IMG/VR virus record: IMGVR_UViG_3300017730_002072
Coordinates: 1 to 32,033 of that record
Origin: a virus
DNA: 32,033 bases
Reading direction: 5' to 3' (one strand)
Program-made: the position numbers and the translations under genes
Part shown: one piece after another, positions 1 through 32,033 of the stretch
Layout: each line of letters starts with the position of its first letter
Position numbering within the stretch: position 1 is the first letter of the stretch
The notes under the pieces: generated by a model
Database searches by the model: none
Told to the model about the DNA's origin: nothing
The model's input: the letters and a program-made list of their open reading frames with translations, nothing else

Positions 1-175
1 TAAACAATGTACAAGACGAGGTTGGGATTTAGACCATGTTAGACCATTGTTGGAACAAAAAGGATTAAAGGAAGATGAGTTAGATTGGACATATTATGGT
101 TTGGATAATATGCAAACGTTATGTCGTCCTTGTCATAGAGAGAAAACAAATATAGATATAAAGAAAAGGAAATAA
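1..175 (+). CDS. HNH endonuclease, C-terminal fragment
   Basis: The reading frame is open from the left edge and stops at TAA 173-175, so the start lies outside the window. The translation contains LDHVRPL, then NMQTLCRPCHREKT: the His/Asp-His, Asn and CxxC elements of an HNH nuclease fold, with a basic tail. HNH enzymes nick or cut DNA and in T4-like phages are often free-standing homing endonucleases. The next gene starts one base after the stop. The N-terminal domain is not visible, so target and subtype cannot be judged. Confidence 0.8.
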   Translation, partial: KQCTRRGWDLDHVRPLLEQKGLKEDELDWTYYGLDNMQTLCRPCHREKTNIDIKKRK

Positions 176-176
176 A

Positions 177-410
177 ATGGAACCAGTAAATTTAACATGG
201 TTTTACTTTCATTGTGTTTTAGCACTTATAATAATAGTCAAAGACCACAATGGAACATTAGAAGAATCATTAGATAATTTTGAAAAGAAGGTAGGGTTAT
301 ATACATATGTGGATACATCAGAAGAAGAAGTTGATGTACCATATTATATACCACCAAGAAGTGAAGTAGATTCAACTTGGATATTACCAGATTCACTAAG
401 GAGAAATTAA
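177..410 (+). CDS. Small protein of unknown function
   Basis: A 77-residue protein preceded by an AAGGA ribosome binding site. Residues 8-21 are hydrophobic (WFYFHCVLALIIIV), suggesting an N-terminal membrane anchor, followed by an acidic soluble tail rich in Glu and Asp. The stop TAA shares its last A with the ATG of the next gene (TAATG), so the two are probably translationally coupled. Not a recognised family. Confidence 0.6.
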   Translation: MEPVNLTWFYFHCVLALIIIVKDHNGTLEESLDNFEKKVGLYTYVDTSEEEVDVPYYIPPRSEVDSTWILPDSLRRN

Positions 411-631
411 TGAAAGAGATACAAAAGAATAGTCGAGAGATCATTCGTATATCAGAATCAGAATATCAAGGTAATAAATTTATCGATTGTCGTATATTCT
501 ATGATGACAACGGAGAATGGCGACCAACCAAGAAAGGTATATCATTTAGTCATAAGATAGCTAAAGAAGTAGTAGAAGGAATCTTACAGACTATGGAAGA
601 ATCTGATTGGAATGAGTTTAAAACTAATTAA
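410..631 (+). CDS. PC4/p15-like ssDNA-binding protein
   Basis: A 73-residue protein. The start at 410 is chosen over an upstream in-frame ATG at 377 because it has an AAGGAG site at 398-403 and overlaps the previous stop as TAATG. Residues 11-55 match the PC4/YdbC pattern: a strand with IIRISESEYQG, then FIDCRIFYDDNGEWRPTKKG, then a C-terminal helix. PC4-fold proteins form dimers that bind single-stranded or melted DNA. Bacterial and phage versions are thought to act in transcription or recombination. The role here is inferred from the fold only. Confidence 0.7.
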   Translation: MKEIQKNSREIIRISESEYQGNKFIDCRIFYDDNGEWRPTKKGISFSHKIAKEVVEGILQTMEESDWNEFKTN

Positions 632-646
632 CATATATTTATTATT

Positions 647-1033
647 ATGGACGCAAGAGAACAATTAGAACAGATGAGTAGTAGTGATATTCAATCATAT
701 AATATGAATGAGTATGACGATGTAAAACTTACAGAAAAGGCCGCTGAACACTTACTGAGCATAGACCATCCCGTAATAGAGATGAGTGCCAAAGGTGGTG
801 GATGTAGTGGTATGACTTATGAGATGAAACCACTACCAAGTAGTTTTATAAAAAGTAAAACTGATAAGGTATTTGAAAGTTATGGAGTAAAGGTTATAGT
901 ACCATTTTCAAGTTATGTTTATATGACAGGATTAGTAATTGATTATAAGGATGATTTATTAAATGGTGGTTTTAAGTTTGACAATCCACAGGCAGAACGC
1001 TCGTGTGGATGTGGAACATCTTTTTCCGTATAA
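647..1033 (+). CDS. IscA/HesB-type Fe-S cluster carrier
   Basis: A 128-residue A-type carrier protein. The three family cysteines are present: Cys53 in GGGCSGMTY, and Cys120 and Cys122 in the C-terminal SCGCGTSF. Such proteins hold and transfer Fe-S clusters during cofactor assembly. Single IscA homologues are a known accessory gene of marine T4-like phages. The first 20 residues are extra relative to the usual domain, and no good ribosome binding site precedes ATG 647, so translation could instead start at Met11 or Met20. The gene lies between a PC4-like gene and an HNH gene, not in an isc/suf operon. Confidence 0.9.
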   Translation: MDAREQLEQMSSSDIQSYNMNEYDDVKLTEKAAEHLLSIDHPVIEMSAKGGGCSGMTYEMKPLPSSFIKSKTDKVFESYGVKVIVPFSSYVYMTGLVIDYKDDLLNGGFKFDNPQAERSCGCGTSFSV

Positions 1034-1042
1034 GGAGTAACA

Positions 1043-1618
1043 ATGTCACAAAAAGGTAAACAAGGAATCAATCCTTGGCTGGGAAAGACGATACCCAAAG
1101 ATAGGATAGTTCGTGCTATAGAAGAAAGTGAAAGCATGGCCAAGGCGGCTCAATCACTCCACACATCCTACAACACATTTAAAAAGTATGCAAAAAAATA
1201 TGATGTATGGAAACCATTACCAAGTAATGCTGGAATAAGTAGGGCCCGTAAGGTTACTTGGAGTGGAAATAAACCTTTGGATGTAGAGATAAGTTTTCAG
1301 AAAGAATTGATTAAGGAATTTATACTTCCACAAAGATGTAGTTGTTGTGGTGAATCAAGACAAAGAAAAACAGATTTACTCACACCATTAATTGTACATT
1401 TTATTAATGGAGATACACACGATAGAAATCCATCCAATTTAAGATTTTTTTGTTATAATTGTTATTTCTTAGAGAATCCTAACAAACACAGAACCATCAA
1501 TAAAGATATCGGTAGAACATTTGAAGAACAACAAGAGATATCAGAAGATGGTATAACTGGTGATGATTTGGCTAAAGAGTTAGGTGAATCGTTAGCAGAT
1601 TTATTTGGTAAAAACTGA
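1043..1618 (+). CDS. HTH plus HNH-like nuclease
   Basis: A 191-residue protein behind a good AAGGAG site. Residues 20-58 look like a helix-turn-helix (MAKAAQSLHTSYNTFKKYAKK). Residues 97-141 form an HNH-like zinc module: C99xxC102, then H119-F-I-N-G-D, N132-L and C137xxC140. This arrangement is typical of phage homing-type nucleases with a DNA-reading N-terminal domain. The catalytic first His is preceded by V rather than D (IVH, not DH), so activity is not certain. The stop TGA overlaps the next ATG (TGATG). Confidence 0.7.
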   Translation: MSQKGKQGINPWLGKTIPKDRIVRAIEESESMAKAAQSLHTSYNTFKKYAKKYDVWKPLPSNAGISRARKVTWSGNKPLDVEISFQKELIKEFILPQRCSCCGESRQRKTDLLTPLIVHFINGDTHDRNPSNLRFFCYNCYFLENPNKHRTINKDIGRTFEEQQEISEDGITGDDLAKELGESLADLFGKN

Positions 1619-1962
1619 TGAGTAAGTTATGGGCGGCACTTATAATATCTTTCTTCGGACATATCCTTGCGTGGTTTCATATGCAAGGTCAATTTAAATA
1701 TGAATGGGCAAAAAGTATATGGTGGGTTATATTAGGTGGAGTACCAATTAGTATTGCATTCTATTATGGTACAAGGTGGTATTATGAATACTTTCAAAAT
1801 TATTGGTATGTTAGACCGATTGGATTTGGTATGGCAACTTTAGTATTCACTATAATGACTTGGTTAATGTTACATGAAGTTCCCGATACGAGAACCATAA
1901 TAACTATGTTTCTTTCCGTTATTATTATTGTAATTCAATTATCACACCTTTTTGTTAAATAA
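1618..1962 (+). CDS. Small integral membrane protein
   Basis: A 114-residue protein with about four predicted membrane helices (near residues 3-21, 34-50, 68-86 and 93-111), rich in Trp and Tyr at the interfaces. It starts inside the stop of the upstream HNH-like gene (TGATG), implying coupled translation. The topology resembles small multidrug- or DMT-type four-helix proteins but no signature motif is seen. Function unknown. Confidence 0.6.
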   Translation: MSKLWAALIISFFGHILAWFHMQGQFKYEWAKSIWWVILGGVPISIAFYYGTRWYYEYFQNYWYVRPIGFGMATLVFTIMTWLMLHEVPDTRTIITMFLSVIIIVIQLSHLFVK

Positions 1963-1979
1963 TAAGATATATATTTAAT

Positions 1980-2231
1980 ATGAAGAATTCAAAAGAATAT
2001 GGTATAATGAAAAGAACTGCCGATGGGGAATTGGTAGTCAGAGATCATTTTCCTGAAGATGTTAAGGTAGCAGTTACTGCATTCTTAGCGGCAGGTAAGA
2101 TGATGGTAGATGAAGGACTTGATTATTTACCAAGTGATTATTTGGTTAATTTATTAGAAACTCTATCTAAGTATCCAGAGTACAACAATTTAACTATGGA
2201 CTTGTATAGGGCATACGACAAGGAGATTTAA
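1980..2231 (+). CDS. Conserved-looking small protein, unknown
   Basis: An 83-residue soluble, mostly helical protein (VAVTAFLAAGKMMVDEGLDYL). The ribosome binding site is weak: the ATG follows an A/T stretch, GATATATATTTAAT. The stop abuts the ATG of the next gene at 2232. No recognised domain. Confidence 0.6.
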   Translation: MKNSKEYGIMKRTADGELVVRDHFPEDVKVAVTAFLAAGKMMVDEGLDYLPSDYLVNLLETLSKYPEYNNLTMDLYRAYDKEI

Positions 2232-2528
2232 ATGGCCGTAAAAGAAGTTAAAACATTAGTATTGAAACGAGTTCCACCTGGTGACCAATGGGCAGATATC
2301 GAAGATTCTACAGCAGGAGTATTCCCAAGTTTAACAGATGGATTAGAACATTCGTTTCAGAAATCAGGTGGTAAGAACACAGAGTTCCATTTGAGTGCGT
2401 TTAAAGGTGAGATATATGCTGTTCATAAAGAAGAAGAACCAGATGCACCACCACCACCAAAACCAAGATATTCCATGTATGGCGAAGAAGCCGATGTACA
2501 ACCAAGTATGTGGAAGAAAGGAGAATAA
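2232..2528 (+). CDS. Small protein of unknown function with Pro-rich linker
   Basis: A 98-residue protein that starts directly after the upstream stop and ends directly before the next ATG, so it sits inside a three-gene string. Residues 73-78 form a DAPPPPKP proline linker between a folded-looking N-terminus and a short tail (YSMYGEEADVQPSMWKKGE). The tail may be a binding peptide. No family recognised. Confidence 0.55.
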   Translation: MAVKEVKTLVLKRVPPGDQWADIEDSTAGVFPSLTDGLEHSFQKSGGKNTEFHLSAFKGEIYAVHKEEEPDAPPPPKPRYSMYGEEADVQPSMWKKGE

Positions 2529-3080
2529 ATGAATAAAAATATAGGATTTATATTATCAGTTATATTTGGTGTTGTATGTTTCAGTGCTGGAACATATTAC
2601 AGTTGGATTAAAATAGAAGATAGGTATGTAGAATATACTAAGAAGTGGGATAAGATAAACTCGGATGTTGAACAATTTGTAGAAGTTTCAAACCCAAAGA
2701 CGATTCAATTTTATGTCGCAGAACTAAGAAAGATTCTTGATGACATGACAAGGTTGAGTAAGATAATTGAGAAGGGACAAGAGATTGATGAAGCTATCGA
2801 TAAAATACTTGAAGGTATAGTACAACTTGAAAGTCAATGGGATATTACACTTAGTAATGATATTAAGATGAAAGAAACTATTGAGGTTGTAAATGACCAC
2901 ATTAAGGATGTTGATATTCGTGCTAAATCTCAGATACAAAATGTTATTGATAATGAAATCAAAGATATCGATACAAGAATAGATAAACAATTCGAACAGA
3001 TTAGTAAAGACTTAAAGGAAATAAAAGATATTATTAATCAAATTGAAAATTCTAAAGTTGGTAAAAAAATATTTAAATGA
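2529..3080 (+). CDS. Membrane-anchored coiled-coil protein
   Basis: A 183-residue protein with an AGGAG site. Residues 5-25 form one membrane helix (IGFILSVIFGVVCFSAGTYYSW). The rest is a long charged coiled coil with repeating I/L spacing (for example DEAIDKILEGIVQLESQ and IDKQFEQISKDLKEIKDII). The layout suggests a type II membrane protein with a helical rod outside or inside the inner membrane. It overlaps the next gene by ATGA. Function unknown. Confidence 0.6.
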   Translation: MNKNIGFILSVIFGVVCFSAGTYYSWIKIEDRYVEYTKKWDKINSDVEQFVEVSNPKTIQFYVAELRKILDDMTRLSKIIEKGQEIDEAIDKILEGIVQLESQWDITLSNDIKMKETIEVVNDHIKDVDIRAKSQIQNVIDNEIKDIDTRIDKQFEQISKDLKEIKDIINQIENSKVGKKIFK

Positions 3081-3313
3081 AAGATGATGTAATATATAAT
3101 AAACACGATAATCAGGTTATGGTAAAAACTGATGGTGATTTAATTTATATCATATGTCATAGAGAAGAACAACAAGATAATGTGGTCAAGAGAATGACTA
3201 CTGATAATTGTCTTTTAGAATCTTACGAAGAATGGGATGAGGATGATGATAAGAAATGGATACTAACATTCAGAGTATTAGACAACTATGAAGTTACACC
3301 AAATTTAAATTAG
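3077..3313 (+). CDS. Small acidic protein, unknown
   Basis: A 78-residue protein overlapping the upstream stop as ATGA. The sequence alternates strand-like segments (VMVKTDGDLIYIICH, KKWILTFRVLDNYEV) with an acidic loop (EEWDEDDDK), suggesting a small beta-rich fold. It lies just upstream of the selenoprotein candidate, separated by nine bases carrying that gene's ribosome binding site. Confidence 0.55.
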   Translation: MKDDVIYNKHDNQVMVKTDGDLIYIICHREEQQDNVVKRMTTDNCLLESYEEWDEDDDKKWILTFRVLDNYEVTPNLN

Positions 3314-3322
3314 GAGATTAGA

Positions 3323-3586
3323 ATGAAAATAACAATTGAATATTGTATGCAATGAAACTACGAACCAAGAGCTCTCAGTTTGAGAGATGATTTAATGGAT
3401 GAGTTTCTTACTGATTTTGATTCGTTTGAAATAAACTTAGTCGAATCAAGTGATGGTGTATTTGAAGTAATGGTTAATGATCATCTACAAGTATTTTCAA
3501 AGAAACAATTAAATAGATTTCCTAATAGTTCATATGAGATTATAAAGACTATTAAAGATGCTATAGATGAGAGGAGATTAGGTTAG
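3323..3586 (+). CDS. SelW/Rdx-family protein with in-frame TGA (candidate selenoprotein)
   Basis: ATG 3323 follows a TTAGGAGATTAGA ribosome binding site. Ten codons later an in-frame TGA (3353-3355) is read through to a TAG stop at 3584-3586, giving 87 residues. Without the TGA codon the sequence is a clear Rdx (SelW/SelT/SelH) thioredoxin-like protein: KITIEYCMQ-(TGA)-NYEPRAL, then a helix, then GVFEVMV, and a late FSKKQLNRFP. The TGA falls at the second redox position of the CxxC/CxxU motif (Cys8, residue 11), where SelW carries selenocysteine. A SECIS-like hairpin follows. Known SelW proteins are small redox proteins. The alternative is a Cys-to-stop mutation, but the downstream 76 codons remain intact and family-like. 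The phage would need host SelA, SelB and tRNA-Sec; none is in the window. Confidence 0.85.
3372..3386 (+). promoter_or_regulatory. Bacterial SECIS-like hairpin after the TGA
   Basis: CTCTCA GTT TGAGAG forms a perfect 6-bp stem with a 3-base loop, or a 5-bp stem with loop AGTTT. The loop G at 3378 lies 22 bases after the TGA. Predicted bacterial SECIS elements sit roughly 16-37 bases past the UGA, with a G among the first bases of a short apical loop, and bind SelB. Position, stem and loop G all fit. The stem is inside the coding sequence, as expected for bacteria. Confidence 0.6.
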
Positions 3587-3664
3587 TCGGTTTCCCCTAT
3601 ATACTAACTGTCTCCCAAAGGGTAATTATACCATATATAAGTAGATAAAAGCACAAAAAAAGAC

Positions 3665-3693
3665 TTGACTTTTATTATTTTTTTTCGTAAGAT
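3665..3693 (+). promoter_or_regulatory. Sigma70-like promoter (TTGACT-N17-TAAGAT)
   Basis: -35 TTGACT at 3665-3670, 17-base spacer, -10 TAAGAT at 3688-3693, followed by the shared CAAGT. It is preceded by an A-run and GAC. It reads into the secreted protein at 3718, giving a leader of about 20 bases. It belongs to the repeated promoter family of this genome. Confidence 0.8.
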
Positions 3694-3717
3694 CAAGTGA
3701 ATAAAAAATAGGTTATT

Positions 3718-4116
3718 ATGAAAAACAAAAAATGGATACTTCCATTATTATTTGTATCGAGTTTACTCGGACAGATAGATATTAAACCAATGAAAGGTTA
3801 TGGTGTTAAAGGTGGTGTTGGTGGTTATAGTGTTAGGGTAAGTCCTACGAGACAAACTCTAATTAAATTAGAAGGTACGATACCCGAAAAGAAAGGTTAT
3901 CATAGAGTTACTTGGAAAACCAAAAAAACTTTTTATTGGAGTAATGGAATAGCAACAGATGTGTATCCTGCTGTTAATCCAGCAAGTTACTCTAAAAATG
4001 GTAAAGTCTATACTATGGTAGGATTGATGCCAGAAATGATTGGTAAGACAATCAAGATTGTTGCTACATACGGAAAGGATTCCGACACAATCACATTAAA
4101 AATTAAAGAACGATAA
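3718..4116 (+). CDS. Secreted Ig-like protein, paralogue of the lipoprotein at 15314
   Basis: A 132-residue protein with an N-terminal signal peptide (KKWILPLLFVSSLLGQ, probable cleavage after Gln19). The mature part is beta-rich, with a glycine-rich start (GYGVKGGVGGYSV). Residues 61-121 match the C-terminal half of the lipoprotein at 15314-15871: an RVTW...YW segment, then NPASYS, TM and MIGKT. Both genes sit behind the same promoter type. It is probably periplasmic or surface-exposed. An immunity or envelope-modifying role is possible but is inference only. Confidence 0.7.
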   Translation: MKNKKWILPLLFVSSLLGQIDIKPMKGYGVKGGVGGYSVRVSPTRQTLIKLEGTIPEKKGYHRVTWKTKKTFYWSNGIATDVYPAVNPASYSKNGKVYTMVGLMPEMIGKTIKIVATYGKDSDTITLKIKER

Positions 4117-4178
4117 ATGTCAAGACGAGAGAAAAAAATAAAACAAATATCGTAGGTAAGAAAAAAGTTCCCTATGAT

Positions 4179-4832
4179 GTGATTATTCTCAAGGGTGGAG
4201 TAGAACATAAATATTGTAGGGTATGTACAAAACTTCTATTACTTACTGATTTCCACAAACATAAACAAGTTAAGAATTCTTGGAAAAGTGGTCATCAATT
4301 TGAATGTAAGAGTTGTAAGAATACAAAAATAAATCCGTTATTAAATCCATTAAGAACATCAGACCAGATGAGAGAATCTTCCGAAGGTTCAAGGTTAAGA
4401 GGAATTGTTATTCCAAAGGGTAAGATGGATAGTAATGTTATTTTTGAAAAGTTTGAAAATAAATGTTTTAATTGTGATAAACATTTAAACATAAAGAAAA
4501 AAGGAACATACGAAATAGACCACACATTACCACATTCATTATGGTGGGGATATTCAACAGAAGATGCTACCTTGTTGTGTTATCATTGTAATCAAGAAAA
4601 AACAAATAAGTGGCCAAGTGAATACTATACAGAAGAACAACTGAAAAGATTAAGTGAATTAACAGGTTGGGATTTTGATTTACTAAGTGGGAAACCAACA
4701 ATGTGTAAAGAGAATGTCGATAGATTTCTTAACAACCGAGATGACTTTGAAACGACTTGGGTAAAGAGAAGTAGTGGTAAAAAGTTTTTAATAAAAGAAA
4801 CAAAGAAACTTAAAAGTTTCGGATTTATTTAA
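4179..4832 (+). CDS. HNH endonuclease with extra zinc finger
   Basis: A 217-residue protein from a GTG start. There is an N-terminal CxxC...CxxC zinc knuckle (Cys13, 16, 43, 46). An HNH core follows: C96xxC99, EIDHTLPH (Asp114-His115), then TLLCYHCNQEKTNKWP (Cys134, 137). The same arrangement is common in phage homing-type nucleases. The frame is open upstream of the GTG, and a short ATG-started ORF at 4117-4155 ends in a different frame, so the real N-terminus may be longer (see findings). It has no close ribosome binding site. Confidence 0.8.
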   Translation: MIILKGGVEHKYCRVCTKLLLLTDFHKHKQVKNSWKSGHQFECKSCKNTKINPLLNPLRTSDQMRESSEGSRLRGIVIPKGKMDSNVIFEKFENKCFNCDKHLNIKKKGTYEIDHTLPHSLWWGYSTEDATLLCYHCNQEKTNKWPSEYYTEEQLKRLSELTGWDFDLLSGKPTMCKENVDRFLNNRDDFETTWVKRSSGKKFLIKETKKLKSFGFI

Positions 4833-4834
4833 TA

Positions 4835-4867
4835 GCAAAATAAGTGTGTTGTTTTTAAAAAATAGAT
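4835..4867 (+). promoter_or_regulatory. 33-base upstream motif, copy 1
   Basis: This stretch, starting GCAAAATAA and ending TAGAT, is identical at 27 of 33 positions, without gaps, to 6668-6700. Each copy begins immediately after the stop of the previous gene, with a long leader before the next start (137 bases here). The placement suggests a promoter of a class different from the TTGACT family, or a processing or regulator site. The mechanism is not known. Confidence 0.55.
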
Positions 4868-4899
4868 ATACTTATATACAACATTGATTAACTAATGGA

Positions 4900-4920
4900 A
4901 ATCGTTCAGAGTGAATGGTT
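4900..4920 (+). promoter_or_regulatory. Leader hairpin upstream of the GHKL ATPase gene
   Basis: AATCGTTCA GAG TGAATGGTT can fold into a 9-bp stem (two G-U pairs) with a 3-base loop, inside the leader of the gene at 5004. There is no T-run after it, so it is not an intrinsic terminator. It could stabilise the mRNA or bind a regulator. Confidence 0.4.
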
Positions 4921-5003
4921 TTGAAAAATGAATTTCATCCTAATAGAAAATCAATACTTAACGAATTAGATTAATAAAATTTGATTCAAAAAGGAGAAGT
5001 CAT

Positions 5004-6662
5004 ATGGCTGAACAAGCACAGCATCGCTTTGATCTAAGTGGTGATATATTAAAACAAATAGAAAAAGATAAAGAATATATTTATGATTCTACACCTAGCG
5101 TAGCAATCATTAATGTATTGGGTTGTCTTGGTTATACTTTAGAAGAATCTTCAAGTGATATAGTTGATAATTCAGAAGATGCCGAATCAGATAATGTATG
5201 GGTAAAAGTAGGAACGATTAATGGTTCTCAGTATATTGATATTGCAGACGATGGGTATGGGATGAACGCACAAACTCTATGTTCTTCTATGGTAATGGCT
5301 GGTACACCAGAGTTGGGTAAAAAAGATACTGGTAGTTTAGGTAAGTTCCATATGGGTTTAAATACATCAGTATTATCTCGTGGAGGATACGCAGAAATAT
5401 ATTCAAAGGAAGTCGGTGGTCGTCTATTGAAAACAATCTTTTCAAAAGATGAAATACTTAAAACTGGTAGTTTTGAAATGAGAGTTATAAGCCCAACACA
5501 AGATGAAATAGATTATTTTAATGAATCAACTAAATCTTCTGAAAGTGGAACATTAGTAAGGATTATTGGAAAGGAAGTTTTGAACTCAGCCCCAAAGGTG
5601 GCTAAGGCTAAGTTAGTAAAAGCCTTTAGTAGAAAGTTCCGTAGATATTTAATGGCTGGTAAAAATATGTATGTTAATAATATTAAAGTACCACCACACG
5701 ATCCGATGTATTATTCTATCCCACTTGAATATCAAGGTAAAAAGCACCAATCAGAAATAATTGGAACGCTTGAATTTAATAACATAGAGTATACTGATAA
5801 GGATGGTAATCTAAAAAAAGATGGTCGTATAGTTTACACTGCGTACTCCGTATACAATCCCGGTGATAAGTCATTTGCTAGAAGTGAAAAACTAAATGTT
5901 ACCAATCAAGGTATTTATGTAATGAGAAACGATAGAGAGATTATGGCAGGAACATTTTTAGATTTACCAAAGGTAACAAAAAATCCTGGTTATAATTACT
6001 TTCGAGCCGAACTTGAATTTGGTGAAGAACTCGATGAATTATTTCAACTCAATATACAAAAAACCAATATCATTATAGATCAAGGAATAAAAGACAAGCT
6101 TGTTAAACAAGTTAAGTCAGATATTAAATTTGTTGATGGTTTAGCTGTAAAGGCAAAAGAATCTAAAATTCAAAAGAATCCTAAAGACATTGAAAAGCTT
6201 CATAAATCTTTACAAGACCATGTGAATAGAAAAGGTAAGTTATTACCAAGAAATAAAAGAAAGAAAACTACTACAACAACAAAAAGACCAATTCCTGATC
6301 CTAATAGAATAATTAAAAAACGGAAACAAAAGACATATAAACATTTTGTTATCACAACTGATGATACAATGGGAAGTAGAGATGCCGCCCATATTGGTAG
6401 ATTAATTGACGATAGTAAGGATTTGATTGAACTAACATTCAATACTAACCACAAACAATGGCAACATCTATTATTACTCGATGAAGCATCTAAAAACTAT
6501 TATTACCTTGAATTATATGCCTTGTACAAAGTAAGATTTGATTACTTGGTAGATGAGCATGGTGAAATAGATTATGATTTAATTGGTATGATGGACAATG
6601 TAATGGGAATGACGACAGACACATTGTTAGATGGAACTAAAAAACCAAATCTAGCAGCTTAA
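5004..6662 (+). CDS. GHKL (HATPase) family ATP-binding protein
   Basis: A 552-residue protein with a strong AAGGAG site. The N-terminal ATPase fold shows the N box ESSSDIVDNSEDA (residues 48-60, Asn56 for Mg), the G1 box DDGYGM (82-87) and the G2 box GKFHMGL (113-119). This matches the GyrB/Hsp90/MutL/MORC superfamily, closest by eye to MORC-like stand-alone ATPases. The T4 rIIA protein is also GHKL-like, and a distant link is possible. A basic Thr/Lys-rich linker (about residues 393-440) leads to a helical C-terminal domain. Roles in DNA clamping or host-defence interference are plausible, not shown. The long structured leader suggests separate regulation. Confidence 0.8.
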   Translation: MAEQAQHRFDLSGDILKQIEKDKEYIYDSTPSVAIINVLGCLGYTLEESSSDIVDNSEDAESDNVWVKVGTINGSQYIDIADDGYGMNAQTLCSSMVMAGTPELGKKDTGSLGKFHMGLNTSVLSRGGYAEIYSKEVGGRLLKTIFSKDEILKTGSFEMRVISPTQDEIDYFNESTKSSESGTLVRIIGKEVLNSAPKVAKAKLVKAFSRKFRRYLMAGKNMYVNNIKVPPHDPMYYSIPLEYQGKKHQSEIIGTLEFNNIEYTDKDGNLKKDGRIVYTAYSVYNPGDKSFARSEKLNVTNQGIYVMRNDREIMAGTFLDLPKVTKNPGYNYFRAELEFGEELDELFQLNIQKTNIIIDQGIKDKLVKQVKSDIKFVDGLAVKAKESKIQKNPKDIEKLHKSLQDHVNRKGKLLPRNKRKKTTTTTKRPIPDPNRIIKKRKQKTYKHFVITTDDTMGSRDAAHIGRLIDDSKDLIELTFNTNHKQWQHLLLLDEASKNYYYLELYALYKVRFDYLVDEHGEIDYDLIGMMDNVMGMTTDTLLDGTKKPNLAA

Positions 6663-6667
6663 ATTTA

Positions 6668-6700
6668 GCAAAATAAATGTGATGTTTTACTAAAGTAGAT
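6668..6700 (+). promoter_or_regulatory. 33-base upstream motif, copy 2
   Basis: Second copy of the element at 4835-4867, here 123 bases upstream of the Hsp20 gene and directly after the ATPase stop. Differences are six substitutions with no gaps. A weaker similarity (TTGTGTTGTTT and a later AAGATAT) is seen at 30118-30152 ahead of the TonB-like gene. It may define a co-regulated set. Confidence 0.55.
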
Positions 6701-6724
6701 GATATATATTACATATGAAAGTAT

Positions 6725-6787
6725 TCGATGCTCAAATGAGGTCGATATCATAAACGAATATCAAGGTTCAAACGAAGTTGATATTCA
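6725..6787 (+). repeat. Imperfect direct repeat and inverted repeat in the hsp20 leader
   Basis: Two imperfect copies of a 26-27 base unit (6725-6750 and 6761-6787, about 19 matches) lie head to tail. A perfect 8-bp inverted repeat GAATATCA/TGATATTC (6756-6763 and 6779-6786) spans the second unit. It could be an operator or a leader hairpin. For a heat-shock gene a temperature-sensitive RNA element is worth considering, but the ribosome binding site (AAAGGAG, about 6810) is not inside this stem. Confidence 0.5.
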
Positions 6788-6822
6788 CCAAGTTGACTAA
6801 CAAGTAACAAAGGAGAACAATA

Positions 6823-7296
6823 ATGACTAAAGTTCTATTTAAGCACAATCTTCCCTTTTTCGATAGGGATGACTTTTTAACACCATTCGATAAAATGTTT
6901 GACAATCTCGTGGAAACACAATTTCCAGAAGTTGTAAAACAAGTTGGAGTGAAACCATATCAAGGTTCAGCTTATCCAAAGGTTAATGTATATGAATACG
7001 ATGACAAGATTGGAATAGTAGCCGAGATACCTGGTTTGAATAAGAAACAACTTCAAGTAGATGTTGAAGAAGGTATATTAACTATCTCAGGTGATAAACA
7101 TAACACCTTTGAAGATGATGGAGCAAAAGTACTCCGTAAAGAGTTAAAACAATCTTCATTCAAGAGGTCTTTCGAATTAGGTGAACAATTAGATGGAGAT
7201 GATATCTCAGCTAATTTTAAAGATGGAGTTTTATCGGTAACTATTCCCAAGAAGGAACCAGTAATACCGAAGAAACATTCTGTAAAAATCTCGTAA
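6823..7296 (+). CDS. Small heat shock protein, Hsp20 family
   Basis: A 157-residue protein with a ribosome binding site AAAGGAGAACAATA. Residues 48-150 form the alpha-crystallin domain (YPKVNVYEYDDKIGIVAEIPG, then LTISGDKH, then FKDGVLSVTIPKK with the hallmark GVL). The N-terminal arm (FFDRDDFLTPFDKMFDNL) matches the aromatic-rich region used for substrate binding and oligomerisation. Such ATP-independent chaperones hold unfolding proteins and are a known accessory gene of T4-like marine phages. A strong terminator follows. Confidence 0.95.
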   Translation: MTKVLFKHNLPFFDRDDFLTPFDKMFDNLVETQFPEVVKQVGVKPYQGSAYPKVNVYEYDDKIGIVAEIPGLNKKQLQVDVEEGILTISGDKHNTFEDDGAKVLRKELKQSSFKRSFELGEQLDGDDISANFKDGVLSVTIPKKEPVIPKKHSVKIS

Positions 7297-7306
7297 ATAA
7301 ATAATT

Positions 7307-7376
7307 AAAAGGGTTCTACCGTATTTTTAGTTTCCACTATATCAAAACTTAAAAAGACAACCGAACCCTTTTTTTT
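7307..7376 (+). terminator. Long-stem intrinsic terminator after hsp20
   Basis: AAAAGGGTTC (7307-7316) pairs with GAACCCTTTT (7363-7372), followed by a T-run to 7376. Inside it a second stem pairs TTTTTAGTTT (7324-7333) with AAACTTAAAAA (7345-7355) with one bulge. The whole 70 bases can therefore fold as one interrupted rod, longer than a simple terminator. Confidence 0.75.
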
Positions 7377-7381
7377 ATGCA

Positions 7382-7576
7382 ATGAGTAAATTCAACCGAT
7401 TAATTAGATTAAATAATATTGTATACGAGTGCTTAGGTGTTATGTCAGTAGAAAGTTCCTTAGAAAAGGGTACAGACTATTGGAAAAAGTGTTGGGGTGC
7501 TGATTATGTACTGAGAAATGGTAATGATTATTATTATTGTAGACTTGTAATTGATGCGGAATTTGAAGATATTTAA
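7382..7576 (+). CDS. Small protein, unknown
   Basis: A 64-residue protein with a beta-rich look (IVYECLGVMSVESSL, DYYYCRLVIDAEFEDI). The start lies six bases after the T-run of the upstream terminator, and no ribosome binding site is seen, so expression is uncertain. No family recognised. Confidence 0.45.
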   Translation: MSKFNRLIRLNNIVYECLGVMSVESSLEKGTDYWKKCWGADYVLRNGNDYYYCRLVIDAEFEDI

Positions 7577-7614
7577 AAAAATACCTATTTATATGTATGT
7601 AGGAGATATAGTAT

Positions 7615-7827
7615 ATGTCAGATAAAAGATATTTTGAGGATTTAATCCGTAAAATGAAAGAGTTACGAGTTAGTGGTAGTGGAGAAATTATCGTAAATGA
7701 TGATGACTCTATAAAATTTGTAGATACACAGGTACCATTTACACATAACGATTTCGCTAAATTAAGTAGTGAACAAAAAGAGGCGTTATTTATCTGGTTA
7801 AATAAGGATAATATACCACAAGCATAG
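7615..7827 (+). CDS. Small protein, unknown
   Basis: A 70-residue protein with a TAGGAG site. It has a helical N-terminus, a central GSGEIIVNDDDSIKFVD strand pair and a helical C-terminus (FAKLSSEQKEALFIWLNKD). The stop TAG overlaps the GTG of the J-domain gene (TAGTG), suggesting joint translation with it. Confidence 0.55.
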   Translation: MSDKRYFEDLIRKMKELRVSGSGEIIVNDDDSIKFVDTQVPFTHNDFAKLSSEQKEALFIWLNKDNIPQA

Positions 7828-8399
7828 TGAATGAGAAATTATTAAAATTACAACATAAAAAATTAGAACAACAAGTACTTTATTTACGAACAGAACTCGA
7901 AGAAACGCAGTGGATATTTCAAGATTGTTTAAAAGATTTTGATATTGAATTTAGAAAGTATTTTAAAGAACCTAATAAAAAACAAAAAGGTGAAGTAAAT
8001 AGTAATTCCCCTACATACGACATCCCAGCAACAGATGTTAATTCGGTTTTTAAAAAGATAGCTAAACATACCCATCCAGACAAACTCGGAAACCAAAACT
8101 TATCAGAACAGGAATATGATGCCAAAGTTGATATGTATAAAGAGGCACAACAAGCTGTTAAGAATAGAGATTGGTCTAAGGTGGTAGAAATAGCAAGGGA
8201 ATTGGGAATAGATATTTCAGATATCACAGGTGATGATAGTGATTATCTAAAAGAGAGTGTTGAGAAATTACAACAAAAAATAAAAGAATTAAAGATGACT
8301 TACGCATGGAAGTGGAGTCATACAAAAGATAATGAGAGAGAAGTCATGAAAGGGATGATTTTACAATCTCTCGGTTTAAGTCAAATAAAGGAGAAATAA
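7827..8399 (+). CDS. J-domain (DnaJ-like) protein
   Basis: A 190-residue protein with a GTG start in a TAGTG overlap. A coiled-coil N-terminus (residues 1-35) precedes a J-domain-like segment, VFKKIAKHTHPDKLGNQ with HPD at 83-85. A helix EYDAKVDMYKEAQQAV follows, then a C-terminal coiled coil. The HPD tripeptide stimulates DnaK/Hsp70 ATPase, so the protein may recruit the host chaperone. Divergent J-domain proteins are found in marine T4-like phages. It lacks the Gly/Phe and zinc domains of true DnaJ. Confidence 0.75.
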   Translation: MNEKLLKLQHKKLEQQVLYLRTELEETQWIFQDCLKDFDIEFRKYFKEPNKKQKGEVNSNSPTYDIPATDVNSVFKKIAKHTHPDKLGNQNLSEQEYDAKVDMYKEAQQAVKNRDWSKVVEIARELGIDISDITGDDSDYLKESVEKLQQKIKELKMTYAWKWSHTKDNEREVMKGMILQSLGLSQIKEK

Positions 8400-8400
8400 A

Positions 8401-8586
8401 ATGACTACATCAAAAGAGATACACGCAAAAATAAAAGAACTTTTTGAGGAATTTGATACGAATCATGAGGTACATGCTGAAAAAGGTAACAAAGCAGCTG
8501 GTGGTAGAGCAAGAAAAGCTATCGGTGAGGTAAAGAAATTGGTTACTTTATATAGACAAGCTTCAGTATCAGAATCAAAGAAATAA
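8401..8586 (+). CDS. Histone H1-like (Hc1-type) DNA-binding protein
   Basis: A 61-residue protein with ribosome binding site AAGGAG. The segment GNKAAGGRARKAIGEVKKL resembles the conserved core of Hc1/histone-H1-like proteins of Bacteroidota and Chlamydiae (GNKAAGxRxRKxxxEL). These small basic helical proteins bind and compact DNA. Here the N-terminal half is mildly acidic and there is no long Lys/Ala tail. A role in nucleoid or phage DNA packing is inferred. The link also supports an FCB-type host lineage. Confidence 0.6.
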   Translation: MTTSKEIHAKIKELFEEFDTNHEVHAEKGNKAAGGRARKAIGEVKKLVTLYRQASVSESKK

Positions 8587-8616
8587 GAGTATATATAATA
8601 TTTATAGAGGTATAAT

Positions 8617-8808
8617 ATGTTACGAAAGGACACGATAGAAGATAAGCTCGGCCAACTACAATTAACCATTGATAGGTTGAGGTCAAGTTTGGTAGTACCA
8701 CAAGATCCAGGTGATATTGGTACACCGATACAGACCGTAGTTAGAGTATTAGAGCAGGTTCAAAATCAGATTGACCAAATAGTTAATCTGATAGAGTTAG
8801 AAGATTAA
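8617..8808 (+). CDS. Small coiled-coil protein
   Basis: A 63-residue protein with two amphipathic helices (IEDKLGQLQLTIDRLRSSL and VVRVLEQVQNQIDQIVNLIEL) joined by a Pro/Gly loop (VPQDPGDIGTP). It resembles a helical hairpin that could dimerise. AGAGG lies seven bases before the ATG. Function unknown. Confidence 0.5.
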   Translation: MLRKDTIEDKLGQLQLTIDRLRSSLVVPQDPGDIGTPIQTVVRVLEQVQNQIDQIVNLIELED

Positions 8809-8831
8809 TTAATAACTAACGGAGATAAAGT

Positions 8832-9824
8832 GTGGAAACAAAGAATAGTAGGTTTTTTCCATATTTAGTTGGATTATCCGCACTACTTGTTGCGGGAAGT
8901 GCAGCTTTTTATTCAGTATTCGGTTTAAGTAAGTTATTTAGTGGAGCTACAATGGCAGTTATTATAATGGCTGGTTCATTGGAGTTTGCTAAATTAGTTA
9001 GTGCATCATTCCTATATAGGTATTGGGATGAGATAAATCGATTTATGAAAACTTATTTAATTATAGGAGTGGTAACTCTTGTGATGATAACGAGTGCCGG
9101 TATCTTTGGATTCTTATCCAATGCCTATCAAGGTGCTACGGTTTCATTCGAAAAAGAATCTACCGCCCTATTATATAAGGAAGATAGGTTAGACCAATTA
9201 TCAGACGATAAGAAATTCTTAAAGGAAGAATTAGAGGCTGCTGTTGCAGAACTACCCGATAACTATCGTACTGCCAAAAGAAAACTCAGAGAAGAATATC
9301 AACCAAAAATAAATGATATCAATATTACTATGATGACACTTAAACAAGAGATTGGTGATTTAAAGATAGCACTTGTTGAAACGGGTGTTGATGTAGGACC
9401 TGCAATTTATCTCGCACGAGTATTCGACACGGATGTTGATTCAATCGTTAAGTATTTTATCTTTATGTTAATTGCTGTTTTCGATCCTCTTGCTGTAGTT
9501 TTAGTTATAAGTTATAACCTAACGCTACAGGTTAGGATAAGAGATGACGAGAATCAGGGCCCTGTGTCTGGGAAAAACGGAAAAACGGAAAAACAGAAAA
9601 AGAAACCAAAACGACTTGGACTATATAAAGAAGGTAAGAGTGTAATTGAGAAAGTTGTCAAGGAAACTTTTAAACCTGATAGTAAAATAGAAAAAAAGCA
9701 TAAAGAGGTTATAGAAGAAGAACCAAGAGGTGGAATATTTGTACCTGAAAAAACGGTAAATACATCTGATATAGGTAAAGGTGGTATAGTAAATTCCGAA
9801 TATGTACCAAAGAATAAAATATAA
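8832..9824 (+). CDS. Four-helix membrane protein with periplasmic or cytosolic coiled coil
   Basis: A 330-residue protein from GTG 8832, after an AACGGAG site. Membrane helices are near residues 9-30, 38-56, 73-95 and 205-228. Between helices 3 and 4 lies a long coiled coil (about 105-180; for example EDRLDQLSDDKKFLKEELEAA). The tail after 235 is cytosolic-looking and Lys-rich (KNGKTEKQKKKPKRLG). Similar FYSVFGLSKLF...LEFAKLV proteins are, from memory, frequent in T4-like marine phages and lack a known role. The layout would suit a membrane scaffold or lysis-timing protein, but that is speculation. Confidence 0.7.
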   Translation: METKNSRFFPYLVGLSALLVAGSAAFYSVFGLSKLFSGATMAVIIMAGSLEFAKLVSASFLYRYWDEINRFMKTYLIIGVVTLVMITSAGIFGFLSNAYQGATVSFEKESTALLYKEDRLDQLSDDKKFLKEELEAAVAELPDNYRTAKRKLREEYQPKINDINITMMTLKQEIGDLKIALVETGVDVGPAIYLARVFDTDVDSIVKYFIFMLIAVFDPLAVVLVISYNLTLQVRIRDDENQGPVSGKNGKTEKQKKKPKRLGLYKEGKSVIEKVVKETFKPDSKIEKKHKEVIEEEPRGGIFVPEKTVNTSDIGKGGIVNSEYVPKNKI

Positions 9825-9924
9825 GTGAATTATAGCAATAAAGTTATGTATTCCAAAGGTTATTTAAATACTTATCAATGGAGATTTTCTTCATTAAACA
9901 TTTCACATACAATAAAACCAGCGG

Positions 9925-9958
9925 ACAGGCAGCTGACACACCTGTGAAAAAATGTGTC
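9925..9958 (+). promoter_or_regulatory. Predicted H-type pseudoknot upstream of the TonB receptor
   Basis: P1 ACAGG (9925-9929) pairs with CCTGT (9941-9945). P2 GACACA (9935-9940) pairs with TGTGTC (9953-9958). Loop 1 is CAGCT, no base separates the P2 5' strand from the P1 3' strand, and loop 3 is the A-rich GAAAAAA. This is textbook H-type geometry with an A-rich minor-groove strand, as in compact riboswitches such as preQ1-I and SAM-II. The ribosome binding site (AGAGGAGA, about 9969) is ten bases downstream. A ligand cannot be assigned. Confidence 0.55.
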
Positions 9959-9982
9959 TTAACCAAAAAGAGGAGAACGTTA

Positions 9983-12796
9983 ATGAATATACGTAATCTA
10001 ACAATATCATTATTGATGACAACAGGATTGTTTGCACAAACTATCGTTGGGGTTGTTAATGGTGGTAGTGAACCATTGGTTGGAGCAAATGTTGCTGTTG
10101 TAGGAACTGATAAAGGTGGTGTAACAGATGAATCTGGTAAATACACTATCGATGTCGGAGCTGAAGGCACATACACATTAACTGCTTCATTCATTGGATA
10201 TTCACCTTTAACATTGGATGTTAAGGTGGGTGATATAGTTGGAACACTCAACTTCGATTTAGAAGAAGATGTTTTAGCTATGACAGCACTTGAGGTCTTG
10301 GCTTCAAGAGCTGATGAAAAGACACCTGTTGCATACACTAATGTGGTAAAAGAAGAATTGGAATTTCGTCTTGGTAGTCAAGATGTTCCAATGGCTTTGA
10401 ATACTACACCAAGTGTTTATGCAACTCAACAAGGTGGTGGTGCGGGTGATGCTCGTATCAATGTTCGTGGGTTCAACCAACGAAATGTAGCCGTAATGAT
10501 AAATGGTGTTCCCCAAAATGATATGGAGAACGGATGGGTTTATTGGTCTAATTGGGATGGAGTTGCAGATGCAGCACAATCAATTCAGATGCAAAGAGGT
10601 CTATCAGCTGTTAATCTAGCTACACCTTCAATCGGTGGAACTATGAACATTATTACTGATCCTGCTCAACACGAGAAGGGCGGTAAGTTCAAACAAGAAA
10701 CAGGCGCAGGTGGTTTTCTAAAAACTACTCTTAATTACAATAGTGGTTTGATTGGAGAAAAACTCGCGTTAAGTGGTACAATAGTACGAAAAACAGGTGA
10801 TGGACTCATCGACAAAACATGGACAGACGCTTGGGCATATTATTTTGGTGCGAGTTATCAAGCTAATAAAGATAACCGATTTGAATTATACGCTATCGGA
10901 GCTCCACAACGCCATGGTCAAAATCTATACAAACAGAATATCGGTGCTTATGACGCTGAATTTGCTGCGAGTATAGATGGATATGATGAAACAGCACTTG
11001 GAGAAGATGGTTCGTTCAAAGATGTTGGTCGATTCTTTAATCAGAATTGGTCACCTATTAGTTCAGACTATAAAGGAAAGCAATATTGGTATATGTATGG
11101 TGATAAAACATCGGACAGATACAATCCTAACTTCCTAAATGAAAGAGAAAACTTCTTTCATAAACCATTGGTTAATCTTAACCATTTCCTAAATATAAAT
11201 GAAAAACTTCGTCTTTCATCTGTAGCTTATTGGAGTGGTGGATCTGGTGGTGGTACTGGTACTTATGGTAGGATTCCAACTCTCGACGCCGATGGTGTTT
11301 TAGGGGGAGAAGATTATAAGTTTTATTATGGTCGTTCTCCTTGGACAAGAGATTGGAATACATTGGTTGCATACAACTCAGGTGACGCAGACACAGTTTA
11401 TGTTGATAAGAGAGTTCTACCAAGAACTCATGGTGATGGTAATAATCAATCAGTAGGTATTCTTCGTAACTCTATTAATCGTCAAAATACTCTCGGTTTA
11501 ATCTCCAAATTAAACTACGAAGTTAATGATGATTTAGAGGTTCAAGTTGGTATTGATTGGAGAACTGCTAAAATCGAACACGCTCGTGAAGTTCGTGATT
11601 TGATGGGTGGTGATTACTATATGGATTACGCAGATGATAACTACGCAGATGGTAAAAGAGTTGGTTTAGGTGATATCATTGCATACCACAATCATACTAC
11701 GGTTGATTGGTTAGGTGGATTTGTTCAAGGTAATTATACTTTGGATAATTTAAACCTTTATGGTATGGGTGGTGTATCTAACATCAAGTATACTTATCAA
11801 GATCATTTTACGGTTGAGAACGAGTTAATTGAAGCACCATCAATCACAACAATTCAAGCAAAAGGTGGAGCAGTTTACGATATAGATGATAATGTTAGTG
11901 TATTTGCTAACGCTGGATATGTCGAAAAACCACCTATTATGGATAATGTGATTTACTTTGATGGTACGGTTGCACCAGATCCTGCTAATGAGAAATTCAT
12001 TAGTTCAGAAGCTGGTGTTAATTTCAAATCTGATAAATTTGCTGTTAAGGCAAATGTATACAATACAGATTGGAAAGACCGAAACCTTACTAAATCCGTA
12101 ACCACAGGACAAGGTGATTCAGGTGATACTGATGTTATCTTCCTTAGTGGTATCCATCAAAAACATCAAGGACTTGAGATAGAAGCTTCTTCACAAGTTC
12201 ATTCAATGTTTAGGATAGACGCGGCACTTAGTTTTGGTAAATGGCAGTTCAATGGAGATGCTAGTGGTAATTATCAAGAAAACGAATATGATGAACAAGG
12301 TAATGTAAGTGGTTTGAAAACAACCAAATACAATTACGCACTTGATGGATTATTCGTAGGTGATATGCCTCAAACTTCATATGTCTTGGGTGGAACTCTA
12401 ACTCCTGTTAAAGGACTTAGTATTCAAGCACTCTACAATATCTATGATGATAATTATAGTGATTGGAGTCCTGATTCTCGTGAGTATGATGTTGACGCAA
12501 CAGACGATGATGGTAATTCAGTAGATGACGCAGATAGAGAACAAGTATGGATGGCACCTGGATATCAAAAAGTTGATATTCACGCTTCATATAAACTACC
12601 AACCGATTGGACTGGTGGATATGATGTGTCGTTGTCAGCACATTTGTTTAACGCTTTAGATGCTGTATTTGTACAAGATGCAGTAGATCACAGCCAATAC
12701 AATAGTTATGGTGACAAAGTTCACGCAGCACACAACGCCGAAGTATTTCTTGGAACACCAAGATACTTTAACTTAGGATTGTCTGTTAATTTCTAA
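9983..12796 (+). CDS. TonB-dependent outer-membrane receptor
   Basis: A 937-residue protein from ATG 9983, which has an AGAGGAGA site; an upstream in-frame ATG at 9878 would add 35 non-signal residues across the leader structure. Signal peptide 1-18 (ISLLMTTGLFAQ). Residues 19-95 form a carboxypeptidase-regulatory-like beta domain (PLVGANVAVVGTDKGGVTDESG). A plug domain follows (about 115-225; INVRGFNQRNVAVMINGVPQ, then GGTMNIIT). A 22-strand-type barrel runs to a terminal aromatic (LSVNF). Such receptors import siderophores, cobalamin or glycans using TonB energy. The length is typical and the frame intact. The domain order is typical of FCB bacteria. A full receptor in a phage is unusual; a TonB C-terminal protein lies at 30218. 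The substrate is unknown. Confidence 0.93.
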   Translation: MNIRNLTISLLMTTGLFAQTIVGVVNGGSEPLVGANVAVVGTDKGGVTDESGKYTIDVGAEGTYTLTASFIGYSPLTLDVKVGDIVGTLNFDLEEDVLAMTALEVLASRADEKTPVAYTNVVKEELEFRLGSQDVPMALNTTPSVYATQQGGGAGDARINVRGFNQRNVAVMINGVPQNDMENGWVYWSNWDGVADAAQSIQMQRGLSAVNLATPSIGGTMNIITDPAQHEKGGKFKQETGAGGFLKTTLNYNSGLIGEKLALSGTIVRKTGDGLIDKTWTDAWAYYFGASYQANKDNRFELYAIGAPQRHGQNLYKQNIGAYDAEFAASIDGYDETALGEDGSFKDVGRFFNQNWSPISSDYKGKQYWYMYGDKTSDRYNPNFLNERENFFHKPLVNLNHFLNINEKLRLSSVAYWSGGSGGGTGTYGRIPTLDADGVLGGEDYKFYYGRSPWTRDWNTLVAYNSGDADTVYVDKRVLPRTHGDGNNQSVGILRNSINRQNTLGLISKLNYEVNDDLEVQVGIDWRTAKIEHAREVRDLMGGDYYMDYADDNYADGKRVGLGDIIAYHNHTTVDWLGGFVQGNYTLDNLNLYGMGGVSNIKYTYQDHFTVENELIEAPSITTIQAKGGAVYDIDDNVSVFANAGYVEKPPIMDNVIYFDGTVAPDPANEKFISSEAGVNFKSDKFAVKANVYNTDWKDRNLTKSVTTGQGDSGDTDVIFLSGIHQKHQGLEIEASSQVHSMFRIDAALSFGKWQFNGDASGNYQENEYDEQGNVSGLKTTKYNYALDGLFVGDMPQTSYVLGGTLTPVKGLSIQALYNIYDDNYSDWSPDSREYDVDATDDDGNSVDDADREQVWMAPGYQKVDIHASYKLPTDWTGGYDVSLSAHLFNALDAVFVQDAVDHSQYNSYGDKVHAAHNAEVFLGTPRYFNLGLSVNF

Positions 12797-12807
12797 ATAG
12801 TATAATT

Positions 12808-12835
12808 AAAGGGGGGTTTATACTCCCCTTTTTTT
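12808..12835 (+). terminator. Intrinsic terminator after the TonB receptor
   Basis: AAAGGGGGG (12808-12816) pairs with the CTCCCCTTT strand (12823-12831, one G-U), loop TTTATA, followed by T-run 12829-12835. It separates the receptor from the next promoter cassette. Confidence 0.9.
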
Positions 12836-12861
12836 GTGCCAAAAATAATTAAAAAAAAGAC

Positions 12862-12890
12862 TTGACTCGTATTGATTTATTTCGTATATT
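12862..12890 (+). promoter_or_regulatory. Sigma70-like promoter (TTGACT-N17-TATATT)
   Basis: -35 TTGACT at 12862-12867, 17-base spacer, -10 TATATT at 12885-12890. The 20 bases from the -10 onward (TATATTCCAGTATAAGATAA) are repeated exactly at 13478-13497. It drives the small-gene string beginning at 12917. Confidence 0.8.
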
Positions 12891-12916
12891 CCAGTATAAG
12901 ATAAAGGGAATAAATA

Positions 12917-13033
12917 ATGAAAACGGAAATAATAATTGAAATAGATGGTATAGTTAGAACAATGGATTTGGATGAGTATATAGAAATGGTTAGGGATGGA
13001 AATCCACTTCATACAGTTAAAGGAGTTAAGTAA
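12917..13033 (+). CDS. 38-residue microprotein
   Basis: MKTEIIIEIDGIVRTMDLDE at the start, then a helical tail (YIEMVRDGNPLHTVKG). First gene after a clear promoter, with AAAGGGAAT before the ATG, and its TAA overlaps the next ATG (TAATG). The promoter and coupling argue that it is expressed. Function unknown. Confidence 0.6.
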   Translation: MKTEIIIEIDGIVRTMDLDEYIEMVRDGNPLHTVKGVK

Positions 13034-13356
13034 TGACAAAAACACACGAGTTTATTTTAGGAAAGTATGATTCTTCAACAAATTATGAAGGACATATATT
13101 AGATGTTGAATATGTGGTATCAAGTGTTAGTGATGATATTAAGGTTGTAGATATGTGGAGATATTGGGATAGTAATAATCACAATCATTCAACACCTGAT
13201 ATGGATGAGATGATGAAATTAGATTGGTTGAGTGAAGATTTCAAGGAGAAGATGTTTGAGGAATTAAGACATATTGAATTTGGTGATTTTGATTTGGATA
13301 AGTATTGTGAAGAAAATCCTGATTTCGATGAAGCTATGAATGGGATGTATAATTAA
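13033..13356 (+). CDS. Acidic small protein, unknown
   Basis: A 107-residue, strongly acidic protein (DLDKYCEENPDFDEAMNGMYN at the end). The N-terminal half has strand-like segments (THEFILGKYDSS, ILDVEYVVSSV) and a WRYWDSNNHNHS loop. Preceded by AAAGGAG and coupled by TAATG on both sides. No recognised family. Confidence 0.55.
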   Translation: MTKTHEFILGKYDSSTNYEGHILDVEYVVSSVSDDIKVVDMWRYWDSNNHNHSTPDMDEMMKLDWLSEDFKEKMFEELRHIEFGDFDLDKYCEENPDFDEAMNGMYN

Positions 13357-13445
13357 TGAGTTGTAATAAGTGTAAAAAAGTAAAAGCAGTTATCAAGTAC
13401 AAAGATGGTAAATATTGTACTTGGTATTGTGCGAAAAAAAAGTGA
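13356..13445 (+). CDS. 29-residue putative zinc-finger microprotein
   Basis: The protein has Cys3, Cys6, Cys21 and Cys25 in a CxxC-x14-CxxxC pattern with a Lys-rich body (CNKCKKVKAVIKYKDGKYC). It starts in the previous stop (TAATG). The next promoter's -35 starts nine bases after its stop. Spacing of the four cysteines supports a metal-binding finger. Too short for family assignment. Confidence 0.55.
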   Translation: MSCNKCKKVKAVIKYKDGKYCTWYCAKKK

Positions 13446-13453
13446 GAAAAGAC

Positions 13454-13483
13454 TTGACTTGTATTGGTTTTTCATGTTATATT
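13454..13483 (+). promoter_or_regulatory. Sigma70-like promoter (TTGACT-N18-TATATT)
   Basis: -35 TTGACT at 13454-13459 and -10 TATATT at 13478-13483 with an 18-base spacer. The sequence after the -10 is the same as in the promoter at 12862. It drives the cassette starting at 13516. Confidence 0.75.
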
Positions 13484-13515
13484 CCAGTATAAGATAATTA
13501 AACAAAAGGAAAAGA

Positions 13516-13686
13516 ATGAGAAAAGTACACAGATTTGTTAATAGTAAACCAGTAATAATTACCGAAAAAGGTATTCAATACAAGGTTGTTGATTTGGGTG
13601 GACATAAGATGAAGATTAGGATTAAATCAGACGAGGAAGTATCTCGTGATTCTAAACTATTTAAAGAAAGTAAGGAGAGTAAATAG
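13516..13686 (+). CDS. 56-residue basic protein, unknown
   Basis: Starts after an AAAAGGAAAAGA site. The sequence is beta-like in the middle (PVIITEKGIQYKVVDLGGHK) and basic, with a charged tail (SKLFKESKESK). The TAG stop shares bases with the GTG start of the next gene. It follows a clear promoter, so expression is likely. Function unknown. Confidence 0.6.
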   Translation: MRKVHRFVNSKPVIITEKGIQYKVVDLGGHKMKIRIKSDEEVSRDSKLFKESKESK

Positions 13687-14066
13687 TGATAAAAAGGGAT
13701 AAAAATAAATTTAAAGAGAGGGTTGATATACTTCTCAAAAACATAGGTAAAGACTATGATTCTTGGACTGGAATAGAACCACTTCGTGAAATGGATGAAT
13801 CATCTTTAAAGATTAAAAAAGAAAGTTCTGAGAGATTTAAAAAAGGACTTAAACTTTCGCATGGTAGGAAATACATCAAGGTTATGGAGAATAACAGAGT
13901 TTGGGGTTTCATCGCAGCTACTGATGGAATACTCAAAGGAATACCTTACAAATTTGGTGATGTATTTAAAGCAGCTTCTTGGAGAGCACCAGCAAAGCAT
14001 GTTAGAGGTTCTGTATTTTTGGATAGGACAGATTGGTTTCATTGGACAGGACCGATGTACATATAA
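13686..14066 (+). CDS. Conserved phage protein of unknown function
   Basis: A 126-residue protein starting with GTG in a TAGTG overlap. The C-terminal half is well patterned: NRVWGFIAATDGIL, FGDVFKAASWRAPAKHVRG, then WFHWTGPMYI. A very similar W-F-x-x-GD-hydrophobic-x-KAASWRAPAKHARG segment recurs, from memory, in marine T4-like phage proteins with no assigned role. The N-terminal half is charged and helical. Coupled to the next gene by TAATG. Confidence 0.65.
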   Translation: MIKRDKNKFKERVDILLKNIGKDYDSWTGIEPLREMDESSLKIKKESSERFKKGLKLSHGRKYIKVMENNRVWGFIAATDGILKGIPYKFGDVFKAASWRAPAKHVRGSVFLDRTDWFHWTGPMYI

Positions 14067-14290
14067 TGAGTATTATTAGAAACCCTCAACCAAGAAAGAG
14101 AGAAATAAACCTTAATGGAACTCAAGGAAACGCTTACTTTCTTTTAGGAACAGCAAGAAATTTTGGAAAACAACTTGATTTGGATGTCGATAGTATTATC
14201 AAAGATATGGAATCAAGTGATTATGAACACCTTATCAAAGTATTCGATAAACACTTTGGTATGATTGTAGATTTAGTTTACAGGAGATAA
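14066..14290 (+). CDS. Small protein, unknown
   Basis: A 74-residue protein. ATG 14066 (TAATG overlap) is preferred over an in-frame ATG at 14033 that lies inside the previous gene. The motif INLNGTQGNAYFLLGTARNFGKQLDLD, then a helix (DYEHLIKVFDKHFG), is seen in other phage hypothetical proteins as far as I can recall. Function unknown. Confidence 0.6.
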   Translation: MSIIRNPQPRKREINLNGTQGNAYFLLGTARNFGKQLDLDVDSIIKDMESSDYEHLIKVFDKHFGMIVDLVYRR

Positions 14291-14291
14291 A

Positions 14292-14483
14292 ATGAAATAT
14301 AAAGAAATATTAGATAAACTTTATGAGATAGAATGTCAGTTAGATGACGCTATGAATACTCTACCAGATTATAACTCTAATGTGGATTCACAAGGTTACA
14401 TAGATGGTGCTAGATGTGATTTATATCATCTAAAGGATAATGTGGAAAGAGCCATATTAAATGAAAAAAGTGAAAAAAAATAA
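14292..14483 (+). CDS. Small helical protein, unknown
   Basis: A 63-residue, mostly helical protein (YKEILDKLYEIECQLDDAMNTL and YHLKDNVERAILNEK) with CAGGAGATAAA before the ATG. It ends just before the next promoter and is the last member of its cassette. Confidence 0.55.
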   Translation: MKYKEILDKLYEIECQLDDAMNTLPDYNSNVDSQGYIDGARCDLYHLKDNVERAILNEKSEKK

Positions 14484-14492
14484 AAAAAACAC

Positions 14493-14521
14493 TTGACTTT
14501 CTCATTTATTCTTAGTATATT
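14493..14521 (+). promoter_or_regulatory. Sigma70-like promoter (TTGACT-N17-TATATT)
   Basis: -35 TTGACT at 14493-14498, 17-base spacer, -10 TATATT at 14516-14521. The predicted transcription start is close to 14528. An ATG at 14527 would be leaderless. The in-frame ATG at 14548 has a ribosome binding site and is preferred. Confidence 0.75.
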
Positions 14522-14547
14522 CATATATGTTAAAAAAGGAAAAAACA

Positions 14548-14823
14548 ATGAACTTAAATGAATGGTTGGAAACAACTGAATTTACAACTAAAGACTTAGC
14601 ACTATTACCAAGTGTGGGTTGTGTTATCAATACTAAGAATGGAGATACATTCCCAATGATGGAAGATGACTCTATTGGTTTTGATGAACCTATGAATATC
14701 ATCGAGATGTATAACGATCCATTCAATAGTGAGGAATGGTTTAATTCACTACACACTTGTGATAAACCTGTTGTTAATGAAGTATTAAATAACTTACTTC
14801 CAAATGAAGTAAAGGAGATATAA
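14548..14823 (+). CDS. Acidic small protein, unknown
   Basis: A 91-residue protein from ATG 14548, preceded by AAAAAAGGAAAAAACA. An in-frame ATG at 14527 would add MLKKEKT. Acidic, with strand-like starts (VGCVINTKNGDTFPMM) and a DEPMNIIEMYNDPFNSEEWF middle. The stop overlaps the next ATG (TAATG). Confidence 0.55.
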   Translation: MNLNEWLETTEFTTKDLALLPSVGCVINTKNGDTFPMMEDDSIGFDEPMNIIEMYNDPFNSEEWFNSLHTCDKPVVNEVLNNLLPNEVKEI

Positions 14824-14993
14824 TGAGAGATTTATTCGATAAAGAATTTCAACAAGAGATGGATGATTTTTTCCATTACATAGACCACGAGGTTTTGGGA
14901 AAACCATTACCAGAACCTGAGGTCGAGGAAGATATGACAGATGAAGAAGCAGAGTATTGGGAAATGAAAGCGGAGATACATAATGAATTATAA
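14823..14993 (+). CDS. 56-residue acidic protein, unknown
   Basis: Starts in the previous stop after AAGGAGATATA. Highly acidic and helical (FDKEFQQEMDDFFHYIDHEV, then EPEVEEDMTDEEAEYWEMKA). It overlaps the next gene by 11 bases. Acidic microproteins of this kind in phages sometimes mimic DNA or bind host enzymes, but nothing specific is visible. Confidence 0.5.
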   Translation: MRDLFDKEFQQEMDDFFHYIDHEVLGKPLPEPEVEEDMTDEEAEYWEMKAEIHNEL

Positions 14994-15321
14994 TGAAACT
15001 CTATATGGGAAACAATATTTACTTGGAACTGATGTTTACGAAGATGGGAAACATAAGATATTAAATGTTCCGTTGATTGATTTAATGGATAGGAATGGTT
15101 TTATACCCGAAGGTAAGTATAATGAGATTTACAATTTATCAGTTGTGTGGTATGAGGTTAATGAAGAAATTTTTGTTGAGAGTATTTATGATACCGATAG
15201 TGGTGAAACTTATTGGACAGATAAACCAGCTAATGAGTGGACAGATAATGATGACGAACTTTTAACAGCACTTTTAATGTATGGTAATTTACAAGAAACA
15301 ATAGGAGAGAATTATGTTTAG
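14983..15321 (+). CDS. Small acidic protein, unknown
   Basis: A 112-residue protein with CGGAG upstream inside the previous gene. It begins MNYNETLYGKQYLLGTDVY and has a beta-rich middle (LSVVWYEVNEEIFVESIY) and an acidic C-terminus. It overlaps the lipoprotein gene downstream by eight bases, so the two are co-expressed. Confidence 0.5.
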   Translation: MNYNETLYGKQYLLGTDVYEDGKHKILNVPLIDLMDRNGFIPEGKYNEIYNLSVVWYEVNEEIFVESIYDTDSGETYWTDKPANEWTDNDDELLTALLMYGNLQETIGENYV

Positions 15322-15871
15322 GTTTATTCCAATATTATTTTTATTTTTAATTGGTTGTGAAGATACATTGTATTTAGAACCAGTCGATGAATCTACAATT
15401 CAAGTTGAAGAGCCAAGGGTTGATGTTTATTATTTTGATAAACAACCTAATCTTAGTTTAGATGATAATGGATTTTACCATTTAGATATTGATACGACCA
15501 ACTGGCAAACCTTACATAGACTCACGGGTTTTATTTCAGATTCAGCAACATCAGGACCTGTTGTAAATTGTAGGGTGGAGTGGGAATCATCTCATTATTG
15601 GACTCTCGGAGATACATTAGGTTTTTGGATTAGACAAGGTTTAACCGATGATTTAGAATGGGTTAGTTATGATACATCTTATGTTATTGGTTTTGATGGA
15701 CAAGAAGTACCTACAATTAATCCAGCAAGTTATAGCAACTCTGATGGAGAAGTTAATACAATGATAGCACCCGTACAATCTATGATTGGAGATACTATGA
15801 CTATTTGGTATTCGTGGAGTGGTTGGTACGCTGGTGTGAATAATGATTCAATAAAAATTGTATTAGATTGA
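15314..15871 (+). CDS. Lipoprotein with Ig-like C-terminal half, paralogue of 3718
   Basis: A 185-residue protein. The N-terminus is a lipoprotein signal: FRFIPILFLFLIGC with lipobox LIGC and lipid-bearing Cys15. The next residues are Glu-Asp, which in Gram-negatives usually does not give strong inner-membrane retention unless Asp is at +2. Residues 88-170 align with the secreted protein at 3718 (VEW...YW, INPASYS, TM, SMIGDT). Phage lipoproteins often serve superinfection exclusion, and this is a candidate role, inferred only from location and domain. The stop is followed after nine bases by the next promoter. Confidence 0.7.
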   Translation: MFRFIPILFLFLIGCEDTLYLEPVDESTIQVEEPRVDVYYFDKQPNLSLDDNGFYHLDIDTTNWQTLHRLTGFISDSATSGPVVNCRVEWESSHYWTLGDTLGFWIRQGLTDDLEWVSYDTSYVIGFDGQEVPTINPASYSNSDGEVNTMIAPVQSMIGDTMTIWYSWSGWYAGVNNDSIKIVLD

Positions 15872-15880
15872 AAATAATAC

Positions 15881-15909
15881 TTGACTTTATCACTATTTAT
15901 TCGTAAGAT
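15881..15909 (+). promoter_or_regulatory. Sigma70-like promoter giving a probably leaderless mRNA
   Basis: -35 TTGACT at 15881-15886, 17-base spacer, -10 TAAGAT at 15904-15909. The ATG of the SWIM gene (15915) begins six bases after the -10, close to where transcription should start. No ribosome binding site can fit. Confidence 0.8.
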
Positions 15910-15914
15910 CAATT

Positions 15915-16178
15915 ATGACAAATAAAGAATTACAAGATTTAATAATAAAAACATTTTATGGGATTATCATTGATGAGTATGACCGAGAGATTCATAAGAT
16001 TGATGGTAAATCATATGATATCACATTTGACAGAAGTAGAGTTGAATGGAGTTGTAGTTGTCCAGCATTTAAGTTTCGTAGACGACATAAGATTTCTAAG
16101 TGTAAACATATAATTGAAATACAGAATAGAAAATTTAAGACATTGGTTGAAGGCCGAGCTGGTGTCCGAGTGGTCTAA
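15915..16178 (+). CDS. SWIM zinc-finger protein
   Basis: An 87-residue protein. Residues 47-65 form a SWIM motif: Cys47-x-Cys49-x13-Cys63-x-His65 (WSCSCPAFKFRRRHKISKCKHI). SWIM fingers bind DNA or protein and occur in phage and bacterial helicase- or recombinase-linked proteins. A strand pair (SYDITFDRSRVEWSCSC) leads into the finger. The last eight codons overlap the 5' part of the tRNA gene at 16156, and the TAA stop lies in the tRNA D-arm. Translation is probably leaderless. Confidence 0.75.
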   Translation: MTNKELQDLIIKTFYGIIIDEYDREIHKIDGKSYDITFDRSRVEWSCSCPAFKFRRRHKISKCKHIIEIQNRKFKTLVEGRAGVRVV

Positions 16179-16229
16179 GGAGATGGATTGCAAACCCATT
16201 ATTCGTGAGTTCGAATCTCACCCAGCTCT
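16156..16229 (+). tRNA. tRNA-Cys (GCA)
   Basis: Acceptor GAGCTGG (16156-16162) pairs perfectly with CCAGCTC (16222-16228), and discriminator T at 16229 fits tRNA-Cys (U73). The T-arm is GTGAG-TTCGAAT-CTCAC. The anticodon loop TTGCAAA carries anticodon GCA (16190-16192), and the stem ATGGA/CCCAT has one A-C mismatch next to the loop. The variable loop is short (TATTC). CCA is not encoded. The D-arm (TCCGAGTGGTCTAAGGA) looks more like serine or leucine tRNAs. It overlaps the SWIM gene by 23 bases. Confidence 0.85.
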
Positions 16230-16251
16230 CAAAAATAATTGAAAAAAAGAC

Positions 16252-16280
16252 TTGACTTTCTCGTTTTTTCTTCGTAAGAT
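16252..16280 (+). promoter_or_regulatory. Sigma70-like promoter (TTGACT-N17-TAAGAT)
   Basis: -35 TTGACT at 16252-16257, 17-base spacer, -10 TAAGAT at 16275-16280 followed by CAAGT. It is an almost exact match to the promoter at 3665. It drives the gene string from 16312. Confidence 0.85.
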
Positions 16281-16311
16281 CAAGTATTAATTAAATAAAG
16301 GGAAATAACAA

Positions 16312-16557
16312 ATGAATATTAAAAATGAAATTAGAAAATTAAGTAGTCTTTCAGAGTTGAATGACTTATCATCATTTATTAGTGAGTGTAAAACTCTGTT
16401 AGGTAAATCATCACTTGGTGTTGGTTCTAAGGTTTGGGTGGTTCAAAAAACCAAAAAAACTGAAGGTGTTGTTACCAAAATGAACATCAAGAAAGCTCTT
16501 GTTGATATGAGGGGTAGGATTTATAGTGTTCCATTTTCAATGTTGGAATTAGCATAA
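16312..16557 (+). CDS. Small protein with SH3-like segment, unknown
   Basis: An 81-residue protein with a helical start (IKNEIRKLSSLSELNDLSSFISECKTL). A small-barrel-like end follows (VGSKVWVVQKTKKTEGVVTKMNIKKALVDMRG), resembling an SH3/KOW fold that binds nucleic acid. Ribosome binding site AAAGGGAAAT. Coupled to the next gene by TAATG. Confidence 0.6.
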   Translation: MNIKNEIRKLSSLSELNDLSSFISECKTLLGKSSLGVGSKVWVVQKTKKTEGVVTKMNIKKALVDMRGRIYSVPFSMLELA

Positions 16558-16895
16558 TGGTATTGGAAACAGCAGCTGATGTTGGTAAAGATTTGAGAAA
16601 ACAAATCGTTCCACTAATGAAATCCAAAGGATTTAATTTAAGGGTAACTACCAGCAAACAAAGTTATTACCACGATGGTAATGTAAATGTTAAGATAACA
16701 AAAGTTCCTACTAACTTTCCGGTTTGGATAGATGAGTATTCTAAGTGGAGAGTTACACCTAACGCCGAAAGATTAGTTCTAACTTTAAAAGAAAGAATTA
16801 AAAGTATAGTTGACCAACTTGATATAGATGTGTCGGTTGATTTTGATAGAAAAGTACCTTTCATAGAATATGAGGAGAATAAAAATGAAAACTAA
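16557..16895 (+). CDS. LPD29-like small protein
   Basis: A 112-residue protein in a TAATG overlap. The segment TAADVGKDLRKQIVPLMKSKGFNLRVTTSKQSYYHDGNVNVKI resembles LPD29, a small domain found in large polyvalent proteins of mobile elements (helix then strands ending in a VKIT turn). LPD domains are thought to be accessory nucleic-acid-linked modules, but the function is unknown. The match is by eye. Confidence 0.5.
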   Translation: MVLETAADVGKDLRKQIVPLMKSKGFNLRVTTSKQSYYHDGNVNVKITKVPTNFPVWIDEYSKWRVTPNAERLVLTLKERIKSIVDQLDIDVSVDFDRKVPFIEYEENKNEN

Positions 16896-17217
16896 ATCTT
16901 GGTTACTATTAATGAGTCCCGATGAAAGGGGTGGTGGTGAAGAAATTAAAACCATATACCATAATAAATCAAGGGAAGAAATGGTAAAGATGATGACCTT
17001 GTTACAAGATCTAAATGAACACTTGGTATTGTCTTTGGTAAGAATTAGTCCTAAATCAACTTATGATGATATAATTAGAATGGATGATTCAGAAATGTTT
17101 TTTATGGATTCTAAACGAAATTGGAATAATGGAAAAACATATGAAGAAGTACAAGACGACATACTTGAGGAAAAGGTTATGGAGTCTTTAATAAATGGCG
17201 ATATGGGAGTCGCATAA
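16885..17217 (+). CDS. Small acidic protein, unknown
   Basis: A 110-residue protein from ATG 16885 with GAGGAGAATAAAA upstream (an in-frame ATG at 16870 is inside the previous gene). Strand-like start (SWLLLMSPDERGGGEEIKTI), helical middle and acidic tail (YEEVQDDILEEKVMESLING). Overlaps the previous gene by 11 bases. No recognised family. Confidence 0.55.
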   Translation: MKTKSWLLLMSPDERGGGEEIKTIYHNKSREEMVKMMTLLQDLNEHLVLSLVRISPKSTYDDIIRMDDSEMFFMDSKRNWNNGKTYEEVQDDILEEKVMESLINGDMGVA

Positions 17218-17233
17218 ATAAAGAGAGAGTAAA

Positions 17234-17680
17234 ATGAAACAAAGTACATTTGAAAAAAATGGTGGTTACTTCATCGGTGGAGTAGCGTATATGGATTGTA
17301 AAATCACAGGTGAACCTGTAAAGAATGTCAGTACAGATTGTAAGTCTGTAATTGGTAGTAGGGCACTAACAGGATTACTTCACAAGAAGTTTCCCGAAAC
17401 AAATAAACCAGCATACAAACCAACAGGACGACCAGCTGGTTGGCATTGGATGAAAGAGTTTGTAGATAAAGATGGAACGGTTTACCATATGGGTAAGGAA
17501 CAACCTAAGTTAAAGGGAACTAAAAAACCTACTAAGGTTAAACCTGTAAAGAAGAAAGCTACTAAACGGAGAACTAAAGAAGAAATTCTTTTAGCCCGTG
17601 AAGTAGAAAAAAGAGCAGAACTAAAGAAAGCTGTAAAGAAACAGAAAGATTTTTTAAACCACCAATTTGGAAATAAGTAA
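17234..17680 (+). CDS. Conserved phage protein with basic tail
   Basis: A 148-residue protein with AGAGAGTAAA before the ATG. The N-terminus has paired cysteines (Cys22, Cys36), then YKPTGRPAGWHWMKEFVDKDGTVYHMGKEQP, a motif I associate with marine phage proteins of unknown role. Residues 90-125 are Lys/Thr-rich and basic, and the C-terminus is helical, suggesting nucleic-acid binding. TAATG overlap with the next gene. Confidence 0.65.
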   Translation: MKQSTFEKNGGYFIGGVAYMDCKITGEPVKNVSTDCKSVIGSRALTGLLHKKFPETNKPAYKPTGRPAGWHWMKEFVDKDGTVYHMGKEQPKLKGTKKPTKVKPVKKKATKRRTKEEILLAREVEKRAELKKAVKKQKDFLNHQFGNK

Positions 17681-17835
17681 TGTTTGAATCTTTAATACAT
17701 TTTTTCAAACATTTTTTAGGATTGTGTGGAGAATCACACCCAAGCGTTTTAGTAAGTGGGTTTGGACTCTTTACAATACTAGCAATTTACATTAGTGATA
17801 TTATACATTACATAAAGGATAAAATAAATGTCTAA
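17680..17835 (+). CDS. 51-residue single-helix membrane protein
   Basis: Begins MFESLIHFFKHFLGLCGESHP, then one membrane helix (VLVSGFGLFTILAIYISDII). A similar HFLKHWxGLCGExHPN start is frequent in small phage membrane proteins as far as I recall. Coupled to both neighbours (TAATG upstream, an eight-base overlap downstream). Role unknown. Confidence 0.6.
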   Translation: MFESLIHFFKHFLGLCGESHPSVLVSGFGLFTILAIYISDIIHYIKDKINV

Positions 17836-17953
17836 GAAAAGTAAAGGTCAATGGAAAGACTATAAAACATTCACTCTTAGTGATGGTACTAAGTTTTTAG
17901 CTCGTGATGAGAAAGACGCTAAACTTTACAAAGAAAAAGTTGGTGACAAATAA
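17828..17953 (+). CDS. 41-residue basic microprotein
   Basis: A basic protein, MSKKSKGQWKDYKTFTLSDG then TKFLARDEKDAKLYKEKVGD. CATAAAGGATAAAATAA precedes the ATG, and its stop overlaps the next ATG (TAATG). Function unknown. Confidence 0.55.
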   Translation: MSKKSKGQWKDYKTFTLSDGTKFLARDEKDAKLYKEKVGDK

Positions 17954-18051
17954 TGATAGAGTTTACCATTTTGTTTGTAGGTGTTTTAGTAATGGGTTAT
18001 CTTGTAGAGAAGGAATCCAAACGAATACAGAAGAAGAATAAAAATGTTTGA
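17953..18051 (+). CDS. 32-residue single-helix membrane protein
   Basis: One membrane helix (IEFTILFVGVLVMGYLVE) followed by a basic cytosolic tail (KESKRIQKKNK). It overlaps the next small membrane gene by eight bases. Its position in a chain of coupled microgenes supports expression, although the family is unknown. Confidence 0.5.
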   Translation: MIEFTILFVGVLVMGYLVEKESKRIQKKNKNV

Positions 18052-18124
18052 ATTCTTAGTGGTGTGTATTTTAATATACATAGCATATCATGTTTCAGAA
18101 AATAATAATAAACCAAAATTCTAA
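18044..18124 (+). CDS. 26-residue membrane microprotein
   Basis: MFEFLVVCILIYIAYHVSEN followed by a short polar tail. One helix only. Ribosome binding signals are weak (AAGAAGAATAAAA). Overlaps the previous gene. Very short, so moderate confidence. Confidence 0.4.
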   Translation: MFEFLVVCILIYIAYHVSENNNKPKF

Positions 18125-18133
18125 GGAGATAGA

Positions 18134-18316
18134 ATGACAAGAAAAGAAGCACTCCAAGCTCAAAGTGAGTTTTCAATTTATGGAGTTTTTAGATTTACCG
18201 CATACTTACTTGCTTCAATAGCAATGTATAGTGGTGAATTACAAATAGCAGGAATAGCGTTTGGGTTCGGAGCCACACTTGGTTTTGTTCGTAGATTAGC
18301 TAGGATATGGGAGTAA
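18134..18316 (+). CDS. 60-residue two-helix membrane protein
   Basis: AAGGAGATAGA site. Two probable membrane helices (FRFTAYLLASIAMYSGELQ and IAGIAFGFGATLGFV) with basic ends, giving a hairpin topology. Holin-like size and layout, but no specific match. Function unknown. Confidence 0.55.
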   Translation: MTRKEALQAQSEFSIYGVFRFTAYLLASIAMYSGELQIAGIAFGFGATLGFVRRLARIWE

Positions 18317-18320
18317 CAAA

Positions 18321-18551
18321 ATGAGCACACATCCAATGAAACCTATAACCAAACCAGGTGAAGGTAAGAAACGCCAAAAGTATGTTACACAGGAACGATA
18401 TTTAGAAGAACGATATGAAATTTCTCGTGGTCTAAAAGGACCCAAGAGATTAGAAAACGAATCATTCGAAGATTTTCATACTCGTAGAAAAGCAGAAAAT
18501 GGTCTGTTGAAAGAATACCTTCGTGGTGTTTGGATAAAGAAAGAAGATTGA
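18321..18551 (+). CDS. Small basic protein, unknown
   Basis: A 76-residue protein, basic and helical (RQKYVTQERYLEERYEISRG, then FEDFHTRRKAENGLLKEYLRG). It starts five bases after the previous gene. Its TGA overlaps the TTG start of the next gene. Confidence 0.5.
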   Translation: MSTHPMKPITKPGEGKKRQKYVTQERYLEERYEISRGLKGPKRLENESFEDFHTRRKAENGLLKEYLRGVWIKKED

Positions 18552-18829
18552 CAGAGATTCATAAAAAGATAAAACATCTAAACCATACTCTGATTGTATG
18601 GGCAGAGGATAACAAATATAAAAATAATCGTGGTGGTGATTATATCATACCACCACGAGTTGAAAATGATGTGGTTATGTCTGAGTGGAAAGATGATTTA
18701 AAGTTTGTATCTAAGTTAGATTTTATGTTAGGTGATGGTAAGACTTTGACAAAGAAAGAACTTCAGATGTCTAATCAACTATATGAATTTTATAGTCAAA
18801 TGTCTATGAAAAATTTACTAAGGAAATAA
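18548..18829 (+). CDS. Small helical protein, unknown
   Basis: A 93-residue protein. Start TTG 18548 is preferred: it forms a TTGA overlap with the previous stop and has an AAGAAAGAAG site. A TTG at 18530 would add six residues. Helical sequence (IHKKIKHLNHTLIVWAEDNK, then FYSQMSMKNLLRK). Rare TTG starts in TTGA overlaps are repeated at 20411. Confidence 0.5.
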   Translation: MTEIHKKIKHLNHTLIVWAEDNKYKNNRGGDYIIPPRVENDVVMSEWKDDLKFVSKLDFMLGDGKTLTKKELQMSNQLYEFYSQMSMKNLLRK

Positions 18830-18934
18830 ATGTATAATATATTTTTAATACTACTTATGTTACAATGGAACTCGTGTTCTCCGATACCTGAACCTACTTA
18901 CATTGATGATGTGAATATGGAGAATTATGCGTAA
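18830..18934 (+). CDS. 34-residue possible lipoprotein or lysis-type peptide
   Basis: N-terminal hydrophobic stretch (MYNIFLILLMLQWNSC) then a short acidic tail (PEPTYIDDVNMENYA). Cys16 could be lipidated, but the -3 to -1 residues (WNS) are a poor lipobox. It ends inside the peptide deformylase start (8-base overlap). AAGGAAATAA precedes the ATG. Confidence 0.45.
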   Translation: MYNIFLILLMLQWNSCSPIPEPTYIDDVNMENYA

Positions 18935-19577
18935 AGTAATTGATTGTTTTAAAGAAGATAATCCAGTAATAAATAAAAAACTAAGAGAGGTTTCAGTTGA
19001 AGAAGGAAACATTATTGCCACAGAATTATTTCAGATACTTAACGAAAGAAAAGACGGCATTGGGTTGGCAGCGAATCAAGTGGGAATTGATGCACAAGTG
19101 GCCGTTATCAATGTTATTGAACCTTTGGTTCTCATTAACCCAAAGATTGAAGAACAATGGGATGAAATTCCCTACTACGAAGGATGTTTGAGTTTTCCAA
19201 AACAAGGTATTCATACTAAAAGATATAGGAATATTGTTATCAAAACCGAACAGGCAGAAAGTGGTTGGTACTTTAGTGGGGCAGAAACTACACAAGAGGC
19301 TAAAGGTAGTTGGGAACAAGACAATAAAGAACAGGATCAAGAACAAAGATTATTAGAAGCTATATGTGTTCAACACGAGATAGACCATTTAAATGGAATA
19401 ACTATACACGATAGAGAAGATAAACCAAAACCAATTATATCTAAAAAGGGATACGGAAGAAACGAAAGAGTTATGATTACCAATGGTAAAGAAACACAAG
19501 AATTAAAATACAAAAAAGCAAAACCACTTATAGATAGTGGAAAATGGGAAATCTACATAGGAGGCCCGATAACTTAA
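18927..19577 (+). CDS. def: Peptide deformylase with insertion and C-terminal extension
   Basis: A 216-residue protein. All three catalytic motifs are present: GIGLAANQVG (44-53), EGCLSFP (85-91, metal ligand Cys87) and QHEIDHLNG (149-157, His150, Glu151, His154). The enzyme removes the formyl group from new proteins. Phage deformylases are usually smaller. Here a polar Glu/Gln-rich insertion (about 107-142) lies between motifs 2 and 3, and a roughly 50-residue tail (ELKYKKAKPLIDSGKWEIY) follows motif 3. Marine phages are known to carry deformylase, perhaps to speed processing of photosystem or phage proteins. The start ATG overlaps the previous microgene. Confidence 0.92.
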   Translation: MRKVIDCFKEDNPVINKKLREVSVEEGNIIATELFQILNERKDGIGLAANQVGIDAQVAVINVIEPLVLINPKIEEQWDEIPYYEGCLSFPKQGIHTKRYRNIVIKTEQAESGWYFSGAETTQEAKGSWEQDNKEQDQEQRLLEAICVQHEIDHLNGITIHDREDKPKPIISKKGYGRNERVMITNGKETQELKYKKAKPLIDSGKWEIYIGGPIT

Positions 19578-19578
19578 A

Positions 19579-19833
19579 ATGAGAAAACTAAAAATGAAAA
19601 AGAAAGTAACAAAACCAATCAGAAGAAAATGTCATAATTGTGGGAAGATGGCAACTAATCCAGTTCAATATCATTTAGTTCCATCAATACCTTATGGTGA
19701 ACCGATGCCAATATGGTCAAAGAGTGGCCCTAAAACCAAGAGGGTTGATTTGAAAGGTGATATGAAAATAACAGCCAAAAACTATTGTGATAGAGAGTGT
19801 ATGGCTGAAGGTAGGTCTAAGCTCGGTGTCTAA
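19579..19833 (+). CDS. Zinc-ribbon-like small protein
   Basis: An 84-residue protein starting one base after the deformylase stop. A CHNCGKM pair (Cys18, Cys21) and a later YCDRECMAEG pair (Cys70, Cys74) suggest a zinc ribbon, with basic residues throughout. It overlaps the next gene. Function unknown. Confidence 0.6.
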   Translation: MRKLKMKKKVTKPIRRKCHNCGKMATNPVQYHLVPSIPYGEPMPIWSKSGPKTKRVDLKGDMKITAKNYCDRECMAEGRSKLGV

Positions 19834-19972
19834 AAAACCCACTAAAGAGAAACCTAAATACTCTAACGCTGGAAAGGGTGATAAGAATAGAGTATCAAAT
19901 ATTAACAAGTATGCTGAAAATTGGGAAAAGATTTTTGGTAAAAAGAAAGTTAAGGAGAAATCTAAGAAGTGA
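19826..19972 (+). CDS. 48-residue basic protein with GKGDKNR motif
   Basis: GTG 19826 overlaps the end of the previous gene; an in-frame ATG at 19787 lies inside that gene. The segment NAGKGDKNRVSNINKYAENWEKIFGKKK resembles small phage proteins with a GKGDxxR...KYxENWxxIF pattern (from memory; role unknown). Basic at both ends. It overlaps the next membrane microgene by GTGA. Confidence 0.55.
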   Translation: MSKKPTKEKPKYSNAGKGDKNRVSNINKYAENWEKIFGKKKVKEKSKK

Positions 19973-20070
19973 TAGAATCAATGGTTATGTTAGTTTTAAT
20001 GATTACATTCGGAATGATATCATTAGTAGTTATGATTTCAATAGATAAAAATGAAAAAGATAAGACATAG
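19969..20070 (+). CDS. 33-residue membrane microprotein
   Basis: GTG start inside the previous stop (GTGA). One membrane helix (VMLVLMITFGMISLVVMIS) and a charged tail (IDKNEKDKT). It overlaps the following gene by 20 bases. Function unknown. Confidence 0.45.
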   Translation: MIESMVMLVLMITFGMISLVVMISIDKNEKDKT

Positions 20071-20275
20071 TAAATTACCGATTACACTATCGAGTTCTGA
20101 TACATTAGATTATGAAATGTTACACGCAATACAATTAAACTTAATGTATGATGAAAACGATAGTAGAGAAGAAAATCAAGGTTGTTGGAATGCTTGGGTT
20201 GGTGAAGATGGTAATTGGTTCAACCCGTATAAACCTAATAAAAATCAAATGGAGTTATTTAATGAAGAAGAATAA
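20051..20275 (+). CDS. Small acidic protein, unknown
   Basis: A 74-residue protein starting inside the previous microgene. Features: a helical LHAIQLNLMYDEND segment, CWNAWVGEDGNWFNPYKPN, then an acidic end. No ribosome binding site is obvious; coupling is likely. No recognised family. Confidence 0.5.
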   Translation: MKKIRHSKLPITLSSSDTLDYEMLHAIQLNLMYDENDSREENQGCWNAWVGEDGNWFNPYKPNKNQMELFNEEE

Positions 20276-20414
20276 AAAGATGGAGTTATTAAAAAAGGCT
20301 GAGAAAGTAAATTATGTATTTGAGAAGATGGATAAGGAAACACAAGACGCTGTAAAAAGTCTTATTAACCATATGATGGTAGAAAAAACTAAAAAGGATA
20401 ATCACATAGTTTGA
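20262..20414 (+). CDS. 50-residue helical protein
   Basis: ATG 20262 (GGAG seven bases upstream, 14-base overlap with the previous gene) is preferred to an in-frame ATG at 20148 lying inside that gene. Lys-rich and helical (KKMELLKKAEKVNYVFEKMD, then DAVKSLINHMMVEKTKKDN). Overlaps the next start as TTGA. Confidence 0.5.
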   Translation: MKKNKKMELLKKAEKVNYVFEKMDKETQDAVKSLINHMMVEKTKKDNHIV

Positions 20415-21595
20415 AAAAATATTTAACATATGATGATGTAAACATAGTTCCAAAGTACTCGGAGTTAAAATCTCGTGATGATGTAGATCTTACCACACGA
20501 TTTACCAAGAATAGAAAACTACACATCCCAATAGTAGCCTCACCGATGGATACCGTAACTGAAGAAGATATGGCCATAGAGATGATGGAAAGGGGTGCCG
20601 TAGGTGTTATACATAGATTTATGTCTATTAAAAAACAATCTCGTATGATGCAATCATTACATTATAAATGGGATAGTTTTTTTAATATAGGTGATGGTAA
20701 AGAAAGAAGTGCCGATAATGATTATGATGAGTGGTATAAGAAACTAAGTAATAAAAGTAAAATATCCAAATCAGATTGGGAGGATTTTAAAGATTACGGA
20801 ATGTTCACAGATGATATGGCAGAAACCGATAGGATGTGGAGAAACCTACCCTTATGTGCAGCAGTTGGTGTTACAGGAGATTATTTAGAAAGAGCGAAAG
20901 AATTGGTATTAAACGGATGTAATGTACTACTTATAGATGTAGCACACGGCCACCATAAAAATGTAGGAGACGCTATTGAAGAAATCAAGAGTAAAATATC
21001 AAACATCGAAGTCATTGCGGGAAACATTGCGACAAGAGATGGAGCAGAGTTTCTCTGTGAAAAAGGTGCTGACGGCATCAGAGTGGGAATCGGTAACGGC
21101 TCATTATGTGAAACAAGAATCAGGACTGGCGTTGGATTACCTCAGGTTAGTGTTCTTCTTGATGTGTATTCCGTTTGTGACGATTGGGATGTTCCTATTA
21201 TTGCTGATGGTGGTATTCGGAATGTGGGTGATGTGGCTAAAGGACTTGGTTGCGGAGCTGACACCATCATGGTTGGTTCGTTACTTTCGGGCACCAAAGA
21301 GAGTCCAGGTCAAATAGAAAAACAAGGTGAGTGGCCTAACGAAAAATTATTTAAAAAGTACAGAGGTTCTGCCTCAAGAGATTCAAAAGGAAACGATAAG
21401 AATGTTGAGGGAAATCATAAAGTGATTCCTTACAAGGGTAAAGTAAATAGAATACTTAGTGATATAGAAGATGGAATAAAAAGTTCGTGTTCCTATGTAG
21501 GGGCAAATAATCTTGCAGAATATAGATCTTTAGTAGAATTTGTAGAAGTAACAAATGCAGGTCAAGTAGAGGCTCGACCACATTTATTAAGTTAA
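20411..21595 (+). CDS. IMP dehydrogenase/GMP reductase family enzyme without CBS domains
   Basis: A 394-residue protein from TTG 20411 (TTGA overlap). TIM-barrel landmarks: LTYDDVNIVPKYS, PIVASPMDTVT (40-50), DVAHGHH (176-182), IAGNIAT, the catalytic loop GIGNGSLCETR (226-236, Cys233), IADGGIRNVGDVAK and the late IPYKG. IMPDH makes XMP from IMP; GMPR converts GMP to IMP. Usual IMPDHs have two CBS domains in the first barrel half; here an acidic insertion of roughly 65 residues (80-147) takes that place. The Arg-Tyr flap of IMPDH is not visible, and LSGTKESPG is IMPDH-like, so the direction of the reaction is uncertain. It would modify guanine nucleotide supply during infection. Confidence 0.85.
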   Translation: MKKYLTYDDVNIVPKYSELKSRDDVDLTTRFTKNRKLHIPIVASPMDTVTEEDMAIEMMERGAVGVIHRFMSIKKQSRMMQSLHYKWDSFFNIGDGKERSADNDYDEWYKKLSNKSKISKSDWEDFKDYGMFTDDMAETDRMWRNLPLCAAVGVTGDYLERAKELVLNGCNVLLIDVAHGHHKNVGDAIEEIKSKISNIEVIAGNIATRDGAEFLCEKGADGIRVGIGNGSLCETRIRTGVGLPQVSVLLDVYSVCDDWDVPIIADGGIRNVGDVAKGLGCGADTIMVGSLLSGTKESPGQIEKQGEWPNEKLFKKYRGSASRDSKGNDKNVEGNHKVIPYKGKVNRILSDIEDGIKSSCSYVGANNLAEYRSLVEFVEVTNAGQVEARPHLLS

Positions 21596-21608
21596 AGGAA
21601 AATTATAA

Positions 21609-22205
21609 ATGGTATTAGATAGTTTATTAGCAGGTGTAATGTTATTCAGTTCATTCGCCGCAAGAACACCAAATGTACAACCAAATCCAGATGACTACGA
21701 GGTTAGTATTGGGATAAATCATAATAACTTTCATTTCAATCGTCAATGGGAAAGAGAACTTGGTGAGTTCTATATAGATGATTTGTTTTGGGCCAAGTTT
21801 GATAATGGTATTTATTTTAAACCTGAGTATATGAATAAGGAAAGTCAAGGAGTTAGATATTTGAAGATTGACTCAAGACGAAGTTGGAAAGGTTTTTCTT
21901 TTGGATTCACAAGCCGTAATGATGATAGTGATGTGTTCAGTTCTAACTTTGTAACATTTATATCTTTTGGTGGAAGTACAAAGAAAAAGTATTGGGAAAA
22001 AGTAGATGTTGAATTTTCTTTTGATGGATACTTGCCACCAAGTGAAGAAGAAGGTAGAGATACTTTTGAGTTTGAAAATAAATTTAAAACATCATATCCA
22101 CTAACAGAAAAACTTAGGTTGTATAATATAGGTGAAATATCTAAACTTCAAGGTAAACAATTTTACAAGGCTAAAATTGGATTTGAATATTTATTTAAAA
22201 AGTAA
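21609..22205 (+). CDS. Probable secreted outer-membrane beta-barrel-like protein
   Basis: A 198-residue protein with AAAGGAAAATTATAA upstream. N-terminal hydrophobic segment (LLAGVMLFSSFAA, possible signal peptide ending near Ala18). The body alternates polar and hydrophobic residues with many aromatic turns (FGFTSRNDDSDVF, KVDVEFSFDGYL, KAKIGFEYLFKK) and ends in FEYLFKK, so a small barrel or beta-sandwich is likely. No family recognised. It may be part of the envelope set with the TonB receptor. Confidence 0.6.
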   Translation: MVLDSLLAGVMLFSSFAARTPNVQPNPDDYEVSIGINHNNFHFNRQWERELGEFYIDDLFWAKFDNGIYFKPEYMNKESQGVRYLKIDSRRSWKGFSFGFTSRNDDSDVFSSNFVTFISFGGSTKKKYWEKVDVEFSFDGYLPPSEEEGRDTFEFENKFKTSYPLTEKLRLYNIGEISKLQGKQFYKAKIGFEYLFKK

Positions 22206-22216
22206 CGGAGAAAAAA

Positions 22217-22465
22217 ATGAATAAATTTTATACTGCAGCTTTAAGTCATTGGGAATCACAGAGAGATGAGGCTTTAGCTACATTAGATTTATATTTTAAT
22301 AAATCAGTAGGTATCGGAGAACACTCTAAAATATTAGATGAAATACATATATGGACTCATAAACTATCTGAGGCTACTGAAAATATAAGCTCACTTAAAA
22401 CATTTTTTGATGAATATGGTGATGTAAAAGACAACAATAAAACGAAAAAATTATTAAATGATTAA
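22217..22465 (+). CDS. Small helical protein, unknown
   Basis: An 82-residue protein with AACGGAG upstream. Helical and amphipathic (ALSHWESQRDEALATLDLYF and ILDEIHIWTHKLSEATENISS). It overlaps the next membrane gene by eight bases. No recognised family. Confidence 0.55.
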   Translation: MNKFYTAALSHWESQRDEALATLDLYFNKSVGIGEHSKILDEIHIWTHKLSEATENISSLKTFFDEYGDVKDNNKTKKLLND

Positions 22466-22778
22466 AATTTTAATATCATATCTTTTGGCATTAACTATAA
22501 TAGGTAGTGGGGTATTTTTATTTTGTGCCTTGGTTAGTTTACCTTTTTGGTTAATGTGGAATTGGTTAATTCCAGATATATTTGGATTACCAATCATAAC
22601 TTGGTTACAGGCATTTGGTCTTTGGACTTTTATAGTATTGATAAGATCAAGTAATTTTAATTATGCTAAAACATTTAATCCCTCAAAAATTTCAGAAGAT
22701 GGTACAGAATTATCACCTTTTGGTGATAATACTTGGAATCAATGGGTTGAACAAATTAAGAAAAATTATCGTGCATAA
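22458..22778 (+). CDS. Small membrane protein
   Basis: A 106-residue protein with about two or three membrane helices (residues 2-30, LISYLLALTIIGSGVFLF; then 32-60, WLMWNWLIPDIFGLPII) followed by a polar tail (DGTELSPFGDNTWNQWVEQIKK). It overlaps the previous gene. Function unknown. Confidence 0.55.
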   Translation: MIKILISYLLALTIIGSGVFLFCALVSLPFWLMWNWLIPDIFGLPIITWLQAFGLWTFIVLIRSSNFNYAKTFNPSKISEDGTELSPFGDNTWNQWVEQIKKNYRA

Positions 22779-22820
22779 TTATATTTTTGATACTTATCTT
22801 AAATTATGGAGATGACTAAA

Positions 22821-22982
22821 ATGGACATAACTAAGATTATTCAGACATTGAGTGAGGCATTAGATGATAAAGATTGGGATTTGGTAAAAGAATTGTTAGA
22901 AGAATTAATTTATGAAGATGATAATCCTATCCAAGAATACGAGAAGGATAAGGATGTGGATAATGAAAATTTATGGGGCTGA
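22821..22982 (+). CDS. 53-residue acidic protein
   Basis: ATG 22821 has a GGAG site about nine bases upstream; an in-frame ATG at 22812 would sit too close to that site. Acidic and helical (ITKIIQTLSEALDDKDWDLV, then KELLEELIYEDD). The last three codons overlap the first eight bases of the tmRNA gene. Function unknown. Confidence 0.5.
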   Translation: MDITKIIQTLSEALDDKDWDLVKELLEELIYEDDNPIQEYEKDKDVDNENLWG

Positions 22983-23389
22983 CTTGGAAATCGACTGGTG
23001 TTATTCGATACTAAAGTGCAGCAGAGTTTGAGTAGACTCTTAAATAAGACTCAACGAAACCTAAATGGCGATACATCGCTAGACGGGTTGGACATTGATT
23101 GGCATTTAGCTAATCTTGAAATGGGATTCGACAATTTTGTTGAACCTGTTCAAAATGACCAACCATCTTACGCCTACGCGGCATAAGTTACTGAGTTGTC
23201 TAACACTCGGTCATAAAATAAGTTAGACATCAACTCCTCATGTTATGAGTATAAAAGAACATACGGAGCTATCCAAAAAAATAGTCGGTGGTTTGTAGGT
23301 AACTTCTCGGAGGGTAGTAACCTAACTAAGCTGTAAATGACTTTGTAAAGAAGGCAAACAGGACGGGAGTTCGAATCTCCCCAGCTCCA
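22975..23389 (+). ncRNA. ssrA: tmRNA (transfer-messenger RNA)
   Basis: The 5' end GGGGCTG (22975-22981) pairs with 3' CAGCTCC (23382-23388, one G-U), discriminator A 23389. The 5' D-like stretch (ACTTGGAAATCGACTGG) and the T-arm GGGAG-TTCGAAT-CTCCC (23365-23381) complete the tRNA-like end. A pseudoknot at 23023-23054 (AGAGT/ACTCT and TTGAGT/ACTCAA) lies where PK1 is found in E. coli. The tag ORF ends at TAA 23184-23186 with the last ten residues NDQPSYAYAA, close to the standard YALAA end. An in-frame GCT at 23109 is a possible resume codon, giving a 25-residue tag. tmRNA frees stalled ribosomes with SmpB. Confidence 0.95.
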
Positions 23390-23409
23390 CAAAATTAGCA
23401 AGAAAGTAC

Positions 23410-23438
23410 TTGTAAATGGTTATAAAGGGTTGTAAGAT
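23410..23438 (+). promoter_or_regulatory. Sigma70-like promoter (TTGTAA-N17-TAAGAT)
   Basis: -35 TTGTAA at 23410-23415, 17-base spacer, -10 TAAGAT at 23433-23438, then CAATAT. It is a weaker -35 version of the TTGACT family. The methyltransferase ATG lies at 23445, close to the predicted transcription start, so the mRNA should be leaderless. Confidence 0.65.
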
Positions 23439-23444
23439 CAATAT

Positions 23445-24881
23445 ATGAAAAAATACTATTATGAAAGAAGTAATCTTCTTGAGAGTGATGTGAACATCAA
23501 CTTTGATGAATTACTATACATGAATGAAGAAGAAACTTCTAAATGGATTGAAAAACTTAGAAGTTTTATTATTTCAGAATGGGATGATAAAGGTATTCCA
23601 CCTACAATCGGAGCCAATACTTCAGATATAAAAAAGAACTTTAAGAAACTACGAGAGTATGATGTTCATAATAAGTTTTTGGTTCGTGATGATGATGGCA
23701 ATGAAAATGTTATTAAGAATTACAATAAACATGCCAGTAGTGTTAATCAGTTCTTTCCAACTATGTTAAAGACTCGTGTTCAGAATGGTAGTATTTATGA
23801 TTGGTTTACGGATGAGTATAAAGATAAATTTCAAAAGGTTATAAAGAGAATATTAAAAAGAGATTCAATGTATAATTGGTCTAAATGTATTTTAGATGGT
23901 GAAGATATACCAGAGAATTTCTTTATTGTCCAACATAAACATAATGCTGTAGAGAGTAAGTACAAGACTTTATCAGTTGAAGAAGTAGAGAAGTTAGATG
24001 ATAAACATAAAACTAATCTACCAAAGGAGTTAGATGGTGATACATATAAATTCTTGGTTAGGGATTTTCAGTTAGGACAAAAGTTATTTCCAGCTGGTAT
24101 TCAGGCATTTCGTTTAGGACTTGGACAACCAGCCGTAAACTTTCCACCATTAACCGCTAGATATTTGTATGAAAGATTTACAGACCATATTAATATCGAT
24201 GAACTCGAACCCAAACAATTAAATATTTATGATCCTTCAAGTGGTTGGGGTGGTAGAATACTTGGAGCTATGTCCTCGTTGAAAAGAATACATTATATTG
24301 GAACAGACCCGAACACCGATAACTATATTGATGAGGTGGGTATATCAAGATATGAATATGTAGCTAACTTTTTTAACAATGAGGTATTGGAAACTAATCC
24401 ATTTTGGGAAGAAGAAAAAAATACATTTCACTATTTTCAAGAAGGTTCAGAACACATCGGAAACCATCCTGAATTCCAACAATATAAAGGTAAGTTGGAT
24501 ATGGTATTTACATCACCACCTTATTTTGATAGGGAACAATATTCAGAAGATGAGGAACAATCATTTAAGGCATATCCTAAATATGATGATTGGAGAGATA
24601 ATTTTCTCAATCCCACATTGACCAATGCTTTTAATAGTTTACGAAAAGATAGATATTTATTATGGAACATAGCTGATATAAAAATCGGAAAAGATAAATA
24701 CCATCCTCTTGAACAAGATAGTATCGATGTAATCGAAAACCTCGGTGGTGAGTATCAAGGTAAACTCAAAATGTTGATGACTTCAATGGTTGGAGTAGAC
24801 CAATCAAATGTTAAAAACTCGGTTAAAATAAATGGAACTTATTTAAAGTATGAACCAATATTCATTTTTTACAAGAAATGA
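23445..24881 (+). CDS. DNA methyltransferase (TSPPY type)
   Basis: A 478-residue protein. SAM-binding motif I is YDPSSGWGGRILG (262-274), then the acidic YIGTDPN (284-290). The catalytic motif IV FTSPPYF (355-361) is typical of N4-cytosine, and some N6-adenine, methyltransferases. Motif I precedes motif IV by about 90 residues. An N-terminal domain of about 200 residues (helical, basic) has no assigned role. No restriction partner is seen, so protection of phage DNA or gene regulation is likelier than a restriction system. Translation appears leaderless. The next promoter overlaps the C-terminal stop region. Confidence 0.85.
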   Translation: MKKYYYERSNLLESDVNINFDELLYMNEEETSKWIEKLRSFIISEWDDKGIPPTIGANTSDIKKNFKKLREYDVHNKFLVRDDDGNENVIKNYNKHASSVNQFFPTMLKTRVQNGSIYDWFTDEYKDKFQKVIKRILKRDSMYNWSKCILDGEDIPENFFIVQHKHNAVESKYKTLSVEEVEKLDDKHKTNLPKELDGDTYKFLVRDFQLGQKLFPAGIQAFRLGLGQPAVNFPPLTARYLYERFTDHINIDELEPKQLNIYDPSSGWGGRILGAMSSLKRIHYIGTDPNTDNYIDEVGISRYEYVANFFNNEVLETNPFWEEEKNTFHYFQEGSEHIGNHPEFQQYKGKLDMVFTSPPYFDREQYSEDEEQSFKAYPKYDDWRDNFLNPTLTNAFNSLRKDRYLLWNIADIKIGKDKYHPLEQDSIDVIENLGGEYQGKLKMLMTSMVGVDQSNVKNSVKINGTYLKYEPIFIFYKK

Positions 24882-24882
24882 C

Positions 24883-24911
24883 TTGACTTTTACTGCAAAT
24901 TGTCGTAAGAT
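24883..24911 (+). promoter_or_regulatory. Sigma70-like promoter (TTGACT-N17-TAAGAT)
   Basis: -35 TTGACT at 24883-24888, 17-base spacer, -10 TAAGAT at 24906-24911 followed by CAAG. It begins right after the methyltransferase TGA and drives the 3D-domain gene at 24938. Confidence 0.85.
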
Positions 24912-24937
24912 CAAGAGTAATTCGAAAGGAAAATAGT

Positions 24938-25474
24938 ATGATAAGTACAAGAACAGCAATTGCGGGAGTTGTGTTCGTAACAATGGTTAATGGGTTTATA
25001 TCCATTAATATGTTTAAGAATCAATCCAAATTCTACTCAAATGAAGTAGATAAATTGCTACAGAGCAATGAACAACTACATACAGAACTTCAAGAATTTT
25101 ATCAGTTCGGTATTGAGGTTGATGTAACGATGTATCAACCTGTTTATCCACAAACAGATAATTCACCTGATATCACAGCTGATGGAACAAAGATTCGTAT
25201 CCATAAGGCAAGTGAGTATAAGTTTGTAGCTCTATCACGAAATCTATTATCAAGATGGGGAGGCCCATTTAACTATGGAGATTTTATATACATCAAGGGA
25301 ACAAAAGATAAAGATGGAGTGTATCAAGTAAGGGATACAATGAATCCTAAATGGGTTAATGTCGTGGATATATTAGAATCTACGCATGTAAGTCCATACA
25401 AATATGAAAATGTTCACATCTACAAGATGAATTGGACAGATAATTTAACACTATTAGAAGATAAAAAGTCATAA
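24938..25474 (+). CDS. 3D-domain (double-psi barrel) protein, likely murein-active
   Basis: A 178-residue protein with an N-terminal signal anchor (residues 6-26, IAGVVFVTMVNGFISINMF), a short coiled coil (34-55) and a C-terminal 3D-type double-psi barrel: VDVTMYQPVY, ITADGTKIRIHK, then VYQVRDTMNPKWVNVVDIL. The Asp residues at 133 and 144 fit the DxT...D core. 3D domains occur in MltA, Rpf and RlpA-related proteins that cut peptidoglycan glycan strands. It probably faces the periplasm. Lysis, entry or cell-wall remodelling roles are possible. Confidence 0.65.
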   Translation: MISTRTAIAGVVFVTMVNGFISINMFKNQSKFYSNEVDKLLQSNEQLHTELQEFYQFGIEVDVTMYQPVYPQTDNSPDITADGTKIRIHKASEYKFVALSRNLLSRWGGPFNYGDFIYIKGTKDKDGVYQVRDTMNPKWVNVVDILESTHVSPYKYENVHIYKMNWTDNLTLLEDKKS

Positions 25475-25491
25475 ATAATAAAGGAGAAACA

Positions 25492-25680
25492 ATGGACAAA
25501 AAGAAAACCGAAATAAAAGTTGGTGATTGGGTTCATGTATTATTAGTAGGATTAGATTCAGGAAACGAACCTGCATATCAAATCGAAAAGATTGAGGGAG
25601 ATGATTACTATGTTGTACAGACCGAAGGTACATATCAACATAGGATGAAAACCAAAAAGAATAGATTGAAAAAGTTATAA
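25492..25680 (+). CDS. Small SH3-like protein, unknown
   Basis: A 62-residue protein with AAAGGAGAAACA upstream. Beta-barrel-like pattern KVGDWVHVLLVGLDSGNEP, then YQIEKIEGDDYYVVQTEGTY and a basic end, similar to KOW/SH3-type nucleic-acid-binding folds. Function unknown. Confidence 0.55.
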   Translation: MDKKKTEIKVGDWVHVLLVGLDSGNEPAYQIEKIEGDDYYVVQTEGTYQHRMKTKKNRLKKL

Positions 25681-25695
25681 AATAAGAGGTTATAA

Positions 25696-26496
25696 ATGAA
25701 ACAACTTACAGAAGAACAATTACTTGGTAATTGGGAAAAGTTGTTGCAACTTGTAGAAGATACATTCGAGGGAGAACGAAAAGAGAAACTCTTGGAAATG
25801 TATAAGTTCTTTGAAGATAGAATGATAGTTGCACCAGCGAGTGGTAAAGAAGAATATCACTATTGTTATGCAGGTGGTTATGTAAATCATGTACTGCATG
25901 TTTGTGAAACGGCATTAGAAGTATCCAAGACCTATGAAAAGGTTGGTGGGTATAAAGATTGGACAGATGAAGAACTCATCTTTTCTGCTATGCACCACGA
26001 CTTAGGTAAGGTCGGAGATTTACTTGGGGAGTATTACATTCCACAAGATAATGATTGGAGAAGAAAGACTCTCGGTGAGATATTCACACACAATACAGAA
26101 ATAGATAATATGAGAGTTACCGATAGGGCGTTGTTTTTACTGCAACACTTTGGGGTAAAGGTCAATCTAAAAGAAACTCTTGCTATCAAGGTATCTGATG
26201 GACTCTATGACGAAGCTAACACCTACTATATGAAAGTGTTTGACGCAAGTCGTTCCTTAAAAAATCATATGCCGTACATCATACATTGGGCTGACCATAT
26301 GGCTACACAAGCTGAATTTGATGAGTGGAAACGAGAAGATGAGGATAACAAAGAGGAAATGGAAAGTAGGTTAAGTAATATTAAAAATATTAGCGTCGGT
26401 AAAAAAGAATCAAAACCTAAAATCAAACAAAAAGATAAAGTTTTAGAATCAAAACATCAAGATTTATTTGATGAATTATTTGGAGATGATAAATGA
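25696..26496 (+). CDS. HD-domain metal-dependent phosphohydrolase
   Basis: A 266-residue protein. HD motifs: H in YVNHVLHVCETAL (about 74-86), the paired HD in AMHHDLGKVGD (about 103-113), and the distal Asp in HWADHMATQAEFDEW. These bind a pair of divalent metals and hydrolyse nucleotides or phosphodiesters. HD phosphohydrolases are common in T4-like marine phages, with nucleotide salvage or signalling roles proposed. The C-terminal 60 residues are charged and low-complexity. The start is shortly after a TAAGAGGTTATAA site. It overlaps the next gene by ATGA. Confidence 0.85.
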   Translation: MKQLTEEQLLGNWEKLLQLVEDTFEGERKEKLLEMYKFFEDRMIVAPASGKEEYHYCYAGGYVNHVLHVCETALEVSKTYEKVGGYKDWTDEELIFSAMHHDLGKVGDLLGEYYIPQDNDWRRKTLGEIFTHNTEIDNMRVTDRALFLLQHFGVKVNLKETLAIKVSDGLYDEANTYYMKVFDASRSLKNHMPYIIHWADHMATQAEFDEWKREDEDNKEEMESRLSNIKNISVGKKESKPKIKQKDKVLESKHQDLFDELFGDDK

Positions 26497-26753
26497 TAAT
26501 AGAAATAGTATTAGGATTAGTAATTCTTGTTGAATCATATGTAATATGGAATTTAATGAGAAAAACAGAACTACTTGAAACTTGGGTAGAGAACTTTACC
26601 GATAGGGTAAATAAAGTCCAACAAGAGTTAAGTGAAATAGACTCAACTGGTCATTTTGAATCAGATGACGAAGTGGGTTCTATATTCACATCAATAAAAG
26701 AAGTAATAAACGATTTAAACAATAATACCGAACAGGAGTTAATTAGTGAGTAA
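26493..26753 (+). CDS. Single-helix membrane coiled-coil protein
   Basis: An 86-residue protein overlapping the HD gene as ATGA. N-terminal membrane helix (IIEIVLGLVILVESYVIWNL) then a coiled coil (LLETWVENFTDRVNKVQQEL) and an acidic tail. It overlaps the sigma-factor gene by eight bases. This order (HD protein, small membrane protein, gp55) suggests one operon. Confidence 0.55.
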   Translation: MIIEIVLGLVILVESYVIWNLMRKTELLETWVENFTDRVNKVQQELSEIDSTGHFESDDEVGSIFTSIKEVINDLNNNTEQELISE

Positions 26754-27480
26754 AGCAACTAAACCAGTAAAGAAGAAGAAAAAACCTAAAAATTATTATT
26801 TTAATCAGACAACTGAAAATGCTATCATTCGTTACAACAAAACAGATAGTGCTAGGTTAAAGAATAAAATATATACTGAACATATTGCATATGCTTTTGA
26901 TAAGTTAGCTGAGAATATTATTCATACATTTAAGTTTTATTATTTTGATGTTCCATCAGAACAAGTAAAACACGAAGTAGTTTCGTTTCTTGTTATGAAT
27001 ATGCACAAGTTTAAAGAAGGTAAAGGTAAGGCCTTTTCTTATTTTAGTATTGTAGCAAAGAATTATTTAATACTACATAATAATAAAAACTATAAGAATT
27101 ATAAGATTCACGATAAGATGGATGTTCTTGATTATAGTAGAAATATTCGTGAATCTCAAGATATGAAAGATGTTGCAGATTTTAATGAAGAATATGTAAA
27201 TCAAATGCTAGAGTATTGGGAAGAAAATCTAACTAATATATTTAGACGACAAAAAGATATATTAGTTGCAGATTCTGTATTAGAAATGTTTAGACGAAGG
27301 GATAATATAGAAAACTTTAATAAGAAAGCTTTATATATTCTTATTCGTGAGATGACTGGTTCTAAAACTCAACACATCACTCGTATAGTTAATATTATGA
27401 AAAAATATAATAATCAACTAACAAGAGAGTTTCAACAGACTGGTCAATTAGATACTGCTAACACAGGATCATTTTTGTAA
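26746..27480 (+). CDS. 55: gp55-like late transcription sigma factor
   Basis: A 244-residue protein from a GTG start. After a Lys-rich N-terminus, the segment YYFNQTTENAIIRYNKTD, then IYTEHIAYAFDKLAENIIHT and FKFYY...HEVVSFLV...FKEGKGKAFSYF, is the conserved core of T4 gp55-family proteins. These bind the host RNA polymerase to read late promoters, with gp33 and gp45 in T4. It is longer than T4 gp55 (185 aa). Its presence ties the window firmly to T4-like phages. An intrinsic terminator follows at 27551. Confidence 0.88.
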   Translation: MSKATKPVKKKKKPKNYYFNQTTENAIIRYNKTDSARLKNKIYTEHIAYAFDKLAENIIHTFKFYYFDVPSEQVKHEVVSFLVMNMHKFKEGKGKAFSYFSIVAKNYLILHNNKNYKNYKIHDKMDVLDYSRNIRESQDMKDVADFNEEYVNQMLEYWEENLTNIFRRQKDILVADSVLEMFRRRDNIENFNKKALYILIREMTGSKTQHITRIVNIMKKYNNQLTREFQQTGQLDTANTGSFL

Positions 27481-27550
27481 CAATTTGTTATGTAGTGTTA
27501 CACATTTGTGTTACGAAATGATACACTCTTAAAAAACTTCTAAAAAATAA

Positions 27551-27580
27551 AAGACCTCATTTTTTGAATGGGGTTTTTTT
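27551..27580 (+). terminator. Intrinsic terminator after the gp55-like gene
   Basis: ACCTCATT (27554-27561) pairs with AATGGGGT (27567-27574), loop TTTTG, then a T-run to 27580. It separates the sigma-factor operon from the pilin genes. Confidence 0.85.
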
Positions 27581-27680
27581 GTGCCCTTGTAACTTCATAC
27601 ATATAGACACTTAAAATTATTTTTATTTTTTTTCTCAAAATAGGGTAGTTTGGTATAGTTCTTGTAGTATATAGGTAGAG

Positions 27681-27699
27681 ATAGATTATTCGAATCTAT
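27681..27699 (+). promoter_or_regulatory. Leader hairpin upstream of the pilin genes
   Basis: ATAGATT ATTCG AATCTAT forms a perfect 7-bp stem with a 5-base loop, 28 bases before the ATG of the first prepilin gene. It precedes the ribosome binding site AAAGGAG. The stretch 27600-27670 is very T-rich; no TTGACT-type promoter is found in it. Confidence 0.4.
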
Positions 27700-27727
27700 T
27701 AAAACGAAATAATAAAGGAGAACTGAA

Positions 27728-28396
27728 ATGTTCGAAACTATAAAAAAACTCGTAAAATCTTTTATGAGAAAACTCAAGAGTACTAATGGTAATTCACTAG
27801 CTGAATTCGCTGTTACTACTGCAATGATGGCAACACTTGCTACAACAGCCGCACCAAAATTTGGACAAGTTGGAGCAGGAGCTAAAGAAAAGAAAACAAT
27901 GAATAACATTGACAAAATTCTTACAGTTGCTAATAACTTTTACAACCAAACATTGTCTGAAGAAGGTAAAGGAAGATTTCCTGGACAAGAGAAGTATGAT
28001 GTCGCTGTAGGTGGTGTCACTTTAGCTGAAGGAGCTTCTACTGATGAAACTCTTGAAGCTTATGTGGAAACAATACTTGACCAAAAAGTATCTTATACAT
28101 CAGAGTTAGGTGAGTTCGTTTATGTATTTTCACCAGCATCAGATGATGATGACGCATTACAAGGTGATTGGATGAGTTTAGAATCATCAGTTGGTTACGA
28201 TGGTAACGATGAAATTGGTGCTCTTGACTTCAAACAAGACTTTGGTAACAATGGTATGACAAGTCCATTTCAGGATGGTTCATACGCATATTTAGTAATA
28301 CCAGGAAGTGGTAGTGGTACATCCGCACAAGCTCCTGTTCTTGTAGTAATAGATACTGAGAATCCATCTAAACTACATAAAACTTTAGTACCTTAA
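27728..28396 (+). CDS. Type IV prepilin-like protein 1
   Basis: A 222-residue protein with AAAGGAGAACTGAA upstream. A charged 21-residue leader ends in Gly21, then NSLAEFAVTTAMMATLATTA with Glu at +5, fitting the prepilin peptidase site and the hydrophobic assembly helix. The +1 residue is Asn instead of the usual Phe or Met. The mature part is a large beta-rich domain (about 140 residues) with a glycine/serine-rich end. Prepilins are cut by PilD and assembled into pili or pseudopili; none of that machinery is in the window, so host assembly would be needed. Confidence 0.75.
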   Translation: MFETIKKLVKSFMRKLKSTNGNSLAEFAVTTAMMATLATTAAPKFGQVGAGAKEKKTMNNIDKILTVANNFYNQTLSEEGKGRFPGQEKYDVAVGGVTLAEGASTDETLEAYVETILDQKVSYTSELGEFVYVFSPASDDDDALQGDWMSLESSVGYDGNDEIGALDFKQDFGNNGMTSPFQDGSYAYLVIPGSGSGTSAQAPVLVVIDTENPSKLHKTLVP

Positions 28397-28428
28397 TCGA
28401 AAATAAAAAAACACCGAAAGGAAAAACA

Positions 28429-28869
28429 ATGAAGAACATATTAAAAAATACATCGAAAGGTTTCACATTGATTGAACTTGTAATGGTTACAATCATATTA
28501 GGAATCTTAGCAGCTGTAGCAATTCCAAGATATCAACAAACGGTTGATAACGCAGAAGCAACAGCAGAAAAGGCATTTGTAGATATGGTATGGGCAGGAG
28601 TAGAACAAGAAGCTTCTGAAAGACTAACAGATGATGGACTTGAAGCATGGCCTTACAATCCACTAACAGTTATTGGTAGAAGCCGTAACATATCAGTTAC
28701 TCTATTTGAAGGAGTACCTGATGAGGATAATGAATGGCAGTTTAGTGTAGATGCAGCTGGTGAACCAGCAATCTTTCATCATAGAAGAAATGACGAAATC
28801 TACTACTACAAATACGATTCATTGACATTTGAGTTAGACGAAGAACCTACACTTTACACAAACGAATAA
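28429..28869 (+). CDS. Type IV prepilin-like protein 2
   Basis: A 146-residue protein. Leader KNILKNTSKG, then FTLIELVMVTIILGILAAVAIPR: Gly11, Phe12 at +1 and Glu16 at +5 are the classical prepilin peptidase motif. The hydrophobic helix and the PRY turn are textbook. The mature head is acidic (YNPLTVIGRSRN, then FHHRRNDEIYYYKYD). It is likely co-transcribed with the first prepilin gene 32 bases upstream. It could be a major or minor pilin. A phage encoding two pilins may coat or replace the host pilus. Confidence 0.9.
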   Translation: MKNILKNTSKGFTLIELVMVTIILGILAAVAIPRYQQTVDNAEATAEKAFVDMVWAGVEQEASERLTDDGLEAWPYNPLTVIGRSRNISVTLFEGVPDEDNEWQFSVDAAGEPAIFHHRRNDEIYYYKYDSLTFELDEEPTLYTNE

Positions 28870-28874
28870 TTAAT

Positions 28875-28898
28875 GGGGGATTTGAAAATCATTTCCCC
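28875..28898 (+). terminator. Possible terminator after the pilins
   Basis: GGGGGA (28875-28880) pairs with TTCCCC (28893-28898) across a 12-base loop. The following TATTTATT is a weak U-tract, so it may be a partial terminator or stabilising hairpin rather than a strong stop. Confidence 0.4.
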
Positions 28899-28919
28899 TA
28901 TTTATTATAAAGAGGTATT

Positions 28920-29363
28920 ATGAGATTTAAACTCACAAATGATATTTTAGAAATTATCTTATTTGGATCAATAATGGTTACTTTAGGGTTCGTATTTCTT
29001 AACGATGACGAACCCATTAAAGTGCAAAGTGAACCATCAGTTGAAAATTTTGATGACTATCCATTACAAGCATGGCAAACCTTAGATAGAAAAGGTGGAG
29101 AATGTGTAAAGGTTCGTTATCGTGTAGAGAAAAATAAAACTCGTTTATATATGATAAATGCCGATGGAAAGAAAGTTCACACACAACCAATATCTTTAAG
29201 TCCACACAGAGATGGTAGGGATAGGATAGAAACATATGTTTGGAAACTCTATCGAACCGAGTGGACGGATAAGATAGCACCAGGTGAATACTTAATCATA
29301 GTGGGAACAGAGCATGATAAATCAGCATCAAGAAATCTTACTCTTGAAATCGACATAATGTAA
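28920..29363 (+). CDS. Membrane-anchored beta-domain protein
   Basis: A 147-residue protein with AAAGAGG upstream. N-terminal membrane helix (12-28, IILFGSIMVTLGFVFL). The rest is beta-rich: ECVKVRYRVEKNKTRLYMIN, then RIETYVWKLYRTEWTDKI and PGEYLIIVGTEHDKS. The late VWKLYRT...APGEYLIIV pattern is like FlgD- or T9SS-type Ig repeats. Probably periplasmic. Function unknown. Confidence 0.6.
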   Translation: MRFKLTNDILEIILFGSIMVTLGFVFLNDDEPIKVQSEPSVENFDDYPLQAWQTLDRKGGECVKVRYRVEKNKTRLYMINADGKKVHTQPISLSPHRDGRDRIETYVWKLYRTEWTDKIAPGEYLIIVGTEHDKSASRNLTLEIDIM

Positions 29364-29482
29364 TGTGGATGCCATTTGTTATAATAACATTAGGTGTTTG
29401 TTTGATTTGGGAATTAGATGAAAGACAAACAATAAAAAAATATAAGAAGAAAAAAAGAATTGAACAACAGAGAGAAAAATGA
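29363..29482 (+). CDS. 39-residue membrane microprotein
   Basis: Starts in the previous stop (TAATG). One membrane helix (WMPFVIITLGVCLIWEL) followed by a very basic tail (KKYKKKKRIEQQREK). Overlaps the next gene by ATGA. Function unknown. Confidence 0.5.
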   Translation: MWMPFVIITLGVCLIWELDERQTIKKYKKKKRIEQQREK

Positions 29483-30111
29483 AATACTTATCAATTGTAT
29501 TATCAATAAGTGTTATATATTCACAAGTAGACGAACAAGTCTTTGCAGACCAAGGCATCGAAAGAACATCTGAATTTAAACGAGGTAAAGCCTACGGACA
29601 AGATTGTGATGATACAGAATACAGAGATTACAAAGGGTATCCTGCTTGGAAAGGTTATGGTGGATGGATATCTGAATGTGATTCAATTCGTACCGTAAAT
29701 TTAGACAGAGAGTTTGCTGAAAAAGATAAAATCAGACAAAGAGAAAAGGCTATACAAGATAGTATTGATATGAAAGAAGCATTAGTAGAGATAGATAATT
29801 TAGATTTAGATGCTATGTGGGAAAATACGGTTTGGGTTGAGATAACAGATATAGAAGATACTATATATGGAGAAGTAGAACAGATTACAGCTGTTGCTGG
29901 TGTTCGTGGAGCGGAAGCAGAGGACGAGGCATTGAATCATTTATATTATAGAAGAAGTATGAAAGGTCTTGCTCTAATAGACCTACAAAAGGCCTATGGT
30001 AAATTAAAAATAAAAAGAGATAACTTAATTAAAACAAATCCTAAACATCCAAAGTTAGAAAAATTTGACAACCTCTTGTCACAATTACAAATTAAAATAA
30101 ATAAATCATAA
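29479..30111 (+). CDS. Secreted protein, unknown
   Basis: A 210-residue protein with a signal peptide (KYLSIVLSISVIYSQ, probable cut after Gln16). The mature N-terminal part is rich in Tyr, Gly and Asp with two cysteines (Cys43 and Cys67, a possible disulphide), then a helical C-terminal half (REKAIQDSIDMKEALVEIDN, IDLQKAYGKLKIKRDNL). Predicted periplasmic. No family recognised. It lies directly upstream of the TonB-like gene. Confidence 0.6.
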   Translation: MKYLSIVLSISVIYSQVDEQVFADQGIERTSEFKRGKAYGQDCDDTEYRDYKGYPAWKGYGGWISECDSIRTVNLDREFAEKDKIRQREKAIQDSIDMKEALVEIDNLDLDAMWENTVWVEITDIEDTIYGEVEQITAVAGVRGAEAEDEALNHLYYRRSMKGLALIDLQKAYGKLKIKRDNLIKTNPKHPKLEKFDNLLSQLQIKINKS

Positions 30112-30158
30112 ACTAACAAAAAAGTTGTGTTGTTTCTAAATGTTTAAGATATTTAGTA

Positions 30159-30181
30159 TTGGAAGATGATGACACTTCCAA
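30159..30181 (+). promoter_or_regulatory. Leader hairpin upstream of the TonB-like gene
   Basis: TTGGAAG (30159-30165) pairs perfectly with CTTCCAA (30175-30181) with a 9-base loop. There is no T-run after it. A region at 30118-30152 resembles the 33-base motif of 4835 and 6668, so this leader may share its regulation. Confidence 0.4.
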
Positions 30182-30217
30182 CAAAATAGTAACTTATCAT
30201 TTAAAAAGGAGACACAC

Positions 30218-30544
30218 ATGAAGCGACTAATGTGTATGTTCTTAATGGGCTTGATTTCCGCTCAAACATTAAAAACAGCACTACCACAACCAAAAGAACC
30301 TTTCGTTCTTACTTACTACGACATTAGAGAAGATATACTTTTAAAGACGCCACACGGTAAAATAACAGTAGATTTTTTTATAAATGAGAGAGGAGAAGTA
30401 GAGGATCCAGTTATCAAGGATACTTTCAATATCAACCTTAATGAAGTAGTGTTGGATAAATTAAAAGAAACATCTTATTATCCAGCAACTCAGAATGGAC
30501 GACCAGTTCGAATCAAATATACATTACCAATAGTATTTAAATAA
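30218..30544 (+). CDS. Secreted TonB C-terminal-domain protein
   Basis: A 108-residue protein with AAAGGAGACACAC upstream. Signal peptide CMFLMGLISAQ (probable cut after Gln16). The mature part is a TonB C-terminal fold: KITVDFFINERGEVEDPVI (49-66), a helix, then YYPATQNGRPVRIKYTLPIVF (87-107), matching the family pattern FxPAtxxGxPVxxxxxxPIxF. TonB C-terminal domains touch the TonB box of outer-membrane receptors. There is no N-terminal transmembrane anchor or proline spacer, so it cannot act as a normal TonB; a free domain might block or redirect TonB coupling. It pairs conceptually with the receptor at 9983. Confidence 0.85.
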   Translation: MKRLMCMFLMGLISAQTLKTALPQPKEPFVLTYYDIREDILLKTPHGKITVDFFINERGEVEDPVIKDTFNINLNEVVLDKLKETSYYPATQNGRPVRIKYTLPIVFK

Positions 30545-30554
30545 CGGAGGCAAA

Positions 30555-30872
30555 ATGTTAGAATACTTTTTATTGGGAGTTTTAGCACCTATCTTTCTAA
30601 ATCTTATGCACCTATGTGTAGGAATATATGTAGTAATTCAAAGAGGAAATATGATGTCATTGGGATTTTCAGGTATGGGATTTATAACCAAAACCATAGG
30701 GATGATATTTCTCACTTGGTTAGGAATAGTTAAGCTGAATATGGATTTTCAAATCTATGTTCCGTTATTAACATTCTTTTGGTTCTTCACTCATATCGTA
30801 GAAGCCTTTGTGATTAATCATTATATGAAAGAGAACGTACCAAAATTTCTACAAGACATACAACTCAATTAG
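30555..30872 (+). CDS. Small multi-helix membrane protein
   Basis: A 105-residue protein with AACGGAGGCAAA upstream. About three membrane helices (LLGVLAPIFLNLMHLCVGIY; GFITKTIGMIFLTWLGIVKL; LTFFWFFTHIVEAFVINHY). Function unknown. A two-way terminator follows. Confidence 0.55.
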   Translation: MLEYFLLGVLAPIFLNLMHLCVGIYVVIQRGNMMSLGFSGMGFITKTIGMIFLTWLGIVKLNMDFQIYVPLLTFFWFFTHIVEAFVINHYMKENVPKFLQDIQLN

Positions 30873-30888
30873 TAAATAACTATTAAGC

Positions 30889-30919
30889 AAAAAAAAGGGG
30901 AACTATTGTTCCCCTTTTT
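30889..30919. terminator. Bidirectional intrinsic terminator
   Basis: GGGGAAC (30897-30903) pairs with GTTCCCC (30908-30914), with an A-run before and a T-run after. It can end both the plus-strand transcript and the minus-strand gene at 30936-31157. Confidence 0.9.
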
Positions 30920-30935
30920 CATTATCCGATAATAG

Positions 30936-31157
30936 CTATTTACGAAATAAACCCACCAACACCAATAATGCGACTAATCCAGCGAAACCGGATTCGCCGA
31001 AGTTATTTATGATTGATGTCAGGTTACCAATAACATTTACGCCAAAGATTCCACTCCCAAACAATACTTCGCTTACAGCTCCGATTGCTATGAAAGAGGC
31101 GAGTAGTTGAGCGATATCATCTACCCAACCTTTGACTAATGTGATGACTTCCTTCAT
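30936..31157 (-). CDS. Small membrane protein, the only minus-strand gene
   Basis: A 73-residue protein with a reverse-strand GGGAG site nine bases before its ATG. Two membrane segments (IAQLLASFIAIGAVSEVLFG and FAGLVALLVLVGLF). Basic C-terminal end RK. Converges on the shared terminator at 30889. Size and topology would fit a holin or similar pore protein, but there is no direct family evidence. Confidence 0.65.
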   Translation of the reverse strand: MKEVITLVKGWVDDIAQLLASFIAIGAVSEVLFGSGIFGVNVIGNLTSIINNFGESGFAGLVALLVLVGLFRK

Positions 31158-31359
31158 TAGTTATCTCCCGTTGTTTTTTCTTATCATTTAACAAAAAAGG
31201 GATATTTAACTTCCGTTTTCTGTGTCGAATAAAATCCGACATATATAATTATAGTATATACAAATTTTTTGTTAGCAATATATATGCACCGATTTTTCAG
31301 TTAGTTAATATTTATTTATGAGTTATAATATCTATTTTTAATCAATATAAGGAAATAAA

Positions 31360-31752
31360 ATGGCACAAGATTATGAATTATTTGAGGGTAAGTCACTATC
31401 ATCATTGTTCAAAGATATTTACGATAATTCCAAACACAATAAAACACAACTTGAAATATTAGTAAAAGAAGTTGCTGGATATATTAAAGATGGGGATATG
31501 GCTATTCAGTTAATTCCTATGATAAAAGAGTATTTGGAAATCAATGTAAAGAACGATGAACAACTTGTCAAACTGGCAACGGTTGTACAGAGGTTAATTG
31601 CCGCTGAAGGTAAGGGTAGTAGTGAATCCGAATTTGGTTTATCAGAGAAAGAAAAGGCTCAATTACTCACAAGTATAGATGATGTAGTGGTTGATATGCA
31701 AAAAAAATCAGATAGTCTTACACAAGATATAAAGTCAGTTAAGGATAATTAA
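31360..31752 (+). CDS. Helical protein starting a probable structural operon
   Basis: A 130-residue, helical protein (KHNKTQLEILVKEVAGYIKD, then IQLIPMIKEYLEINVKN and a C-terminal coiled coil). Ribosome binding site TAAGGAAATAAA. The upstream gap has an A/T-rich late-promoter-like region (AATATTTATTTATGAG). The TAA stop overlaps the next ATG. I recall similar sequences near T4-like phage structural genes but cannot place it. Confidence 0.6.
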   Translation: MAQDYELFEGKSLSSLFKDIYDNSKHNKTQLEILVKEVAGYIKDGDMAIQLIPMIKEYLEINVKNDEQLVKLATVVQRLIAAEGKGSSESEFGLSEKEKAQLLTSIDDVVVDMQKKSDSLTQDIKSVKDN

Positions 31753-32033
31753 TGTCATATTGGGGCAAAAATGAGGATGCCGGCACAGATACTAAACGAG
31801 ATAACTCTGTAAGTCAAGAGAAGGCATCTGGTGGTGTTCTTACCAGTGCAGCCATTAGAGCTCTAATTAAATCTTCTGTACCTAATTTTAAAGATAATAC
31901 TTTTTATGAATTAGAAATGGCAGAAGTTATGGGGGTACTTTTAGATGAAAAAGACTTACCAGATTTAGCAGATGGAAGTGGAAAAAATTGGTCTTTGATG
32001 GGTTCTATATCTGCTAGAATGATTAATAGTGAA
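31752..32033 (+). CDS. Partial protein, probable phage structural or assembly gene
   Basis: Open to the window edge: 94 codons are visible. It begins MSYWGKNEDAGTDTKRDNSV and then SGGVLTSAAIRALIKSSVPN and YELEMAEVMGVLLDEKDLPD. Starts in the previous stop (TAATG). Acidic and polar, no recognised motif in the visible part. The position suggests the start of a late gene cluster. Confidence 0.5.
   Translation, partial: MSYWGKNEDAGTDTKRDNSVSQEKASGGVLTSAAIRALIKSSVPNFKDNTFYELEMAEVMGVLLDEKDLPDLADGSGKNWSLMGSISARMINSE

Follow-up and report, generated by a model that had tools for sequence, protein, structure and literature searches.

The 32,033-base IMG/VR virus record IMGVR_UViG_3300017730_002072, analysed over its whole length and hereafter called the window, carries at positions 3323–3586 of its plus strand a frame that very likely encodes a phage selenoprotein of the SelW/Rdx family. 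The evidence from sequence covers the frame, its family, the conservation of an in-frame UGA, a covarying SECIS hairpin, a likely host that decodes selenocysteine (Sec), the phage origin of the gene and the purifying selection acting on it after the UGA, all of which are shown. Sec insertion itself is inferred, since data on expression, on the proteome or from selenium labelling are lacking.

The selW frame starts with ATG at 3323, terminates with TAG at 3584–3586 and contains, as its codon 11, a TGA at 3353–3355 (plus strand). Reading through this codon gives a product of 87 amino acids (MKITIEYCMQUNYEPRALSL...RRLG) with a CMQU motif, in which Sec11 follows Cys8 and occupies the second position of CxxU. 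A Shine–Dalgarno sequence, AGGAG (3312–3316, plus strand), lies 6 nt before the ATG. On the same strand, a 78-aa gene at 3077–3313 precedes selW and is conserved beside it in related phages (74% identity in L212/L213/L035), and the genes immediately upstream of selW are retained in the related phages L031/L035 (L213/L212). Standard gene calling reports only a 68-aa piece at 3380–3586. An initial annotation, made without database searches, had proposed the frame from ATG 3323 to TAG 3584 with an in-frame TGA at codon 11, had placed this TGA at the second redox position of a CxxC/CxxU motif with Cys8, and had assigned the product to the SelW/Rdx family. The first two claims held on direct inspection of the sequence and the third in a profile search of the read-through translation. 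Its statement that the truncated part begins with Met at 3380 failed, as the in-frame start at that position is TTG and not ATG; the first in-frame ATG downstream of the TGA is at 3395. The same TGA is found in two longer IMG/VR records from other metagenomes (40,176 and 49,196 bases), which are 99.95% identical to the window over the part fetched (about 8.6 kb). Because the codon is identical in these two further assemblies, a sequencing error is very unlikely.

The assignment to the SelW-like family rests on sequence profiles and on a structural model. The read-through product matches Pfam Rdx over residues 2–78 (E 8.8e-17, 61.5 bits for a cut-off of 22.6) and, among the NCBIfam models for SelT/W/H, TIGR02174 (55.2 bits for a cut-off of 34.2). 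Its score against NF041051 (SelTWH_Campy), 78.6 bits, is below the curated cut-off of 88; in other words, the protein is related to this equivalog but is not a member of it. The closest solved structures by sequence are SelW-related proteins, and both printed alignments have Cys at the aligned position. An AlphaFold2 model built from 12 phage sequences (mean pLDDT 93.8) is predicted to have the order strand–helix–three strands–helix (beta-alpha-beta-beta-beta-alpha), as expected for the thioredoxin-like fold of the family, in which CxxC/CxxU follows strand 1. Its top PDB matches are the SelW-related entries 2fa8, 2obk, 2oka and 3dex, with a TM-score of about 0.8. The BFVD library of viral structures contains no match to the model at E ≤ 0.001, an absence that possibly reflects the truncation of such genes at UGA during annotation, and a scan of PHROGs assigned no family to the phage protein.

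Conservation of the TGA was examined in IMG/VR by two routes. A strict pattern, EYCxxU(TGA)xYxxRA, retrieved 19 loci, 18 of which are clear SelW frames, and a relaxed TGA pattern added L031, L035 and the doubtful L041. Substituting TGT or TGC for TGA in this relaxed pattern produced 11 hits, none of them SelW-like and all rejected as chance matches; thus, with identical flanking residues, genuine SelW genes are among the TGA hits and only chance matches among the TGT/TGC hits. L007 and most of the hits to the relaxed pattern (L023–L030 and others) were likewise discarded as chance matches. Since pattern searches can bias the codon result, a scan independent of TGA was also run, based on a protein alignment whose patterns either specify Cys at this codon or are remote from it. 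It returned 27 homologues, of which one is cut off at the site by the end of its contig and was excluded from the codon count; the other 26 all have TGA and none has Cys. In total, the IMG/VR searches yielded about 20 distinct phage SelW proteins. The YC motif preceding the TGA is invariant in alignment A2. Downstream of the TGA, the dN/dS pairs in the closest group are 0.30/0.96, 0.30/0.73 and 0.09/1.07; with dN below dS, the part of phage selW located 3′ of the UGA is under purifying selection, a conclusion drawn from sequence alone. Outside IMG/VR, tblastn of the INPHARED phage set with three forms of SelW gave no convincing homologue, and a single-protein scan of genome contigs with the phage SelW query found nothing.

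The UGA is followed by a hairpin of the bacterial SECIS type. Its apical part (3372–3386, plus strand) consists of a 6-bp stem, CUCUCA/UGAGAG, closed by the loop GUU at 3378–3380, 22 nt after the UGA. An extended SECIS-like hairpin that starts at the UGA (3354–3407, plus strand) is predicted in a 60-nt fold, but its lower stem is a single-sequence prediction without covariation support. Evidence for the apical element comes from an alignment of 31 distinct phage and Marinimicrobia SelW sequences, L041 included, in which 94.1% of the hairpin cells are paired (29.6–51.6% in slid controls) and 54 cells have changed on both sides of the stem in a compensatory manner. The covariation score is 0.762, compared with 0.189 for shuffled and at most 0.289 for slid versions. 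In 31/31 sequences G is the first loop base, with the same spacing of 22 nt. As the hairpin lies within coding sequence, synonymous codons were redrawn to provide the null expectation: all five inner pairs are present in 28 of the 31 real genes against 1.8 expected, and one of the five is missing in the remaining three. The sequences are related and hence do not amount to 31 independent trials. Conservation of the hairpin nevertheless exceeds what the protein sequence explains, which is again shown from sequence alone. Published constraints on bSECIS elements require a loop of 3–9 nt, an upper stem of 4–16 bp, a distance of 16–37 nt from the UGA, a G in the first two loop positions and a minimum free energy ≤ −7.5 kcal/mol (PMC13188914). 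The loop, stem, G and spacing all comply without qualification; the energy depends on the length folded, at −6.5 kcal/mol for 48 nt and −11.6 kcal/mol for 60 nt. Energy alone is uninformative here, the single-sequence fold of the 48-nt element being no more stable than its shuffles (z −0.73). When 225 kb of phage sequence was scanned with a covariance model of the SECIS, no further selenoprotein emerged, although the variability of SECIS elements means that one is not excluded.

The carrier of selW is a T4-like phage. Beyond the window, the near-identical 49-kb contig goes on to encode T4-type baseplate wedge proteins, and SelW contigs of 216, 132 and 131 kb have genes of the Gp23 family of T4 capsid proteins. 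The 40-kb contig contributes, upstream, genes for a dUTPase and a DNA methyltransferase. A tmRNA gene (22975–23392; Rfam 81.6 bits) is also present in the phage genome.

The host is likely to belong to Marinimicrobia (SAR406), an inference based on one shared gene and on host-like signal peptides, in the absence of infection data. The shared gene encodes a TonB-dependent receptor (9878–12796), complete with carboxypeptidase-regulatory and plug domains, which is mostly 55–70% identical to genes of about 50 genomes, nearly all from Neomarinimicrobiota (Marinimicrobia, SAR406); it is this resemblance that points to the phylum. The receptor is found on 7 of 20 SelW phage contigs, including the 216-kb contig with Gp23, and its more distant copies are 70–74% identical. 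Among 22 Marinimicrobia genomes, selA and selB each score above cut-off in 20 and tRNA-Sec in 18, with anticodon UCA in the three tRNAs checked. SelW is present in 18 of the 22, and all 18 genes have a single in-frame TGA at the same place together with the hairpin. The phage contigs yielded no tRNA-Sec, which leaves decoding dependent on host machinery; most of the contigs are fragments, however, and this absence is not final. Several tRNA-Sec-like hits in phage contigs were rejected as other tRNAs (Tyr, Cys, Ala, Gly).

These data bear on the remaining claims of the initial annotation. Its view that a random stop was unlikely held, and a chance TGA is excluded since the codon stands at the aligned position in 26/26 readable phage and 18/18 bacterial homologues. 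Of the checks that it had put forward, comparison of TGA with TGT/TGC in homologues showed TGA kept throughout and no Cys among those of phages, and the search for Sec machinery located selA, selB and tRNA-Sec in the likely host phylum. It had named three outcomes that would refute a phage selenoprotein (TGT or TGC at codon 11 in raw reads, homologues without Cys or Sec at the site, and a host without Sec machinery); those that could be tested all favoured the proposal, which is supported. The SECIS hairpin, present and covarying, had gone unmentioned.

In the mechanism proposed, the phage mRNA would present a bacterial SECIS hairpin directly after the UGA at 3353–3355. In an infected Marinimicrobia cell, host SelA would make Sec-tRNA(Sec), and host SelB together with this tRNA would insert selenocysteine at the UGA. 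The product would be a protein of 87 amino acids that adopts a thioredoxin fold and has its redox centre at CxxU. Little is known about what SelW does in bacteria. The most likely role of the phage protein is that of a selenol/thiol oxidoreductase that supplements host SelW and shields or resets thiols while infection proceeds; this role is inferred, and the case for it is no stronger than the case against. If phage thioredoxins and glutaredoxins are a guide, the benefit would probably be that thiols are kept reduced, that peroxides are kept low, or that host SelW is replaced after host shut-off. A bolder reading, towards which the evidence does not quite tip, is that a lineage of marine T4-like phages depends on Sec decoding by its hosts and has retained the Sec of SelW, never exchanging it for Cys, over a long period of divergence. 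If true, infection would be tied to the selenium status of the host, and Sec-decoding hosts such as Marinimicrobia would be favoured.

Four rival explanations were considered. The first concerns purpose only and, as regards decoding, overlaps the preferred one: the selenoprotein would be mainly regulatory, its UGA sensing host selenium and the choice between termination and read-through tuning this gene or those that follow. In its favour, Cys never replaces Sec in the phage homologues found, though bacterial Cys forms exist. Against it, fold and active site are conserved intact, which a pure switch would not need. A mainly regulatory purpose is thus considered unlikely, while some selenium-sensing role of the UGA remains possible. 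In the second, the TGA is an ordinary stop: either the gene is a host-derived selW in decay, or translation restarts at TTG 3380 or ATG 3395 and produces a short protein lacking the redox motif. Standard gene calling, which yields only the 68-aa piece, agrees with this. It is nonetheless very unlikely in view of the TGA that about 20 distinct phage proteins share at this codon, the dN/dS of about 0.1–0.4 after it, the invariant YC motif ahead of it and the covarying SECIS. In the third, a suppressor tRNA, or a genetic code that differs in the phage or its host, leads to UGA being read as Trp or Cys. Recoding of stop codons is known from some phages, but TGA functions as a stop in the window, where it ends 4 of the 17 long ORFs; the sole tRNA gene there is a tRNA-Cys with anticodon GCA; the TGA falls exactly at the Sec/Cys site of the family and is accompanied by a SECIS; and the host genomes encode a tRNA-Sec with anticodon UCA. 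This possibility is all but ruled out. The fourth, that the contig is misfiled Marinimicrobia DNA and the gene the host's own selW, could invoke the host-like TonB receptor, IMPDH, peptide deformylase and tmRNA, but can be practically discarded given the T4-type baseplate wedge genes on the near-identical contig, Gp23 on the related 131–216 kb SelW contigs and the separation of the phage SelW clade from sampled host SelW.

This separation was obtained in a maximum-likelihood tree, where the phage SelW proteins group together and separately from the 18 of Marinimicrobia (support 99/96). Because the protein is short and phyla other than Marinimicrobia were left out, the donor of phage selW remains open.

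The phage selenoprotein shares its fold, CxxU motif, UGA position and in-frame bSECIS with bacterial SelW-like selenoproteins (PF10262/TIGR02174; NF041051 in epsilonproteobacteria), and differs from them by its location on T4-like phages, its clade apart from sampled Marinimicrobia genes and its YxPRALSLRxEL signature. SelW-like proteins are the commonest selenoprotein family in marine metagenomes, with 427 Sec versus 56 Cys forms (PMC2398784). Among viruses, according to a 2019 review, two poxvirus glutathione peroxidases are the only proven selenoproteins (PMC6769590). These enzymes (GPx1-like in molluscum contagiosum, GPx4-like in fowlpox) are likewise host-derived and host-decoded, but they belong to eukaryotic viruses, to another enzyme family and to another SECIS type. 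Phages have also been linked to Sec decoding by tRNA-Sec genes, in Basilisk-like Bacillus phages (PMC6145125) and huge wastewater phages (PMC10747093); in those cases a tRNA is present and no selenoprotein gene is named in the relevant sections, the reverse of the SelW contigs. T4 NrdC and other thioredoxins and glutaredoxins of phages are small thioredoxin-fold proteins of thiol redox chemistry; they are Cys-based and belong to other families. A survey of marine trace elements reported that, apart from RNR II, plastocyanin and Cu-Zn SOD, the protein families it covered, those of selenoproteins included, had few or no viral sequences (PMC9402790). No earlier report of a phage-encoded selenoprotein was found in the literature searched, from which most subscription papers and bioRxiv preprints were missing. 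Such a protein therefore appears to be new, although priority is not certain and both the protein family and the SECIS type were already known. A conserved phage selenoprotein implies that gene callers have been truncating such genes at UGA and that a phage need not bring its own tRNA-Sec to exploit the selenium machinery of its host. The availability of selenium may matter for infection of SAR406, a phylum that is abundant in the ocean and uncultured, and the phage SelW set offers an independent, evolutionary means of testing the rules for bacterial SECIS elements.

A few additional features deserve mention. L041 (7671–7718, minus strand) is a strongly divergent SelW-like TGA frame whose C-terminal half is unlike SelW; its hairpin stem is perfect but wholly different (AGAAA-GUC-UUUCU), and its contig has a partial Gp23 match. 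It is considered a possible member and is not relied on, while still contributing one sequence to the 31-member SECIS alignment. Five phage SelW frames (L005, L006, L011, L015 and L021) have no ATG ahead of the CxxU motif. An outer-membrane receptor kept by a phage is unusual, and the TonB receptor could conceivably serve uptake or the exclusion of competing phages. Host-type genes for peptide deformylase, IMP dehydrogenase/GMP reductase, Hsp20 and an IscA-like iron–sulphur protein are located in the window at 18927–19577, 20411–21595, 6823–7296 and 647–1033. Finally, two pilin-like genes span 27728–28869, the second of which (28429–28869) contains a type IV pilin N-methylation motif.
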